Made by a program: the position numbers and the translations under genes
Source: a bacterium
GTDB taxonomy: Bacteria; Planctomycetota; Planctomycetia; Planctomycetales; Planctomycetaceae
Direction of reading: 5' to 3'
Assembly (NCBI GenBank): GCA_016125225.1
Contig: WGME01000017.1
Coordinates: 62,001 to 126,000, forward strand
Length of the DNA stretch: 64,000 nt
Part shown: positions 1 through 64,000 of the stretch, piece after piece
How the letters are laid out: each line of letters starts with the position of its first letter
How positions within the stretch are numbered: the first letter of the stretch is position 1
Notes under the pieces: generated by a model
Told to the model about the DNA's origin: nothing
The model's database searches: none
What the model saw: only the letters and a program-made list of their open reading frames with translations

Positions 1-383
1 TGACTCCCCACGCGCGGCGGAGCCTGTATTTCACGGTCAAACGGAGCCAGCTTGTGCCGATGCTTACGGTCTTCGACGCTCCCGATGGGACCGTGGGAGT
101 CGCCGAGCGGCCTCAAACCATTGTGGCACCGCAGGCACTGTGGTTTTTGAATGATCCCGTCGTCCGCAACGCAGCCAGGCAGCTATCGGACCAGATCAAG
201 TCGCTCAGCTCCAATCCTACGGATCAGGTGCGGCTGGTCTACCAACACATTCTGCAACGCCAGCCGCAAGGACCCGAGAGCGAACTCGCGGTACGTTTTC
301 TCGCTGAGTCTCCCGCAGAAACAGGACTCCGCGATCTTTGCCACACATTGTACTGCCTGCCAGAATTTCAACTTTGGCCATGA
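1..383 (+). CDS. DUF1553 (PSD1) domain protein, C-terminal end only
   Basis: The reading frame is open from the left edge (codons in phase with position 3) to the stop at 383, so only the last roughly 127 residues are visible. They read as the end of a planctomycete DUF1553/PSD1 protein: a TFDAPD-like segment, PQALWFLND, an alpha-helical stretch, and a final LPEFQL. These large secreted proteins usually also carry a DUF1549 domain and a cytochrome c-like domain, and often sit next to DUF1501 proteins; their biochemical role is not established. No start codon is proposed because the gene begins outside the window. The next gene faces it tail to tail, 15 bases away, with no clear terminator between them. 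Confidence 0.85.
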   Translation, partial: TPHARRSLYFTVKRSQLVPMLTVFDAPDGTVGVAERPQTIVAPQALWFLNDPVVRNAARQLSDQIKSLSSNPTDQVRLVYQHILQRQPQGPESELAVRFLAESPAETGLRDLCHTLYCLPEFQLWP

Positions 384-398
384 CCATTCTTGCGATGG

Positions 399-3300
399 CT
401 AGACACAGGCATGGGTTGTGCCTTCTCGTGCAAACCAGTCCTGAAAGTGTTGTACGGCATCTTGCAGTCCGGCAATATCGCTGTCGATGCCGTCGAGATT
501 GCCTGTCTGCCCGCGCCATTCGATGCGAGCCGCCAGCCGGGTGATGCTAACGGCTGCGACTGTGGCTGCCGCCCCCTTAAGGGAATGCGCTGCTGCCGCC
601 AGGCGTTGGGGTTGGCCACCCAACCCGAGCAGTTCAATTTCGCGCAGATGATCGCTCAATCTGTTGGAGAATTTTTGCAGAATCCGGGCCTGCAATTCCT
701 GGCTGTGTCCGCAGCGTTCCCGCAAATTGGCATGATCAATCGGCGAATCATGTCGTTCGATGGCGGTTACTGGCCGAGTCATCGGAGAGGGTTGAGGTGC
801 ATCGGTCAGGTAGCGTCGCAGCAGGGTGATCAGTTCCGATCGATGAATGGGCTTGGAAAGGAATTCGTTCATGCCCGTGCTCAGACAGCGATCGCGATCA
901 CTGGCGGTGGCATTGGCGGTTAAGGCCACCACCGGGATCGGCGGTCGGCCCGAACGAGCCTCCCACTGCCGCAGTGCTCGCGTGAACTCCAGCCCGTCCA
1001 TTTCCGGCATCTGCAAGTCGGCGAGAACCAGTCCGTATTCGCGTGAGCGACAGGCCTCCAAAGCCTGGGCACCGTTATCGACAATCTCACAGAGATAACC
1101 CAAAGACCGGAGCAGCTCTTCAATCACCAGTTGATTCACTTCGTTGTCTTCGGCAACGAGAATCGGCAACGTCGAGCGTTCATTCGTGAAGGCCGATTCG
1201 ACAGACGCACTCGTGTCGATGGTCTGCTGATCGGACTGTTGTTTCATCATCTGCAAGAGCAGGTCCAGCAACCGAGAGCGGCGAATCGGCTTCGTCAACG
1301 ATGCCGTAATGCCCATGTTCTGCAAGTCTGCCTGGTCAAAGGTGTGATTCCACGACGAGAGCAACGCCACCTTGGTGTTGGCCAACTGGGGACGGCGGCG
1401 AATCTGCTGCGCCAACTCGCACCCATTCATCCCGGGCAATTGCTGATCCAGAAGCATCACTGCAAAGGGTCGTCCACCAGCGGCGGCTTCCGATGACAGA
1501 TTCAATGCCGATTCCGCATCGACAGACGTGGTGACATCGCAGCCGAAGTGACGCAGATGGTCACGCAGCACGAGGCGATTGGCTTCCACATCGTCGACAA
1601 CCAGCACGCGCATCGCCTGCAAGGCATCAACTGCCGGGTTTTCCGGAACACGATTCGAGGTTGGCAAGGGAATTTCGAACCAGAAAGTGGTCCCTACGCC
1701 GGGTTCACTATCAACACCGATCTGGCCTTTCATGGCTTCCACCAGTTGCTTACAGATTAGGAGACCCAGGCCAGTGCCACCATGCTTGCGGGTGACGGAA
1801 GCATCGACCTGCGAGAACGCCTGGAACAATCGCGACAAGCGTTCCGCAGGAATTCCAGGGCCCGTATCCGACACTGAGATGCGCATCCGTGGATCGTCGT
1901 TAAGGATCGAGACCGGAGCGATCTCAATCCGGATCGAGCCATGCTCGGTGAATTTCAAAGCGTTGCCCACCAGGTTCACAAGGATCTGGCGGAGACGTTC
2001 GGGATCACCCTGCACGAGGCAAGGCGTACATTCCAGAATTCTGGCTGATAGCGCGACACGCTTAGATTCCGCCCGATGCGAGAACATGTCGGTCACATCG
2101 TCGAGCAATTCCTGTAGATCGAAATCGAGATTTTCAAGTTCCAGTTTGCCCGCCTCAATTTTCGAGAGGTCGAGGACGTCATTGATCACACTCAACAATG
2201 CCGTGGCCGAGGATTGCCCGATTTCGACGTAATGCCGCTGTTGACCGGTTAGCGAGGTCGTTGATAGCAGTTCGAGCATGCCGATGACACCATTCAGTGG
2301 TGTCCGGATTTCATGACTCATGCGGGCCAGGAATTCTGACTTCGCAGAACTGGCCAGTTCCGCGCGTTCTTTCTCGCGGCGGAGTTCTTCATTCTGCTTA
2401 CGGTCGGTAATTTCCTCGACTGTGCCTTCAAAGCGGATCACGCGGCCCTGTTCATCGCGAACCGTGGTAGCGGTCTCTGAAATCCAAATGACCTGGCCAT
2501 CGCGACGGTAAATCTGCGATTCAAAGCCGCTGATATAGTCGTCGCGTTCGAGGGTTTCGATAAACTGACGACGACGGTCACCATCCACATACACCTGGTT
2601 AGCAATATCACCGCATTGCTCGATCAACTCTTCCGGCGAGTTATACCCATACATACGGATCAATGCCGGGTTGGCACTGAGATACCGGCCTTCCGGTGTC
2701 GATTGGTAAATTCCTTCCACAGCATTTTCAAAGATTCCCCGGTATTTCTGCTCGGTTTCCTGGGCCTGATGCAGCGCGGCTTGCCGAGACGAAATCTCTT
2801 GAGCTACGCGGGACAGAACTCGATTGTATCCCAAGGCAATTTCACCAACTTCGGTATGCGGTTCCACCGTCACCAGACGGGTGAAATCTCCCTGAGACTC
2901 GTGCTGTCCCATTTCTTTCAGCAAGTCGAACAAGTCGGTTGTGGCGCCATGTTCGGAATAATTCAGGCCCATCACTTCATCATTGGCCGACACTCTCAGG
3001 GAACTGACTCGGTTCAGCACCCAGCACAAAGGCCACCCGACACCGAAGCCCCAGAGAAACGCAGCGCTAACCCCCAAGGCCTGCACACTGATTTGCTCAA
3101 AGTAAGTCATTCCCTCGGGCAGGAGTTCGACAGGGATGAGCAGGCCCGTTGCCAAGGTTCCCCAGGCCCCCGCAAACCCATGCACGGGAATCGCCCCGAC
3201 CGCATCGTCAATCTTCCAATGTTCCAGCAGTTGGCTGCCATAGACCACCACCACGGCTGACATCATTCCGACCATAACCGATGCCAAGGGGGACAGAATG

Positions 3301-4130
3301 TGACAACCGGCAGTGATGCCCACCAAGCCGCCCAGCACACCATTAATCATCAGTTCGACATTGGGACGACCGGTCCGGCAGCAACCCAGTGTGACCGCGG
3401 TCAACGCCGCCGCCGCTGCTGCCAGAGTCGTGTTGACAATCGCTTTCACCGCGATGGCATCAGGGGCCAACGCACTGCCGCCATTGAATCCGAACCAGCC
3501 GAACCACAGCAGAAATGCTCCGAGCATGGCCATGGGTAAATGGTGAGCTCGAATGGGACGATCAGGATCATCAAAGCGACCAAGACGCGGACCGATGATC
3601 AGAATCGCCGCGAGTGAAAACCAGGCACCAATCGAATGCACCACGCTGGAACCAGCGAAATCAATGAAGCCAAGGGCTTTCAACCACCCGTCACCTTCGA
3701 TGCCGCCCCAAGCCCAATGGCCATAGACGGGATAGATCACGCCGGAAACCAGGGCACTTAACAGCAGATAGCTGCTGAACCGCACACGTTCCGCCACGGC
3801 ACCCGAAACAATCGTGGTCGATGTTCCGCAGAACACCAGTTGAAAGACGAAAAACGCCGCGAAGTGTGCCGAGTTTAAGGAGGGCACGAGAAACTCTGTG
3901 GTTCCTATGAGCCCATGCCACGAGTTGCCAAACATAAAGGCAAACCCGGCCACCCAGAACAACAGGGTCGCAACACAAAAATCGACGAGATTCTTCGTGG
4001 CGACATTAATGCTGTTTTTGGCACGAACCAGCCCTGTCTCCAGAAGACAGAAACCAGCCTGCATCATAAAGACAAGGGCCGATGTCACCAGCACCCAGGT
4101 GACGTCGAGGCTTTCGATCACTGGTAGCAT
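399..4130 (-). CDS. Ammonium transporter fused to hybrid sensor histidine kinase (Amt-PAS-HisKA-HATPase-REC-REC-HPt)
   Basis: A 1243-residue membrane sensor. Residues 1-380 are an Amt/Mep/Rh channel. Against E. coli AmtB the pore residues are kept: Phe-gate F100 and F215, D157, and the twin histidines H165 and H317. Residues 390-450 form a HAMP-like or coiled linker, followed by PAS (about 462-575), HisKA with SHEIRTP (phospho-acceptor H606), HATPase (N723 region; DTGPG; GGTGLGL), REC1 (D895, K947), REC2 (D1038, K1093) and an HPt domain (AHSLKG, H1182). Every phosphorelay residue is present, so a full His-Asp-His relay is possible. Amt-histidine kinase fusions are known (for example Ks-Amt5 of Kuenenia), where the Amt part acts as sensor. 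No dedicated response regulator or PII gene is nearby, so the output partner is unknown. Confidence 0.93.
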   Translation of the reverse strand: MLPVIESLDVTWVLVTSALVFMMQAGFCLLETGLVRAKNSINVATKNLVDFCVATLLFWVAGFAFMFGNSWHGLIGTTEFLVPSLNSAHFAAFFVFQLVFCGTSTTIVSGAVAERVRFSSYLLLSALVSGVIYPVYGHWAWGGIEGDGWLKALGFIDFAGSSVVHSIGAWFSLAAILIIGPRLGRFDDPDRPIRAHHLPMAMLGAFLLWFGWFGFNGGSALAPDAIAVKAIVNTTLAAAAAALTAVTLGCCRTGRPNVELMINGVLGGLVGITAGCHILSPLASVMVGMMSAVVVVYGSQLLEHWKIDDAVGAIPVHGFAGAWGTLATGLLIPVELLPEGMTYFEQISVQALGVSAAFLWGFGVGWPLCWVLNRVSSLRVSANDEVMGLNYSEHGATTDLFDLLKEMGQHESQGDFTRLVTVEPHTEVGEIALGYNRVLSRVAQEISSRQAALHQAQETEQKYRGIFENAVEGIYQSTPEGRYLSANPALIRMYGYNSPEELIEQCGDIANQVYVDGDRRRQFIETLERDDYISGFESQIYRRDGQVIWISETATTVRDEQGRVIRFEGTVEEITDRKQNEELRREKERAELASSAKSEFLARMSHEIRTPLNGVIGMLELLSTTSLTGQQRHYVEIGQSSATALLSVINDVLDLSKIEAGKLELENLDFDLQELLDDVTDMFSHRAESKRVALSARILECTPCLVQGDPERLRQILVNLVGNALKFTEHGSIRIEIAPVSILNDDPRMRISVSDTGPGIPAERLSRLFQAFSQVDASVTRKHGGTGLGLLICKQLVEAMKGQIGVDSEPGVGTTFWFEIPLPTSNRVPENPAVDALQAMRVLVVDDVEANRLVLRDHLRHFGCDVTTSVDAESALNLSSEAAAGGRPFAVMLLDQQLPGMNGCELAQQIRRRPQLANTKVALLSSWNHTFDQADLQNMGITASLTKPIRRSRLLDLLLQMMKQQSDQQTIDTSASVESAFTNERSTLPILVAEDNEVNQLVIEELLRSLGYLCEIVDNGAQALEACRSREYGLVLADLQMPEMDGLEFTRALRQWEARSGRPPIPVVALTANATASDRDRCLSTGMNEFLSKPIHRSELITLLRRYLTDAPQPSPMTRPVTAIERHDSPIDHANLRERCGHSQELQARILQKFSNRLSDHLREIELLGLGGQPQRLAAAAHSLKGAAATVAAVSITRLAARIEWRGQTGNLDGIDSDIAGLQDAVQHFQDWFAREGTTHACV

Positions 4131-4233
4131 GAAAAACGTTCCGGTCAGAGAACTCTCAGCGAGCGCGTTACCGGAAACTTAGGACAAGGCAAATCGTCTG
4201 TGAGGCTTTTTGCCCACTGAACACAGGGCAACA

Positions 4234-4251
4234 TGGTGATTTTTGTCACCA
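4234..4251. promoter_or_regulatory. Candidate dyad operator upstream of the Amt-kinase gene
   Basis: TGGTGA and TCACCA form a 6-bp inverted repeat with a 6-base A/T spacer, about 105 bases upstream of the Amt-kinase start and inside the 279-bp gap that must hold its promoter. No sigma54 pair (GG-N10-GC) was found nearby. The role as an operator is inference from symmetry and position alone. Confidence 0.25.
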
Positions 4252-4409
4252 AAGTGAGCCGGAATCGATTGTCGGGGATGTAGCGATCAATCCAAGTCGT
4301 CGGTTTCTGGGAACATTGCCGTCTAAGATCTCACGATAGGCATCCGCGCAGCAGAGATCCGGAGCCAAGACGGCTCATAATTGGTCGGGGATTTCTCAAC
4401 CGGGGAAGG

Positions 4410-5516
4410 CTACAGCAACGTCAACGGATTCTCACGCACTTCCAACGGCAGGTCGACCGAGCGGCCTTGCCGTTGGGATTCGAAGACCGCTGCAATCATT
4501 TCCACGATCGCCCGGGAATCCCGTGCCGAGCACTTTGTTGGCCGCTGTGTTTCAATGGCCTGAATCAGATCGGTCATGGCGGCGATATGGCCACCTTCGT
4601 AAGTCCCATCGGTCCGGGGTTCCGGCTTGCCGATCCCCGCGGACGTGACCCGTTCCCACGGCTTCTGTGTCCGTCCTGGGGACCAACTGCTGTCGCGGAG
4701 GATGTACGCCGGCACCAGATAACCGCTTTCCATCTCGATCATGCCCTTTGATCCGAAGACCTGAATGGCAAAGCGTGTAGGGTTGCCTCCCATATTGCGG
4801 CGAGAGGCAAAATACCCCGAACGTCCGCCAGGGAACGTATAACGGGCCTGCACATTGTCTCCCGCCAACGGGCCGATGCCCTCAGCCCCCGCAGCCACAT
4901 GCGACGCGTTTAAGGGTTCATCATTCTGAGTCACCGTGGCCATGCACGAAATCGGGTCGCCACCGGCAAGCGATCGCATCAATCCGAAAATGTGAGAACC
5001 CAGCACCCACAGATCTTCTCCCCCACCGCGACGGTCTTCTTTACCCCGACCACGAAGTTCGAGAACATCACCGATGGCTCCTTCACGAATCAGTGACTGC
5101 ACGGTCGAGAGGACTGGCGAATACTGGCTGATGTGCGCGATCCCCAGGTGCAGGTGCCGCATTTCCATTTGATGAATGACTGCATCACATTCCGCGAGTG
5201 TGCGACAGAACGGCTTTTCCATGTAGACATGGCAGCCAGCATCTGCCGCTGCGAGCAGCATTTCTGCATGTTGATCGATCCAGCGGGGACAGATGACTGC
5301 AATATCGAGCTGCTCTTTGGCCAGCATTTCGTGATAGTCGGCATAACCACGCGGCGCGTTGGTTCGCTTTTGCGAGGCGGCCCGACCCGCTTCGTGATCA
5401 TCGGCCACGGCCACCACTTCGCAGCCGGGGACTTTGCTCGCCGCGGTGTCGACACCATGGCCATAGTCCCCTTTGCCCGTTCGACCAATAATGCCCACGC
5501 GATAGGTTTTGGCCAT
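4410..5516 (-). CDS. Gfo/Idh/MocA family oxidoreductase
   Basis: A 368-residue NAD(P)-dependent dehydrogenase of the Gfo/Idh/MocA type. The N-terminal Rossmann fold starts with VGIIGRTGKGDYGHG, a looser version of the usual GxGxxG loop. The family EKP motif is at residues 100-102 (YMEKPF) and supplies the conserved lysine near the nicotinamide. The C-terminal alpha/beta domain (about 130-368) binds the substrate. No signal peptide is present, so the enzyme should be cytoplasmic. Planctomycetes carry many such paralogues, many of them secreted. The substrate (probably a sugar or cyclitol) cannot be read from sequence, and no sugar-catabolic neighbour helps. A GCGGAACG/CGTTCCGC hairpin (5544-5570) lies between it and the upstream kinase gene. 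Confidence 0.9.
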   Translation of the reverse strand: MAKTYRVGIIGRTGKGDYGHGVDTAASKVPGCEVVAVADDHEAGRAASQKRTNAPRGYADYHEMLAKEQLDIAVICPRWIDQHAEMLLAAADAGCHVYMEKPFCRTLAECDAVIHQMEMRHLHLGIAHISQYSPVLSTVQSLIREGAIGDVLELRGRGKEDRRGGGEDLWVLGSHIFGLMRSLAGGDPISCMATVTQNDEPLNASHVAAGAEGIGPLAGDNVQARYTFPGGRSGYFASRRNMGGNPTRFAIQVFGSKGMIEMESGYLVPAYILRDSSWSPGRTQKPWERVTSAGIGKPEPRTDGTYEGGHIAAMTDLIQAIETQRPTKCSARDSRAIVEMIAAVFESQRQGRSVDLPLEVRENPLTLL

Positions 5517-5588
5517 GTGTCACCTCACCAGGGGTTATTCTGTGCGGAACGACTTTGTTTGACGTTCCGCGAGTGTAACAAACCGTGG

Positions 5589-7157
5589 CTAGTGCGCCTC
5601 ATCCGTGGCCGTGTTATCGGACCTCCCAAGCACGTGGGCCAACTTCAAGACTTGATCACGTTGTTCGGCGGTGAGATGCATCCAGACTTCGAAAAGCTCG
5701 CCCCATTGGCGACGGTCAACCGACTCGTGAGTAGCCCCTTCGTTCAAATACTCCATCAGACTGACTTCAATCGTTTGGCCACTTCGTTGCGTCCCGCTGC
5801 GCGTAGGGCCTGCTGCGGGTTCGGCTTCAGCCAGGACAACCGGGGCTTGAGGAACCGTCTCCGATGTTGGGCGTTTCCGTGAGACGAGCTTCGCCAGGCG
5901 GCGATGAGCCCCTGCGGCACGGATCGCGAGGACGGCTCGCCAGTCGAACTCGACTGGATGAAGTTGCGACCACGGTTCCAATGCCATTGCGAGTTCGTCG
6001 CCGCTGGCAAACCGATCATCTCGAGATTTGGCCAGCAACCGCAGCACAATCGCTGACACTTCGTCGGGAATCTGTGGAACGGTTTCTTGCGGATTCACGG
6101 GAGCTTGATGGCGATGGGCACGAATCTTGTCACGGACATCGGCCTGGGTGAACACCACGTGGCCGGTCAACGCGTAATACAGCGTACAGCCCAGACTGTA
6201 GAGATCGGAGCGGGGATCGACATCACTGCTCAATCGCGACTGCTCTGGGGAAATATAGTCTGCGGTCCCGAGAATCTGGTTCTGGTACAGCTTGGATAAT
6301 CGCTCCTGCTCGGGATCTCCCGCCAGCATCGACAAGCCGAAGTCAATCAGCTTGGCTTGTCCGGAACGCAGGCAAAGCACATTTGCCGGTTTGACATCGC
6401 GATGGATGATTCCCTGCGCATGCACATGTGAGAGCCCCAGGGCCAGTTGACGTGCCAGACTGCAGGCCTGCTTCCACGGCAAAGGCCCCTGACCTTCGAC
6501 CAGTTCCTGCAGCGTAATCGCTTCCAGATATTCGAGAACAAGAAAATACAGGCTTTCGAGTTGAACAATGCGGTAGATCCGCACGAGATTCGGGTGATTC
6601 AATCGTAGACTGGCACGAGCTTCGATACCGAAATGGGTGAGCATCCGCGGCGAATGGCGACTGGGCAGAACTTTCAAGGCCACTCGTTCACGTGAGAAGG
6701 AATCGCGGGCTCCGTAAATCCAGCACATGCCACCCGAGCCGAGAACCTCGGTGACATGGTATTTGTCCATATAGAAGCCGCTGGTAATCTGGCCCGGCAG
6801 ATTCGTCTCGACACGCAGGCGATGCCGTCCCAATTGCAGCTCATCACCATCCGTCAGCACCGCCGTCCGCACGCGCTGCCCATTGATGAGCGTGCCGATG
6901 CGACTACCCAAGTCACGCAGCCGCAATTGGCCAGCATCCAGAGAGAGAATGCAATGCGCTGCCGCAATGTCATCAGACTTCAGGCGGACATCACATCCAC
7001 GGCCGGAACCGATCAGGGTGGTCTCACGGAGGATGTCACGTTCGACAGCCCGACCCGAGATATCGGTCATCATCAGGACGGCATAGACCGGAGCCGCCGC
7101 TGATTGAATGGCCGATTCTGTTTCTTGTGGTTCGGAACTGACGGTGTGAGCTTCCAC
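5589..7157 (-). CDS. FHA domain-containing serine/threonine protein kinase
   Basis: A 522-residue cytoplasmic kinase. An FHA domain occupies about residues 28-118 (LIGSGRGCDVRL, then LRDLGSRIGT and NGQRV), a phosphothreonine-binding module. The Hanks-type kinase domain spans about 130-400: glycine loop LGSGGM, catalytic K162, HRDVKPANV (H252-R253-D254), DFG at 272-274 and SPEQ as the APE-type motif. The C-terminal 120 residues are poorly conserved and no membrane segment is seen. An FHA domain before the kinase domain suggests recruitment to phosphorylated partners or to its own phosphosites. Substrates are unknown. The gene runs divergently from the 7482 gene across a 324-base gap. Confidence 0.93.
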   Translation of the reverse strand: MEAHTVSSEPQETESAIQSAAAPVYAVLMMTDISGRAVERDILRETTLIGSGRGCDVRLKSDDIAAAHCILSLDAGQLRLRDLGSRIGTLINGQRVRTAVLTDGDELQLGRHRLRVETNLPGQITSGFYMDKYHVTEVLGSGGMCWIYGARDSFSRERVALKVLPSRHSPRMLTHFGIEARASLRLNHPNLVRIYRIVQLESLYFLVLEYLEAITLQELVEGQGPLPWKQACSLARQLALGLSHVHAQGIIHRDVKPANVLCLRSGQAKLIDFGLSMLAGDPEQERLSKLYQNQILGTADYISPEQSRLSSDVDPRSDLYSLGCTLYYALTGHVVFTQADVRDKIRAHRHQAPVNPQETVPQIPDEVSAIVLRLLAKSRDDRFASGDELAMALEPWSQLHPVEFDWRAVLAIRAAGAHRRLAKLVSRKRPTSETVPQAPVVLAEAEPAAGPTRSGTQRSGQTIEVSLMEYLNEGATHESVDRRQWGELFEVWMHLTAEQRDQVLKLAHVLGRSDNTATDEAH

Positions 7158-7481
7158 AGTGTTGCGACATCAACAGAAGAGCGTGAGGGACAAATGAACT
7201 TCCGACAATTCTTCCGAGAAGCCGGACCGGCGCAAAGGGCCGCGTGGCTCTCTTAAGTATTCTTCATCGAGTCTGTTGTGGCCGTGTCGGCGAAACGGAC
7301 CGGAGAAAACGGTCTCTGGATGTGGCAAAAGGGCTGCGCCAAATCGCGTAAAAACCCCGTGAGCCTGCAAAAATGACAAATTCCGATTGCGGGAACTGCT
7401 CACTCTGCCTACACTTCCGCCAGAGGATTTCTCAGAGCCGGATGCTCTGACACGATGCCTGCCAGGGAAGGTTGGCTTGCG
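7158..7481. other. Divergent intergenic region
   Basis: This 324-base gap separates the FHA kinase (reading left) from the small membrane protein (reading right) and must hold both promoters. No convincing -35/-10 pair, RNA gene or conserved small frame was recognised. An alternative upstream ATG for the right-hand gene lies at 7455. Confidence 0.5.
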
Positions 7482-8117
7482 ATGCGTTCGACAGCCCATA
7501 GTTCCGTAGCCAGCTTGCTGTTGCTGCTACCTATTCTCGCGATCCCGCTGTTTGCCATCTTCGGGATCCCCGATTTCGTACCGGTGGTCGACTCCGCATT
7601 CGATGATGTCGCGACGATCGATCCCGCGACCACCGAAGACGCCCCAAAATTTGCGTCTCTCGACGAATGGCAGAAAGATACCCTGCCGCCTCAACCGCTG
7701 TTGGGCGAATCATCCATTGATGGGACTTCAGGCCAGATGCGTGTGCCCGGCTTCGAGCAGAAGCGGTCACAGCGATTCGGTAACGATTCCGGTTCTTCGC
7801 CTGCCGTCATCACGCCCGTCGTCTGGCAGGAAGAGGGGGCATCTGCTGTCGCGGTGGCTGGACACCGGACCCCGGAACCGCCAACGGGGGCGTCAGGCCT
7901 GACGTGGAAGTCGGCAGTTCAACGACTCCAGCAAATGGAGATTCGCAGTTATCGTTTAGAACCGGGTAAAGACGCGGGGCAGTTTACCTTCATCTGCTCC
8001 TACACTCCGCAGCACAACCCCAGCGTGTCCTATCGGTTTGAAGCCGAAGCGGATGAGCCCTTGCGAGCGGTTGAAAAAGTGTTAGCTCAAATCGATCACT
8101 GGATGGCCGCACGATGA
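7482..8117 (+). CDS. Hypothetical membrane-anchored protein upstream of scpB
   Basis: A 211-residue protein that I do not assign to a family. The N-terminus ([20 protein letters not shown] and onward) is a signal anchor of about 20 hydrophobic residues; the rest (40-211) is hydrophilic and presumably periplasmic. The last 80 residues ([18 protein letters not shown], then a [11 protein letters not shown] helix) look like a small folded domain. A GGGAAGG stretch precedes ATG 7482 by about 10 bases; an in-frame ATG at 7455 would add nine residues. The stop overlaps the scpB start as ATGA, so the two are translationally coupled. Confidence 0.7.
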
Positions 8118-8803
8118 AGTCTTCACAGGCTTCTGCCTGGAAATCGACTCCTGCAAACACTTCCGGATGGAACTGGTGGTTCCGCGTTCGGAGTCCCACC
8201 GCGACTCCTGATACCTTGTCCCTGCGTGCGGAAGAACGCCAGGGAATTCGATCGGTCAAGATGGCCCGTCTGGAAGCGGCCTTGCTGGTGGCAGATGGAC
8301 CGTTAACGCTCCGTCGGCTCACACAGGTGGCAACACTCGCTGAGACTCAGGAAGCGGCGCAACTGATCGAACAATTGAATGCCGCTTATGATGCCGAAGT
8401 AAGTCCATTCCGTATCGAACGCGTGGCCACGGGGTACCAACTCCTCACCCGCCACTCTTACGCACTTTGGTTAAGCCGCCTGCATCAACGCCAGGTTGAA
8501 CTGAAGCTCTCGGCCGCTGCCCTCGAAACATTGACCATTCTGGCTTATCGTCAGCCCTTGACCCGGGCCGATCTGGAGACGTTGCGCGGAGTGCAATGCA
8601 CCGATTTATTGAAGCTGCTGATGGATCGTGGACTTGTGCGAATTGCCGGCCAGGATGATTCGCTGGGCCGGCCGTATCTCTATGAGACAACGCGAAAATT
8701 TCTGGAAACATACGGATTACGCAGCCTCGATGACCTTCCATTTTCGCGAGAGTTGCGAATCCGGAAGGAGTCTACGGACACGGTTGAGGCGGATGCCGCA
8801 TAA
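8114..8803 (+). CDS. scpB: Segregation and condensation protein B
   Basis: ScpB is the winged-helix dimer partner that binds ScpA and the SMC ATPase in chromosome condensation. From about residue 50 the 229-residue protein follows the family: [19 protein letters not shown] (first winged helix), [35 protein letters not shown] (second winged helix), LRGVQ, and [15 protein letters not shown]. The first 49 residues (Trp-rich, low complexity) are extra; a start at ATG 8261 would remove them, but the ATGA overlap with the previous gene favours 8114. Neither scpA nor smc is in the window. Confidence 0.9.
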
Positions 8804-9021
8804 TAGTTGGCCATTCGTAATTTCTTACGTGGAAATGACATAGCTGATTTCGCTGGCTGTTTGTTGGCCTCTCTTTCTTAGCCACCGTGGGTTTCTTCCC
8901 TCCCGGCACGATTTTTCTTGCATCTATGAATTTCACCGATTAGTATCTTGACAGTGGGGGGGATCATCTCCCCCGGAGTTCTTTCGCAGACTGGTGCCGG
9001 GCTCACGGTGGAGGAAGGATC

Positions 9022-9216
9022 GTGCAGACATTCATCGCCCTTGAAACAGACAACATGGCCACAGTGGATCCCGTTGAGGAGATGCGATTGAGGACGTGGG
9101 CGCGTCGCCATTACGCTCCCGCCGAAAATCGCGATACGGCATGGCACCCCATTGTCTTGGATGAGATGAGTCAGCGTGACGCCGAGTCAGGCAGTTTGCC
9201 TCGACGGCCGCGCTAA
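9022..9216 (+). CDS. Small conserved planctomycete protein of unknown function
   Basis: A 64-residue soluble protein. The core (DPVEEMRLRTWARRHY, then PAENRDTAWHPIVLDEMSQRD) resembles short hypothetical proteins I associate with planctomycetes, with a WARxxYxPAxxR...WHPIVLDEM signature. The GTG start at 9022 is preferred over ATG 9055 because GGAGGAAGG lies just upstream of the GTG, while the ATG has no ribosome site. It stands alone, with a hairpin terminator about 160 bases downstream. No function can be inferred. Confidence 0.6.
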   Translation: MQTFIALETDNMATVDPVEEMRLRTWARRHYAPAENRDTAWHPIVLDEMSQRDAESGSLPRRPR

Positions 9217-9374
9217 CCCAACTTAGTGCGCAGATCTTCTGGACGCAAACCGCATCGGGCGCGCAGCGGTAAGTTCTCGCCCTCGCTCTGCAGTGCGCTT
9301 CAGTGAAGATGTGCTCCGGCACATCACTGGTGGTTTGGGTCGTTCTGGGTCTCAGTGCGTCTTCGAACAGCAAA

Positions 9375-9424
9375 CAGGGCTGATGCCTCATCGATACTGA
9401 TGGACGCCAGCCCTGCTGTGTTTT
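9375..9424 (+). terminator. Probable terminator between convergent genes
   Basis: CAGGGCTG (9375-9382) and CAGCCCTG (9408-9415) pair perfectly around an internally structured loop (CATC/GATG), followed a few bases later by TTTTC. It sits between the 64-residue gene on the plus strand and the gene ending at 9449 on the minus strand, where a terminator is expected. The gap 9217-9374 holds a UCCG-loop hairpin (9308-9325) but no gene I can name. Confidence 0.55.
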
Positions 9425-9448
9425 CTATAATCTCTAGCAGCACGCAGC

Positions 9449-10069
9449 TTACTTGATGCTGCCGCTGGTCTGCTGGACGCTGCGAGCGCTTTGTGGAGCG
9501 CTGCCGCGGACCGGGGCACCCTTGGCCGGTTCTTCCGGAGTGGTGGAGCCGCTCCAGTTGGCGGTCGACCAGAATCCGTGAGTATGGACCACCGAAGCAC
9601 CCAAATCGTCGAGCGCGGCACGGAAGCTGGATGTTGTAATGTTGTCGTTCGGAATCACCCGTTGCAGGACGAACCGACGATTGGAAGCGATGTAGGCAAA
9701 GAACTTGCCTTTGCCCATCTTGTCATTTTCCGAGAGCAACCGCAGCAAGGCGGTGCGGGGCACATCAGCCGCCGACTTCGGCAGTTCATCCAACCAGGCC
9801 ATGATCCAGATGCTGCTGGCATCCTGGCTGAGAACGGCTGACATCGACAGTTCCCAATCGAGGTCGGCAATGGTGGATTTGAAGGTGAAGTCGTAGCGTT
9901 TTTCGCTCAACGAGGCTTCCAGCCCCATCGCTTTCAGCAGGGTACCCAGCGAATCGTCATTCAGCCGACCTTTGGTGGCTGGTGCCGCTTGTTGAGCGGA
10001 GGCGATAGCCGGGGCTGCCACGGCCGCTACAGCCGCTCCCAGGACCATGCGTCGACTGCATTCGTTCAT
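9449..10069 (-). CDS. Hypothetical secreted protein with twin-arginine-like signal
   Basis: A 206-residue protein exported by an N-terminal signal: RRMVLGAAVAAVAAPAIASAQQ has paired arginines before a hydrophobic core and an ASA cleavage site near residue 25, so Tat export is possible. The mature part up to about 165 (KAMGLEASLSEKRYDFTF, WELSMSAVLSQD, RTALLRLLSENDKMGKGKFFAYIASNRRFVLQRVIP) alternates helices and strands in the manner of YbjN or type III chaperone-like folds; that comparison is tentative. The tail after 165 is Pro/Ser/Ala-rich and disordered. It is flanked by unrelated genes. Confidence 0.65.
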   Translation of the reverse strand: MNECSRRMVLGAAVAAVAAPAIASAQQAAPATKGRLNDDSLGTLLKAMGLEASLSEKRYDFTFKSTIADLDWELSMSAVLSQDASSIWIMAWLDELPKSAADVPRTALLRLLSENDKMGKGKFFAYIASNRRFVLQRVIPNDNITTSSFRAALDDLGASVVHTHGFWSTANWSGSTTPEEPAKGAPVRGSAPQSARSVQQTSGSIK

Positions 10070-10159
10070 TGTCCGACACTCCTTTGTCGTGAATGTTGTC
10101 TGGCGTTCGTTATTGCCAGTGTAACGGTCATCAATTTTCCGGCCAAGACGAAGTCGGAA

Positions 10160-10774
10160 CTACGCCTCGGTAGCGGATGTCAGCACTTGCTGGATCACGA
10201 TTTGCGACCAGGTTTCAAACTGGTCCAGATCGCGAAGCAAGTCTGACGGTGGCGCAAAGCCTGTCTCTAAAATCGACTCTTCCCGTGGGCGAACTTTTGC
10301 CGAGTCGAGGTCAAAAATGTGGACAATCCCTAAATGGACCTGGCCCACGGGGGTCTGGTCGTCGTTGATGAGACCCACGCAACGATCGGTAAAGCCTGAT
10401 TCCAGAAAGACTTCCTCGCTGATTTCCCGATGCATGGCCTCGAAGTAGCGGCGGTCGCCGTGGAGTCGGTCGGTCGAGGAAATATGCCCGCCGATACCGA
10501 TCGACCGCTTGCTGTGCAATCTGCCTTCTCCCCCCGCTTTACCCCGTCGGTAGTGGAAGATCTGGCCGGCATGACGGAAGACGCAATACGGGATCAACTG
10601 CTTGTAGCTCGGGTCGTCTTCCACCTCGTTCCGGGGGCGAAACAGTGTGTGGGCGGGGTCAAGTAACGTGGTCAGGTAGCGGTCAGCCATTGGCTGAAAG
10701 CCCTGGAAATAGCCCAGTTCGTGAAACAGCAACGTGGGAACACACAAAACGTGTTCGATGGCTTCGGCCGACAT
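10160..10774 (-). CDS. NUDIX domain protein
   Basis: A 204-residue cytoplasmic protein. The NUDIX box is visible: IGGHIS, then [17 protein letters not shown], with the REISEEV core near residues 116-122 holding the metal-binding glutamates. The 90 residues before it ([39 protein letters not shown]) fit a longer NUDIX subgroup often labelled phosphoesterase. The substrate is unknown. ATG 10774 is chosen because AGGAG lies nine bases upstream; a TTG at 10792 is in frame but has no such site. Confidence 0.8.
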
Positions 10775-10859
10775 GCGCACAGACTCCTGCAAAAGTAAGC
10801 TGCAGAATCGCTGAGCGGCGGCGAAAGTTCAAGCCGGTTGATGACCAACAACAGACTGT

Positions 10860-12260
10860 TCAGTCGAGATGAAATGCGACCCACCCCTCTGCGGCTCGGA
10901 CCGCGGTCAACTGCAGGGCCGGTTGCGATGCTGGCCAGCCGGGGATGGTCAAAGTCCGGGGGAACTCGCGCTGTGGGAAATCACGTTCGAGGGCCTGTCG
11001 TACCAGTGTCTCGGAAAGACTCGGGAGCATCTGGCCATCTGTGGACGAGATCTCAATTTTCCCGCGTTCCAACACCCAGCGGTCAGCACGATCGACGAGT
11101 TTGAGCGGCACCTGAATCAGCAATGCCGGGAGCAAATCCTGTCCGGCCGGTTTGAATTTGGCCCGAATTTCAATCCGCAGCCCTTCGGCTCCCAAGTGGA
11201 ATTCCAACGGGTTGTGCTCATCAAAATGAATTTCGGTTTCGACCATGCCTGCCAGGGGAGATGTCGGTGATTCTTCCCGCGGGTCCAAGCCGGGAAAGAG
11301 CCGTTCCGCACGATCGACCATGGCTTTCAATTCACGATCCGACGTTTTCAGGCCCGCCAATTGCGACTTTCTGACCAGATGGTTGAGCAGGCTTTCGTGC
11401 AGATAGGCCGAGATGGCATGCGTACCGGTCAAGCTGCTATCTGGAACGGCATAGGCTTCTGTGGAATCGTCGACTGCGATGCGGGCCGCCAGATGGGCCG
11501 CCGTTTCGGTGGAGACCAGCCGTCGCGGGCCATCCAGCAATTGACGCAGTGTGGCTCCGCCCGCGTTCCACACCTTGCCGAGTTGCTGGTTCGCAATCGA
11601 GAGTTGTTCATCGACCGACTGGTCAAATTTCGGGTAGACACGTTCCGCAATGCGGTCGCGAGTATAAGCCTCTGTCTGCGGACGCTGCCGAGTGGCACGG
11701 GATAATGCGATTCGTTGTCCCAACCCCTGCAGGATCGTGCCATCGAGTTGCGTCATGGCTGCCACCGGCTGATTCATGGCGCGAACATAGACCATGGCAT
11801 GCCGGGTGGAGAATTGCGTGCCATCGAACAGCACGTCCTTCTGGGCAAGGAATTCCTGCATGCCCTGCGACTGGACGGCACCTTGTTCGGTTCGGCCCAC
11901 CGTCAGGCTTTGAATTTGTCCCGTCAGCACGAACGTGCCAGAGGCCTGTTCCAGATTCGGTCGCAGATCAAGACGCAGTTGCGATTGCGTCCATTGTTCT
12001 CCATCGACTTTGGCCCCGAAGACGAAATCATCGACCCGGCCAGGCTCGGCTTCATTGCGGGCGATGAACCGATTGAAGAATTCCTCTGAGACCACAAGCT
12101 GCGTGTTAAAAGGTGTTGTCCCCGGAGCGTATGCCTCTTGTGCGGGAGAGAACGCAGTCCAGGCCAGCCAGAATCCAACACATGCCAGCCCACGGACAGT
12201 GTGCCTGGGTTGACGAAGAAAGCGAGTCATTGGGGCACGTCGCAACATTTCACCTGCCAT
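10860..12260 (-). CDS. Hypothetical secreted protein
   Basis: About 466 residues, no family recognised. The start region is uncertain: ATG 12260 has a GGAAG eight bases upstream, and ATGs at 12248 and 12230 are alternatives. A hydrophobic stretch (GLACVGFWLAWTAF) ending in SPAQE is a signal peptide, so the mature protein should be periplasmic. It is mostly soluble mixed alpha/beta, with IAERVYPKFDQSVDEQL and later LRIEIRAKFKPAGQDLLPALLIQVPLKL resembling large lipid-binding or barrel-like repeats; this is only an impression. The gene ends 85 bases before the NUDIX gene start on the same strand, so co-transcription is possible. Confidence 0.7.
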   Translation of the reverse strand: MAGEMLRRAPMTRFLRQPRHTVRGLACVGFWLAWTAFSPAQEAYAPGTTPFNTQLVVSEEFFNRFIARNEAEPGRVDDFVFGAKVDGEQWTQSQLRLDLRPNLEQASGTFVLTGQIQSLTVGRTEQGAVQSQGMQEFLAQKDVLFDGTQFSTRHAMVYVRAMNQPVAAMTQLDGTILQGLGQRIALSRATRQRPQTEAYTRDRIAERVYPKFDQSVDEQLSIANQQLGKVWNAGGATLRQLLDGPRRLVSTETAAHLAARIAVDDSTEAYAVPDSSLTGTHAISAYLHESLLNHLVRKSQLAGLKTSDRELKAMVDRAERLFPGLDPREESPTSPLAGMVETEIHFDEHNPLEFHLGAEGLRIEIRAKFKPAGQDLLPALLIQVPLKLVDRADRWVLERGKIEISSTDGQMLPSLSETLVRQALERDFPQREFPRTLTIPGWPASQPALQLTAVRAAEGWVAFHLD

Positions 12261-12501
12261 GTTGGTACTTCCATCGGCGAAACGGAGCGTATGCCGCACG
12301 ATCAGCCGATCACAGAATCAGGCCCGCTGAAGAATCTTCACCAGTCTACCAACTGGCGGTCCGACGTCGAGTAGTTTCCTGCATTCTCAATGCCAATTGG
12401 CCGAGAACTCGGCGAGAATTGCGGGATCTGCCGACCCAATCCCCCGGTCATTCGTGGAACTTTCCGGCCCGTGACGGCGCTGCCATGTGCGGGGAGTTCC
12501 A

Positions 12502-13452
12502 TCAATCTTCCAATAATGCGTTCCAATGTTCGGGCCTCAGAACAAAGGGGGCACGAGCGATTGATTGTGGCTGGTACTGAGCCAGAAGGTCACGTGGCGA
12601 CACGGGTTCCGCAGTGGCTTGCAGACCAGTCGACCAGGCCAGAAACCCCACCAGCCGTTCAGGGGGGACTCCCCGTTCCCGCAGAAGCGAGATGCGGGTA
12701 TCGCCATGGCGTTTGGCTAGTCGGCGGCCATCGGGGCCGATGACCAGCGGAACGTGCCCAAATTCGGGCGGCTGCCAGCCGAGGGCTGCATACAAAGCCA
12801 GTTGTCGAAACGTGCTGGGGATCAGATCGTCTCCGCGGAGGACTTCGGTGATCCCCTGATCGTGGTCATCTACAACCACCGCCAGCTGATAAGCCGGGCT
12901 GCCATCCCTTTTGCCAACCACGAAGTCTCCCAAGTCCTGAACCGTCCGGCAGACTTGAGTTCCCTGTAGCAGATCGGTGTAGCTTTGCGGCTGTTGTGCG
13001 TCGGTACGGAACCGCCAGGCAAAGGGAACGGTCAAGCCAGCCGCATCAGCAACCGAACGGTACGCACAGGTTCCCGGATAGACCGGTCCTTCCTGACCGA
13101 TATGCGGTGCACTGGCCGCCGCTTCGATATCGCTCCGTGTGCAGGTGCAGGGATAAATCCGTTCGTGTTGCTGAAGTTCTTCCAAGACCTGCTGATAGCG
13201 GGCAAGCCGCTCGGTTTGAATGATCGGCCCGACATCCCAGTCGAGGCCAAGCCATCGCAGATCATCCATCGCCTGCTGCATGGCCCATGGCTTCACACGG
13301 GGAGAGTCGATGTCCTCAATCCGCAGGACGATATGCCCTGCATGCGAACGAGCCGAGAGCCACGCCAAGAGATACGTCCGGGCATTCCCTGCATGCTGAG
13401 CACCGGTCGGCGATGGTGCAAGGCGACCGATGATCGGCAATGCTGCATCCAT
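12502..13452 (-). CDS. gluQ: Glutamyl-Q tRNA(Asp) synthetase
   Basis: GluQ-RS attaches glutamate to the queuosine base at position 34 of tRNA-Asp; it is a GluRS catalytic core without the anticodon-binding domain. The 316-residue length fits. Visible features: LAPSPTGAQHAGNART (the HIGH-like site, residues 11-25), RIEDIDSPR, the zinc site YPCTCTR with a later YPGTC, and LAKRHGDT as the KMSKS-like motif. The stop is 35 bases before the acnA stop-proximal region's neighbour gene boundary at 13488, and both genes read left, so they may share a transcript. Confidence 0.92.
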   Translation of the reverse strand: MDAALPIIGRLAPSPTGAQHAGNARTYLLAWLSARSHAGHIVLRIEDIDSPRVKPWAMQQAMDDLRWLGLDWDVGPIIQTERLARYQQVLEELQQHERIYPCTCTRSDIEAAASAPHIGQEGPVYPGTCAYRSVADAAGLTVPFAWRFRTDAQQPQSYTDLLQGTQVCRTVQDLGDFVVGKRDGSPAYQLAVVVDDHDQGITEVLRGDDLIPSTFRQLALYAALGWQPPEFGHVPLVIGPDGRRLAKRHGDTRISLLRERGVPPERLVGFLAWSTGLQATAEPVSPRDLLAQYQPQSIARAPFVLRPEHWNALLED

Positions 13453-13487
13453 CTCTCGTTTTGCCCGGCCACAGTCCGTGCGTTTGA

Positions 13488-16190
<2,703 letters not shown>

Positions 16191-16323
16191 GGATTCGCAA
16201 ACTCCCTGGAACAGGCTGTCTGGGTGAGCAGCACATGCGTTAGATTATCCGCCAGAAACCCCGGCGTAAACGCATCGACAGGAGATATCGCAGAACGGAA
16301 TTTTCTGCAGCAAAAGGGACGAG

Positions 16324-17550
16324 ATGTTCGGGTTTTTACGCGGCGGCAAAACGGATCGAATCTTCCGGCAGGCTTATGCCCGCTGTTGTCGCACCCAGCA
16401 CCGTGATTTCGGCCTGACCTCGCTCGTCTTTTTGTCTTACGAAGGGGTTTTCAGCTATCTCCTTTCCATCGATGCCGGTTGGACGCCCGTTCCTGACGAG
16501 AGTTCGCCCCTTTGCTGCCGGTTACGGCAGCTCAAATCGGGTGAAACCCCGGCCGATTATGCGGCCGCCCGGTTTGCCAGCGTGGTAGGGTTGACGTTGG
16601 CGGCTGTGAAAATTGAGGATGACCTGCGCGACAGCCGCTCTTGGGCCGCATGGCTCGCGGAAAAATGGTATCACCGCCGGTTTCGCCGGGTCCGGGACCA
16701 ACTGGAGACGTGGGAACCTGACATTTGCGAAAGGCTCCGCTCCATCATCGGCGAGCATCTGAAGTTGGAAACGTCGTCCCGGCCAATGGCCATCAGTGAG
16801 TACGTTGAACCAACGGCTCATGCTTTTGCCACGCTGTTTGCCGTTTTGCCACAGGCTTGCGGTCAGGAGGGAAACCAGCATCGCGACACTTTGGCCGAGA
16901 TTGCGGCGGATGTCGGGCGGGCGATCATCGCGTTTGATTGTGCGGTTGATTGGCCGTGGGATCGCCAGCGCGGGCAATTCAATCCGTTGCCCGATGAACC
17001 GGCGGTCGAAGCGGCCCGGTTATTCGCCGCCGACTGTCTGGAACGAGCCCGGCAGCGGTGTCTTGCCGAGTTCGGAGCCATGTCGCATGCCGGACGGGTC
17101 CTGCAGACCGTTCGGCAAAGGGTCTTGCAACTGAATTCCGCTCGACATTGGCCGAGTTGTCAGCGGACCAAGGAACGCTGGGGATTGCTGCGCGAACCGG
17201 GGTTCACCTACGCCAAATGCGATTGCCCGTGTGATGGCTGTGCCGGGGCGTGCGATGCAGGCTGCATCGATCCGGCCTGTTGTGATCTCGGGGCCTGTGG
17301 TTGCGAAGCCGCTGCCGAAGGGGGATGCTGTCAGCACTGTGGCGATTGCGGGGGCCCTGCCCAACCTCATGCCGCGGGACAGTGTGGACCGAACAATTGC
17401 GATGCGGGCTGCGGCGGTTGCTGGTGTGATCCGTGCTGCTATGCGGTCGATCCCTGTTGCGGCTACCCTGAGCCTCCACGAGATGAGAAAAAGAAAACCA
17501 CTACGGCTGCGCTCGCCGATGAGCTGGAATCGAAACCTCCGGAAAGTTGA
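16324..17550 (+). CDS. DUF5685-like protein with a 23-cysteine C-terminal tail
   Basis: 408 residues. The N-terminus MFGFLRGGKTDRIFRQAYARCC matches the MFGxIRP...C start of DUF5685. Two acidic motifs stand out: EDDLRD (98-103, DDxxD-like) and FDCAVDWPWDRQRGQFNPL (204-222, DxxxDxxxD..G..N). They resemble the two metal-binding motifs of all-alpha isoprenoid synthases, so a related fold is possible; that is inference. Residues 299-379 hold 23 cysteines in CxC, CC, CxxC and GxC arrangements, rich in Gly/Asp, and end in a charged KKKTTT region. Such a tail could bind metal or form disulfides. No signal peptide is seen. The GH18 gene follows after six bases, so the two are probably one operon. Confidence 0.75.
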   Translation: MFGFLRGGKTDRIFRQAYARCCRTQHRDFGLTSLVFLSYEGVFSYLLSIDAGWTPVPDESSPLCCRLRQLKSGETPADYAAARFASVVGLTLAAVKIEDDLRDSRSWAAWLAEKWYHRRFRRVRDQLETWEPDICERLRSIIGEHLKLETSSRPMAISEYVEPTAHAFATLFAVLPQACGQEGNQHRDTLAEIAADVGRAIIAFDCAVDWPWDRQRGQFNPLPDEPAVEAARLFAADCLERARQRCLAEFGAMSHAGRVLQTVRQRVLQLNSARHWPSCQRTKERWGLLREPGFTYAKCDCPCDGCAGACDAGCIDPACCDLGACGCEAAAEGGCCQHCGDCGGPAQPHAAGQCGPNNCDAGCGGCWCDPCCYAVDPCCGYPEPPRDEKKKTTTAALADELESKPPES

Positions 17551-17556
17551 TGCCCC

Positions 17557-18486
17557 ATGTCGCTGCCCCGTTGGATCGCGCTCTTAGCGGGCTGTTTACT
17601 TTGGCTACCAACAGCCGCACGGTCAGCGGAACCATTGAAGGTGGTGGCCTATCTCCCGGATTACCGGCTGAATGCCCTCGAACCCGATCGGGGTCGGTTC
17701 ATCACCGATGCCATTTTCTTTTCGATCGCGCCGGAACCTGGCAAACCGCTGGATCACCCCGCGTTGCAACGGCCCCAGGTCGCCAAACTTTTGAAGCACT
17801 GGCGAGACGACTTCGGTGTCCGTGTCACCTTCACGGTCGGGGGCTGGAACCGCAGCCAGGGGTTCGCCAGGATTGCAGCGACGGCGGAATCTCGGGCGGA
17901 ATTCGTGCGTGATGTTCTCCGGTTCTGCGATCAACATGGTTTTTCGGGTGTCGATCTCGATTGGGAGCATCCAGAAAATGCCGCGGAAGTGGCCGCCTAT
18001 GGGGCCCTCATTCACGATTTGAAGCAGGGCCTGGGACCCGACCGCACGGTCACCGCCGCTGTAGCGGGCTGGCAGCATCTTCCGGAAACGGCTTGGAAAG
18101 AACTCGATGCCGTCCATCTCATGGCCTACGACAATCGCGGTCGGCACTCGACGCTGGAATCCGCTCAGAAAGATGTCGCTCGGCTGATTTCCCTGGGTGT
18201 CCCCCCGGAACGCATTCGGCTCGGACTGCCGCTGTATGGCCGGGGGATCGAACAGGGAGACCGTGTGTTGACCTACGCCGAAATCGTCGACAAGTATCAC
18301 CCGGCGGATGATGTCAACGAAGTCGACGGCCTCTTCTTCAATGGCCCGGACCTCATCCGCCAGAAGCTCGACTTCTGTCGAGAACAAAAACTGGGCGGCG
18401 TCATGCTCTGGGAAATCGGTCAAGACGCCCGCGGTGATGCCAGCCTGCTGCAAGTGATCTCGGAGGCGACGAAGGCCGTGCCATAG
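17557..18486 (+). CDS. Secreted glycoside hydrolase family 18 (chitinase-like) protein
   Basis: 309 residues with a signal peptide (LPRWIALLAGCLLWLPTA, cleavage near ARSAE). The GH18 barrel is clear: VVAYLPDYR (strand 1), FTVGGWN (SxGG-like, 92-98), the catalytic GVDLDWEHP with acid E137 in a DxxDxDxE-type motif, LMAYDNRG (strand 6) and GVMLWEIGQDA near the C-terminus. GH18 enzymes hydrolyse beta-1,4-GlcNAc polymers by substrate-assisted catalysis. The short length suggests a bare catalytic domain acting in the periplasm. It lies six bases after the DUF5685-like gene. Confidence 0.9.
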   Translation: MSLPRWIALLAGCLLWLPTAARSAEPLKVVAYLPDYRLNALEPDRGRFITDAIFFSIAPEPGKPLDHPALQRPQVAKLLKHWRDDFGVRVTFTVGGWNRSQGFARIAATAESRAEFVRDVLRFCDQHGFSGVDLDWEHPENAAEVAAYGALIHDLKQGLGPDRTVTAAVAGWQHLPETAWKELDAVHLMAYDNRGRHSTLESAQKDVARLISLGVPPERIRLGLPLYGRGIEQGDRVLTYAEIVDKYHPADDVNEVDGLFFNGPDLIRQKLDFCREQKLGGVMLWEIGQDARGDASLLQVISEATKAVP

Positions 18487-18616
18487 CCCTGAGTCGCGCT
18501 GGCCTGTTGTCCCTTGATCTCACCTCGCCATTCGATTGCGTGTTGCCAGTGGTCACGGCACAATCATGAGTCCTTATTGATGGGTGACTCATTGGCTTGG
18601 GCAACAGAGGTGCGAC

Positions 18617-21600
18617 ATGCGCGATCAGCGACAGAGTGTGTGGACAGGGTTTGTGCTGGGAATCGGTGCGCTGCTACCGTGGTCCTCAGTGCCCGCTCAG
18701 GAATCGACGGTGCAGACCCAGGTTCCCGAGATTGCACCATCGATTGTTGCTGGTTCTGATCCTGCGAACGTACAGGCCGACTTCACCGCCGTACATGCCA
18801 AATTCGATCAAGGCCCGAAGCCGCAATGGATTTGGGGACCCAACGACGACACCAGTTATTTCCTGACGAAAGAACTCCCGGCGGGGATCAAGTCGGCGTG
18901 GTTGAAAGCGGCCGCCGACAATCGGGCCACAGTCTGGATCAATAACCAGAAAGTGCTCGAAAATTCGAACTGGCAGACCGCGACGCTGGCCGATGTGACC
19001 TCCGCATTAAAGGCCGACGGTAATGTCATCCGTGCGAAAGTCGAGAACGAAGGGGGCGTCGCGGCGTTCCTCGCCAAAGTGGTCATCGAGACCGACAAAG
19101 GCGAACTCGCTTATGTCGTCACAGACGATTCCTGGGTTGTCACGCAGCAACGCAACTCGAAGGAAAAGCTGCCGGTCAAATCGCGCGGCGAACTCGGCGT
19201 CGGCCCGTGGGGCAATGTCTTCGCCTCGCGGGAAGAACCGGGGGGCCTCCGGGATCTGTTCGAACTGCGGCCCGGCTTCCAGGTGGAAAGGCTCTTCACC
19301 GTTCCCAAAGAAGAATTTGGCTCGTGGGTCTCGATCACGTTCGATGACAAAGGCCGTCTCATCGCCAGCGATCAGGGAGACAAGGGACTCTACCGCATCA
19401 CACCGTCGCCCATCGGTTCCGAAGAGCCCACGAAAGTCGAGAAGATCCCGGTCAATATCACCAGTTCTCAGGGCATGCTGTGGGCCGATGGCGGCTTGTA
19501 TGTGAGTGTGAATGGTGGCCCCGGCAGCGGTCTGTACCGTGCCACGGATTCCGACAGCGATGGCATGCTCGACACCGTCAAGCAATTGCATGCCATCAGC
19601 GGCGGCGGCGAACACGGTCCGCATGCCCTGCGCAAAGAGCCCGGCGGCTCAAATCTTTACATGATTGCCGGGAACCACACGCGGCCCCCCTTTGAAGTCG
19701 AACGCAACGCCGACCCGCAGACGATGGGGGGAGCCCGCGAAACCCCGCTGAAGACGAAGTTGCCACCGAATTCGTCCAGCCACATCCCCACCAATTGGGA
19801 TGAAGACCTGTTGCTCAAGCGGCAATGGGATGCGAATGGTCACGCGGCGGGCGTGCTCGCTCCCGGCGGCTGGATTGCCAAGACCGATCCCGATGGCCAG
19901 ACATGGGAAATCATCAGCGTTGGTTATCGCAACCCGTACGACATGGCCTTCAACGCCGATGGCGAACTCTTCGCCTACGATGCTGACATGGAATGGGATG
20001 TGGGCTCGCCGTGGTACCGTCCCACACGCGTGGTCCATTCGACCAGCGGCAGCGAGTTTGGCTGGCGGAGCGGCACGGGCAAATGGCCGGCCTACTATCC
20101 TGACAGCCTCCCCGCCATTGTCGATATCGGCCCCGGTTCTCCCGTGGGTGTCGAATTCGGTTACGGCACCAAATTCCCGGCGAAATATCAAAAGGCGTTA
20201 TTCATCTGTGACTGGACGTTCGGCACGATGTACGCCATCCACATCACACCCGAGGGGGCCAGTTACCGCGGCGAGAAAGAAGAATTCGTCTCGCGCACGC
20301 CGTTGCCTCTCACCGATGTCGCCGTCGGTCCCGATGGGGCGTTGTACTTCACCATCGGCGGCCGCGGTACGCAGTCGGAACTCTTCCGCGTGACCTATGT
20401 CGGTGAGGAATCGACCGCACCGGCGGAATTGAAAGATGCCCAGTTTGCAGAGCTGCGAGCCCTGCGTCACAAACTGGAAGAGCATCATGCTTCGTCGGCC
20501 AATCCGCAAGAAACGATCGCGTTGGCCTGGCCCTATTTGAGCCACGCCGATCGCCATATCCGTTATGCCGCTCGCATTGCCATCGAACAGCAACCGGTGG
20601 ATCTGTGGCGCGCCAAAGTCATTGCTGAGAAGAACCCGGTGGGCTTAATGCAAGCCGCGATCGCGCTCGCCCATCAGGGAGAACAGAGCGACGAAGCTCC
20701 TCTGGTGACAGCGTTGTCGCAACTCTCTTTCGGCTCGTTGACCGAAGCTCAACAACTTGATCTGTTACGGACCTGGTCGCTGGTTTTCATCCGTCTCGGG
20801 GCACCCGATGACGCCACCGCGGCGAAAGTGGCTGCGTCGCTTGATCCGTTCTATCCATCCTCAAATCGCGACCTGAACCGGGAACTCTGCACGGTCCTGG
20901 TGTTCCTGAAATCACCCACAGTGATTGCGAAAACGTTGGCGTTGCTGCAACAGCCCGACGTGCAGACCCAAGCCGAAGCCGATGCTCTGCTCGCCCGGAA
21001 TCCCGGTTATGGCGGCTCGATCCGGGCCATGCTGGCCAATCAACCCGACATGCAGAAGGTGAATCTACTGTTTGCCCTGAAGGACCTGAAGACCGGCTGG
21101 ACTATCGACCAACGCAAGATTTACTTCGATGCTCTCGCCGCCGCGAAGCAGAAATCCGGCGGCAACAGTTACCGCAAGTTCATTCAGAATATCGATGACG
21201 AAGCCTTCTACAACGCCCCTGAAGCCGAACGGTTGGCGATCGAAGCATTGGGAGCCCGTCAGAAGTACATTCCGCCCTCGCTGCCGAAGCCACAGGGACC
21301 AGGAAAAGACTGGACGTTGGATGATGTGCTCGCATCCACTCAAGGCCAACCGCTGAAGGGCCGCGACTTCAAGAACGGCGAGAAAATGTTTTCCGCGGCC
21401 CGCTGTGTCATCTGCCACCGTTTCAATGGTGATGGTGGTGCCACCGGCCCGGATCTGACGCAATCGGCAGGACGGTTCACGTTGAAGGATCTCTGCGAAG
21501 CGATTGTCGATCCCAGCAAGATCGTCTCCGATCAGTACAAGGCGACGACAATTCTGACTGCCGATGGCAAGTCGCATACCGGCCGCGTGGTCTCCGACAC

Positions 21601-21808
21601 GCCAATGGAACTCGTGATGTCGATCGATCCCGAAGACGCGACGAAGCTGGTGACGATCAAGAAGACCGACATCGACGAACAGGTGCTGTCATCCACGTCG
21701 ATCATGCCGAAGGACCTGCTCAAGCCGCTGAATGAAAACGAAGTGCTCGACCTGTTGGCGTATGTCCTCTCCCGCGGCAACCCGCGCGACGCCATGTTCC
21801 GGAAATGA
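18617..21808 (+). CDS. PVC-type beta-propeller / HEAT / c-type cytochrome protein
   Basis: 1063 residues, exported. ATG 18617 is preferred to GTG 18584 because AGAGG lies six bases upstream and the protein then opens with a normal signal peptide (VWTGFVLGIGALLPWSSVPAQ). Order of parts: a sugar-binding-like beta domain (about 55-180), a sorbosone-dehydrogenase-like beta-propeller (about 215-590; ITFDDKGRLIASDQGDKGLYR, GEHGPHALR, YRNPYDMAFNADGELFAYDADMEWD), a helical HEAT-like part (about 610-870), and a C-terminal heme domain with C930-V-I-C933-H934. Such proteins are abundant in Planctomycetes and are thought to oxidise sugars or related substrates in the periplasm. The exact reaction is unknown. 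Confidence 0.9.
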   Translation: MRDQRQSVWTGFVLGIGALLPWSSVPAQESTVQTQVPEIAPSIVAGSDPANVQADFTAVHAKFDQGPKPQWIWGPNDDTSYFLTKELPAGIKSAWLKAAADNRATVWINNQKVLENSNWQTATLADVTSALKADGNVIRAKVENEGGVAAFLAKVVIETDKGELAYVVTDDSWVVTQQRNSKEKLPVKSRGELGVGPWGNVFASREEPGGLRDLFELRPGFQVERLFTVPKEEFGSWVSITFDDKGRLIASDQGDKGLYRITPSPIGSEEPTKVEKIPVNITSSQGMLWADGGLYVSVNGGPGSGLYRATDSDSDGMLDTVKQLHAISGGGEHGPHALRKEPGGSNLYMIAGNHTRPPFEVERNADPQTMGGARETPLKTKLPPNSSSHIPTNWDEDLLLKRQWDANGHAAGVLAPGGWIAKTDPDGQTWEIISVGYRNPYDMAFNADGELFAYDADMEWDVGSPWYRPTRVVHSTSGSEFGWRSGTGKWPAYYPDSLPAIVDIGPGSPVGVEFGYGTKFPAKYQKALFICDWTFGTMYAIHITPEGASYRGEKEEFVSRTPLPLTDVAVGPDGALYFTIGGRGTQSELFRVTYVGEESTAPAELKDAQFAELRALRHKLEEHHASSANPQETIALAWPYLSHADRHIRYAARIAIEQQPVDLWRAKVIAEKNPVGLMQAAIALAHQGEQSDEAPLVTALSQLSFGSLTEAQQLDLLRTWSLVFIRLGAPDDATAAKVAASLDPFYPSSNRDLNRELCTVLVFLKSPTVIAKTLALLQQPDVQTQAEADALLARNPGYGGSIRAMLANQPDMQKVNLLFALKDLKTGWTIDQRKIYFDALAAAKQKSGGNSYRKFIQNIDDEAFYNAPEAERLAIEALGARQKYIPPSLPKPQGPGKDWTLDDVLASTQGQPLKGRDFKNGEKMFSAARCVICHRFNGDGGATGPDLTQSAGRFTLKDLCEAIVDPSKIVSDQYKATTILTADGKSHTGRVVSDTPMELVMSIDPEDATKLVTIKKTDIDEQVLSSTSIMPKDLLKPLNENEVLDLLAYVLSRGNPRDAMFRK

Positions 21809-21831
21809 TCGATTGGGTTTGACGCAAAAAG

Positions 21832-21861
21832 GAAGCCCAGGGAACGCATTCCCTGGGCTTC
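21832..21861. terminator. Bidirectional hairpin; copy A of the AGCCCAGGGA palindrome
   Basis: GAAGCCCAGGGAA (21832-21844) pairs perfectly with TTCCCTGGGCTTC (21849-21861) around a CGCA loop, a 13-bp stem. It lies between the convergent stops at 21808 and 21886. Related palindromes occur at 23530 and 28979, so this is also a dispersed repeat. There is no long T-run on either side, only AAAAA before it (21826-21830), which reads as TTTTT on the minus strand. Confidence 0.7.
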
Positions 21862-21885
21862 TGCGTTTGACGGTAGGCCGTTTAT

Positions 21886-23511
<1,626 letters not shown>

Positions 23512-23529
23512 TGTTGTCGAATCCTCGTG

Positions 23530-23554
23530 AAGCCCAGGGATCGCTATCCCTGGG
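23530..23554. repeat. Palindromic repeat, copy B (AGCCCAGGGATNGCTATCCCTGGG)
   Basis: CCCAGGGAT (23533-23541) and ATCCCTGGG (23546-23554) pair around CGCT. The surrounding CGTGAAGCCCAGGGATNGCTATCCCTGGG string is nearly identical to the copy at 28979. It sits between the comB stop and the glyQS start, where a hairpin could alter mRNA stability. Confidence 0.7.
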
Positions 23555-23561
23555 TGTCTGG

Positions 23562-24314
23562 TCAGTTTGAAAGCGTGATCTGCCCGGTATCGGCATGATA
23601 CTCGGGCACAATCGAAAACAAATCGCGGGTCGCGGCCCGTTCCAGTTGATCGTCGAAGCCTAACCGGCGGCAATTGCGTCCGCCGAAGCTGTTCCGCATC
23701 GCTGCCAGAAATCCGTCAGGTGTCGAGATCGCATCTCGATACAGCCGCACGGCGAGCTGCAATTGGTCGTCGGTCCAATCCTCGGTCGAAATCTTGGATG
23801 CCGTGGCCAATTCCTGGGCAATCGCACCGGCACACAACGCATCTTCAACGGTGATTTTGCCTTTAGTGCCCGCACACACAAGGTGGACCGGCCGCAGATT
23901 TTGTACGAGGACGCTGACCACGGCGGAGAGGTTCACAAACGACCCGATAAGGACCCGATCGGCCTGGGATGCACGGTGTAACGCCTTGGTGCCATTCGTC
24001 GTCGTGAAGATGATCGTCTTGTTTTTCACCACGTCCGCCGTGTAAGCGAACGGGTTGTTGTCGTAGTCGAAACCGGGGATCAGCAGCCCTTCCCGCTCGC
24101 CGCCCGTGATCGCGGTTCCGGGAGAATATTCGCTCTTAAGTTGATGTGAGGCTTCGACATCGAGCGTGGGAATGACGCATTTGGCCCCATGCGCGAGGGC
24201 ATGCGTGATCGTGGTCGAGGCCCGCAGGATATCCAGAATGACGGCAATACCGCCGCGGACTTCCTCGGGCTCGAACAGGACAGGCAACAAATGCACACGA
24301 ACTTCGCGACTCAT
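23562..24314 (-). CDS. comB: 2-phosphosulfolactate phosphatase family protein (ComB)
   Basis: 250 residues of the ComB family, which releases phosphate from 2-phosphosulfolactate in archaeal and bacterial sulfonate routes (coenzyme M or sulfolactate). Motifs: VILDILRASTTITHAL near residue 25, GGEREGLLIPGFDYDNNP, IIFTTTNGTKAL and VCAGTKGKITVEDALCAGAIA. Many bacteria that make no coenzyme M carry ComB homologues, so the actual substrate here is uncertain. It precedes glyQS on the same strand with a palindrome between them. Confidence 0.88.
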   Translation of the reverse strand: MSREVRVHLLPVLFEPEEVRGGIAVILDILRASTTITHALAHGAKCVIPTLDVEASHQLKSEYSPGTAITGGEREGLLIPGFDYDNNPFAYTADVVKNKTIIFTTTNGTKALHRASQADRVLIGSFVNLSAVVSVLVQNLRPVHLVCAGTKGKITVEDALCAGAIAQELATASKISTEDWTDDQLQLAVRLYRDAISTPDGFLAAMRNSFGGRNCRRLGFDDQLERAATRDLFSIVPEYHADTGQITLSN

Positions 24315-24385
24315 GCGGGGGATGATAGGGGAGAAACCGGCCCAGAGTCCAGAGACGCGGCCGGATCAGTCATTTAGCCCCCGGT

Positions 24386-25063
24386 TCAGGGAACCGGGGG
24401 AGTTTTCGGACCGTCATGGGCCGTGGCGACCTCGGTCAATCGTCCCTGTTCAAGAATGAGCAACCGGTCCGCGAGTTCCCGAGCTTCCGCCTGATTATGT
24501 GTCACATGCAGGGTGGTCACGCCGGTTTTCTGCTTGAGATCACGCAGCAGCAGGTACATTTCCTGCCGCGTGACGTCATCGAGGGCACTCAGGGGTTCAT
24601 CGAGCAACAGAATCCGGGGCGGAATGGCCAATGCCCGGCCTAACGCCACCCGTTGGGCTTCCCCACCACTCAACCGATCAACGGAACGCGTCAGCACTGA
24701 TGTGATGCCCAGCAATTCGGCGAGTTCCGTGACCCGGCGACGTTGTTCAGTGGCCGCGATCCGCCGTAATCGCAAAGCGAAACTGAGATGCTCCGCGACG
24801 GTCAAACCCGGAAACAACGCGAGATCTTGCGGGACGTAACCCATCTGCCGGTCGGCAGGATCGTGACGTGTGATGTCGACGTCATCGATGAGAATCCGCC
24901 CGGCACGCACCGGCCGCAGTCCACACAAGGCTTCCAACAGCGAAGTTTTCCCCGACCCCGTGCGGCCCATCAGCACGACATACTCTCCAGCCGCGATCTG
25001 CAGGGAAATGTCGGTTAGCTGGAAGTGCCCCGCCGTCAATGAAAGGCGATCGACGACGATCAT
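24386..25063 (-). CDS. ABC transporter ATP-binding protein, molybdate/tungstate type
   Basis: 225 residues, ATPase of an importer. Walker A GRTGSGKTS (33-41), signature LSGGEAQRVALGRAL (131-145), Walker B ILLLDEP (151-157), D-loop SALD. ATG 25063 is chosen because its ATGA overlaps the permease stop and GGAGCG lies upstream; an in-frame extension to 25087 would overlap more. The closest families are ModC, WtpC and CysA. The molybdate-specific C-terminal TOBE domain of ModC is missing at this length. Substrate is inferred only from the partner permease. Confidence 0.88.
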   Translation of the reverse strand: MIVVDRLSLTAGHFQLTDISLQIAAGEYVVLMGRTGSGKTSLLEALCGLRPVRAGRILIDDVDITRHDPADRQMGYVPQDLALFPGLTVAEHLSFALRLRRIAATEQRRRVTELAELLGITSVLTRSVDRLSGGEAQRVALGRALAIPPRILLLDEPLSALDDVTRQEMYLLLRDLKQKTGVTTLHVTHNQAEARELADRLLILEQGRLTEVATAHDGPKTPPVP

Positions 25064-25896
25064 CGTGAACGCTCCACGCCGAGCCACCGCAAAGTGATGA
25101 GGACGCCGAGTGCCATCACGACCATGAGAAGCGACACCGCCACTGCCGTTTCAAGATGGCCGACACTCCACTCAAAGTAGACGCTGGTCGACAGCACTTC
25201 CGTCTTCATGCGGGTGGCTCCCGCGAAGACCAGAATCGGCCCGAACTCTCCCAGCGACCGTGCCCAGGCCATCACCCCCGCGGCGACCAGACCCCGCTGC
25301 GCTTGAGGCAAGGCGATCTGCCAGAAAGCCCCGGCTCGGGAACAACCAAGCGTGCGGGCCACCTGTTCGGCCCGTGGATTGATCTCGTCGAACGTGACCC
25401 GCATGGTCCGTGAGGTGAAGGCACAACCGATGGCAAACTGTGCCAGGATGATGGCAGGCACGTGAAAGGTGACGGGCAGACCGCGATCCCGCAGGGCATC
25501 TTCCAGCCGCCAGCCCCCCCAGTCGAGATGGAACAGAATCAACAGGCTCAAGCCGAGGACCAACGGTGGCAAGACCACGGGAATTTCGATGAGAGTATCG
25601 ATCAGCCACCGCCCCGGAAACTGGTACCTCGACAACAGATAACCGAGAGCGGTGCCGACCCAGAGCGACAGAATCGCCGAGATCGAACACGTCACCAGTG
25701 TCAGCCGTAGTGAGTATTGAATTTCAGGCTGTTGGATCACCTGCCACATGTGGCCCGGCGTGGTGAAGAGGGCATCAGCCGTGAGGAGTGCCAGAATCAG
25801 AACAACGTAACTGCCCCCCAGCAGACCTAATGTGGTGAAGAATATTGCATCAGAGCAACGTCGTCGGGTGGCGATGCGTTGCGGGGACAAGGACAT
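25060..25896 (-). CDS. ABC transporter permease, molybdate/tungstate type
   Basis: 278 residues with about six membrane segments. The cytoplasmic coupling (EAA) loop is visible as EQVARTLGCSRAGAFWQIALPQAQRGLVAAGV, split here: EQVARTLGC, then IALPQAQRGLVAAG. The following ARSLGEFGPILVFAG is close to the GEFGA segment of ModB/WtpB/CysT permeases. It overlaps the ATPase gene by four bases. No modA/wtpA binding protein gene lies beside it in the window. A perfect 24-bp palindrome sits 81 bases upstream. Confidence 0.87.
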   Translation of the reverse strand: MSLSPQRIATRRRCSDAIFFTTLGLLGGSYVVLILALLTADALFTTPGHMWQVIQQPEIQYSLRLTLVTCSISAILSLWVGTALGYLLSRYQFPGRWLIDTLIEIPVVLPPLVLGLSLLILFHLDWGGWRLEDALRDRGLPVTFHVPAIILAQFAIGCAFTSRTMRVTFDEINPRAEQVARTLGCSRAGAFWQIALPQAQRGLVAAGVMAWARSLGEFGPILVFAGATRMKTEVLSTSVYFEWSVGHLETAVAVSLLMVVMALGVLITLRWLGVERSR

Positions 25897-25976
25897 GATG
25901 AGGGATCAATTCCGGTGGTTTTGTCAGAAAAATCCCAGCATACCGGCGGGAGTTAACCGTTGTCGTGGAGGTTCTG

Positions 25977-26000
25977 CGAGTGACAGGATCCTGTCACTCG
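25977..26000. promoter_or_regulatory. Perfect 24-bp palindrome upstream of the ABC permease
   Basis: CGAGTGACAGGA followed by TCCTGTCACTCG is a perfect 24-bp palindrome with no spacer, centred on GGATCC. It lies between the HEAT gene stop (26026) and the permease start (25896). No T-run follows on either strand, so an operator or a factor-dependent hairpin is more likely than an intrinsic terminator. Confidence 0.5.
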
Positions 26001-26025
26001 TGCGGCAGTCAGTATCGGCTCACGG

Positions 26026-26778
26026 TCACTTTTGACTGGCCAGCGTCGCTCGGGCGGCGGCGGCTACGATTTCGTCTTCATCATCACATGCAGTCAGCAA
26101 GGCCTCCCGGGAAGAAGATGGCAACGGACCGATGTTTCCGAGGGCTTTGGCGGCGTACTCGCGGACGAGGGGTTCTTCATCGTCGAGGGCCGTGGTCAGT
26201 TCGGCAATGGCCGGTGCGGCAGCCGCTTCCAACTGCAACAACGCCGCCGCAGTCGCTTCCCGGACATCCGCCTGTTCGGCCGATAACCATTCCTGCAAGG
26301 TGGGAACTGTCACCGCAGCCTGCCCGGTCAACACGCCGCAGACGTCCGCGAGTACCACTTGCGATGTCGGTTGAATATCGTCACGACTTAACAGCACACC
26401 CAAGGCCGTTGCCAGTGCGATCGAGCCGGCATCAAGCCGGCACATGGCACGGACGGCCGCCAGTTGCACATCGGGATCTTCGCTGGTCAGCAGTGGCTGC
26501 AAGGCCAGTCTGATTGGCTCTGCTTGTGTGGAGGGGATGAACTCCGGCGAACGCACCAGTTGCCGGCCGAGCCAGTTCGCCGCCGTCGCCTGCAATTCGG
26601 AATCGGTCGAGTTCAGCAAGCTGGCGACGTCGCCAAGCACATCGCCCGGCGGAAGCAATTCCGTTAACGCGACGAAGGCCCGGTAACGCTCTTCGATCGC
26701 AGCAGCAGAACCCAAGACCGAACGCCATTCGGCAACGGAGCGCGAAGCATACGGATTCAACGGGATATCACGAGGCAT
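26026..26778 (-). CDS. HEAT repeat domain-containing protein
   Basis: 250 residues made of about six HEAT-like helical pairs, for example DVASLLNSTDSELQATAANWLG, LLTSEDPDVQLAAVRAMCRL, LSAEQADVREATAAALLQLE, and LDDEEPLVREYAAKALGNIG (parts). No signal peptide, so cytoplasmic. The fold resembles PBS lyase HEAT repeats and generally mediates protein binding; no partner is indicated. It lies between the SDR gene and the molybdate-type ABC genes on the same strand, separated from each by repeats. Confidence 0.82.
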   Translation of the reverse strand: MPRDIPLNPYASRSVAEWRSVLGSAAAIEERYRAFVALTELLPPGDVLGDVASLLNSTDSELQATAANWLGRQLVRSPEFIPSTQAEPIRLALQPLLTSEDPDVQLAAVRAMCRLDAGSIALATALGVLLSRDDIQPTSQVVLADVCGVLTGQAAVTVPTLQEWLSAEQADVREATAAALLQLEAAAAPAIAELTTALDDEEPLVREYAAKALGNIGPLPSSSREALLTACDDEDEIVAAAARATLASQK

Positions 26779-26789
26779 CTATAGTACCT

Positions 26790-26845
26790 GAATGTCGAAG
26801 GATGAATGCTGAATGTCGAAATTCTGCATTCGGATTTCGACATTC
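26790..26845. repeat. GAATGTCGAA repeat and inverted repeat
   Basis: GAATGTCGAA occurs as a direct repeat at 26790 and 26811. GAATGTCGAAAT (26811-26822) pairs perfectly with ATTTCGACATTC (26834-26845). The element fills the gap between the SDR stop and the HEAT gene start. Confidence 0.65.
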
Positions 26846-26862
26846 GACATGAGATTTTTTCA

Positions 26863-27672
26863 TCACCAGTGCATCACAAAACCGCCATCAACATTGATGG
26901 TCTGGCCGGTGATTTCGGTGGCCCGGCCAGATGACAGGAAGACAATCATATCGGCAATGTGATCCGGGGTCTGCCACCGGCCGAGAGGCACCACGCGGCT
27001 GACTTTCTCGGCGGACCAGTCTTCATAGCTCTGGCGTTTGTCGGGCGGTTGTTGGTCGTGCCAGGCCTGCCAGACCGATTTGTTGAGCGGCGTTTGAATC
27101 ATGCCGGGACAGATCGTATTAACCCGCACGCCATGCGGAGCCAGATCTTTCGCGAGACACTGCGCGAAATTGATATTCGCCGCCTTGGTGGCACTGTAGG
27201 GCGGGTCGGTCTGCGAACCGATTTGCCCCGCGACCGAAGAGAGGAAAATCATGGTGCCATCACGCAGGGCCTGCAGCTTTGGAGCAACGGCATAGACCAC
27301 ATTTACCATGCCCTGCATGTTCACTTCCCACACCCGTGGCCAGTCGTCCGGCGTGAGATTCGTGAAGGGAAAGCCGAACTTGCCCGACCCAATCGCGGCG
27401 GCGTGCACCAGATGCTGCACAGTCCCAAAGACCTCCACGGTCTCGGTGACGGCTGCCTGACAATCAGCAGAGGACGTAATGTCGCAGCGGATCGCGTGCA
27501 CCGCTTGAGGATGCAAGGCGGCGCTTTCGGCAACAACATCGGCGAGATGTGGCGCGGTATCCCACGCGGCGACCTTCGCTCCTTCCCGCAGAAAATGGCG
27601 CATCGTGGCCAGTCCGATGCCACTTGCCGCACCAGTCACCACCACCACCCGCCCCGAAAGTTCTAAGTCCAA
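26863..27672 (-). CDS. SDR family oxidoreductase
   Basis: A classical short-chain dehydrogenase of 269 residues. NAD(P) loop VVVVTGAASGIG, a serine in IFLSSVAGQIG, the catalytic YSATK, and a C-terminal GQTINVDGGFVMHW. The TTG at 27672 is preferred: AAGGA lies seven bases upstream and the fold begins about seven residues later; the longer frame to 27750 has no better site. Likely an NAD(P)H-dependent alcohol/ketone or sugar oxidoreductase; substrate unknown. It diverges from the sugar-binding lipoprotein gene, which hints at sugar or polyol metabolism but does not prove it. Confidence 0.9.
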   Translation of the reverse strand: MDLELSGRVVVVTGAASGIGLATMRHFLREGAKVAAWDTAPHLADVVAESAALHPQAVHAIRCDITSSADCQAAVTETVEVFGTVQHLVHAAAIGSGKFGFPFTNLTPDDWPRVWEVNMQGMVNVVYAVAPKLQALRDGTMIFLSSVAGQIGSQTDPPYSATKAANINFAQCLAKDLAPHGVRVNTICPGMIQTPLNKSVWQAWHDQQPPDKRQSYEDWSAEKVSRVVPLGRWQTPDHIADMIVFLSSGRATEITGQTINVDGGFVMHW

Positions 27673-27789
27673 TTGAGAATCCTTGTCTGCCCCGGTGCTT
27701 GACCCTGTGTTCACTGACGGGATATCGTGACGCCTGCACCCGTCAGACACAATTCTGCTGATCGACTCCCTGAAAGATCAAGGCGTTCC

Positions 27790-28959
27790 ATGATGCCCCG
27801 TATTGGATTACCTCTGAATTGGCCGTTCTGGTCGCTGGCCCTGTTCGTATTCTGCTGTGGTTGTGCCGCTGAAATTCCGCAGGAAACCGCCTCAAAAGAT
27901 GCGGCCCCACCGGCGACCGATGCCACCGCAACGATGCCCCGCGAGACCGAAGCCGCACCATCTGGCGGACTCAAACGCATCATCATTCTGGTCAATAATC
28001 CGTCGCCCTTCTGGGATGCCTGCCGCGCCGGGGTACTCGATTCCAATGGCGAATTGAACCTCGAAGCCCAGGGGTATGTCGCCAGCATGGAAGTCCCCGA
28101 TGGCACGATTCAGGGCCAGCTCGATCGGCTGCGGCAGTTCGCCACGCAAAGTGACATAGCTGCCATCGGCATTTCGCCGCTGGAATCGGACAATGCTGCC
28201 ATCGCCGATGAACTGAAAAAGCTCAAGGACAAAGGCATTCCGGTCATCACGTTTGATTCCGACCTCGATCGCGAACGCTTCCGTGACCTGCGGTATGCAT
28301 TCCTCGGCACTAACAATCGCGGCGCGGGCGAAGTACTGGGTCAATGTGCCCAGGTTCTGCGACCCTACGGCGGGGAATATGTCACCTTCGTCGGCCGGAC
28401 GGGGGCACAGAATGCGATTGAACGGATTGATGGCTTCGCAGCCGGGGCCGGAGAGAAGTTCGTCCAGCAAGACAAAATGGCGGATGGTGGCGACCGCAGC
28501 AAAGCTCAGGAGAACGTTCGCAACGCCCTCCGCAACCATCCCGACTTGAACAATTTGGTGGGCATCTGGTCGTACAACGCCCCGGCAATTGTCGATGTTG
28601 TCCGCGAACAGAAAGTGCGGAACAAAGTCGCAGTCACCGTCTTCGATGCCGAGCCGGGCACGATCGCCGCCATGAAGCAAGGCGATGTCGATGTGCTGGT
28701 GGTGCAGGACCCGTATGCGATGGGCATGCAAAGCGTAAAACTGCTGGCCGCGTTGCTCAAGAAAGACGACGCGACTGTCAAAGAAATGTTGCCCACTTAC
28801 GGTGAACCGGATGGCGACCTCTTCGACACCGGGATCAAAGTCGTCGTGCCGAGTGACGATTCACCCATCAAGGCCGACCTGTTCCCCGGCAAAGTGCAGC
28901 ACATGACCTTGCCCACCTTTGAAGCCTGGTTGCAGAAGTACGGCCTCACGGGATCATGA
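27790..28959 (+). CDS. Ribose-type ABC transporter substrate-binding lipoprotein
   Basis: 389 residues. Start ATG 27790 has AAGG seven bases upstream and yields a lipoprotein signal (PFWSLALFVFCCGCA). The mature part is a periplasmic binding protein type 1 fold like RbsB/XylF: RIIILVNNPSPFWDACRAG, IGISPLESD, GIPVITFDSD, LGTNNRGAGEVLG, FVGRTGAQNAIERIDGF, LVGIWSYNAPAIVDVVRE and VVQDPYAMGMQSVKLL. It probably binds a sugar or related small molecule. The permease gene follows, separated by two hairpins. No ABC ATPase gene of this system is in view. Confidence 0.9.
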   Translation: MMPRIGLPLNWPFWSLALFVFCCGCAAEIPQETASKDAAPPATDATATMPRETEAAPSGGLKRIIILVNNPSPFWDACRAGVLDSNGELNLEAQGYVASMEVPDGTIQGQLDRLRQFATQSDIAAIGISPLESDNAAIADELKKLKDKGIPVITFDSDLDRERFRDLRYAFLGTNNRGAGEVLGQCAQVLRPYGGEYVTFVGRTGAQNAIERIDGFAAGAGEKFVQQDKMADGGDRSKAQENVRNALRNHPDLNNLVGIWSYNAPAIVDVVREQKVRNKVAVTVFDAEPGTIAAMKQGDVDVLVVQDPYAMGMQSVKLLAALLKKDDATVKEMLPTYGEPDGDLFDTGIKVVVPSDDSPIKADLFPGKVQHMTLPTFEAWLQKYGLTGS

Positions 28960-28979
28960 TGCCGATTTATGATCCCGTG
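28947..28979. repeat. Hairpin spanning the binding-protein stop codon
   Basis: CACGGGATCAT (28947-28957) pairs perfectly with ATGATCCCGTG (28969-28979). The stop codon overlaps the first arm. It is followed at once by a second hairpin (28980-29007). Confidence 0.65.
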
Positions 28980-29012
28980 AAGCCCAGGGATTGCTATCCC
29001 TGGGCTTTTTCT
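28980..29012 (+). terminator. Palindrome copy C with T-run; intercistronic terminator-like hairpin
   Basis: AAGCCCAGGGAT (28980-28991) pairs with ATCCCTGGGCTT (28996-29007) around TGCT, and TTTTTCTT follows. This has the form of an intrinsic terminator lying between the binding-protein and permease genes, and could keep permease levels below binding-protein levels. It is almost identical to the repeat at 23530. Confidence 0.65.
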
Positions 29013-29022
29013 TGGAGATTTA

Positions 29023-30669
29023 TTGTCGTTCAACCGGGAACGCTCCGCCGTGAATTCCCTGCCCTTCTGGCGCCGTCACGAATTCAATTTGCTGCTCGCG
29101 GTGATTGCCGTTGCGATTGGCACCGCCGTGCTCGACCCGCAGCATAATTACTGGCGCGATCCGGGGGCTTCGGCTTGGGATCTCGTGCGACAATGGTCGA
29201 TGCTGACGCTGTTTTCACTGGGGGCCGCCGTTGTCATTATCTCCGGCGGAATCGATCTTTCGACGGGTTCGGTCATTGCCTTCAGTGGCACCGTCTGTGC
29301 GGCGATTCTGCTGTGGCTGGTACCGGAGGCGATGCTCAAGGCGGAACCGTTACCTGCCTGGGCAATCACCCTCGCTATCTGTGGAACCTTGCTGAGCGGC
29401 TTTCTCGTGGGGAGTCTGCATGCGTGGCTGATTACGGTGGTGGGTTTGCCACCCTTCGTGGCAACACTGGCCACGCTGGTGGGACTGCGGAGTCTCGCGC
29501 GGGCAATCGTCGAATCGCTCACGGAACATCTCAAAGGGAATGCGAACACTCAGATCGACATCTTCGACGGCAAGTTCCGTTATCTCTCGCAATCGGTCTG
29601 GATTCCCGCCGCCCTCGTAATTGTCCTCGGCATCGGACTGTGGTTGATGCTCAGCCGCACGGTGTTGGGCCGGCATCTGTATGCGCTCGGGGGAAATGAG
29701 CAGGCCGCGCGACTCAGCGGCATCCGCACCGATCGGCTCAAATGGGTGGCGTACTGCATCTCGGCCATGCTGGCGTCCTTATCCGGCGTCCTTTACATCT
29801 GCGATCAAGGGGTCGCCGATCCGCAAATGCTTGGTCGGGGCTATGAACTCAACGCGATTGCCGCGGCGGTGGTCGGTGGATGCAGCCTGCAAGGGGGCAT
29901 CGGCACAATTCCGGGCACGCTGCTGGGGGCTCTCTTTCTGCGGGCTGTGAATGATGGCATCTCCAAAATCATCAAAACCGGGGCCGATGTCTATGAGGGT
30001 TTGATCGTCGGCGTGGTGGTGGTCTTCGCCGTGGTCTTCACGCAGTCGGAATCAACGTCACGACAACGCCGTTCATTGTTCGCCGGGGGTTTAGGACTGG
30101 TCACTCTGCTGAACCTCACCTTGATTGCTGGCGTGCTGATGGCACTGGTCGGGGTCAAACTGCTTGGCAGCCACGTGCAGATGAATGCCGTGTGGCTGTC
30201 GTCATTCACCATGCTCGCGGTGCTGGCGCTGCTGCTGTTGTCCCGCTCGTCTCTATCACCTACCGCCTGGCGGAAATGGGGTGTAGCCTGGGCGATCGTG
30301 ACGGTGGTCGCCGGTATGGGGCTCGATCGGGCCTACCCAGCGATTCAGACCAACCGCGCGATTGCCGCTGTGACAAGCGCCGGGGGCAAAGTGGTGCGGA
30401 ATGATCTCGGCGTGGTCGCGGACTTCAGTGACACCGGCCTCACCGATGAGCAATGGACGTCCATCGCCCCAAAACTGAGCGGGCTCAGCGGTCTGGCCGA
30501 AGTGCGGTTGAATGACACCACCGTGACCGACCGAGCCGTCGATGCCCTCGAAAAACTGCCGGGACTCAAGCGGATCGATCTGAGCGGCACGGCGGTTTCA
30601 GCGACCGTCAGTCAACGCCTGCGTCGGAAGTTCCCGCAAGCGACGATCGTGCTTGAACCTGCGAAATAG
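29023..30669 (+). CDS. Ribose-type ABC permease fused to extra membrane helices and a C-terminal LRR domain
   Basis: 548 residues. Residues 1-345 are an RbsC/BPD_transp_2 permease: ISGGIDLSTGSVIAFSG (72-89), GLPPFVATLATLVGLRSLARA, GRHLYALGGNEQAARLSGI (217-234), GRGYELNAIAAAVVGGCSLQGGIG. RbsC proteins usually end here. Three more hydrophobic stretches follow (about 352-380, 388-407, 418-432), then residues 441-548 form a short leucine-rich repeat domain (LAEVRLNDTTVTDRAVDAL, LPGLKRIDLSGTAVS). TTG 29023 is the start: GGAG lies six bases upstream. This extension is unusual for the family; its side of the membrane is not known. Confidence 0.88.
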   Translation: MSFNRERSAVNSLPFWRRHEFNLLLAVIAVAIGTAVLDPQHNYWRDPGASAWDLVRQWSMLTLFSLGAAVVIISGGIDLSTGSVIAFSGTVCAAILLWLVPEAMLKAEPLPAWAITLAICGTLLSGFLVGSLHAWLITVVGLPPFVATLATLVGLRSLARAIVESLTEHLKGNANTQIDIFDGKFRYLSQSVWIPAALVIVLGIGLWLMLSRTVLGRHLYALGGNEQAARLSGIRTDRLKWVAYCISAMLASLSGVLYICDQGVADPQMLGRGYELNAIAAAVVGGCSLQGGIGTIPGTLLGALFLRAVNDGISKIIKTGADVYEGLIVGVVVVFAVVFTQSESTSRQRRSLFAGGLGLVTLLNLTLIAGVLMALVGVKLLGSHVQMNAVWLSSFTMLAVLALLLLSRSSLSPTAWRKWGVAWAIVTVVAGMGLDRAYPAIQTNRAIAAVTSAGGKVVRNDLGVVADFSDTGLTDEQWTSIAPKLSGLSGLAEVRLNDTTVTDRAVDALEKLPGLKRIDLSGTAVSATVSQRLRRKFPQATIVLEPAK

Positions 30670-30680
30670 AAACGCAGACA

Positions 30681-30795
30681 GGGCCGGGATGCTACCCCCG
30701 TCCGCACCTGAGAGCCAAATGTTTAGGGCTGCTTCTGTTAGGACCTGACCCGGTTCGCACGGCCTCACCGCAGAAAGAGGTAGCCTCTCGGCCCC
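30681..30795 (-). ncRNA. ffs: Signal recognition particle RNA, small bacterial type (4.5S)
   Basis: On the minus strand GGGCCGAGAGGCTACC at the 5' end pairs with GGTAGCATCCCGGCCC at the 3' end, and the apical part carries the SRP domain IV core: GGGTCAGGTCC, a loop TAAC, then AGAAGCAGCCC. GGTCAGG and AGCAGCC form the conserved asymmetric and symmetric loops that bind Ffh. The length of about 115 nt fits the short form without an Alu domain. The apical loop is not the usual GGAA/GNRA. The gene lies 40 bases after the NUDIX gene on the same strand; ends are estimated from pairing. Confidence 0.87.
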
Positions 30796-30835
30796 GTCTC
30801 GCGAATCGTCCAGTATTCACACTTTTGTCGTAACG

Positions 30836-31348
30836 TCAAGCCAGTCCGCGAGATTCCCGCGACAGATACCACGCCAACAGGGTCCGATAGCAGGGGCTGA
30901 AACGCTCGGGTTCCTGCTCCAGTCGAGCTGCAACGTCCGCCAGTGGCAGCCATTCGATCGCCGCGATTTCACCCGGATCGGGCGTGGGAACCGCGTCCGT
31001 TACCAGACGATAAAGCTGCGTGTGCTCGTAACAGGTTTCGGGACCGGCAGGAAATTTGGCCAGGAATTCCAGGTGGCCTCGGAGTCCCAATTCTTCCCAG
31101 AGTTCCCGCTCCACGGAGGAGTCATAGTCTTCCCCACTGCTGACATGCCCCGACGCGGACGACGTAAAGCAGAGCGGATATTGATCTTTCGTCGCCGACC
31201 GCAGGTGCATCAGCAGTTCGCCCGTTGGCCTGAACACAAACACATGTACGGCCCGATGCAGCCAGTTTTTCGCATGCACCTCGGAACGCGGAGCGACACC
31301 GATGACCCGATCCTGCGCGTCGCAAACGTCAAACAATTCTTCGGTCAT
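30836..31348 (-). CDS. NUDIX hydrolase, isopentenyl-diphosphate isomerase-like
   Basis: 170 residues with a perfect NUDIX box: GHVSSGEDYDSSVERELWEELGL, in parts G-x5-E-x7-RELWEELGL. The opening EELFDVCDAQDRVIGV and LHRAVHVFVFRPTGELLMHLRS are typical of the IPP isomerase/YfcD-like subgroup. True type 1 IPP isomerases need further Cys and Glu residues; a YfcD-type pyrophosphohydrolase is as likely. ATG 31348 is chosen over an upstream ATG at 31387 because GGAG precedes it and the family homology begins there. It diverges from csrA. Confidence 0.87.
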   Translation of the reverse strand: MTEELFDVCDAQDRVIGVAPRSEVHAKNWLHRAVHVFVFRPTGELLMHLRSATKDQYPLCFTSSASGHVSSGEDYDSSVERELWEELGLRGHLEFLAKFPAGPETCYEHTQLYRLVTDAVPTPDPGEIAAIEWLPLADVAARLEQEPERFSPCYRTLLAWYLSRESRGLA

Positions 31349-31597
31349 CAGGCAAGCTCCGGTTCCTGAGAGAACAGCGTGCATCATTATCGACCAATGG
31401 TTTTGCGGTCAAATTGTACAAATCTCGCTGCGGGACCCTCCACTACGAAGATGACAGCTTTCGTAACATTTGTTGGGCCAGCCATTTGCGACGGGATCGC
31501 AACTCCGGTTCCGAACTGGCACGGCAACTGCATACTACAGTATTCCATGCTCGAATCTGGGAGATCTGAGCGAAATTCAATCTGGAGGGATTCTCAA

Positions 31598-31798
31598 ATG
31601 CTCGTCCTGACCCGTCGTACAGACGAATCCATTCTGATCGGTGACGAAGAAGTCGTGGTGCGTATTCTCGAAATCCGTGGCAATCGCGTCCGAATTGGTA
31701 TCGAAGCACCGGCCAATGTCTCGATTCGTCGCGATGAAGCCCCACCACGAGAGTTTGAGTTCCAGATGTCTCGTGAACTTGAGCTGGTTCAGTCCTGA
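31598..31798 (+). CDS. csrA: Carbon storage regulator CsrA
   Basis: 66 residues: LVLTRRTDESILIGDEEVVVRILEIRGNRVRIGIEAP is the CsrA fold (given in parts: LVLTRR, ESILIGD, VRIGIEAP). CsrA is a dimeric RNA-binding protein that recognises GGA in hairpin loops and usually blocks ribosome binding. Start ATG 31598 has a strong GGAGGG site ten bases upstream, which itself contains two GGA motifs, so self-repression is possible. Its R44-like arginine is present (VSIRRDEAP). glgC follows 203 bases downstream on the same strand. Confidence 0.96.
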   Translation: MLVLTRRTDESILIGDEEVVVRILEIRGNRVRIGIEAPANVSIRRDEAPPREFEFQMSRELELVQS

Positions 31799-32001
31799 TT
31801 ACAGGATTGGAGGCAGAGTTCGCTGCATTGAGAATCTCTGTAGCGAACTGAGGGGGCTGTCTTCAGAGAATCGGTTGCAGTGAGTGACTTTCTCCTCTGC
31901 GACCTGCATCGAAATGCCAGAGGGTGTATACTCGGAGCCAGCATCGCTGCTGACAACAGTCGCGATCACTTCCCCAGGAATTGGCACCGAGAGTTGAACC
32001 C

Positions 32002-33288
32002 ATGTCTAACGTGCTGACGTTTATTCTTGGCGGGGGCAAAGGCACCCGCTTGTTCCCGCTCACTCAGTATCGTTCCAAGCCTGCGGTCCCGCTCGCGGGT
32101 AAGTATCGATTGATCGACATCCCGATCTCGAACTGCATCAACAGCGGCATGAACCGCGTCTATCTGCTGACACAGTTCAACTCGGTCAGCCTCCATCGGC
32201 ATATTCGCCAGACTTACCGCTTCGACCGTTTCGACGGTGGTTTCGTTGAGATCCTCGCGGCCCAGCAGACGATGGAAGGGATGGAGCTGTATGAAGGCAC
32301 CGCCGATGCCGTCCGCAAGAACATTCGCTATCTGCAGCAAAAGGGGATTGAGTACGTTCTGATTCTTTCCGGCGATCAGCTGTATCGCATGAACTATCAG
32401 GAGATGCTGCAAACCCACATCGACACGAAGGCCGATGCCACGATTGGGGCATTGCCCGTCACCCGGCAGCAGGCCAAAGGCTTCGGCATCATGCGGCTCG
32501 ATGACGAAGGCCGCGTGCGGGGCTTTCTGGAGAAGCCGCAGACCGACGAAGAAATGGATATCGTCCGGACAGAACCGTCATGGATCGAATCCCGCGGCAT
32601 CCCCGCCAAAGGCCGCGATTGCCTCGGCAGCATGGGCATCTATCTGTTCGATCGCGATGTGCTGCTCGACCTGCTGATGAAGAGCGATTACCGCGACTTC
32701 GGCAAGGAAGTCTTCCCGATGTCGATCCGCACGCATAACGTGCAGGTCCACCTGTTCGATGGTTACTGGGAAGACATCGGTACCATTCGCGCGTTTTATG
32801 ACGCGAACATTGATCTCTGCCGGCATGATGCGCCGTTTCAGTTGCTCGATGAAAGTGCCCCGATTTTCACCCACGCGCGGATGCTTCCGCCGACACGGTG
32901 CGATGGCGCTCAGATCACCCAGAGCCTGATTTCCGATGGGTGCTTCATCGAGCCGGGGGCGGTCATCGAGAACAGCGTGATCGGGCTGCGTTGCCGGATT
33001 GGTAAGAACGTCACCATTCGCAATTCGGTGCTGATGGGGGCCGATTACTTCCAGTCCGACGACGAAATCGCCGCTGATCACGCGGCGGGAACCCCTCCCG
33101 TTGGGATTGGCGAAGGCAGTTTCATCAACGGTTCCATCGTCGACAAGAACTGCCGCATTGGCAAAAACGTCCGCATCTGTCCCAAGAGCCTCGACAAACT
33201 GCCGGAAGGCTCACCCCTGGTGATGGAAGAGGGCGTGATTGTCGTGCCCAAGGATTGTGCGCTGGTCGATGGTTGGTCGTTGACGTAA
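32002..33288 (+). CDS. glgC: Glucose-1-phosphate adenylyltransferase (ADP-glucose pyrophosphorylase)
   Basis: 428 residues. Makes ADP-glucose from ATP and glucose-1-phosphate, the committed step of glycogen synthesis. Evidence: ILGGGKGTRLFPLTQYRSKPAVPL (nucleotide loop), RLIDIPISNCINSG, LILSGDQLYRMNY, GFLEKP, GSMGIYLFDRDVL, YWEDIGTI, and a C-terminal left-handed beta-helix (IGLRCRIGKNVTIRNSVLMGADYF, in parts). ATG 32002 sits exactly at the conserved start. csrA upstream suggests post-transcriptional control. No other glg genes are adjacent. Confidence 0.96.
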   Translation: MSNVLTFILGGGKGTRLFPLTQYRSKPAVPLAGKYRLIDIPISNCINSGMNRVYLLTQFNSVSLHRHIRQTYRFDRFDGGFVEILAAQQTMEGMELYEGTADAVRKNIRYLQQKGIEYVLILSGDQLYRMNYQEMLQTHIDTKADATIGALPVTRQQAKGFGIMRLDDEGRVRGFLEKPQTDEEMDIVRTEPSWIESRGIPAKGRDCLGSMGIYLFDRDVLLDLLMKSDYRDFGKEVFPMSIRTHNVQVHLFDGYWEDIGTIRAFYDANIDLCRHDAPFQLLDESAPIFTHARMLPPTRCDGAQITQSLISDGCFIEPGAVIENSVIGLRCRIGKNVTIRNSVLMGADYFQSDDEIAADHAAGTPPVGIGEGSFINGSIVDKNCRIGKNVRICPKSLDKLPEGSPLVMEEGVIVVPKDCALVDGWSLT

Positions 33289-33301
33289 CGCCATAACCCC
33301 A

Positions 33302-33328
33302 CAGCGCTCGGAGTTGCCTCGCGGCTAA
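33302..33328. repeat. Half copy of the CAGCGCTCGG...CCTCGCGGCTAA element
   Basis: CAGCGCTCGG, five variable bases, then CCTCGCGGCTAA matches the right arm of the 69-nt palindrome inside the 44959 gene. The element supplies the TAG stop of the pyruvyl transferase gene on the minus strand. Confidence 0.65.
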
Positions 33329-34584
33329 CGGACGACGGCACACCGGGCGACTTCTTGCATCGTCGCGGCTTGACGTTCCTGGACGAACCGTTGAGCCGCG
33401 GCGACTTTTTTGAGGGATTCGTCCCGGTTGCGGATCATTGCGACCACCGTCGGGGCATAACGCTCACAATCGGCGGGCTGATCGAGATCGAACAGCCAAT
33501 CTCCGAGGCCAATGTCGCGCCACATCAGTCCCTTGGATGTCTGCTCAGCAAAGCGGCCGACGATGGCGGGGACGCCGTTGCCAATGCACATGATGGGGCT
33601 GTGCATCTCCAGACCGAAGAGCCCGGCCGAGCGGATGTAGGTGCTGAGCGCTTCATCGGTCAGCCAGTACGAATCCCGCCAGACCACCGAGGGAAGCACA
33701 TCGCTCGGAAGTTTGTCGTACAGGTTTTCTTTCGCGACGGCCATGTGCGTCATGTCCTCTGGACAGAGCAGCACCTTCTTGCCCGTCTCGCGCACCACGG
33801 CGGTGATCGCCCCCCGTAACACAGCATGATCATGTTCCCGCATTTCTTCGTTCCGCGCGTGTTTGGCTTCGTCGAAGGCCCGGCCCTTTTTGATCAGCCA
33901 GTACGGCGTGTACCGTAACCGGGGGATGCAGCAGACAAACTCGCCGGGTTGCAGATGATGCGCTGCCAGAAAAGATTCGGCGGCAGCGTCATTCCGCAGG
34001 TCGCATCCGAAGGCACCGTCCGGACCAAATTCCATGATCGGGCAGGCAATGCCATCGGACTTGGCAACGCCGAGCGAGACCGTATCGCGGAAATAGAGAA
34101 ACTTCGCCTGGGTCATCAACTCGCGTTGTTTCGCATCAACCCCACCACTGTAAGTGATGCCATACACACCGAACGGCTTGCCGGTGTGCTCAACGAAGGC
34201 CATCACATCCTTGACTGCGACAAAGGACGCTCCCGAACCATGCAGTAGGAAGTCGGTGCCATCAATCGCGGCCTGCAACTCCGGATTCGAGGCCTTGCCA
34301 TCCGCCTTGATCGAACCTTTGACGATCGTCAATTTCGGAAACCGCTGGTGTTCCATCGCGGCGACTTCCTCGGTTAAGTCTCCGGACGACCAGAGTGTGA
34401 CTTCCGCGTTGGGCACATACTTTTCGAGGAGAGCCAATACCCCCGGCGTATGGGCAATATCGCCGATGTTGACCACCTGCCACGACGACCGCAGCAGAAT
34501 CCGCGGCGGCCGCTGTTCCGCAGCCCGTAATGAAGTGGCCGCGAGTGCGGCGAGCAGCGATTGAATGAAGGTGCGGCGTTGCAT
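33325..34584 (-). CDS. Polysaccharide pyruvyl transferase family protein with Tat-like signal
   Basis: 419 residues. From ATG 34584 the protein starts [22 protein letters not shown], a twin-arginine-type signal. The rest fits the CsaB/PssM-type pyruvyl transferase fold: [82 protein letters not shown], and [21 protein letters not shown] (a conserved H in the R-x-H region). Family members add pyruvate ketals to surface sugars. Export would be unusual for a PEP-dependent enzyme, so the function may have diverged. Confidence 0.8.
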
Positions 34585-34667
34585 GGTTGCAAGTAACCTT
34601 TCAGATTTAAGGATAGCCGCATAGCGTAAGGAATGAGCAGATTTTCGTAAATTGAAGGTCTGCAAGG

Positions 34668-35369
34668 CTACTTGGTTTCGGTGTGTTCAAGTGAAGCTAG
34701 TGCTCCGAGAAACCTCTCGTACCACGCTTCTACACGCGAAGGTGAAGTAATAAACCATTCAATGCCGGGACTGTCAGCCACTTCTGCCTCAATCAGTCTT
34801 AATGATGAGTGGAGTGCTCTTTCAAGAGCCGCGGCATCGTTTGAGCGGATGACAAGTCCGACAATCGGAAAATGTGATAACGAAGTTTTAATCCCTTGCG
34901 TCATGATACGACTGATTGCATCACTGCTGCTGGTCCTCCCAATCTTGCACTCCCAGACGGCGCGACCCTCCAATTCTGCAAGACGTCGATCATTCGGATT
35001 GAAGTAAAGATAGACACATTCATTGCCTACGCCGATCTCTCGTTCGGACTGTACGATGGGTTCTAATGCATCATTCTCCTGATCCTCGTTGAACATCGGC
35101 TCAACTTCACCCAAGTCATTCGGTTGCTCGTCTCCAGTTGAAGCCTCAGTCCATCGCCACCAGCCATGCCCAGGAGCCATAACTGAACCATCGTCACGCA
35201 AGTCCTGCAAAACTCTCCTGACAGTGAAATTTGGGTTGCTAGGGAGGATGCCGCCTCGCTCGCGATGCATCTGCACTATATGGTTGACAAGGTTTCCACT
35301 CTTCCATTGTGACTGCTTACGGAATAACTCCTCGACAAGTTGTCGTACAAGCGGCCTTGTGAATGGCAT
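34668..35369 (-). CDS. GIY-YIG nuclease-like protein with N-terminal winged helix
   Basis: 233 residues from ATG 35369 (TTG 35381 in frame). The N-terminus ([17 protein letters not shown], then [22 protein letters not shown]) looks like a winged helix as in restriction endonucleases. A linker rich in Asp/Glu follows (about 85-115). Residues about 118-225 resemble the T5orf172/MUG113 branch of [70 protein letters not shown]. The GIY tyrosine pair and R-E residues are plausible (Y-L-Y, KIGRT, E in ALERALH). Codon use is lower in G+C than neighbours, suggesting later acquisition. Role in defence is possible but unproven. Confidence 0.7.
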
Positions 35370-35442
35370 CCCCGCTGACAATTTAGTAGGCCCTTCGATG
35401 TTGGCTATTCAACTTCGCCCAGTTCTTACTCGTGTGCAACGT

Positions 35443-36051
35443 TCAACGCAGATAATGTCGGTACGCGCGATACCCATAATACTTCGGACGGTCATCGAAA
35501 CGCACGTGCAACCAGGGGACACCGTCCCCCGCGGTGCTCAGCCAGACGGGCTTTGTGCCGATCCGCCGAGATAGCACTTCTCCCACGCGTTGCCAGAGGG
35601 CTTCCTGTTGTGACGGCGGGGCGTGTCGGACAAAGGCGGCGAGATGACCGTAAGCGGTCGCTGCGGTTTGTTGTGCGGGGACCACCAGAATCGCATCGCC
35701 GCCCAGATTCGGGAATTCGGCCACATCCGTGTGATGAGTCGGGAAGGCCTCGGCAAAGGACGAAAAATCCGCCGGGCGTTCCAAAGTCGGGGCATCGAGC
35801 ACCACGCATTCAAACGGCCGCGTAAGTGTCACGGCCGTCACCCCCGGCGTTTCCCAGCGGAACGCCAAGTACGGCTGCGAGGCGAGCAATTGATTGAAGA
35901 ACGACCGAAACGCCGAATTCGATTGCCACCCCTGCATTACCTCGGCAAATGAAAGAGCTGTTCCGTCTGCCAACAGAGATAGACGACAGCCTCGTATGTC
36001 TGTGAGCGGTTCAGTTTTGGCGCGCCAAAGGGATTGAGATCTGTTCTTCAC
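35443..36051 (-). CDS. DUF6940-like protein
   Basis: About 202 residues with no known function. Signature parts: LSFAEVMQGWQSNSAFRSFFNQLLA, LAFRWETPGVT, FECVVLDAPTL, FPNLGGDAILVVPAQQ, YGHLAAFVRHAPPSQQEALWQRVG and the ending GVPWLHVRFDDRPKYYGYRAYR, which I associate with DUF6940. Cytoplasmic, no signal. The GTG at 36051 is chosen because an open frame further upstream only translates the palindromic repeat at 36067-36137. G+C is close to the rest of the window, unlike the two genes around it. Confidence 0.7.
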   Translation of the reverse strand: MKNRSQSLWRAKTEPLTDIRGCRLSLLADGTALSFAEVMQGWQSNSAFRSFFNQLLASQPYLAFRWETPGVTAVTLTRPFECVVLDAPTLERPADFSSFAEAFPTHHTDVAEFPNLGGDAILVVPAQQTAATAYGHLAAFVRHAPPSQQEALWQRVGEVLSRRIGTKPVWLSTAGDGVPWLHVRFDDRPKYYGYRAYRHYLR

Positions 36052-36066
36052 ACGGTATTCTTTCAG

Positions 36067-36137
36067 TAGGGCAGGCTCCCGCCTGCCTTTTTCTGTGGCT
36101 CTCATAGAAAAAAACGGCAGGCGGGGGGCCTGCCCTA
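36067..36137. repeat. Large imperfect palindrome (TAGGGCAGGC...GCCTGCCCTA)
   Basis: TAGGGCAGGCTCCCGCCTGCC (36067-36087) pairs, with one change and one extra base, with 36116-36137; the inner TTTTTCT/AGAAAAA also pair. It lies between the DUF6940 and HEPN-like membrane genes, which diverge from it. Confidence 0.75.
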
Positions 36138-36171
36138 TTCGCTCTGGCATAAGCATTATGCAAGGAATTAC

Positions 36172-37041
36172 ATGGAACGAGATTCTAGGTCACGCACAAC
36201 CCTGGTAGTCAGTGCAGGTTTCTTCATCAAGTTATCTGTGTTTTTCTTCATCTCGTCCTCTGTCATTGCAAGTGCGTTCGGAATTGCCCGCCCATGTCTA
36301 GTATTGAACGAAAATCAGATTCTGTACCTATTCTCGACGTCTGCCCAGGTTATCGCTGCAGTCTATGGACTCACTCTCACCGGCTTCCTCTTCTTCCGTA
36401 ATGAGCTAACACGCGAAGCGAATGAAGACGAGACATTGGAGGAACCAATCGACGAGCTAGAGGACCGCTACTTCAAACTACTTGTCTATATAACAATTCT
36501 CGTAGCGATTACCTTACTCTTGGCAAATCTAGCTATCTCACATGAATCATCGCAACGCACAAATCTTTCCACAATTATAATCAACACCGGCCAGTCCGCT
36601 TACCTGGTAGCTTTTGCGTCCATCGCACTGTTTATCTTCGATGTAACTGCGCCTCATCGCATCAAAGGAGCAAGTCAGAATCTACAGAACGAACTTGATC
36701 CCTCGCGTGACCCGAAGGCACGTGGGAGCTTGGAGGCGTTTATCCAAAACTATAACCAAATTGAGAGGCTGCTGGCTGAAGCAGGTCAGCTATATCAGTC
36801 TTTTACCACTGCATCATCGCAGGCGAGACAGACAAAGAGAATCTCTAATATGCGACTGGCAGACATCCTCTTCCGAAGCGAACGAATTAACTCATCCTTG
36901 CATCAACGGCTTCGAGATCTGATCACTCTCCGTAATGCAATCATTCACGGAGCAGAGCCAATCGTAAGCCAAGAGATAGTTGACGATTCCGCACGTGTGC
37001 TCAACGAGCTCCGTGGTAGTCTGAATTCAAATTCGCGGTGA
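36172..37041 (+). CDS. Membrane protein with C-terminal HEPN-like Rx4H motif
   Basis: 289 residues, no named family. Four membrane segments are visible (about 12-34, 50-75, 102-122, 140-158), with an acidic loop between the second and third (REANEDETLEEPIDELED). Residues 165-289 are cytoplasmic and helical, ending in LRDLITLRNAIIHGAEP: R254-N-x-x-x-H259 fits the RN(x3)H core of HEPN domains, whose dimer forms an RNase site. The RN-AII-HG context is the usual one. Base composition is clearly lower in G+C than the window, so it is probably acquired. It could be an abortive-infection or toxin-like effector; this is inference. Confidence 0.65.
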   Translation: MERDSRSRTTLVVSAGFFIKLSVFFFISSSVIASAFGIARPCLVLNENQILYLFSTSAQVIAAVYGLTLTGFLFFRNELTREANEDETLEEPIDELEDRYFKLLVYITILVAITLLLANLAISHESSQRTNLSTIIINTGQSAYLVAFASIALFIFDVTAPHRIKGASQNLQNELDPSRDPKARGSLEAFIQNYNQIERLLAEAGQLYQSFTTASSQARQTKRISNMRLADILFRSERINSSLHQRLRDLITLRNAIIHGAEPIVSQEIVDDSARVLNELRGSLNSNSR

Positions 37042-37459
37042 TCTTGTGTGCCGAGTGCGCTGTATGATGGTGCCACGGCTGTGTGAGCCATGCCGGTGCA
37101 AATTGGACGGTTCACCACCTTATGCACGGCTTACAGAGCCGTGGCACATCCCATTCGGTCAACACTTAAGCCGGGCCTGACCAACCTCTGAGCTGACCGA
37201 CATTGGTCGGCCTCTCTCGCCTGTCCCGCGCAAGCGGTCGAGTTTCACGACATCCACCGGCTACGGCGAACGTCCCCGCCCAGTCACCCGCCTGACAATC
37301 TGCTCATATCAACAGTCTTGGATATCTTGCCTTGTTCAGTTGATTGTCAAAGTTTGACTGGTTTACCGTGTTTGCCGGTGGGACGGGTCGGTGTGATCTG
37401 TCCCCGGACGCGGGGCTGGGGCGTTCGCCAAACCTCGTCCTTCATGGAGTGAGATTCGT
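37042..37459. other. Intergenic region with a dispersed repeat
   Basis: This 418-base gap between the membrane HEPN-like gene and the CAP gene holds one dispersed palindrome (37070-37147) and a small CCGAC/GTCGG hairpin near 37197. No gene, tRNA or clear promoter was recognised in it. Confidence 0.5.
37070..37147. repeat. GTGCCACGGCT inverted repeat
   Basis: GTGCCACGGCT with 13 more bases (37070-37093) pairs with 37124-37147 at 21 of 24 positions, the outer 11 perfectly. It lies just after the HEPN-like gene stop. Confidence 0.75.
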
Positions 37460-37873
37460 ATGCAACGTTGGTTCTTGTGTCTGTTCCTCTGGGCCACGCC
37501 GATGATCGGCTTTTCTGCGGAACGGACCACCTCTGAACACGACTGGCTGACCAAGCATCCCACGATTGTGGAACTGGTCAAGCTGGCCAATGAGCACCGT
37601 GCGCGGATGGGACGCCCGCCGGTGACAGTCAACGCGGATCTGTGCCTGGCGGCACAGCGGCACGCGGTCAACATGGCCGATACCGGGTGGTATCGCCACA
37701 GCGGATTGCCTTGGCCGGAAATCATTTACGCCGGTCCGCGATCCCCACAAGACGCCATCAACGGATGGATTTACTCACCCGCCCATCACGGCATCATGCT
37801 GTCGGGCAACGAGGTCGGGTTTGGCTATATGGTACGCAACGGACAACCCTATTGGGTGGGATTGTTCCGATAA
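37460..37873 (+). CDS. Secreted CAP (SCP/PR-1) domain protein
   Basis: 137 residues with a signal peptide (FLCLFLWATPMIGFSAE). The CAP fold follows: IVELVKLANEHRARMGRPPVTVNADLCLAAQRHAVNMADTG (given in parts: LANEHRARMG, LCLAAQRHA), HSGLPWPEIIYAG, then SPAHHGIMLSGNEVGFGY and PYWVGLFR. Cav histidine and glutamate positions (H in RHSG and in SPAHHG, E in PEII and NEV) look present. Function of bacterial CAP proteins is mostly unknown. ATG 37460 has GGAGTGAG upstream. No operon partner. Confidence 0.87.
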   Translation: MQRWFLCLFLWATPMIGFSAERTTSEHDWLTKHPTIVELVKLANEHRARMGRPPVTVNADLCLAAQRHAVNMADTGWYRHSGLPWPEIIYAGPRSPQDAINGWIYSPAHHGIMLSGNEVGFGYMVRNGQPYWVGLFR

Positions 37874-38120
37874 CAGAGGCTGAGAGGTCTCGGATTCGGC
37901 GGGGTGGGTACCGCCTACGGCGCGACGGCCGGTTGTCACCAGACAGCCGGCCGTTGTCATTTCACGGCGTCTCAGATTCGTTATGACCGAACGAATACAC
38001 GAGGAGTTCGGACTTCCTCCGGAGGGAAATCCCGGTATCTCCGGGCAAACTCTGTCGGTGAGTTAAATTGGAAGTACCGGGGAGGAATGAGACCGCTGCT
38101 CGCCAGGATGCGCCCGCTGT

Positions 38121-39131
38121 ATGCTTCAACGCATTTCCAAAAGAGAACTGATCGCCAGAACCCTGCAGCAGACCGGCTTCGATCGGATGCTGTATCAGGC
38201 CCGGAGTTGGCGCGGCATTCTGATCCTGAATTACCACCGGATTGGCAACGGCTCGCGATCCAGTTGTGATCGTAATTTGTGGAGTGCCACGGCTGAGTCG
38301 TTCGAAGAGCAGGTGCGTTATGTCACCAAGCACTACGATGTAATCGGGCTGGAAGATCTGGACCTGGCGCTGCGAAATCCCCGTGGTCGATTCGTCGTCA
38401 TTACCTTCGATGATGGTTACCTCGACAACTACACCGAAGCCTTTCCGATTCTAAAGTCGTATCACGCCAAAGGGGCGTTTTTTATCACCACGGGCTTCCT
38501 GGATGTCCCCAGTATTCCCTGGTGGGACGAAATTGCCTGGATGGTGCGACGGTGTCCGCTGGAGGTCTTGCCTGCCAATCGCTGGTCTCAAGAGTCGATC
38601 CGGTTGGATTACGACGACCGCGAGTCGGTCATTCAGATGCTGTTGCTCGCCTATAAAAAATCATCGGTTGAGCAGGCGGCTGGTTTCCTGAGCGAACTGG
38701 CCGATGTGTTACAGACGGGTCGCGCTCCCCAACGGATTGCCCACGAATTGTGGATGACCTGGCCCATGCTACGGGAAATGCAGCAGGCCGGAATGACGAT
38801 TGGTGGACATACGGTCACTCATCCTATTCTCGCCACTCTAACAGCAGAGCAGCAGGATTATGAAGTGGGAGAATGCCTGCGACGGATTCGCAAGGAGTTG
38901 GGAACTCTCATCGACACATTCAGCTATCCCGTGGGTGGGCAGTCAAGTTTTAACATCCACACCCGCAAAGCCTTAGAGAAACATGGGGTGCGCTGGGCCT
39001 TTACGTTCATCGGCGGACATATCCGCCCTCGGCAGTATGACCGGTTTGCGTTGCCCCGAACGGCGATCGAGACCGATATCAACGCTCCGTTGTTCAATGC
39101 CCTGCTGACTCTGCCGCAGTGGTATGCCTGA
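38121..39131 (+). CDS. Polysaccharide deacetylase (NodB-type, carbohydrate esterase 4)
   Basis: 336 residues. NodB homology: GILILNYHRIG, VVITFDDGYLDNYTEAFPIL (the catalytic TFDDG motif), AKGAFFITTGFLD, a long helical insert (140-225), GGHTVTHPILATL (metal-binding HTxxHP) and FSYPVGG. The enzyme removes N-acetyl groups from a polysaccharide using a divalent metal. No signal peptide is visible, as in several exopolysaccharide-associated members. No glycan gene cluster surrounds it; the downstream gene is an unrelated lipoprotein. Confidence 0.92.
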   Translation: MLQRISKRELIARTLQQTGFDRMLYQARSWRGILILNYHRIGNGSRSSCDRNLWSATAESFEEQVRYVTKHYDVIGLEDLDLALRNPRGRFVVITFDDGYLDNYTEAFPILKSYHAKGAFFITTGFLDVPSIPWWDEIAWMVRRCPLEVLPANRWSQESIRLDYDDRESVIQMLLLAYKKSSVEQAAGFLSELADVLQTGRAPQRIAHELWMTWPMLREMQQAGMTIGGHTVTHPILATLTAEQQDYEVGECLRRIRKELGTLIDTFSYPVGGQSSFNIHTRKALEKHGVRWAFTFIGGHIRPRQYDRFALPRTAIETDINAPLFNALLTLPQWYA

Positions 39132-39273
39132 TCACACCGCCAGTCGGGATGGGCGGGTCTCCGGAATTGCAGAAAAACGTCTATCCACTGTTGCCGCCTT
39201 GAGTTATTGTTCCGCGCCGCGGTCAGATCTCCCCGTCCGATTTTGAACGGCCAGCGGCACGAGGATATGGGGC

Positions 39274-41988
39274 GTGCACAGAGCCAAGGTGGCAGATCGA
39301 TGGCAATTCGACCCGCTCGTTCAACGGGTCGCGTGGGGTCTTGCCGTCCTGATGCTGTCGGGTTGCCAGGTTTTGGATCTGACGCAACACGATGCTCAGC
39401 CAACGGATGCGCTCGCCTCGGATGCCGCGAACACTGAGGCGCCCGCATCGACGTCTCTGAAACCGGCCGTCGACTCGACGGCAGTCAACGACACAACGGG
39501 GACCCCACTTCCACCGATCGCCGATGCCCATTTACTGGAGCAATTTCGCGATGTCCTGTCGCGCGGCGAGTGGCAGGTCGATTTGAACTGGTCGGTATTA
39601 ACAGGGGTGGAATCGTGCCCCTCGTTGCCCTGGCGGTGGCGCTACGTCTTTCCGAGTCAGCAAAAGCTGACGCCCAACCAGAGCGAAGTGGTTCGTCGTT
39701 ATGCCTGGCTGTGGGAAGGGCACCAATCAGGTTCGGAAGATGAACAGGAGTTGATCGCAGCGGTCTTGCAGCAGCTTCAAACTGAACCCGCACCACTTGG
39801 CACCTCAGCCTGCATACTTCTGGCCCATGTGACGCCGGGTTCGACGCATGTTACGACGGCTCAACTCGAAGCGACCGCCCGTCAACCTGCGGCCGGAAAC
39901 ACTTCCCTGGCAGTGAAAACTCAGTGTGCAGCGGCGGAAGCCTGGTGCCGAGTCTTGATGGCACAATCGGCCGTTCCCCCGGAAGAGGCGTTAGCAGCGC
40001 CCGGTCGGTTATTGACCGAATTGTCTCTGCCCGAGGAACTGATCACGACTCTATGGCGTACGCTCGCCAGCGACATTATCCCCGATCAGTTGCCGGGCCT
40101 GTCGGAGACTCTGCGTGACCTGCCGGAGACTACACTGCTCACATCGAAGCAACTTGGGGCGCTGGAAGCTTGCACCATCGGGGCGGCGGCGATACGGTTC
40201 AGGCACGACGATGCGACGGTGGCTGTCTATCGAGAGCAGGATTGGCCGCCGCGGCTCATTGCCTGGAGATTGGCAGATGATGCCCAGGCACGGCAACTGG
40301 TGGGCCGCTGGGCCGCCTGGGTTCAACATCCTTCGGCCTTCTCGTTACTGCTATCGCAACGACGAGATGCTCAGGTGAGTGTCTGTCACTCGGCGATCGT
40401 CAGCCTTGGATTGCTCGACCGCGACGAAAGCTGGCAGGAACTTCGCAATGTGGCACAAACTGGGACGGACCCCGAGCGAGCCCTGGCGATTCTGGCGTTA
40501 TCGCAGCAGGGGGCTTCCGAATTGGAGCCGTATGTTGCGTCGGAACGATCGACCTTAAGGCAAGCTGTTGCGACAGCATTGATCCACCATCCGAACGGCA
40601 CGGCGGCGGCGATGTTGAATCGTCTGCTGGCCGACACCGATCTCGATGTGCAAGCCGCCGCCGTGGCAACGGCTGTTCAATACCCTCCGGCACTGGCCCG
40701 TCCTTTGTTACTGCATGCGATTGAAGAGGGAGCCTTCGCCACGCGCAAGATAGCTCAGAAAGGCTTAGTCCATCTCGATCCCGAGGTGCCCGTCTTTCCG
40801 ATTGATGGTGACGACGTCGCACGGCGGCAGGCGGTAGAAGAGTATGCCCGTTCGCGCGGGATTCCGCTCGATCCCTGGATTAGCGAAATGCGGGCGTCGA
40901 CAGTGTCCCTTGTGGCACCAGAGACCCTGTCGGGAACCGATGAGCGGCTGGCGAGTTTGGTGACGGCTTATCTGACGGCGGGACCAGGGTCGCCGGTCTT
41001 TTCCGCGTTGCAGGCCGAACTTTGGCGAATCGCTCAGCCTGCTGATGCGATCCTGCTAGAGAATGTGATTCGTGATCAGCAGACCATCGCAGCCCGACGG
41101 ATTCAAAGCGAATTGTTGCCCCGGTTGTCGTCTTCGTATGCTGCGGTACGTGACCTTAGCCAGGCTGATGTCTTGCGACGGCGAGCGGCCGCTCAGCAAT
41201 TGCAACGGGCGGCTCAACAGCATCCCCTCTCGCCCGACCTGGTGCGATTGCTCATTGAACCCCTGGCAAGGGAGCAGGACCAACTCGTCTGGCAAAGTTG
41301 CCTGGGGGCCGTCCAGGCCGATGGTCATGCGGCCGCGAAAGAACTTGCAACGCTGGCATTGCATCATAGCTGGCCCGATGTTCGACGCTTGGGCTTGGAG
41401 TATTTCCAGCAACATCCCGACGTGGACATCACGGCGGCCGTCTTGCCGTTGCTGCGTGAGGCGAATCCCCGGCTGCAAGCCCTCGCGGCGGATGTCTTGG
41501 GACGTTGCGGGAACCCGCAGGCGATCTCCGGATTCCCCGCAACAGCCTCGGGTCCAGCCACTGGCGGTCTGCGCGACTTACTCACGGCACCTCATCCGGA
41601 AGTGCAATGGGCCACATTGACGGCTTTGGCCCGACTGCGTGACGACACGGGTTATGCCGAGTTACTACGCCGCTTGCAGAGTGACGAAACCGCCATCCGA
41701 ATCGATACCATTCGCGCTATGGCGGCGTCGCAGCAACCCCGTTTCATCGAGCCCCTCATTCAACTCGCCTGGACCGACTCCACGACAAACGTGAAACAAA
41801 CCGTGCTTGTCGCACTCGATCAGTTGGTGGCCGTGGATGATCGACCTGCGGCTTTCAGTCGTGGGCTTGCTGCCACGCAGTCAATCGACGATAACGTACG
41901 TATCTGGGTGGAATGGTGGGAAGCCCGTACGCAACGGTCGATTTCGGCCGCGGCGGTCAAGGGAGTGGAAGGCGTAGAGAACCGATGA
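39274..41988 (+). CDS. HEAT repeat lipoprotein
   Basis: 904 residues. A lipoprotein signal ends at the lipobox LSGC (C31). After a Thr/Ala-rich linker (40-80), the protein is a long helical solenoid: units such as [57 protein letters not shown], and [19 protein letters not shown] are HEAT repeats. The GTG start at 39274 has GAGGA nine bases upstream. Such proteins probably scaffold partners in the periplasm. Its stop overlaps the STAS gene start as ATGA, an odd link between an exported solenoid and a cytoplasmic regulator. Confidence 0.85.
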
Positions 41989-42368
41989 GCAAAGCCAAAG
42001 GTGTTCACCAGGGTAGCGACGATTTCAAGCTGGAGTGGCACGGCAACGCTGTGATCATCACGCCCGCCAGCAATGTTGAAAGTATGAGCTGGGAGCTGAT
42101 TGAGCAGGCTGCGGAAATCGTGATGGCTCCCATCAAGAGTCACGAATCGCCGATGGTGGTCTTCGACCTCAGCCAGGTGAGCTACTTCGGCTCGGTCTTT
42201 CTGGCCTTGCTGCTCCGCTGTCATACGGCGGTCAAAAGCCGGGGCGGCGAACTGGTCCTGAGTGGTGCCAGTAAGATGGCCCGCGAACTCCTGAAGATCA
42301 CGGCTCTCGATACGCTATGGGCAATTTACGACACCAAGGAACAAGCCTTGGAAGCGGTTGAAGACTAA
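41985..42368 (+). CDS. STAS domain protein (anti-sigma factor antagonist-like)
   Basis: 127 residues, one STAS domain: [58 protein letters not shown], and the C-terminal helix. In SpoIIAA-type proteins a serine in the DLS-x-D-S-S-G loop is phosphorylated by the anti-sigma kinase; here the equivalent is YFGSVF, keeping a serine (S in GSV). Start is fixed by the ATGA overlap with the HEAT lipoprotein gene. No anti-sigma kinase or phosphatase is adjacent, so the partner is unknown. Confidence 0.87.
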
Positions 42369-42404
42369 GCCACTTTGCTCGGCTTCTCGGTGACTCGCTA
42401 GCCG

Positions 42405-42782
42405 TCAGCGTTTGGACGTGTTGTCCGGAAGACCGGGAATGACCACGCAGTCCAATTGTCCGTCGGGGCCTTTGGTCACTTCCACTGTGTCTCCATCCGT
42501 GATGCGTGCCTGGCAGGTCGCATCGACAATCGTGAGCGTCTGCCCGATGGCGGAACCGCTTTGAATAGTTAATCGATTCCCCATCGAGTGATGGATGACC
42601 GTCACCGGGTTGGACCCCGGGGCCAAGTCAAGCACCAGGGTATCCAGGTCGGTACCGTATTCATCGATTCGAAAGTCGGTGGTCGATCCCGACAGGTTGG
42701 TGAACCGCACTTCGCAGGTGCGTGTGCACCCTGCCAATGTCGTCAGCCCAGCCAGCACGATCCCTAGTAGAACCCCGCGCAT
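42405..42782 (-). CDS. Small putative lipoprotein
   Basis: 125 residues. Lipobox LAGC with C19 after a clean signal (RGVLLGIVLAGLTTLAGC). The mature part is a small all-beta domain (CEVRFTNLSGSTTDFRIDEY, PVTVIHHSMGNRLTIQSG, DATCQARITDGDTVEV) with two more cysteines that could form a disulfide. No family recognised. A GACGGT/ACCGTC hairpin (42806-42826) lies just upstream. Confidence 0.75.
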   Translation of the reverse strand: MRGVLLGIVLAGLTTLAGCTRTCEVRFTNLSGSTTDFRIDEYGTDLDTLVLDLAPGSNPVTVIHHSMGNRLTIQSGSAIGQTLTIVDATCQARITDGDTVEVTKGPDGQLDCVVIPGLPDNTSKR

Positions 42783-42943
42783 TCTGTGTCTCCCGTGATT
42801 TTTCGGACGGTTATAAAACCACCGTCATCACAGACACTAGACGTGGAGGAGGGACCGTTGGCTGTGGCAATTTGTGAGAATCTGCTGAGATTTCGCCAAG
42901 TGAAACGAAGTTCAACAAGTTCGCACACGCAGTCGGATTACGT

Positions 42944-44491
42944 TCACACGCCGGGCTGTGCCACTTCGGTCGGGCACTCCGCAATCGCCTTGTTGAGCGC
43001 CTTAAGATAGGCCTGGGCACTGGCTTCGATGATGTCGGTACTCACCGCTTTGCCGTGATACCGCTTGCCCAACGCCATCAGTTCGACCAGAACTTCCCCC
43101 TGAGCATCTTTGCCGCCGGAGACGCTGCGGACCTGATAATCCTTGAGCGTGGCCGACACGCCGAGGATGCGTTCCATCGCCTTGCAGACGGCGTCAATCG
43201 GGCCATCTCCGATGGCGGCATCGCAGACGGTTTGCTCGTTTTCCCCGTCACGCAGTTCTACCGTGGCTGTGGGGATCGTGCCCGTGCCAGCAGCCACCTG
43301 GAACTTTACCAGATGCCAGCGGTCGGCGGAGACATTCACCCGGTTATCGATAAGGGCCACGATGTCCGCGTCGTAAATGTCCTTCTTTTTGTCGGCGAGG
43401 ATGATGAAGTCTTCAAACACTCGCTGGAAAGTGTTGTCATCAATGGTGAAACCCAATTCCTGCACACGGGTGCGGAAGGCGTGCCGACCGCTGTGCTTGC
43501 CGAGCACCAGATTCGAGCCGACATAACCGACGTCTTCCGACCGCATGATTTCGTAGGTCGACCGTTCCTGCAACACGCCATGCTGATGAATCCCGGCTTC
43601 ATGGGCAAACGCATTCTGCCCAACGATCGCTTTATTGCGTTGCACGATCATGCCGGTGATCGATGACACCAACCGACTCGTGCCGCACAGTTTCGGCGTA
43701 TTGATCTTCGTGCCCACTTTGTAATAGTCGCCTCGGGTCTTAAGAGCCATGACGACTTCTTCCAAGGCCGCATTGCCGGCCCGCTCGCCGAGACCGTTGA
43801 TCGTGCATTCGACCTGTCGGGCACCGGCTTCGACCGCAGCGAGACTGTTCGCGACCGCCAAGCCGAGATCGTTATGGCAGTGTGTGCTGATCACGGCCTT
43901 ATCGATGTTCGGCACATGATTCCGCAGATGCGTGATCACCTGGAAATAATGGTTCGGGGTGGCATAGCCGACGGTGTCGGGAATGTTGACCGTTGTCGCC
44001 CCGGCGGCAATCGCGTTCTCGACCACTTCGCACAAGAAATCCAGTTCGGTGCGGGCCGCATCTTCGGGGGAAAACTCGACGTTGTCCGTGAACTGCCGTG
44101 CGAGTTTCACGTGCTCGATCGTGGCTTTAACGATTTCTTCTTTCGCCATCTTCAACTTGAACTGGCGATGAATCGCACTGGTCGCAAGGAAGACGTGAAT
44201 CCGCCGTTTCTCCGCCCCGGCAAGAGCCGCCCCGGCTCGTTCGATGTCATCCTTACGGCAGCGGGCCAATCCGCAGATGGTGGTCCGTGTGCCGAATTTG
44301 TCGGCGATGGCCTTCACCGCTTCAAAGTCGCCTGGGGATGCGATGGGAAAACCCGCTTCGATGACGTCGACGCCGAGTTCCACCAGCGCGTCGGCGACGG
44401 TCAGCTTTTCAGCGACCGTCATGCTGCAACCGGGCGATTGCTCGCCATCGCGCAAGGTGGTGTCGAAGATGATCACATTGTCGGCGGACAT
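42944..44491 (-). CDS. leuA: 2-isopropylmalate synthase
   Basis: First committed enzyme of leucine synthesis: acetyl-CoA plus 2-ketoisovalerate to 2-isopropylmalate. 515 residues of the LeuA type 1 family: [13 protein letters not shown] at the start, [34 protein letters not shown] (metal-binding HxH), [19 protein letters not shown], and a C-terminal LeuA regulatory domain (about 385-515; [28 protein letters not shown]) that normally binds leucine for feedback inhibition. The ATG at 44491 has GGAG six bases upstream. It is preceded by a complete leader-peptide attenuator, so transcription is probably also leucine-controlled. Confidence 0.97.
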
Positions 44492-44503
44492 GGAAGGCTC
44501 CGA

Positions 44504-44582
44504 AATCAGGTGTCAGGCAATCGTTGTCAGGTCTCAGGTCAATGTGCCAGACAGGAGATTTCCTGATGCCTGACACCTGATT
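44504..44582. repeat. 15-bp perfect inverted repeat in the leuA 5' region
   Basis: AATCAGGTGTCAGGC (44504-44518) and GCCTGACACCTGATT (44568-44582) are perfect inverted repeats between the attenuator terminator and the leuA start. It resembles a dispersed palindrome and would fold in the leuA mRNA just upstream of the ribosome site. Confidence 0.75.
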
Positions 44583-44599
44583 CCTTCAACCCATCAAAA

Positions 44600-44634
44600 A
44601 CAAAAAACCCTGTGACCGAGGAGGTCACAGGGTT
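44600..44634 (-). terminator. Attenuator terminator of leuA
   Basis: On the minus strand AACCCTGTGACC (44634-44623) pairs with GGTCACAGGGTT (44617-44606), a perfect 12-bp stem with a five-base loop, followed by TTTTTTGTTTTT. It reads toward leuA and lies before its start codon, so it can only stop transcription of leuA itself. Its 5' arm also pairs with 44665-44676, the antiterminator. Confidence 0.88.
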
Positions 44635-44664
44635 GGAGTTGCATGGCATGCGACAACTGGACAG

Positions 44665-44676
44665 ACCCTCGACCTC
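44665..44676 (-). promoter_or_regulatory. Antiterminator segment of the leuA leader
   Basis: Minus-strand GAGGTCGAGGGT, beginning at the leader peptide stop codon, is complementary to ACCCTGTGACCTC (44633-44621): GAGGTC/GACCTC and AGGGT/ACCCT are perfect, joined by a G-U with one bulge. That pairing takes over the 5' arm of the terminator. A ribosome ending translation at the stop codon would cover this segment and let the terminator form. Confidence 0.8.
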
Positions 44677-44728
44677 ACCCGATGTGCGGGAGAAGTAGTA
44701 GTGCCAGCAGTCGCAGAGTTTGGTTCAT
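44675..44728 (-). CDS. leuL: leuA leader peptide
   Basis: A 17-residue frame, MNQTLRLLALLLLPHIG, with seven leucines. Codons 10-13 are CTA CTA CTT CTC, four leucines in a row including two CTA codons that look rare in this window. It lies between a sigma70-like promoter (44759-44787) and the attenuator terminator upstream of leuA. Stalling at the Leu run when charged tRNA-Leu is scarce would leave the antiterminator free. The ribosome site is weak (AAAGAA). No in-frame alternative makes sense as a protein. This is inference from structure, but every element of a classical leucine attenuator is present. Confidence 0.85.
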   Translation of the reverse strand: MNQTLRLLALLLLPHIG

Positions 44729-44758
44729 AGTTCTTTATTTCGGTGAAATCGTGCTGAA

Positions 44759-44787
44759 AGATTAGTCGCGAAATCTGCGGTCGTCAA
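44759..44787 (-). promoter_or_regulatory. Probable sigma70 promoter of the leuL-leuA transcript
   Basis: Minus strand: TTGACG (44787-44782), 17 bases, TAATCT (44764-44759). Transcription would start near 44752, about 24 bases before the leader peptide ATG, the right place for an attenuated operon. Confidence 0.7.
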
Positions 44788-44958
44788 GGGGTGACCCGAT
44801 TTCGCCGACAAATCGCCAACCGGGAAATCACTCACGGGACACCGCCGGGCGAACGGAAGTTCGCGAAATTCGATGGTGGTGGAAACGCTCAGTTGCGGCA
44901 TCCGGTGGATACCGCCACACTCGGAAGACCGGTAATCGCACCAAGTTCGGGCTGTTCG

Positions 44959-46791
44959 ATGTCGTCTGAGTTGCCGCCGTCTCCTTCTCCGCCGCTGAAA
45001 GGGCCCTGGATCTTCGCCGCGTGGCTGGCCGGGTTGGCGGTCTGCTGGTTTGGTCTGCAAGACGTCATCGCCGAGTGGGCCGGTGATGAGGCCCTGTTCG
45101 AGTTCGGCTGGCTGCTGTTTGCCGTGCCGGTGTGCTGGATCATCGGTCGCATGGTGCCATCGCGGCCTGTGACACCTCATATCTCATCGCGTCAGATGAC
45201 TCGGAGTGACTGGCTAGCGACCAGTACCGTCATGCTCGTCGCATTCGGGATGGCGGTCGTCACCGGGCAACGATTCACCGGTCTGCCGCCGGCTTATCAC
45301 GATGAATACAGCTACCTTTTTCTTGCCGAGTCGCTGCTGCACGGCCGCTGGACCTGGCCGAGTTCCGCCGCTCTACCGGAGTTGTTCACGCAGTATCACA
45401 TCCTCAACGAAGGGGTGATGGCGAGCCGGTATTACCCGGGGACCGCGTTCTGGATCGCACCATGGTTGGCGGTCGGACATCCGGAGTGGGGGCACTGGAC
45501 CGCCGGGGCTTTGTCGTGCGGGCTGCTCTACTGGATCGGGCGCGAACTTGATGGACGCCGCACGGGATTCATCGCGGCGATGGCGCTGGCGTTGTCACCG
45601 GGGCTGTCACTGTTCGGCAACCTGCTGCTGGCGCATCATCCCTGTCTGCTTGCCTTGATGATCTTCCTGTTCGGATTCATGCGCGGCCGCCGGACCGGAC
45701 ATCTCAGCGATTTCCTGATCAGCGGGTGTGGTCTCGGATGGGCATTGCTATGTCGCCCGGCAACCGCCGCGGGATTTGGCCTGCCGTTCGGAATCTGGTG
45801 TGCGGTGATGTCGGTTCGTGCGCTCCTTAGCCGCGAGGCGCCAGCCGAGCGCTGTGGCGGTCTCACCCAGCGCTCGGCATGCGCCTCGCGGCTAATAGGA
45901 GCGATCTGGTTGGGCTATGCTCTCCCGCTGCTTGCGGCCATCGCCATCGCCATCGCGTACAACCTCGCCGTGACCGGGAGTTGGCGGACATCGCCGTATC
46001 AACTCTATACCGACATCTATACCCCCCGGCATGTGTATGGACTCAATAATGTCACGCGGGGCGAGCAGCATCTGGGACCGCAGGTGCTCGAAGAGTACGA
46101 CCGCTGGGCCGAAAATCTGACGCCGACGCTGGCGAATCAGAACACGTTGAATCGGCTGCTGATCACCGCGCTATGGACCGTGGGCGTGCCGATTCTGCTG
46201 ATGACGGCCGTGCTGTCGCTGCCCTTGTTGTGGTCCCGACACAGTGGCTGGTTATGTGTGGCCTGGGCCATCGCCTCGATGCATGCGATCCATTGGCCCT
46301 ACTGGTATGTGGGCATCATGGGCTGGCATTATGTCTTCGAAACCGCGCCGCTTTGGTGTCTGCTGGTGGGGTATGTCACATCGGGCCTTGTCGAATATGG
46401 CCGTCTGCACGGTCAACCGGGGTTAAAGTATGCCTGGTACGGACTTTTTCCCTTGGCCTATGCGGGAATGTATGTTTCTGTTCCCGACATGTGGGAAGCC
46501 CGCTGGCAGCGCGGCCGCGAGTCGATTGCCTTTCCGCGCGAGCAGCACGCCGCGTTTCGGCAATGGATCGAATCAACGGTTGATGCGGGACCTGTACTGG
46601 TCCTCATCGACATGACCGACAGTAATCCGCATCTCGATCTGGTCATCAACCGTCCGGGTTTCGCGGACCGCATCTGGTACGGCCGCTATCGTCACGATCA
46701 GACCAATATACCAGAGGTCAAGACGGCATTCCCCGATCGCGCGATATACATCGTGCGTCCGGAATCGCATGAAATTATGCGAATCGACTGA
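44959..46791 (+). CDS. Membrane glycosyltransferase, GT39/ArnT-like
   Basis: 610 residues with roughly ten to twelve membrane segments. The first periplasmic loop carries PPAYHDEYSYLFLAESLLHGRW, the acidic D-E site of PMT/ArnT-type enzymes that use lipid-linked sugars. Later segments (GPLSCGLLYWIGREL-type and RPATAAGFGLPFGIW) fit the fold. ATG 44959 is chosen; an open frame extends upstream to 44791 but adds only charged leader sequence overlapping the leuA promoter region. Residues about 290-313 are encoded by a 69-nt palindromic repeat in frame. The sugar donor and acceptor are unknown. Confidence 0.82.
   Translation: MSSELPPSPSPPLKGPWIFAAWLAGLAVCWFGLQDVIAEWAGDEALFEFGWLLFAVPVCWIIGRMVPSRPVTPHISSRQMTRSDWLATSTVMLVAFGMAVVTGQRFTGLPPAYHDEYSYLFLAESLLHGRWTWPSSAALPELFTQYHILNEGVMASRYYPGTAFWIAPWLAVGHPEWGHWTAGALSCGLLYWIGRELDGRRTGFIAAMALALSPGLSLFGNLLLAHHPCLLALMIFLFGFMRGRRTGHLSDFLISGCGLGWALLCRPATAAGFGLPFGIWCAVMSVRALLSREAPAERCGGLTQRSACASRLIGAIWLGYALPLLAAIAIAIAYNLAVTGSWRTSPYQLYTDIYTPRHVYGLNNVTRGEQHLGPQVLEEYDRWAENLTPTLANQNTLNRLLITALWTVGVPILLMTAVLSLPLLWSRHSGWLCVAWAIASMHAIHWPYWYVGIMGWHYVFETAPLWCLLVGYVTSGLVEYGRLHGQPGLKYAWYGLFPLAYAGMYVSVPDMWEARWQRGRESIAFPREQHAAFRQWIESTVDAGPVLVLIDMTDSNPHLDLVINRPGFADRIWYGRYRHDQTNIPEVKTAFPDRAIYIVRPESHEIMRID
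45827..45895. repeat. 69-nt palindromic element inside the glycosyltransferase gene
   Basis: TTAGCCGCGAGGCG plus 14 bases (45827-45854) pairs with 45868-45895 at 26 of 28 positions around a 13-base loop. The unit is exactly 23 codons and keeps the frame (SREAPAERCGG, TQRSACASRLI). A half copy is at 33302-33328. Confidence 0.85.
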
Positions 46792-46797
46792 CAACAA

Positions 46798-47940
46798 TCA
46801 GACCCGCACGACCAGATTATCGCGGTGAATGACTTCATCATAGGGCACGGCTCCGTTGAGCAAGCGGGCAATGTCGTCGGTCCGTTGTCCAGCAATAATG
46901 CGGGCCGTCGTGGCATCGTAGTTGGTCAGGCCGCGGGCAATTTCCAAGCCTTGCAGATCGCACAGCGAAATCACTTCGCCTTTGGTAAAGTCTCCGTCAA
47001 TGTGGCGAATGCCAATCGCGAGCAATGACCGGCCTTGTTCGACCAAAGCCTTCCGAGCCCCGTCATCGACGACGAGGCGTCCCTTGGGCGGCAGTGTGTA
47101 ACCGATCCAGCGTTTCCAAGCCGGTAAGGCATCCTGCTCGGCGACGAACAACGTGCCCACATCTTCCCCGGTGGCAATGCGGGTCAGCACATCCGGGCGT
47201 TTGCCGTGGGCGATGATCACATCGGTCCCGACGGCGGTCGCGGTTCGCACGGCATCGAGCTTGGTCTTCATCCCGCCGGTCCCACGCGAACTTTTAGACG
47301 GGCTGACGAGTTGCAGCAGTTCATCGTCGTACTTGTCGACCATCGGAATCCGCTGGCTGCCTGGATCGTTCGGATCGCCGGTCAATAAGCCATCGACGAC
47401 CGATAGGATGATCAGCACATCGGCCGGCAACAGGTTGGCCACCATCGCGGCAAGCCGATCGTTGTCGCCGAGTTTGATTTCTTCCGTGCTGACAGTGTCG
47501 TTTTCGTTGACGATGGGTATCGTTGGATACTCGGCCAGGGTCAGCAGTGTGTTCCGCACATTCAAATAGCGGTCGCGGTTCTTGAAGTCATTCGCGGTCA
47601 GTAGCAGTTGTGCGGCATGATAGCCGTGCGGTCGCAGGCAGACGTCATACATGTGGATCAGATGGGCCTGTCCGGTTGCCGCCGCCGCTTGCAGATGCGA
47701 CAGATCTTTCGGCCGTGTTTTCAGGCCGAGCAACCCCATTCCGGCACCGATCGCCCCGCTGGAGACCAGCACGACGGTTTTTCCGGTTTGCCGCAGCTGA
47801 TGAATCTGTTCGGCGAGCGACCGAATGCGTTCCGGGTCGATGCGGTCATCGTCGGTGGAGAGGACGTTGGTGCCCACCTTGACGACAATCGTCTGGGCTT
47901 TCTGGAAGATGGCTTGGCGGCGTGCGGCAGATGCGGTCAT
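46798..47940 (-). CDS. proB: Glutamate 5-kinase with PUA domain
   Basis: 380 residues from ATG 47940 (a GTG at 47955 is in frame). First enzyme of proline synthesis. Evidence: [78 protein letters not shown], then a C-terminal PUA domain (about 275-370, [31 protein letters not shown]). proA is not adjacent. A GGTTGAT/ATCAACC inverted repeat (47981-47997) lies just upstream. Confidence 0.94.
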
Positions 47941-47980
47941 GATCGAAGTCGACACATTCTCAGCGGGCGGGTTCGTGGAC

Positions 47981-47997
47981 GGTTGATCCCATCAACC
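47981..47997. promoter_or_regulatory. 17-bp inverted repeat upstream of proB
   Basis: GGTTGAT, three bases, ATCAACC: perfect 7-bp arms, 41 bases upstream of proB and 36 bases after the GHMP gene stop. It may be an operator or a small hairpin; there is no T-run. Confidence 0.35.
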
Positions 47998-48032
47998 TCA
48001 AGATCACTGGCACCCGCGGTGCGAGATTGTAG

Positions 48033-49025
48033 TCATTGGGCCGCGAGAACCGAAGGGCACGGTGCCGCACGGCCTTCGCGAATCAGCGCCGGTTCGGAAC
48101 GGCAGGCACTGATTTGAATCGTGCAGGACTCCGACCAGGCGGATAAAGGGCCGGTGACCAGATGCTCGGCCTGATCGGCATCGCGGCACAGCACGGCGAT
48201 GGTCGGCCCCCAAGAGGATTGGGCGATTCCCTGCTGCCCCCATGTCCGCAATTGGTGAGCCAGTTCGCACATGCGGGCATCGGCGAAGACGCCCCCCTGC
48301 ACCGCCGCGAAGAACCGGCCCACCTGCTGGCCATACTCCCATAGCCCTTCGGACAACGCTGTAAAATCTCCCGCCTGAAGTGCCGGCCAGCATTCCATCA
48401 GCAACAGGCGGCACAATTCCGCCGTGAGGGCCTGCGGCATCGAATCCATCTGACGAAAGGCCTGCAACTCGGCCGATCCGGAAAGCCCTGGCGTTTCACG
48501 CGGCGTGATGAGCACCCATCGCCATTCGTTCGGACTGGCAATCCGGGCAACCAGCGGGCTGATGGCTTCGCCGTCGCGTTTACCCGCTTCAATCAGCCAA
48601 CCGCCCTGATCAAATCCGTGGACACCGATCGCAGAGCGTTGACCACGACCAATGTGGGCTGCCAGTTCGACGGCGGACGAAGTTTCCTGCTGGCACAACC
48701 GCTGCAAGCCCGCGGCGATAGCCAACCCCAGTTGCGTGCCCGATCCCAATCCGGAATGGGGCGGGATTTCCGCGTTCACGGTGACATCCACCGCGGGACA
48801 ATCGGGCCAAACCTGGCGCAGCCGCTGAACGGTGTCCTGGATGCGGGCGGCGTAGTTCGTGCGGCCGGTGATCTGGTCGTGCTCGGCACGCTGCAATGTG
48901 ATCGCAAAACCGGGCTCATCGATCATCACGCCGATGCCACCAAACCGGCGACCGCGCGCGGGGGCCACGGCCAACAGGCCGAAATGCAGTCTCGCTCCGG
49001 TTTGCACATGCACAATGTCACACAT
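48033..49025 (-). CDS. Beta-ribofuranosylaminobenzene 5'-phosphate synthase family (GHMP kinase fold)
   Basis: 330 residues. The GHMP ATP loop is VNAEIPPHSGLGSGTQLGLAIAAGL (P-P-H-S-G-L-G-S-G-T), preceded by TGARLHFGLL and FGGIGVMID, the start typical of beta-RFAP synthases. That enzyme makes the first committed intermediate of methanopterin from PRPP-derived sugar and para-aminobenzoate. Planctomycetes often carry tetrahydromethanopterin-linked one-carbon genes, so the assignment fits, but no other such gene is in the window and GHMP paralogues are common. Same strand as proB, 77 bases upstream of it. Confidence 0.82.
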   Translation of the reverse strand: MCDIVHVQTGARLHFGLLAVAPARGRRFGGIGVMIDEPGFAITLQRAEHDQITGRTNYAARIQDTVQRLRQVWPDCPAVDVTVNAEIPPHSGLGSGTQLGLAIAAGLQRLCQQETSSAVELAAHIGRGQRSAIGVHGFDQGGWLIEAGKRDGEAISPLVARIASPNEWRWVLITPRETPGLSGSAELQAFRQMDSMPQALTAELCRLLLMECWPALQAGDFTALSEGLWEYGQQVGRFFAAVQGGVFADARMCELAHQLRTWGQQGIAQSSWGPTIAVLCRDADQAEHLVTGPLSAWSESCTIQISACRSEPALIREGRAAPCPSVLAAQ

Positions 49026-49087
49026 ATCGTCAGAATGGCCTGCGGTTGGGACTCCTGCAAGGGACGCCGCGATTTCCCTGTTCTTGA

Positions 49088-50617
49088 ATGAACTGCCAGT
49101 GTATGCCCGCTGAACTTCTTGCCGACGATGCCCATGATCAGGTTTTGCGGGGGCATGTTCATCCTGCCGATTGGGTCAACCCGACCCCGGCAGAGCGCTA
49201 TAACCTCGTGGTGATCGGCGCGGGGACGGCGGGGTTGGTGACGGCAGCCGGAGCCGCTGGACTGGGGGCGAAAGTGGCCCTCGTCGAACGTGATCTGATG
49301 GGGGGCGACTGTCTCAACGTCGGCTGTGTTCCTTCCAAAGGGGTAATCAGTGCGGCTCGCATGGCGGCGACGATTCAACACGCACGGGACTTCGGCATCC
49401 AGGTTCCCGACGGCGTTCGTGTCGATTTTCCCACAGTCATGGAACGCATGCGGCGACTACGGGCCGGCATCGCTCCCAACGACTCCGCTGAGCGATTTCG
49501 TGCGCTGGGTGTGGATGTTTTTCTGGGTGACGCGAAGTTCACCGGGGCGGAGACTGTCGAAGTCGCCAGCCAAACGCTGCGGTTCCGCAAAGCCGTCATT
49601 GCGACCGGAGCGCGGGCTCATCATTCGGACATCCCAGGACTGAAAGAAGCCGGGTTTCTGACCAATGAAACGGTCTTCACCCTGACCGAGTTGCCACGTC
49701 GGCTTGCGGTCATCGGCGGAGGCCCCATCGGTTGCGAACTCGCCCAGGCCTTCTCGCGGCTGGGTGCGGAAGTCACTTTGTTGGAGCGTTCCTCACAGAT
49801 TCTCGGCAAGGAAGACCGTGACGCCGCCGACGTGATCCGGTCGGCCCTGCTTCAGGACGGACTACAGATTTTGACCGACACGTCATTGCAGCGTGTGGAA
49901 ACAACTCCCACGGGCAAGCGGTTGCACCTCCAGCGGCAAGGCGAATCACAGACGATAGAAGTCGACGCCATCCTCGTTGGTGCCGGGCGTGTGCCGAACG
50001 TGGAAGGCTTGAATCTTGAGGCCGTCGGCGTGACCTACGATCAGAAATCGGGTGTGCAGGTCAATGATCGTCTACAGACCACGAACCCACGCATCTTCGC
50101 GGCGGGAGATGTCTGCTCGAAATACAAATTCACGCATGCGGCCGATTTCATGGCCCGCATTGTGATTCAGAATGCCTTGTTCTTCGGGCGGGCCAAAGCG
50201 AGTTCGCTGATCATTCCCTGGTGTACTTACACGTCACCCGAAGTGGCCCACGTCGGCGTGACGGAGCATGAGGCCGCAGCGAACGGCATCGCCATTCAGA
50301 CCCTGCGGCAAGATTTCACGCACATCGACCGCGTGATTTTGCAGGGCGAGACAGACGGCTTCGTGAAAGTCCATTTGAAAGCGGGGACCGACAAGATTCT
50401 GGGTGCCACCATCGTCGCGGACCATGCCGGGGAAATGATCGGCGAATTGACGCTGGCGATGAAGGCGGGCATCGGCCTCAAAACCATCGGCAGCACCATT
50501 CACCCCTACCCGACGGTCGCCGAAGCCATCCGCAAACTCGGCGACCAATACAACCGCACGCGGCTAACGCCCTTCGTCAAGTCGCTGTTCCAACGCTGGC
50601 TCGCCTGGTCTCGCTGA
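49088..50617 (+). CDS. FAD-dependent NAD(P)-disulfide oxidoreductase, mercuric reductase-like
   Basis: 509 residues (ATG 49103 is an alternative start). Motifs: YNLVVIGAGTAGLVTAAGAAGLG (FAD loop), the redox pair GGDCLNVGCVPSK, AVIGGGPIGCELAQAFSRLG (NAD loop), FAAGDVCSKYKFTH, and HPYPTVAEAIRKLGD at the dimer interface with the catalytic H and E. The N-terminus (ADDAHDQVLRGHVHPADW) is the extension seen in planctomycete homologues often annotated as mercuric reductase. The C-terminal cysteine pair that binds Hg(II) in MerA is missing, so mercury reduction is unlikely. The electron acceptor is unknown. Confidence 0.88.
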   Translation: MNCQCMPAELLADDAHDQVLRGHVHPADWVNPTPAERYNLVVIGAGTAGLVTAAGAAGLGAKVALVERDLMGGDCLNVGCVPSKGVISAARMAATIQHARDFGIQVPDGVRVDFPTVMERMRRLRAGIAPNDSAERFRALGVDVFLGDAKFTGAETVEVASQTLRFRKAVIATGARAHHSDIPGLKEAGFLTNETVFTLTELPRRLAVIGGGPIGCELAQAFSRLGAEVTLLERSSQILGKEDRDAADVIRSALLQDGLQILTDTSLQRVETTPTGKRLHLQRQGESQTIEVDAILVGAGRVPNVEGLNLEAVGVTYDQKSGVQVNDRLQTTNPRIFAAGDVCSKYKFTHAADFMARIVIQNALFFGRAKASSLIIPWCTYTSPEVAHVGVTEHEAAANGIAIQTLRQDFTHIDRVILQGETDGFVKVHLKAGTDKILGATIVADHAGEMIGELTLAMKAGIGLKTIGSTIHPYPTVAEAIRKLGDQYNRTRLTPFVKSLFQRWLAWSR

Positions 50618-50626
50618 TGATATCCA

Positions 50627-50887
50627 CTAACGCGATCGGGATTTCTGCCACGCATACCTCACAAACGATGTCAGCCCGGCGAAATGGTAGCTCGGGTCGA
50701 CATAGTGCTCGATGACATAAAACGCGAAGTAATAGGCCCGGCAGAAGGACCAGATGGTGAGAGCGAGCAGCACCGCGACTTTCAGATCGGGAGCCTGAAA
50801 CAGCAACAACCCCGCCGACATCAACCCAAGGAACAGGAACAAGCCCCCCTTGATCCAGATCGCCGTCGGGCTTTTAAGATCGGCCAT
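50627..50887 (-). CDS. Small two-helix membrane protein
   Basis: 86 residues with two membrane segments (about 12-30 and 34-58) and a short C-terminal tail (HYVDPSYHFAGLTSFVRYAWQKSRSR split as HYVDPSYHF, GLTSFVRYAW). It ends eight bases after the flavoprotein stop on the opposite strand. No known family; conserved-looking Tyr-rich tail. Confidence 0.72.
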   Translation of the reverse strand: MADLKSPTAIWIKGGLFLFLGLMSAGLLLFQAPDLKVAVLLALTIWSFCRAYYFAFYVIEHYVDPSYHFAGLTSFVRYAWQKSRSR

Positions 50888-50922
50888 GGTTGGGCACTCT
50901 CCATCCAGAATGCGTCCGGACT

Positions 50923-50990
50923 AGCCCGCAGCGCAAGCAAGGGTGAGTGAACGTTGACGCGCCAATCGCCCCTTGCTGGCGCTGCGGGCT
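50923..50990. repeat. AGCCCGCAGCGC inverted repeat
   Basis: AGCCCGCAGCGCAAGCAAGGG (50923-50943) pairs with 50970-50990 at 20 of 21 positions. It fills the gap between two small membrane-protein genes. Confidence 0.8.
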
Positions 50991-51109
50991 GGTTTTCCCT
51001 GTACTTAATTGAGAGTAACTCTCACAGTCCTCGTGTCAACTTCCAGAACTTCTCTCGCCATTGCAACAGTTGAATTGACCGCCGTTGATCATCTCGCCAC
51101 ACTGGCGGC

Positions 51110-51418
51110 ATGTCGACGAATACGCCTGCTGCAGAGTCATCGCCGCGACCGGTCCGTGGGAAAGGGCCGGGGATGTTGTTTCATTGTGCGGCCGGGGCGA
51201 CGACGGTCTTTATCATCACCGTGCTGGCCCTCGTGGCGACGTTGTTTGCCGACCCGGAAGCCCCGGTGAATAACTGGCTGAACAACAATGCCGCCTGGAT
51301 GCTTGGATTGGAAGTCGTGCTGATCGCTGTCTTCGGCATCGCGGCGATGGCCCGCGATCAAGCCCTTACCGCGGCGGAACAACGGGCCACAGAAAAACCG
51401 GCTGCGAACGCGAAGTAA
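51110..51418 (+). CDS. Small two-helix membrane protein
   Basis: 102 residues. After a basic N-terminus (RPVRGKGPG) there are two membrane segments (about 27-47 and 61-80, LEVVLIAVFGIAAM) and a charged tail. No family recognised. It converges with sppA, with no strong terminator in the 41-base gap. Confidence 0.65.
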   Translation: MSTNTPAAESSPRPVRGKGPGMLFHCAAGATTVFIITVLALVATLFADPEAPVNNWLNNNAAWMLGLEVVLIAVFGIAAMARDQALTAAEQRATEKPAANAK

Positions 51419-51459
51419 CCATTACTCCGCGCTCCGCTTTCCTACTACCGCCGTCCAGA

Positions 51460-52500
51460 TCACTCCGGCAGCGGCGGGAACCACGAGCAATAGAACATCG
51501 CCCGGGGCACGCTGGCTTCCATCATGGCTCGGAAGACATCGTGCGAGGAACTGGCCTTCGCCTGACCACTCAGCAGCACATCGACCAATGTCGTGGGATG
51601 CTGATAGGTGACGATGCGGGCTTTGGTCAACGCCGCGGCGGATTTCAACGCTTCCAGCGAGTCTTCTTCAAAGCCGATGGAGTCGACGAGCCCATTCGAT
51701 TTGGCATCGGCGGCGGTGTAGATCTGCCCGGTCGCGAGGGCTTTGATCTGCTCGGCCGTCAAGGCTTCGCGGTTCTCATCGATCACATTTACGAACATAT
51801 CGAAAGACTGATTCAGGATATTGTTCCACACTTCGCGCTCGCGTTCGGTGAGTGGTCGCAATGGGCTGAGGGCGTCTTTGAATTCGCCGGTCTTGAGAGG
51901 ATCGGAACTGACACCATACTTCTCGGCCAGTTGGCTGACGTCATAACGGGGAATGATCACGCCAATGGACCCGGTCCAGGTGGTGGGCTCCGCAAAGATT
52001 TTCGCTTTCGGACCGGCACCCATCGAGATGTAGTAGCCCCCGGAAGCGGCCATGCGCTTCATCTGCACATAAACCGGCTTCGCATCACTGAGCTTTTTCA
52101 GTTCGTGATAGATCTGGTGGCTGTCGGCGACAAACCCCCCTGGACTGTCGACCACCAGCAGTACCCCCTTCACTTCTTTCGCTTCGCGAGCCTGCTTGAT
52201 CTCCTTGATCAAACGCTCGGTATAGGGGGGCATGATGGTGCCGCTCATGGTCAGCATGACGAGCTTGTCGCTGGCGGCTTCATCGCCGGAGTGAAAGCGT
52301 TCCTGCGGCGGTTCGACGTTGGCGAAGTAATCGCGGAAGGCGGTGAACATCCCGATATTGGCCATCACCGAGATGCCGAGTGCCAGCAATGCGAGGCGCA
52401 AGCCCCAGGTGCCCACGACGGAGTTGCCCGACTGCACGACCACGGTTGGTGACGCCGGACGGGCTGGGGGTTGGGACTCATAATCTGCGGTGGATGCCAT
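51460..52500 (-). CDS. sppA: Signal peptide peptidase SppA, S49 family
   Basis: 346 residues, single-domain SppA. One N-terminal membrane anchor (about 33-55), then the protease: GVLLVVDSPGGFVADSHQIYHEL, MKRMAASGGYYISMGAG with nucleophile S153, TWTGSIGVI, and KTGEFKDALSPLRPLTERER with the general-base lysine in the KTGEFKD segment (203-208). It would cleave leftover signal peptides in the membrane. A long divergent gap precedes the Pro/Ala-rich gene. Confidence 0.93.
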   Translation of the reverse strand: MASTADYESQPPARPASPTVVVQSGNSVVGTWGLRLALLALGISVMANIGMFTAFRDYFANVEPPQERFHSGDEAASDKLVMLTMSGTIMPPYTERLIKEIKQAREAKEVKGVLLVVDSPGGFVADSHQIYHELKKLSDAKPVYVQMKRMAASGGYYISMGAGPKAKIFAEPTTWTGSIGVIIPRYDVSQLAEKYGVSSDPLKTGEFKDALSPLRPLTEREREVWNNILNQSFDMFVNVIDENREALTAEQIKALATGQIYTAADAKSNGLVDSIGFEEDSLEALKSAAALTKARIVTYQHPTTLVDVLLSGQAKASSSHDVFRAMMEASVPRAMFYCSWFPPLPE

Positions 52501-52898
52501 CGCCTGTTTTCCTTGATGTGGGACCGATCTCCGCCGGAATTGGTTGAAGTTTACCGTAGAAACGGTGATCAGGCGACGCGGTCGACCGTGGTTGTCAGGC
52601 GAAATGTCAAACTGTAACGATCGCGGTGACTCTGCTCGATTTACGGCTTATGGCGCGCATGCCGATCGCACCGCCGGAATCATGCGTGAAATCGTCACAC
52701 GCCGTACAACCCGCGCAGTCGGAACGACGATGAATGTGCGGGAGACTGAAGTTAGTTCCGACGGCGTCGGACTGACCGGCTGTCAGCATGGATGGCAATG
52801 CTAATTGCTTGCCCATTCATGAGTTGCGTCTGAATCTGGTGGTGAAGTTCAGGGTCGGCCTGCGACCTGATCTCATCACCGACAGGAGTACCGTTACG
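52501..52898. other. Divergent intergenic region
   Basis: 398 bases between sppA and the Pro/Ala-rich gene. A TCCGAC/GTCGGA hairpin (about 52755-52769) and a GGCAA...TTGCC hairpin lie near the right end. No RNA gene, tRNA or convincing coding frame was found; a short frame from 52788 only extends the next gene and lacks a ribosome site. Confidence 0.5.
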
Positions 52899-54920
52899 AT
52901 GCACTGGCTGAAAAAAACGCGTTGGTCTGTCTGTCTGTTGAGTGCAACGGCTGCTGTGGGTTTGGCCACCCCGCTGGAGTCCTGGGCACAAATCAAACCT
53001 GGCAATACGTTCGGCGTGAAGAAGTCGACGAGTAGCAGTTCCTCGTCGAAAAGCAGCAACACGGCCTCGGCACCCGCCGCTCCGGCTGCTGAAGAATATC
53101 CTGCCGCTCCCCCTGCCGGAATGATTCAGCAAACGGCTGCAGAACCCGGCGGCGAAACGGCCGTCCAGCAGGAATTGCGTCGGCTCTATGAAGAGAGCGG
53201 ACGTGAAATGCCGGAAGTCGCGGCTCCCTATCGTGCCAACTTCCAGCAACCGAACACACCGGCCCCTCAGGTTCGTGCCGCCGATCAAAGCACGATGACC
53301 AATCCTGCGGCTCAATCACAAGGTGGGGCCACTCCCCCTGCTCCGAGTAAACCGGCAGCTGGCTCGGGCAATCCCGTGACACGTTTCTTCAAGAAACTGA
53401 TGCCGGGGGGCAACTCGAAACCGACGCAGACCGCCGCGACTCCGGCTCCACAGGCCACCCGCCCGACGGTTCCCGCAGCCCCACCGGTCGGCCAACCCGT
53501 GCAACAACCTAGCCGACCCACCTATGCACCCTATGCCGGTCAGCAACCGCGACGGTTACCCAATCAGGAAGTGGCGAACACGAATCCTCCGGTGCAGAAC
53601 ACCGCACCACAGCTTCCCTTGCCTCCGTCACCTGCGGACTATGCCCTAGCGGCGCCTGTCGTGACTGCGACCCCGGTTTCAGCTCCCGTGCGGCCGCAGA
53701 TCACCATGCCGCCCGCTCCGGCCCCTGCTCCGGCTCCGCAGACCACCGATGACTTCCGTCCCTTTGAACCGGAAGTGGCACCACAGGCCGTAGCTCGATC
53801 GGCACCGTTGCCCGATGACGATGTCGACTTTGCACCGCCCGTAATTGTGGACACTGCTCCGATGGAATCGCCCTATCAGGCCATTCCCCTGGACGAACCG
53901 GCCTATGATGTGCCCTCCAAGACGGTGGCGGAGATGGCACCGCAAGTCGCACCCAGTCTGCCCGAATTCGAACAGGCTGAAACTCCTGTGGTGACGGCGG
54001 ATATCGCCGATGCGGGTTTCCCCGATCCGTTCCCCGAGATGTCGGAAGAGGAAGCCGATGATGAACTTGACCTCGAAGACGATGAGGTGCCCTACGCTGG
54101 ATTGAAGCTCGGTGAAGAGCCGATGGACGACGCGGCCGACCCGTTCGCAGAACCGGCGGAATCCGCACCGGCTCAACTGGCGGAAGCAGCACCGGTGAAG
54201 ACGGACGAATCGGCTCCTGCATTAACCGCACCGCTGCCACTGGATGAGTCCGAAGCTCTAACAGAGTTGAAGGCCCCCGGGATGCCAGCCGCACCGCAAG
54301 CTCTTGAGGAACTCGTTGCCGACTCTTCTACCACGGCTTCCCCTTTTGCTCAGGAGTTGACGGCTGATGAACTGGCTAAGCCGGTGCCAGTCGAACCGGC
54401 CGATGCCCCGTCGCTGCCGGACCTGCCGATGCCCGAGTTGCCACCGCTGGCTGCCCCTGCGGTCGCCGCAGTCACCACACCGGCCGCACCCGGGACCGCG
54501 GCAGCACCTACCGCGAAACCGATCTCGCATCAACCGACCTCGGAATACGATGCCAAAATGGCTCTGATTCGTGAACGTGGTGGCATGAAGGGTCTGAAAG
54601 GGTTCTGCCCGGTCACCCTGCGAGATGATCGCGAGTTGCGAGATGCTCAAACGGAATATGCCTCCAGCTTCCGTGGCCAGAAGTTCCACTTCTCGTCACC
54701 GGAAGCCAAAGCCAAGTTTGATCTCGAACCGGCCCGCTATGTTCCGGCGGCTTATGGTGCCGACGTGGTGGTGTTGATTCGTGACAAGGATGTCGCCGAA
54801 GGCTCGCTCGATTATGCCGCCTGGTATAAGGGCAAGCTCTATCTGTTCGCGACCGAAGAAGCACATAGCACATTCGTGGCTGAACCAGCCAAGTATGCTT
54901 CGCCTCCTGGACTGGAATAA
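52899..54920 (+). CDS. Secreted Pro/Ala-rich protein with two C-terminal YHS-like repeats
   Basis: 673 residues. ATG 52899 has AGGAG nine bases upstream and gives a signal peptide (RWSVCLLSATAAVGLATPLESWAQ). Residues 40-520 are a long disordered region of Pro, Ala, Glu and Gln, acidic in the middle. The C-terminal 110 residues hold two related units: FCPVTLRDDRELRDAQTEYASSFRGQKFHFSSPEAKAKFDLEPARYVPA and WYKGKLYLFATEEAHSTFVAEPAKYASP (in parts), both of the YHS pattern (G-x-x-F/L...F...P-x-x-Y). YHS domains often bind metal. Function unknown; probably a periplasmic or surface protein. Confidence 0.78.
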   Translation: MHWLKKTRWSVCLLSATAAVGLATPLESWAQIKPGNTFGVKKSTSSSSSSKSSNTASAPAAPAAEEYPAAPPAGMIQQTAAEPGGETAVQQELRRLYEESGREMPEVAAPYRANFQQPNTPAPQVRAADQSTMTNPAAQSQGGATPPAPSKPAAGSGNPVTRFFKKLMPGGNSKPTQTAATPAPQATRPTVPAAPPVGQPVQQPSRPTYAPYAGQQPRRLPNQEVANTNPPVQNTAPQLPLPPSPADYALAAPVVTATPVSAPVRPQITMPPAPAPAPAPQTTDDFRPFEPEVAPQAVARSAPLPDDDVDFAPPVIVDTAPMESPYQAIPLDEPAYDVPSKTVAEMAPQVAPSLPEFEQAETPVVTADIADAGFPDPFPEMSEEEADDELDLEDDEVPYAGLKLGEEPMDDAADPFAEPAESAPAQLAEAAPVKTDESAPALTAPLPLDESEALTELKAPGMPAAPQALEELVADSSTTASPFAQELTADELAKPVPVEPADAPSLPDLPMPELPPLAAPAVAAVTTPAAPGTAAAPTAKPISHQPTSEYDAKMALIRERGGMKGLKGFCPVTLRDDRELRDAQTEYASSFRGQKFHFSSPEAKAKFDLEPARYVPAAYGADVVVLIRDKDVAEGSLDYAAWYKGKLYLFATEEAHSTFVAEPAKYASPPGLE

Positions 54921-54951
54921 TCTCCAGTCGCTTTTCCTCGACGATCCAGAG

Positions 54952-54984
54952 GGTGCGGGACTCCGGTCTCGCACCTTTTTTCTT
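54952..54984 (+). terminator. Intrinsic terminator
   Basis: GGTGCGGGAC (54952-54961) pairs with GTCTCGCACC (54966-54975) around a UCCG loop, then TTTTTTCTTTT. It ends the Pro/Ala-rich gene and faces the kinase gene stop at 54987. Confidence 0.9.
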
Positions 54985-54986
54985 TT

Positions 54987-56567
54987 CTAGGGTTGCAGTC
55001 GCTGGCCGAATTTCAGGCGTCGTACCTGGAATTCACTAAGTGCCACCGTTCCCAGGATCAATACGCCCATAATCGCCGCGACATGCAAGGGGACTTCGTC
55101 GGCCGAGAGGAACAAGAGTGACGCATAACCCACGACTGACGCCAACCCCGTCACGCGTAACAGCGTCACATCGAGCCACAAAGCAGAAACGCTCACCAGG
55201 AAGAGATAAGCCCCGACGGTGGCTTTTTCAGCGTTCTCCGTCATCACGAGCAGCAAGGTGAGTAACAGCACATCGGTCAAAGCAAACGCGTAACCAATCC
55301 AGCGGTCCTCCGGAGCTCGACGCCCGCGCCATTCCCAGAACACCGAGAGTCCAGTCCACGACAGCAACCCCAGGATAACTGGCAGATAGTAGCTGCCATA
55401 ATCGGGGCGAAAGAGACACCGCAGGATGACAAAGAACATCGTGCTGGCTAACACCGCACATCGATAACCCGCCGCGGGATATCGGCGGATAGTTCGCTGC
55501 AACCGTTGTAACATCCCATCTTCGGGCGTCTCGATCCGTTCCCCGGCTAACCAGGCGGAAAGATCGTGGGCCAGGGCATTCGCCGAGGGATAGCGACGGT
55601 CAGGTTCCTTCTCCAGACACCGCAAACAGATCCGCTCCAGATCACGCGGGATGCTGGGGTCTAACAGCCTGGGGCGGACCGGTTCCCGTTCCAACACCAG
55701 CAGCAATGTGCCCACGCGCGATTCGCCGACGAAGGGTGGTCTGCCCGTCAGCAGCTCGTAAAGGATCGCCCCCAGGCTGTAAACATCGGAGCGAGCATCG
55801 ATGTCGCGAATATGGCCGAGTGCCTGCTCGGGCGGCATGTAACTCGGTGTCCCGAGCACGGTTCCCGTTGCCGTGGCGGCGGTGTCGCGGTCATCGCCAT
55901 GCGCCAGACCGAAATCCATCAGATGCGGATCGCCCGCCTCGTCCAGCAGAATGTTCGACGGTTTCAGATCGCGGTGCAGAATTCCCTGTTCATGCAGGTG
56001 CTGCACCGAGAGCGCCACCGTTTGCAACAGTTCCACGGCCGATCGTTGGGGCGGACAGCCCGCTTTCAGACAGCTCGCCAGGTCTTCCCCGGCGATCAGG
56101 TCCATCGTGAAGAACAACTGGCCATGCAATTCGCCCGCATCGTGAATACTGATGATGCGGGGATGCCGGATACGGGCCGCCAACCGTGCTTCCGAAATAA
56201 ACCGTCGCCGCTGATCTTCCGTTGCATAGATCCCGGCGGTCATCATCTTCAGGGCGACATCACGGCCGAGGTCAATTTGCCGCGCATGGTAGACAATGCC
56301 CATGCCCCCGCGCCCCAACTCTTTCAGGATTTCATACTTCCCAAAGTTCTGCCCGATGACGGCACTTTCCGACAATGGCATCTCAGGTAACGGGCTTTCA
56401 ATGACCTGTGCGAGTTGCTCCAAACCTTGCACGCAGTCCGACCATTCCGCGAGATCAGGATGGGCATCGATCAAGCGGCGTTGCTCGGCCACATCGCGTG
56501 CCTGCACGGCCTCGAGGTAACGGTCGAGATGATCCGCATCGAAGGGGAGTTCCCGCGGTTCCGTCAT
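54987..56567 (-). CDS. Serine/threonine protein kinase with C-terminal membrane domain
   Basis: 526 residues. The start is fixed by an ATGA overlap with the ECF sigma gene. After about 70 residues comes a Hanks kinase (76-340): LGRGGMGIVY, catalytic K107, HRDLKPSN (198-205), DFG (218-220), GTPSYMPPEQ. Then four to six membrane segments (about 370-510; CAVLASTMFFVILRCL, SYYLPVILGLLSWTGLSVFW, FALTDVLLLTLLLVM), and a short basic tail. Kinases overlapping ECF sigma genes are a recognised planctomycete arrangement in which the kinase probably controls the sigma factor. No FHA or sensor domain is visible. Confidence 0.93.
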   Translation of the reverse strand: MTEPRELPFDADHLDRYLEAVQARDVAEQRRLIDAHPDLAEWSDCVQGLEQLAQVIESPLPEMPLSESAVIGQNFGKYEILKELGRGGMGIVYHARQIDLGRDVALKMMTAGIYATEDQRRRFISEARLAARIRHPRIISIHDAGELHGQLFFTMDLIAGEDLASCLKAGCPPQRSAVELLQTVALSVQHLHEQGILHRDLKPSNILLDEAGDPHLMDFGLAHGDDRDTAATATGTVLGTPSYMPPEQALGHIRDIDARSDVYSLGAILYELLTGRPPFVGESRVGTLLLVLEREPVRPRLLDPSIPRDLERICLRCLEKEPDRRYPSANALAHDLSAWLAGERIETPEDGMLQRLQRTIRRYPAAGYRCAVLASTMFFVILRCLFRPDYGSYYLPVILGLLSWTGLSVFWEWRGRRAPEDRWIGYAFALTDVLLLTLLLVMTENAEKATVGAYLFLVSVSALWLDVTLLRVTGLASVVGYASLLFLSADEVPLHVAAIMGVLILGTVALSEFQVRRLKFGQRLQP

Positions 56568-57205
56568 TGCGGCAATGGCTCCCGAGTGGCCTGCGATGTT
56601 TGCGACATCAAGCCCTTGAGTTGTTCCATCGCCCGGGCCCACAACATCTGGCAGGCTCCACGACTGCGGCCCATGCGCTCGGCGACCTCTTGAAATGGCA
56701 ATCGCTCCAGATGCCGCAGGATCAGCACTTCACGGTAATCGTCCGGGAGTTGTTCAATCGCCGCCGCCATCAGCAGTTCCTGCTCCATCCCGGCGACAAC
56801 CTGACTTGGCGACGGACCGGGATCGGGGGGAGTATGGTCCCAGGCGGCTGAATTCGACGACTCCGCCGCCAGGGAGATTTCGCGTCCGGCGTCTCGCTTG
56901 GCTGTGCCTCGATACTGCTTGGCAACATCGGCGGCGTTATGCACCACAATCTGCTTCAGCCAGCCGAACCATTCCTGCGGCGACTGCCCGGCAAAGCGTT
57001 CAAAGCCCCGGTGTGCCTCCAGCAGAGATTGCTGTGCCAGGTCCGAGGCATCGACTTTGGATTGCAACCGCCGCTGCAAATGGACACGGGCCGTGATGGC
57101 GACGAAACTGCGGCAGGCTCCAAAGAGCTGATCGCGGGCCGCAGCATCGCCTAGCTGGGCTTGCTCCAGCCAGCCAGCAATCTGCGAGGGTGAGGGATCG
57201 GCCAT
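56564..57205 (-). CDS. ECF-type RNA polymerase sigma factor paired with a kinase
   Basis: 213 residues. Region 2: VHLQRRLQSKVDASDLAQQSLLEAHRGFERFAGQSPQEWFGWLKQIVVHNA (in parts). Region 4: LPDDYREVLILRHLERLPFQEVAERMGRSRGACQMLWARAMEQLKG, a helix-turn-helix. The opening SPSQIAGWLEQAQLGDAAARDQLF is typical of the planctomycete ECF groups linked to Ser/Thr kinases. ATG 57205 is used. The downstream overlap with the kinase gene makes them one unit. Its target promoters are unknown. Confidence 0.92.
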   Translation of the reverse strand: MADPSPSQIAGWLEQAQLGDAAARDQLFGACRSFVAITARVHLQRRLQSKVDASDLAQQSLLEAHRGFERFAGQSPQEWFGWLKQIVVHNAADVAKQYRGTAKRDAGREISLAAESSNSAAWDHTPPDPGPSPSQVVAGMEQELLMAAAIEQLPDDYREVLILRHLERLPFQEVAERMGRSRGACQMLWARAMEQLKGLMSQTSQATREPLPQ

Positions 57206-57360
57206 GGCAGTCTCATCACGAGTGGCTGTCGACTGATGCTCAGTGATACCCTGGTGACAGACTCCCAAGTATAGACAGGAACAACAGTTGATGCGATGCC
57301 ATGAGTGTGTAGAAGTGTTGGATTTCCATCAACATCGGCCGATGAGTTCTCTTGGACCAC

Positions 57361-57402
57361 TTGACTTGAGTTGTTGAAATTTCTATTTTTGATTGGTCAA
57401 AA
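57361..57402 (+). promoter_or_regulatory. Promoter and overlapping operator of the metal ABC operon
   Basis: TTGACT (57361-57366), 17 bases, TATTTT (57384-57389): a good sigma70 promoter. TTTTGA-TTGG-TCAAAA (57387-57402) is a perfect 6-bp inverted repeat with a four-base spacer, covering the downstream edge of the -10 box to about +6. A repressor of the DtxR/MntR or Fur/Zur type bound there would block polymerase. Confidence 0.7.
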
Positions 57403-57424
57403 TATTGTTGGGGGATGAGTTCGG

Positions 57425-58450
57425 ATGCTGCGGATGTGGGCCAGATGTCAAACCGTTGCGGCGGGGATTTTCTTCATCGCTTCGCTGAGTATTTGCGGTT
57501 GTCAGCCGACCGTGACGGGATCGCTTTCGGGCTCTACGACTGCGCGAAATGCCGACGGTTCGGAGGGGACATCGCGAAAGATTGTGGCGACGACAGGCAT
57601 GGTCGCCGATCTGGTCTCCCACGTGGTAGGGGAGCACGGTCAGGTGATCTCGTTGATGGGGACGGGAGCCGATCCTCATCTCTTCAAACCCACGCGGAAC
57701 GATGTGCGCAAACTGCTGGATGCTGATGTCATCTTTGCTTCCGGTTTAACGCTCGAGCATCGCATGGAAGAAACACTGGAGCAGATGCATCATGCCGGGA
57801 AGCCGGTCTTTGCCGTGACAGATGGCCTCGATCGCGAACGGTTATTACAGCCCGAGGGCTCGGCAGGCATCTATGATCCGCATGTCTGGATGGATGTCTC
57901 GATGTGGTCCGAATGTGCGGACTATGTGGCGAAGTCGCTGAGCGATATTGACCCGGATCATGCGGCTGAGTATCAGGCCAACGCGGTGGCTTATCAGTCG
58001 GAATTGAAGTCGCTGGATGAGTATGTCACCCGCGTGATTGCATCCGTACCGGCCGATCGACGGGTGCTGGTGACGGCCCATGACGCGTTCAGTTATTTTT
58101 CGCGAAGGTACGACATCGCTGTCCGCTCGGTCCAGGGAGTCAGTACCGAATCGGAAGCCGGCATTCAGGATGTAAATCTGCTGGTCGATTTTCTGGTGGA
58201 GCGCAAGATCCCTGCAGTCTTTGTCGAAAGCAGCGTAAACCCGAAGCACCTCACCGCCGTCCAGGAAGGCTGCCGGTCGCGCGGGTTTGATGTGCAGATT
58301 GGTGGCGAACTCTTTTCTGATGCCATGGGTGCTGCGGGGACATACGAGGGGACATACTTTGGTATGATCGACGCCAATGCCACGCGGATTTCCCGTGCCC
58401 TGGGCGGGAATGCCCCGGAAAAAGGCTGTCTCGACAAGTTGTCGCCGTGA
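57425..58450 (+). CDS. Metal ABC transporter substrate-binding lipoprotein (TroA/MntA/ZnuA family)
   Basis: 341 residues. Signal with Cys near SICGC, then a TroA-type fold. Metal ligands in the TroA pattern are visible: H85 ([10 protein letters not shown]), H153 (DPHVWMD), H219 ([10 protein letters not shown]) and D299 (GELFSDAMG). His-His-His-Asp matches zinc/manganese/iron binders; a His-rich loop of ZnuA is absent. It would deliver the metal to the permeases downstream. First gene of a four-gene operon behind the promoter at 57361; the ATPase starts 16 bases after its stop. Confidence 0.92.
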
Positions 58451-58466
58451 TGAAAGTCCAGGACGG

Positions 58467-59315
58467 ATGTCTGTCGTCCCGCCCGTGTCCTCCACCGCTG
58501 CCGTTCCTGCCGAGATGTCGAGTCCACCCGTGGAATCTCCTGCGGGTGAGTTACCGCTGAAGGTTCACGATTTGACGGTGGCCTATCATCGGCAACCGGT
58601 GTTGTGGAATCTCGACTGCCAAGTCTCGTCAGGTTCACTGGTGGCGATCGTCGGTCCGAACGGGGCCGGAAAGAGCACCTTCCTGAAAGCCATTCTCGAT
58701 CTTGTACCTCGAGCTGCAGGCGAAGTGGAGTTCTTCGGGCGGCCCTACCGCGAAGTCCGGCAACGCGTGGCTTATGTGCCGCAACGGGCCAGTGTCGACT
58801 GGGATTTTCCCGTGACCGCCGCCGATGTGGTGGCGATGGGATTATACGGCAAGCTGGGCTGGTTCCGGCCGGTGACCCGACAGGCTCGACGTCAAGCGTT
58901 AGATGCCTTGGAGCGTGTCGGCTTGGCAGAGTTTGCTCAACGCCAGATTCGCCAGTTATCGGGCGGGCAACAGCAGCGAGTCTTTCTGGCTCGCGCGCTG
59001 GTGCAGGAGGCCGATCTCTATCTGATGGATGAACCCTTTGCCGGGGTCGATGCGGCGACCGAGCGGACCATCGTGCAGTTGCTGCAAACATTGCGAGCTG
59101 TTGGCAAAACCGGGATGGTGGTGCATCACGATCTGCAAACCGTGCGCGAGTATTTCTCGCACGTCTTGCTGTTGAACACGCGCGTCATCGCCGCCGGTCC
59201 CGTCGAAACCGTCTTCACTGAAGAGAACTTGCGGCGAACGTATCAGGGGCGGTTATCACTGCTCGATCAGGTGGGGCACCAGCTAACCCTGGCCGAACGC
59301 ATGCCACGGTCTTAA
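58467..59315 (+). CDS. Metal ABC transporter ATP-binding protein
   Basis: 282 residues (MntB/ZnuC/TroB-like). From ATG 58467 the protein has about 35 extra Pro/Ser residues, then [23 protein letters not shown], Walker [42 protein letters not shown], signature [32 protein letters not shown] (parts), and a switch histidine (VVHHDL). It energises the transporter together with the two permeases. AGGA precedes the start. Confidence 0.93.
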
Positions 59316-59352
59316 AGCGGTCAGTCGTCGTTCGTCAGGGATTCATGCTGAC

Positions 59353-60753
59353 ATGTCGCCGTGGATGCGAGCCCTTCTGTTGCAGGACTACAACACCCGA
59401 GTGGTGTTGCTGGGGACGATTTTCCTCGGCATGAGTTCCGGCATGGTGGGAACGTTGATGCTGCTGCGGCGGCGGGCCCTCGTGGGCGATGTGGCGAGTC
59501 ATGCGGCATTGCCCGGCGTGGGATTCGCTTATCTCATCATGGAACGTATCCATCCGGGGAGTGGCAAATGGTTTCCCGGATTGTTGACGGGGGCCGCGAT
59601 CTCCGCCGGATTGGGATTGCTGTGCAGTCGTGGCTTCGCACGGATACGCCGCATCCGCGAAGACGCTGCATTGGCGATTACGCTCAGCCTGTTTTTTGGT
59701 TGTGGCGTGGTCCTGTTCACCATGATTCAGGGCTTACCCAGCGGGCAGTCGGCCGGACTGAATGAGTTTGTCTTTGGCAAGGCTGCGGCTTTGCTGCAGG
59801 CCGATGTGCAACTGCTGGCGGTGGCCTCCCTCATCGTTTTAGTGACATGCGTGGCACTCGAGAAGGAATTCGCCCTGCTCTGCTTCGACGAAGACTTTGC
59901 CAGCGTGAACGGTTACCCCGTAGCTCGTCTCGATCTGTTGCTGACGCTGCTGGTGATCGGAGTCACCGTGCTGGGCATGCAAAGTGTCGGGTTGTTGCTG
60001 GTGGTGGCGATGCTGGTGATTCCTGCTGCGGCCGCCTCCTATTGGTCGGAACGGCTGCGAACACGGCAGTTTCTGTCAATGCTGATCGGAGGGGCCTCGG
60101 CCGGATTGGGTGTGCTGATCAGTGCCGCTGTTCCCAAATTCGCAGCGGGTGCGGTGATTGTCCTGGCGGGGACCGCGCTGTTTGTCATCAGCCTGTTGTT
60201 CGGACGGACGGGCGGCATTGTCTGGCGTTTACGCGAGCAGTGGAACTTCCGACAGCAGATTGGTCTCGAAGATCTCCTGCGCACCTGCTTCGAAGTTCTC
60301 GAATCTCGCGGACCAGCCACCGGACCGTCCGATTGGTTGAGCGAACTGCCGATCTCAAAAGCAGAGCTTGAAGCGGCGCGGGATTGGGTGTCGGGCCGCC
60401 TACCATATCTGTTACATGTGGCGTGCTATCAGGGGTTGTTGAGGTACGATGCGCAGGGGAACTTGCGACTGACCAGTTCCGGGCGGCGGCGGGCGATTCT
60501 GGCGGTGCGGACTCATCGCCTGTGGGAACGTTACTTGATTGAACATGCCGCGGAAACACCGGAAACGGTCGACCGACGTGCCGATCGAACCGAGCATTTG
60601 TTGCGGGCCGATGCGGTTGAAGAACTGGAAGCCTTGCTGCCGCAGATCGAGCGGCCCATGCCCGTGCCAACGAGTCCCCATGAAACGGCGGCCAGCGAAT
60701 CATCCCTGTTGCCGAGACCCCTTCTGAAAGCAGAGGACCAGCATGCTCAGTGA
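59353..60753 (+). CDS. Metal ABC transporter permease with C-terminal MntR/DtxR-like domain (first permease)
   Basis: 466 residues. Residues 1-290 form an ABC-3 (ZnuB/MntC-type) permease: LMLLRRRALVGDVASHAALPGVGFAYL, NEFVFGKAAAL, QSVGLLLVVAMLVIPAAAASYW. Residues about 300-432 are a cytosolic winged-helix-plus-dimerisation unit like MntR: EDLLRTCFEVLESRG, LRLTSSGRRRAILAVRTHRLWERYL, TEHLLR. Aligned to B. subtilis MntR, ligands D8, H77, E102 and H103 correspond to D307, H388, E414 and H415, and E99 to D411; E11 is an arginine. The stop overlaps the next gene by 11 bases. The sensor may gate transport or regulate expression. Confidence 0.9.
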   Translation: MSPWMRALLLQDYNTRVVLLGTIFLGMSSGMVGTLMLLRRRALVGDVASHAALPGVGFAYLIMERIHPGSGKWFPGLLTGAAISAGLGLLCSRGFARIRRIREDAALAITLSLFFGCGVVLFTMIQGLPSGQSAGLNEFVFGKAAALLQADVQLLAVASLIVLVTCVALEKEFALLCFDEDFASVNGYPVARLDLLLTLLVIGVTVLGMQSVGLLLVVAMLVIPAAAASYWSERLRTRQFLSMLIGGASAGLGVLISAAVPKFAAGAVIVLAGTALFVISLLFGRTGGIVWRLREQWNFRQQIGLEDLLRTCFEVLESRGPATGPSDWLSELPISKAELEAARDWVSGRLPYLLHVACYQGLLRYDAQGNLRLTSSGRRRAILAVRTHRLWERYLIEHAAETPETVDRRADRTEHLLRADAVEELEALLPQIERPMPVPTSPHETAASESSLLPRPLLKAEDQHAQ

Positions 60754-62125
60754 CTGGTCCTGGCTCGACACGTGGATTGTAGTCACCGCGGCCTTGGCGG
60801 CCATGAGCTGTGCCTTGCCTGGCACATGGTTGTTACTGCGTCGACAAAGTCTGTTGGGCGATGCGATCAGTCACTCTGTTTTGCCGGGCATTGTGCTGGC
60901 TTACCTGCTGATCGATCAGTTGGAACATGCCGGTGTCGTAACGCGTGAAACAGCCCTGCTGATCCGGCATCCGTGTTTGTTCGCCGGGGCGGCGGTCACG
61001 GGGGTATTGAGTGGCTGGCTGTCGGAGTTGTTGTCACGTATTGGCCGGTTAGATGCCGGGGCAGCGCTCGGCGTGGTTTACACATCCATGTTTGCTGCCG
61101 GATTGTTGTTGATTCGACTGGCTGCCGACCGGGCTCATATCGATCCGGGCTGCGTCTTGTATGGCAATCTGGAAACCATCGTGACCGATACGTGGGGGAC
61201 AACCGGCATCCCGCGTGCTGCGATCATGAACGGAGCACTGTTGCTGCTGAATCTGCTGTTGCTGCTCATGTTCTTCAAAGAGCTGACGGTCAGTGTTTTT
61301 GACCCCGCGATGGCGGTCTCGATTGGCATTCCGGCGGACCGGGTTCAGCAGGCCTTGCTGGCCTGCACCGGAGCCACGGTGGTTGCCAGTTTTGAGAGCG
61401 TCGGCAGCATCCTGGTGATTGCCATGCTGGTGGTCCCTCCGGCCTGTGCGGTGCTGCTCACCGAGCGGTTATCTCGGGTCTGCTGGTATGCGGCTGTGAT
61501 TGCAGCAGCCTCGGCTCTGGGCGGTCATCTGGCGGCGCTAATCGTTCCCGAATTGACGCGCCGGGTCTTCAATTGGCCGGAACTCGGCGATGCCACGACG
61601 GCCGGAATGATGGCCATTGCGGCGGGATGTCTCTTTCTGCTGGCCTGGATTTGTTCGCCTCATGACGGCCTGATCCGGCAGTACCGCGATCGTTGGCGGT
61701 TGCAGCGGCGGATTGTTGAAGAAGACTTGCTGGGCATCCTGTATCGTCGAGGAAGCCTGCTCCATGAAGTCAGTTTTGCCGCTGATCTGGGGCAACTGAT
61801 GAAGCAGCCTCCGCGAAAGCTCCAACCGGTTCTGGATCGCCTCTGCCGAGCGGGGGCACTGAATTTGCAAGGTGGAGGTTACACCCTGACAGCGATCGGG
61901 ATGCGGCAAGCCGAATCGCTGGTTCGTTCCCATCGGTTATGGGAAAGTTATCTGGCGGAACACTTCGAGCTGTCGGACCGACAATTGCACAATTCTGCCG
62001 AACAATTTGAACATTTTCTCAATCCGCAATTGCGAGAAACCCTGGCGGAAGAACTCCGGCAACCACAGCAGGACCCTCACGGTGCCACCATTCCGCCGGC
62101 CAATCCTCCGGCCTCACAAAGCTAA
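60743..62125 (+). CDS. Metal ABC transporter permease with C-terminal MntR/DtxR-like domain (second permease)
   Basis: 460 residues. Residues 1-302 are an ABC-3 permease (LLRRQSLLGDAISHSVLPGIVLAYL, GNLETIVTD, ESVGSILVIAMLVVPPACAVLL). Residues 320-440 again match MntR: EEDLLGILYRRGSLL, YTLTAIGMRQAESLVRSHRLWESYL, NSAEQFEHFLN. D8, H77, E99, E102 and H103 of MntR correspond to D328, H397, E420, E423 and H424; E11 is a glycine. Two different permeases of one transporter thus each keep a metal site in the cytosol, so a dimeric sensor could form across the heterodimer. Ends at 62125; no terminator was recognised. Confidence 0.9.
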   Translation: MLSDWSWLDTWIVVTAALAAMSCALPGTWLLLRRQSLLGDAISHSVLPGIVLAYLLIDQLEHAGVVTRETALLIRHPCLFAGAAVTGVLSGWLSELLSRIGRLDAGAALGVVYTSMFAAGLLLIRLAADRAHIDPGCVLYGNLETIVTDTWGTTGIPRAAIMNGALLLLNLLLLLMFFKELTVSVFDPAMAVSIGIPADRVQQALLACTGATVVASFESVGSILVIAMLVVPPACAVLLTERLSRVCWYAAVIAAASALGGHLAALIVPELTRRVFNWPELGDATTAGMMAIAAGCLFLLAWICSPHDGLIRQYRDRWRLQRRIVEEDLLGILYRRGSLLHEVSFAADLGQLMKQPPRKLQPVLDRLCRAGALNLQGGGYTLTAIGMRQAESLVRSHRLWESYLAEHFELSDRQLHNSAEQFEHFLNPQLRETLAEELRQPQQDPHGATIPPANPPASQS

Positions 62126-62380
62126 CGTATTCGTTATCCTTCGGGTGGTGGCGAGGTCACCTTACGTAATCGTTACGGACCTATCTAGCCGAACCGAAGA
62201 ACTTCACGTAGTGTTCTATTGAACGCTGGCAAAAGAGCTTACGCTTGCATGGCTAGTTGTTCCCGCCGCGAAGTCTTGACCCAGAATACCTACGTGGTTC
62301 GGGCTTTTCCCTCCAGCGGTGTTCGGAACAGACCCAGCCGTTTTCCATACGGTGCAATTGAGATGGCGTATTCACAGCCA

Positions 62381-64000
62381 ATGTTACAATCCGAGATGGA
62401 AACAACAGAGACGCTGACTGATGACTGGCTGCGTCAGGATATTGAAACGGCCGCTCAGTTACTGCCTGGTCAAGGACCCATTACCGCGTTTGCGTTCGTT
62501 AACCCATTACAGGCCATGGAAGGGTTGCCTTTCGATGAAGGCCTGCAGTTGGGCAGCCGGTTGTACGGTTGCCAGCCCTATCTACCCGAAGGGCGTTATC
62601 GTGAGATGCTCGAGAAGGGCCGCATTCGTTGCGAAGACCTGATCGAAGTTTTGCTGGAAACTCTGGGCGATCGCGCGGACCAATTGATCGGTCGACTAGG
62701 CACACGCTTTCACTTCCAGTTGGCGATGCTGGAACACCCCCTGCGATTGGGGTCGTCGGCCGAACTCAAGTGGGTTGTGGCCGAATCGGATGCTTTGGTC
62801 AAGTTTCGGCCGGAAGTCTCGGAGAAAACGCGTCAGTCAATGCTCCGACGAACGGAAGCCTGGCTGACTCTGCCGGAAGCAAATGCCGATGCTCCGGGTG
62901 CGGAAAACGCGTTGCGTAAAGTGTTGCTGCAGCGGTTCGGTCACGATTTCGCAGACTGGTCGGAAGGACGCTGGACTCGCGTCTGCCTGAATCTGTTGTG
63001 GAATGTCTGTCGGCAGGGAGTGCATCAATCTCCGAATTCTCATCATGCTTCAACGACTGGCCCAATCCGTCCGCGGGATGTGATCTGGAATCTGCAGGGC
63101 GAAGATACCGATCAGCTTGTCCACGAGGTTTTGATTCGATTCTGCGCGGCCTATCTTGACCAAGGCCAGGCCGACTGGAGCATGCCGAACAGTGATCGCC
63201 GGTTCTGGCAAGCCTTCTGCGACTACTACAGCCAACCTGCTCGCATACGGCAACGCTGGTTAAAGCCCCTGCCCGCGATTCTTCAGCAATTACGTGCCTC
63301 GGAAACCGAGCCGTTGCAGTTGATTCGTAATATCCTGCATGGATTTGGCATTTCTCAGGCCGATGCTCCGAATTTTCTGCGGCAGTCGTTGCTCGCGTTT
63401 CGCGGTTGGGCCGGCATGATCTGGCATATGGAATCGCGTCCCGATCGTGTGCCTTTCCCGGTCGAGTCGGGCACGCTGATTGAATTCCTGGCGTTGCGGT
63501 TGCTGCTGGATCAACTAGCCGCCCAGCATTGTGCCAAAAAACTTAAACATGGTTCCGCGATCGTCTGGTCCGATCTCCGCCAGCAGGCTGGTCGCAAAGG
63601 GCGGACCCAGCATGCCCTGCAACTCGATCAGCGGGCCTTTCTGATCTTTCAATTGGCGCAGGTTCGAAACTGGCATCCGGTCGAACTTCTGCAGCAGTCG
63701 CCTCAGGAATGGCAAGTTTTACTGCAGGAAATCGAAGGTTTTTCCAATCTCGAACGCCGTCGGATCTATCATCATGCCTTCGAGCGTGCCTACCAGTCGA
63801 AGGCCCTCGATGCCATCGCGATTCATACCCGGCAGCCGTTGACGGAGCGTCCTGTTCCCAAGTTTCAGGCAGCCTTCTGCATCGATGCCCGTGAGGAGTC
63901 GTTTCGCCGGCATCTTGAAGCCGTTGAACCTGCAGCGGAAACGTTCGGGACGGCCGGTTTCTTTGCCGTGGCGATGCAGTTCCGTGGCGTGGCCGATGCC
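62381..64000 (+). CDS. dabA: DabA-like inorganic carbon/DUF2309 protein, 5' part (cut by window end)
   Basis: Open from 62381 to the right edge: at least 540 residues, more outside. Matches DUF2309/UPF0753, DabA of the DAC inorganic-carbon system: TAAQLLPGQGPITAFAFVNPLQAMEGLPFDEGLQ (parts), YGCQPYLPEGRYREML, and the zinc site QAAFCIDAREESFRRHLE with C500, D502 and H511, followed by GTAGFFAVAMQ. The partner DabB (a NuoL-like membrane subunit) is not upstream and may lie downstream. The N-terminal part is longer than in the shortest DabA proteins. ATG 62381 is used; 62363 and 62396 are in-frame alternatives. It follows the metal ABC operon; a zinc link is speculation. Confidence 0.88.
   Translation, partial: MLQSEMETTETLTDDWLRQDIETAAQLLPGQGPITAFAFVNPLQAMEGLPFDEGLQLGSRLYGCQPYLPEGRYREMLEKGRIRCEDLIEVLLETLGDRADQLIGRLGTRFHFQLAMLEHPLRLGSSAELKWVVAESDALVKFRPEVSEKTRQSMLRRTEAWLTLPEANADAPGAENALRKVLLQRFGHDFADWSEGRWTRVCLNLLWNVCRQGVHQSPNSHHASTTGPIRPRDVIWNLQGEDTDQLVHEVLIRFCAAYLDQGQADWSMPNSDRRFWQAFCDYYSQPARIRQRWLKPLPAILQQLRASETEPLQLIRNILHGFGISQADAPNFLRQSLLAFRGWAGMIWHMESRPDRVPFPVESGTLIEFLALRLLLDQLAAQHCAKKLKHGSAIVWSDLRQQAGRKGRTQHALQLDQRAFLIFQLAQVRNWHPVELLQQSPQEWQVLLQEIEGFSNLERRRIYHHAFERAYQSKALDAIAIHTRQPLTERPVPKFQAAFCIDAREESFRRHLEAVEPAAETFGTAGFFAVAMQFRGVADA

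Follow-up and report, generated by a model that had tools for sequence, protein, structure and literature searches.

The gene at 29023..30669 on the plus strand of the window, the whole stretch of 64,000 nucleotides that was analyzed, encodes an importer permease that continues in frame into a leucine-rich repeat (LRR) domain, and comparison with relatives indicates that the fusion is genuine and conserved, on an importer of an otherwise familiar type. The gene is a single open frame of 548 amino acids, uninterrupted from a TTG start at 29023 to a TAG stop ending at 30669, and direct reading placed GGAGA 4 bases 5' of the start codon. Our tentative proposal, to which we give somewhat less than an even chance, is that this permease of an RbsABC-type importer has 13 helices and that its LRR lies in the periplasm and offers a docking site, most likely to the partner binding lipoprotein.

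The first part of the protein, residues 18-345 (29074..30057, plus strand), is a permease core of the RbsC type. Residues 54-336 matched PF02653 (BPD_transp_2) with an E value of 6.7e-42 and 143.9 bits against a cut-off of 26.8. The NCBIfam models for ribose, allose, and galactose permeases each matched below their cut-offs and ended at or before residue 340, all matching models ended at or before residue 347, and no Pfam or NCBIfam family at its cut-off covered the part past the core. With every matching model ending by residue 347, the tail is outside what is known of such permeases; the preliminary description, in which RbsC-like permeases were said to end near residue 330, was right that the extra tail is real. 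The likeness to the RbsC, AlsC, and MglC permeases (PF02653) extends over the whole core and includes an RbsB-type gene beside the permease and, in many relatives, an RbsA gene beside it. The difference is that the NCBIfam models of these permeases have nothing past residue 340, while the window protein adds two ancestral helices, helix 13, and an LRR.

A structure predicted with AF2 from a 44-row alignment (mean pLDDT 87.7, pTM 0.82) supports a type II importer core with the BtuC/HmuU fold. The predicted core aligned with HmuU (Z 16.9) and BtuC (Z 16.3) over 255-272 residues, to about residue 318; the alignments end near this residue, and pLDDT was below 50 at residues 316-325. BtuC, HmuU, BhuU, and FhuB all share the core fold (Z 13-17), with about 10-15% identity over the aligned part, and to our knowledge they serve other substrates and have no such tail. 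Searches of PDB sequences with the permease and with its alignment gave no match at 0.01, and plain Foldseek with the full-length model gave none at an E value of 0.001.

Past the core, the AF2 model contained helices at residues 355-384, 389-408, and 413-452, after which strand-helix units ran to residue 543. Helices 11 and 12 (residues 355-408, 30085..30246, plus strand) were also found, as hydrophobic stretches read by eye, in untailed relatives throughout the sampled planctomycetes, and in these relatives helix 12 is followed by a short positive C-terminal end, for example RVWESRR. By this comparison, two extra helices past the core are an ancestral part of the planctomycete form of the permease. 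Since helices 11 and 12 are common to untailed relatives, only helix 13 (residues 413-440, 30259..30342, plus strand; AF2 and alignments), which was seen in tailed relatives only, and the LRR are special to the tailed forms. The preliminary description had reported three extra helices and an LRR tail; its architecture, its LRR call, and the fusion itself stand, but the novelty of all three helices does not.

The LRR domain occupies residues 441-548 (30343..30666, plus strand) and, judged by sequence profiles and the predicted fold, consists of three strand-helix repeats with an N-terminal helical cap. Searched by itself against Pfam, the tail of the window protein matched LRR_4 best, at an E value of 0.048, below the cut-off. 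LRR_6 was matched in 11 of 15 tails when E values up to 10 were admitted, the best being 8.7e-5. A profile of the 15 tails matched the LRR of ribonuclease inhibitor in the PDB with an E value of 1.4e-18, which is the sum of seven weak repeats, none below 0.05 alone. Predicted models of the LRR had pLDDT values mostly of 87-97, and in the window protein pLDDT was 91-97 in blocks across the LRR and 82 at the extreme end. Modelled alone, the tail reached a pLDDT of 88.7, and Foldseek gave a probability of 1.00 to the LRRs of an immune receptor (3un9), ribonuclease inhibitor, and NLRP1. Residues 448-548 aligned to LRR domains with Z 7.7-10.5, which is middling for a repeat domain. Together, the profiles and models support an LRR fold for the tail domain. 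The strand-helix fold is that of the ribonuclease inhibitor type (ribonuclease inhibitor, NLRP1, tropomodulin) over about 80-95 residues, but those LRRs are mostly much longer and belong to soluble eukaryotic proteins, whereas the window tail has three repeats and is carried on a permease.

When genome contigs were searched at the protein level, 62 relatives of the permease were obtained, all in planctomycete records. In 14 of these (L001-L014, mostly labelled Schlesneria) the frame continues through the whole tail; the others, read by eye, end shortly after two more hydrophobic stretches, and L060 earlier still. This search had also used a seed peptide derived from the tail, so the survey was redone with the core only. 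The core was present in 76 of the 170 genomes of the window's family (threshold E 1e-60). A separate profile search (E 1e-15) found the tail in 23 of the 170, and the permease-LRR architecture clusters around Schlesneria. Tail and permease share one frame in 22 of the 23 tailed genomes; the exception is G080, in which the core runs off one contig end and the tail begins at the end of another contig. No tail match away from the permease was found at E 1e-15 in the 170 family genomes. A chimera or frame error joining two genes, which had been raised as a possible artifact, is ruled out by these counts, and a search of the same 170 genomes for relatives with separate genes found none. In literature searched at the level of titles and abstract openings, mostly outside subscription journals and bioRxiv preprints, no permease-LRR fusion was described. 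Two untailed permease copies (G157:C1:5073461-5074456 and G163:C1154:12376-13377) each contain one in-frame stop, and may be pseudogenes or reflect sequencing errors.

Phylogenetic trees were used to examine the origin of the tail. In a tree of the cores, the tailed rows required three changes; constraining them to one clade cost 3.0 log units (p-AU 0.278), a test from which L086 (G080), scored as untailed in the first core tree owing to its contig ends, was dropped. The core tree left out L062, L099, L114, L115, and L118-L120, which are duplicates or fragments, and merged 17 rows whose cores were identical. A tree of the core plus the binding protein, in which G080 (as L133) was scored as tailed, required two changes; this was a quick tree, built without L028 and L139-L143 (cut or duplicate) and without loci lacking an adjoining binding protein (L002 and L003 among them). 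Several branches in the trees were long. One gain followed by one or two losses is therefore allowed, though not proven, and a single origin of helix 13 and the LRR around Schlesneria was not rejected by the core sequences. The permeases of L048, L049, L052, L056, and L058, which are titled Candidatus Kuenenia stuttgartiensis, grouped among Planctomycetaceae/Pirellulales, and these labels may be wrong.

Selection on the tail was estimated from 12 hand-chosen pairs of tailed relatives by Nei and Gojobori counting with our own script. The dN/dS ratio was 0.06-0.34 for the LRR and 0.007-0.17 for the core, with several dS values saturated; the LRR ratio exceeded the core ratio 1.4- to 9-fold, and at least about twofold in 10 of the 12 pairs. 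Values for helix 13, which was represented by 32 codons, were noisy (0.10-1.12, with one pair undefined). Identity to the window protein in L001-L014 was 31-40% in the tail versus 62-70% in the core. By these measures the tail is maintained by purifying selection and evolves faster than the core. The faster change of the tail would also fit a lineage-specific ornament, in which a copied LRR became attached to the permease and does little or nothing specific, as would the nearby nested untailed relatives that do without it and the LRR profile matches in four other genes of the window genome. However, the reading frame has been preserved, the LRR ratio did not exceed 0.34 in any of the 12 pairs, and six G, D, and T positions are invariant in 15 of 15 tails. 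An ornament is thus an unlikely explanation.

Loop charges were used to place the LRR relative to the membrane. RbsC of E. coli has 10 helices with both ends inside; a literature search on RbsC topology found no paper. With helix limits set by hand from the AF2 helices, averages over the 44-row alignment showed more K+R than D+E at the N-terminus and in two loops, 344-356 and the coupling loop at 213-235; the same excess was seen in the 408-414 loop of the tailed forms and at the C-terminus of the untailed forms. Other loops conflicted with this arrangement: 314-323 and 172-192, both placed outside, were net positive, and 139-143, placed inside, was negative in tailed forms. An N-terminus inside, ten core helices, and helices 11-13 would put the LRR in the periplasm, as most of the loop charges suggest. 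The permease probably has 13 transmembrane helices. If one extra helix did not cross the membrane, the LRR would be cytoplasmic and could act on the ATPase or as a sensor. The two conflicting positive loops and the uncertainty of the AF2 model around residues 316-345 would be compatible with that arrangement, but the positive loop before helix 13, the positive C-terminus of untailed forms, and the outside position predicted for the end of a protein with 13 helices and an inside N-terminus all argue against it, making a cytoplasmic LRR very improbable.

Directly upstream of the permease gene is a gene for an rbsB-like substrate-binding lipoprotein (27727..28959, plus strand; PF13407, Pfam E 2.2e-41), in which a lipobox was recognized by direct reading. 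Its real start is probably the ATG at 27790 or at 27793. Between this gene and the permease is a terminator-like element, a perfect 12-bp hairpin followed by a T run (28980..29007, plus strand), and RNA folding of the 63 bases at 28960-29022 gave -27.8 kcal/mol with a z of -5.25. A consensus scan did not list the hairpin. A conserved internal terminator was considered and is not general: a hairpin of -9 kcal/mol or lower before a T run occurred in 21 of 84 other rows, with the chance rate uncontrolled, and only one of these, in L112 (-22.3 kcal/mol), came near the -23.9 kcal/mol of the window. According to PMC9045158, the stoichiometry of importers in Clostridia is set by internal terminators of this kind located after the binding-protein gene. 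On the other side, directly 3' of the permease gene, the minus strand at 30688-30784 matched the bacterial small SRP RNA with a score of 40.3 against an Rfam gathering threshold of 40. The genes at 30836-31387, which we take to be NUDIX-like, and at 31379-31798, the second half of which presumably resembles CsrA, adjoin each other.

The mature binding protein of the window begins with the lipid cysteine and the sequence CAAEIPQ (27862..27882, plus strand). A lipobox was present in the partner binding protein of almost all relatives read, tailed or untailed, and the motif C-x(2-4)-[IVL]-P-[KQRE] was found at the mature N-terminus in 21 of the 23 tailed genomes (G068, G141, G143, and G145 being read via loci with identical permease cores). 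Other variants were CASEIPK, CEPNVPK, CGEPSIPR, and CPGEVPQ; the two tailed genomes without the motif were G137 (CDTSAPQ) and G147 (CGDGASSK). Among the rows of the tree set, the motif occurred in 19 of 21 tailed versus 1 of 65 untailed rows, where the rows scored as motif-less include L019 (no lipobox), L117 (unreadable), L024, L033, and L121 (where the reading after the cysteine spanned fewer than 8 residues), and two rows read by eye, L017 and L026. The motif class was chosen after the first motif reading of the relatives; in rows read once the pattern was fixed, it was present in 5 of 5 tailed (L133, L136, L138, L205, and L207) and in 1 of 19 untailed (L122, with L117 left out). Two tailed loci, L002 and L003, have no binding-protein gene beside the permease, and in the matching genomes G140 and G142 the gene is on another contig. 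The genes upstream of the L002 permease presumably encode relatives of an FAD oxidoreductase and phosphonoacetaldehyde hydrolase.

The motif is not a general lipoprotein signal. Under a strict filter, 18 lipoprotein candidates (including two readings of the same protein) were found in about 522 kb of the window genome, and only the two RbsB-type proteins carried it. An earlier filter, applied mostly to the loci of relatives, gave the motif in 9 of 22 candidates: 8 partner binding proteins and 1 paralog from the window genome. Nor is it a general feature of these binding proteins, since in a paralogous Tat-type binding protein it was found in 2 of 17 tailed genomes (G000 and G136) and in 0 of 12 readable untailed ones (the reading covered 30 of 39 matching genomes, and the untailed row L202 fell short of the N-terminus). 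Three further paralogs from tailed genomes come close to the motif, ending in LPP. The paralog of the window genome starts CSGEIPQ, though the permease of its own operon is untailed. This operon (L078:5436-9161, G000:C41) is a second complete sugar importer, comprising the Tat-type binding protein, an RbsA, and the untailed permease. A third permease (G000:C37:60226-61125), binding protein (G000:C37:335262-336035), and RbsA (G000:C36:64405-65580) are scattered and unlinked, and may form another, dispersed importer.

The association of tail and motif represents only one or two independent evolutionary events on the quick tree, and so small a number does not allow a test. Because a single origin of the tail was not rejected (p-AU 0.278), the motif can be explained by common descent. 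The LRR might then be periplasmic and dock some other partner, such as an envelope or cell-wall protein, with the motif a clade signature inherited along with the tail. LRRs bind many kinds of protein, and G137 and G147 are tailed and lack the motif. We hold this explanation to be only a little less likely than our own. Against it, G140 and G142 retain the motif despite the unlinked genes, and the nested untailed lineages (L015/L016, L018, L135, and L137) are without it.

The partner ATPase is probably encoded elsewhere in the genome. The preliminary description was correct that the window has no ATPase gene for this transporter: there is no double-domain RbsA in the same operon or anywhere in the window, and the sole ABC ATPase match (24434-25018) is in an ORF adjoining a different permease. 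The genome as a whole contains three RbsA-like proteins, three PF02653 permeases, and three PF13407 binding proteins. In many untailed relatives rbsB, rbsC, and rbsA are consecutive, and one RbsA of the window genome (C41:320435-322015) shared 61-66% identity with five RbsAs whose genes directly follow the permease genes of relatives, versus 36-44% for the other two. It was 58-72% identical to the RbsAs of tailed relatives where the match was full length. This ortholog shows that the ATPase is not truly missing. The gene stands alone; the nearest permease and binding protein on its contig are those of the second importer, about 53-57 kb away. We infer from these similarities that the C41 RbsA serves the tailed permease. 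The preliminary description had also called the lack of a nearby ATPase unusual for RbsABC systems, which does not hold for the tailed forms: in the 23 tailed genomes, the RbsA ortholog adjoins the permease in 9, is elsewhere in 13 (in six of which the listed match does not span the whole query), and is unlisted in one (G139, with its permease gene at a contig end). Of the 13 unlinked orthologs, 12 are on other contigs, that of the window genome included, which in draft genomes need not mean a large distance; the other, in the single contig of G148, is 1.5 Mb away. Two genomes of the same genus, G007 and G008, both keep RbsA next to the permease, so the RbsA of the window genome probably left the operon recently.

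Under the docking proposal, the window protein would be the membrane subunit of a planctomycete sugar importer of the RbsABC type, with a type II fold. Its ancestor would have had the 10 core helices plus two more, with both ends cytoplasmic, and a lineage in the Schlesneria area would have gained helix 13 and the three-repeat LRR, bringing the LRR to the periplasmic face, where it could let another protein dock close to the mouth of the permease. The preliminary description had suggested that the tail may recruit a partner, which is plausible; the most likely client would be the partner binding protein, a membrane-anchored lipoprotein. The LRR may grip the segment just past the lipid cysteine, C-x(2-4)-[IVL]-P-[KQRE], and so hold the binding protein near the permease, with ATP hydrolysis supplied by the RbsA encoded elsewhere in the window genome. 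Docking of the tether is the leading mechanism because helix 13 would hold the LRR right at the surface of the membrane, from which the tether also starts.

In OpuA a binding domain is fused to the translocator. Both in OpuA and in GlnPQ the binding protein is held by the translocator through covalent fusion, whereas in the window system it would be held by a docking domain and a lipoprotein tether. For GlnPQ, an excerpt of PMC8025302 describes binding domains fused to the translocator. In its most specific form the proposal is that the LRR is a clasp that captures the lipid-proximal tether through [IVL]P[KQRE], as a non-covalent counterpart of the fused domains of GlnPQ and OpuA, and that tail and tether evolved as a pair; we regard this form as rather unlikely.

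In tailed genomes, the ATPase gene is often away from the operon. The usual picture of type II sugar importers is of a compact permease to which binding proteins, free or tethered by a lipid, come and go. A conserved protein-binding domain borne by the permease, beside the anchor of the binding protein, would if confirmed be a new means of keeping the parts of an importer together, and the pair of motif and domain is small and directly testable.

Follow-up and report, generated by a model that had tools for sequence, protein, structure and literature searches.

A candidate leader-peptide attenuator of leucine synthesis upstream of leuA in Planctomycetaceae

In the leader of the trp operon, trpL, attenuation follows a three-way logic in which element 1 can pair with 2, 2 with 3 and 3 with 4 (1:2, 2:3, 3:4), with the stop codon of the leader peptide adjoining element 2. 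The leuL leader of E. coli and Salmonella is built from a short peptide, a leucine run with rare CUA codons, an antiterminator and a terminator, and its target is leuA, which encodes the first enzyme committed to making leucine. For Salmonella leu, changing CUA to CUG is reported to reduce sensitivity (Carter et al. 1986, as cited in PMC1183508), and theory developed for E. coli names CUA as the most suitable control codon, with UUA or UUG being worse (PMC1183508). A Leu-rich attenuator peptide has also been described as attenuating branched-chain amino acid synthesis in the Firmicute Staphylococcus aureus (PMC5794164). The LEU element of Actinobacteria likewise lies upstream of leuA and involves Leu codons, but it has a pseudoknot, the base stem of which pairs Leu codons with the Shine-Dalgarno box, and classical attenuation is considered unlikely for it (PMC1262725). 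More broadly, a 2010 survey knew peptide leader systems from Proteobacteria and Actinobacteria only and added the Firmicutes (PMC2965389), while Planctomycetes are named in PMC4833913 just for re-initiation.

Here we describe a leader upstream of leuA in a member of the Planctomycetaceae (GCA_016125225.1, contig WGME01000017.1, positions 62,001 to 126,000; this whole stretch of 64,000 nt is referred to as the window). Very probably, it acts as a ribosome-mediated transcription attenuator through which leuA responds to charged leucyl-tRNA. This reading draws on computational results that show the full set of elements, how they are conserved, that they exclude one another in folding, and the codon bias of the leader. 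The leader would have its logic in common with the trp attenuator, from which it differs in amino acid and sequence. With leuL it shares the short peptide, the leucine run with CUA codons, the antiterminator, the terminator and the target gene; on the other hand, it has no Rfam leader match, its stop codon lies within the antiterminator arm in many relatives, and it belongs to a different phylum. It differs from the actinobacterial LEU element with its pseudoknot, the base stem of which joins Leu codons to the Shine-Dalgarno box. The features of the locus are:

44759..44787, minus strand: promoter-like site TTGACG-17-TAATCT (8/12 consensus bases)
44675..44728, minus strand: leader peptide ORF, MNQTLRLLALLLLPHIG, stop TGA (direct sequence reading)
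44690..44701, minus strand: putative control codons CTA CTA CTT CTC, Leu10-Leu13 (ribosome-position folding)
44687..44695, minus strand: protector 5' arm (element 1), CTTCTCCCG (pairs with 44681-44673 in folding)
44673..44681, minus strand: protector 3' arm, CGGGTGAGG, overlapping the stop codon and element 2 (folding)
44665..44676, minus strand: antiterminator 5' arm (element 2), GAGGTCGAGGGT (folding; counterpart in relatives)
44621..44634, minus strand: element 3, AACCCTGTGACCTC, both antiterminator 3' arm and terminator 5' arm (folding, pairing)
44606..44617, minus strand: terminator 3' arm (element 4), GGTCACAGGGTT (12 perfect pairs; covariation in relatives)
44596..44605, minus strand: T-run after the terminator, TTTTGTTTTT (terminator scan)
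42944..44491, minus strand: leuA, 2-isopropylmalate synthase, the putatively regulated gene (NF002086 and TIGR00973 scores)

The downstream gene is a genuine 2-isopropylmalate synthase gene, as its product scores above the curated cut-offs of two NCBIfam profiles (764 bits against 532 for NF002086, and 718.5 bits against 598.7 for TIGR00973). The gene nearest upstream of the leader is divergent (plus strand, 44791-46791) and the next gene on the minus strand, proB, lies about 2 kb away; the terminator is therefore not the end of another gene. The interval between the terminator and leuA contains a large palindrome (44504-44582) with perfect arms of 16 nt (AATCAGGTGTCAGGCA and TGCCTGACACCTGATT) and more inverted repeats inside, and has the appearance of an inserted repeat element. 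In some relatives, unrelated repeats occupy its position, for example GGATTTTGGATT in locus L008.

The leader ORF extends from an ATG at 44728 to a TGA at 44677-44675, comprises 17 codons and, on direct reading of the sequence, has no clear Shine-Dalgarno sequence. The first-pass annotation had described a leader peptide with seven leucines and a CTA-CTA-CTT-CTC run, and re-reading agrees: 7 of the 17 residues are Leu, encoded by CTG, CTG, CTG, CTA, CTA, CTT and CTC, the last four consecutively. Leader Leu codons are shifted towards the rare CTA, which accounts for 130 of 646 of them (20%) in related loci compared with 8 of 1147 (0.7%) in the leuA genes, while TTG and TTA together make up 8% in the leaders and 20% in leuA; across the long ORFs of the window, 48 of 1664 Leu codons are CTA. 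Part of this bias may stem from RNA pairing in the Leu region. Among relatives, the main Leu codons are constant at positions 1 and 2 and variable at position 3 only, which would be the mark of a translated frame, and the peptides are otherwise very different. One frequent peptide ending, GRS, corresponds to the antiterminator sequence AGGTCTTAG read in frame; given that the stop codon sits inside element 2 (AGG TCT TAG) in many relatives, this ending would be imposed by the RNA.

The intrinsic terminator (44634-44606) has a perfect 12-bp stem formed by 44634-44623 and 44617-44606, a loop of 5 and the T-run behind it, and the order and coordinates first proposed for the locus (antiterminator, 12-bp terminator with T-run, leuA) are right to within a base. 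The TGA overlaps element 2, which is complementary to 44634-44621, so that the antiterminator would capture the 5' arm of the terminator as originally suggested; the two structures are mutually exclusive in folding. In free RNA with no ribosome, the terminator forms with P 0.97 and the protector has a mean pair probability of 0.88. The terminator likewise has P 0.97 when the A site of the ribosome is on the stop codon, while a ribosome whose A site is at Leu12 or Leu13 gives the antiterminator P 0.92 or 0.74, respectively, at equilibrium. In a transcript that still lacks the terminator 3' arm, a ribosome at Leu10-13 gives an antiterminator P of about 0.99 and one at the stop a P of 0.00. Modelled with a ribosome at Leu, at the stop or absent, the folding thus gives the outcomes of classical attenuation, and the expectation that a stall at Leu would yield the antiterminator and a ribosome at the stop the terminator is borne out by the model. 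What the first-pass annotation had overlooked is a third predicted pairing, the protector hairpin (44695-44687/44681-44673), which would favour termination without a ribosome.

We infer that transcription starts from the upstream site, that the ORF is translated, that the two processes are coupled and that the leader responds to leucine, and propose the following mechanism. A ribosome would translate the 17-codon ORF as RNA polymerase makes the leader RNA. Given ample leucine, the ribosome would proceed to the stop codon and cover element 2, leaving elements 3 and 4 to form the terminator and thereby turning leuA off. When charged tRNA-Leu is scarce, the ribosome would instead stall at the CTA-CTA-CTT-CTC run, opening the protector hairpin and freeing element 2, which would then pair with element 3, block the terminator and let leuA be transcribed. 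If no ribosome is present, element 2 would be hidden by the protector hairpin and transcription would end. At the sequence level, the locus has what an attenuator calls for: a run of codons for its own amino acid, an intrinsic terminator, an antiterminator that excludes it, and a stop codon at which a ribosome would mask element 2, as one at the control codons would not.

How readily such an arrangement arises by chance can be judged from a strict test, which accepts an ORF of at most 30 aa with at least 5 Leu, a minimum of 30% Leu and an end 15-60 nt before an intrinsic terminator. Across the two strands of the 64-kb window, nothing but the leader site passes. Of 114 loci upstream of leuA within the family, 81 do, compared with 9 of 2100 shuffles in which the sequence upstream of each terminator was randomised with dinucleotides kept. 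Applied to the other 19 amino acids, the equivalent test gave a single match with N, a single match with S, and no others. Loci that fail often have a shorter or longer leader, an imperfect T-run (as in L008) or a leader 0.9 kb upstream (as in G065).

The predicted switch is also commoner in relatives than expected by chance. A clear cotranscriptional switch, defined as a difference (Leu minus stop) above 0.4 in the transcript before the terminator is complete, was seen in 65% of 102 family leaders, whereas shuffles showed it in 13% of 510 cases (by rank-sum test, p is about 6e-29, a value that ignores kinship among leaders); full-length equilibrium folding gave a switch in 25% of relatives and 2% of shuffles. 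Equilibrium folding of complete leaders proved a poor test, the pre-terminator transcript being the one that discriminates. Since the completed terminator dominates at equilibrium in most relatives, the model relies on folding during transcription, a dependence that is usual for known attenuators.

We aligned 38 leaders from relatives, excluding the window's own, and obtained the consensus CTn...CTnCTnAGCCTn...GGGAGGTCTTAGGTT...AACCCTGAGACC...GGTCTCAGGGTTTTTTT. In the terminator, 95.3% of cells are paired and 30 are compensatory; 0 of 500 shuffles match either figure. For antiterminator pairing 2:3, 92.1% of cells are paired compared with 91.1% in shuffles; because the antiterminator hardly varies, its covariation is only weak evidence. 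In a wider set of 110 loci, whose arms vary in sequence from clade to clade, the median duplex energy of pairing 2:3 is -17.4 kcal/mol, and its median z relative to shuffles is -2.5. A common 1:2 pairing across relatives (75.6% of cells paired) is plausible but not convincing. No conserved core is present between elements 2 and 3 in this alignment. The Leu-rich frame and the competing hairpins, on whose conservation the first-pass annotation had made its reading depend, are both kept in relatives.

A covariance model built from the same 38 leaders, without the window site, recovers the leader as the one clear match in its 6.35-Mb genome, with 51.2 bits (E 8e-8), followed by a second match of 19.6 bits (E 1). 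Of 61 family genomes, 57 contain a match at E <= 0.1; strong matches occur once per genome, near leuA. This placement bears on an alternative that we consider very improbable: that the terminator is a constitutive brake or a source of small RNA, with a Leu-rich ORF that is either a coincidence or the gene of a small hydrophobic protein in its own right. Terminators before genes can indeed be constitutive, and short Leu-rich ORFs resemble membrane peptides, peptide composition being the one result that speaks for this alternative. Against it, the peptides diverge in everything save Leu, their common ending GRS is AGGTCTTAG in frame, and strong matches occur once per genome, at leuA. A bias towards rare codons, a position before a terminator and pairing with an antiterminator would not be expected of a protein gene.

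We give even less credence to a ligand-binding riboswitch, T-box or protein-binding leader that would drive the terminator with the peptide being secondary. Riboswitches, T-boxes and protein-binding leaders do employ antiterminator/terminator pairs as well, but here it is the Leu codons and the stop position that are conserved, and not a core between elements 2 and 3. Nor is there any relevant match within 44400-44900, even at E <= 10, to the leader, T-box and riboswitch families of Rfam, which presumably include the proteobacterial Leu leader; the search of this region for a known leader, T-box or riboswitch gave chance matches alone. Some other translation-based route, such as termination by Rho or re-initiation at the leader stop, is just as improbable: short-distance leader genes with proposed re-initiation have been reported in Planctomycetes generally (PMC4833913), but the leader has an intrinsic terminator that covaries, and the 183 bases from its stop to the leuA start are far over the 10-13 bp of that proposal (PMC4833913).

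The attenuator would require transcription to start upstream of the leader. What had been annotated as a sigma70 promoter stands as far as its hexamers go (TTGACG at 44787-44782 and TAATCT at 44764-44759, with a spacer of 17), but the match to the consensus is weak (8/12) and the site is absent from the output of a stricter promoter scan. In relatives, promoter-like sites are clearly enriched upstream of the leader, where 63% score at least 9 compared with 7% of shuffles, whereas in the interval between terminator and leuA the figure is 3%, with the same mean as shuffles and no enrichment. As far as sequence can tell, this gives no sign of a transcription start downstream of the terminator.

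The device appears to be limited to leuA among the genes examined, as no comparable leader and terminator was found in the window's genome near ilvB, an ilvB-like gene, two chorismate-binding genes or leuC. The closest named relatives of the LeuA protein come from Schlesneria, in the family Planctomycetaceae. Leaders with a Leu run and a terminator also precede leuA in other planctomycete groups (L025-L028, L032, L038, L058, L059). In other families of the phylum, a terminator is preceded at 15 of 40 loci by a leader in which a stretch of 10 residues includes at least 5 Leu; one further leader among these 40 (L222) was recognised by eye, and there are many absences. The leader would hence be widespread yet patchy in the deep branches of the phylum. 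Proteobacterial leuA genes that we scanned had no such leader, and neither did the scanned non-planctomycete leuA loci with a similar LeuA, except L029 and L034. L034, which has the leader, is labelled just 'bacterium'. Among the named loci scanned, L029, on a contig labelled Vicinamibacteria, is the one leuA with a label from outside Planctomycetota to have a comparable leader and terminator; it represents either a mis-binned contig or horizontal transfer.

We also observed tandem leucine attenuators before leuA, with two Leu-rich leader ORFs that each have their own terminator. This arrangement is present in five genomes of one deep planctomycete family (L258, identical to L264, in G230; L218 in G218; L263 in G436; L267 in G203; and L268 in G440, the second units of L267 and L268 having been identified by eye). 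A genome from another family shares it (L223 in G252). To our knowledge, leader-peptide attenuators paired in tandem for a single amino acid have not been described.

We found no planctomycete attenuator in the open-access literature, though the survey by Lopatovskaya et al. 2010 (Mol Biol 44:128), reportedly a broad comparative treatment of attenuation, could hold one. While the mechanism is already known, its presence in this phylum, the fused stop-antiterminator element and the doubling in series look new. Overall, the leader would be a well-supported classical leucine attenuator, and one that is new to the phylum as far as the open-access literature shows. It is possible, though here we are tentative and lean slightly the other way, that it represents an old leuA-specific regulator of Planctomycetota which arose independently of the proteobacterial one, converged on the same rare CUA control codons, had its stop and antiterminator fused in many lineages and was doubled in series in one deep family.

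If correct, these predictions would bring peptide-leader attenuation, which has been described mainly in Proteobacteria, Actinobacteria and Firmicutes, into a phylum about whose gene regulation little is known. The unusual cell plan of planctomycetes once cast doubt on coupled transcription and translation, and a true attenuator would mean that RNA polymerase and ribosome are coupled at leuA. Furthermore, the selective-charging explanation of control codons would be put to an independent test by the enrichment of CUA and the avoidance of UUA and UUG, the pattern that theory proposes for E. coli.

Elsewhere in the window, positions 30688-30784 on the minus strand match the bacterial small SRP RNA (Rfam RF00169), barely over the gathering score.
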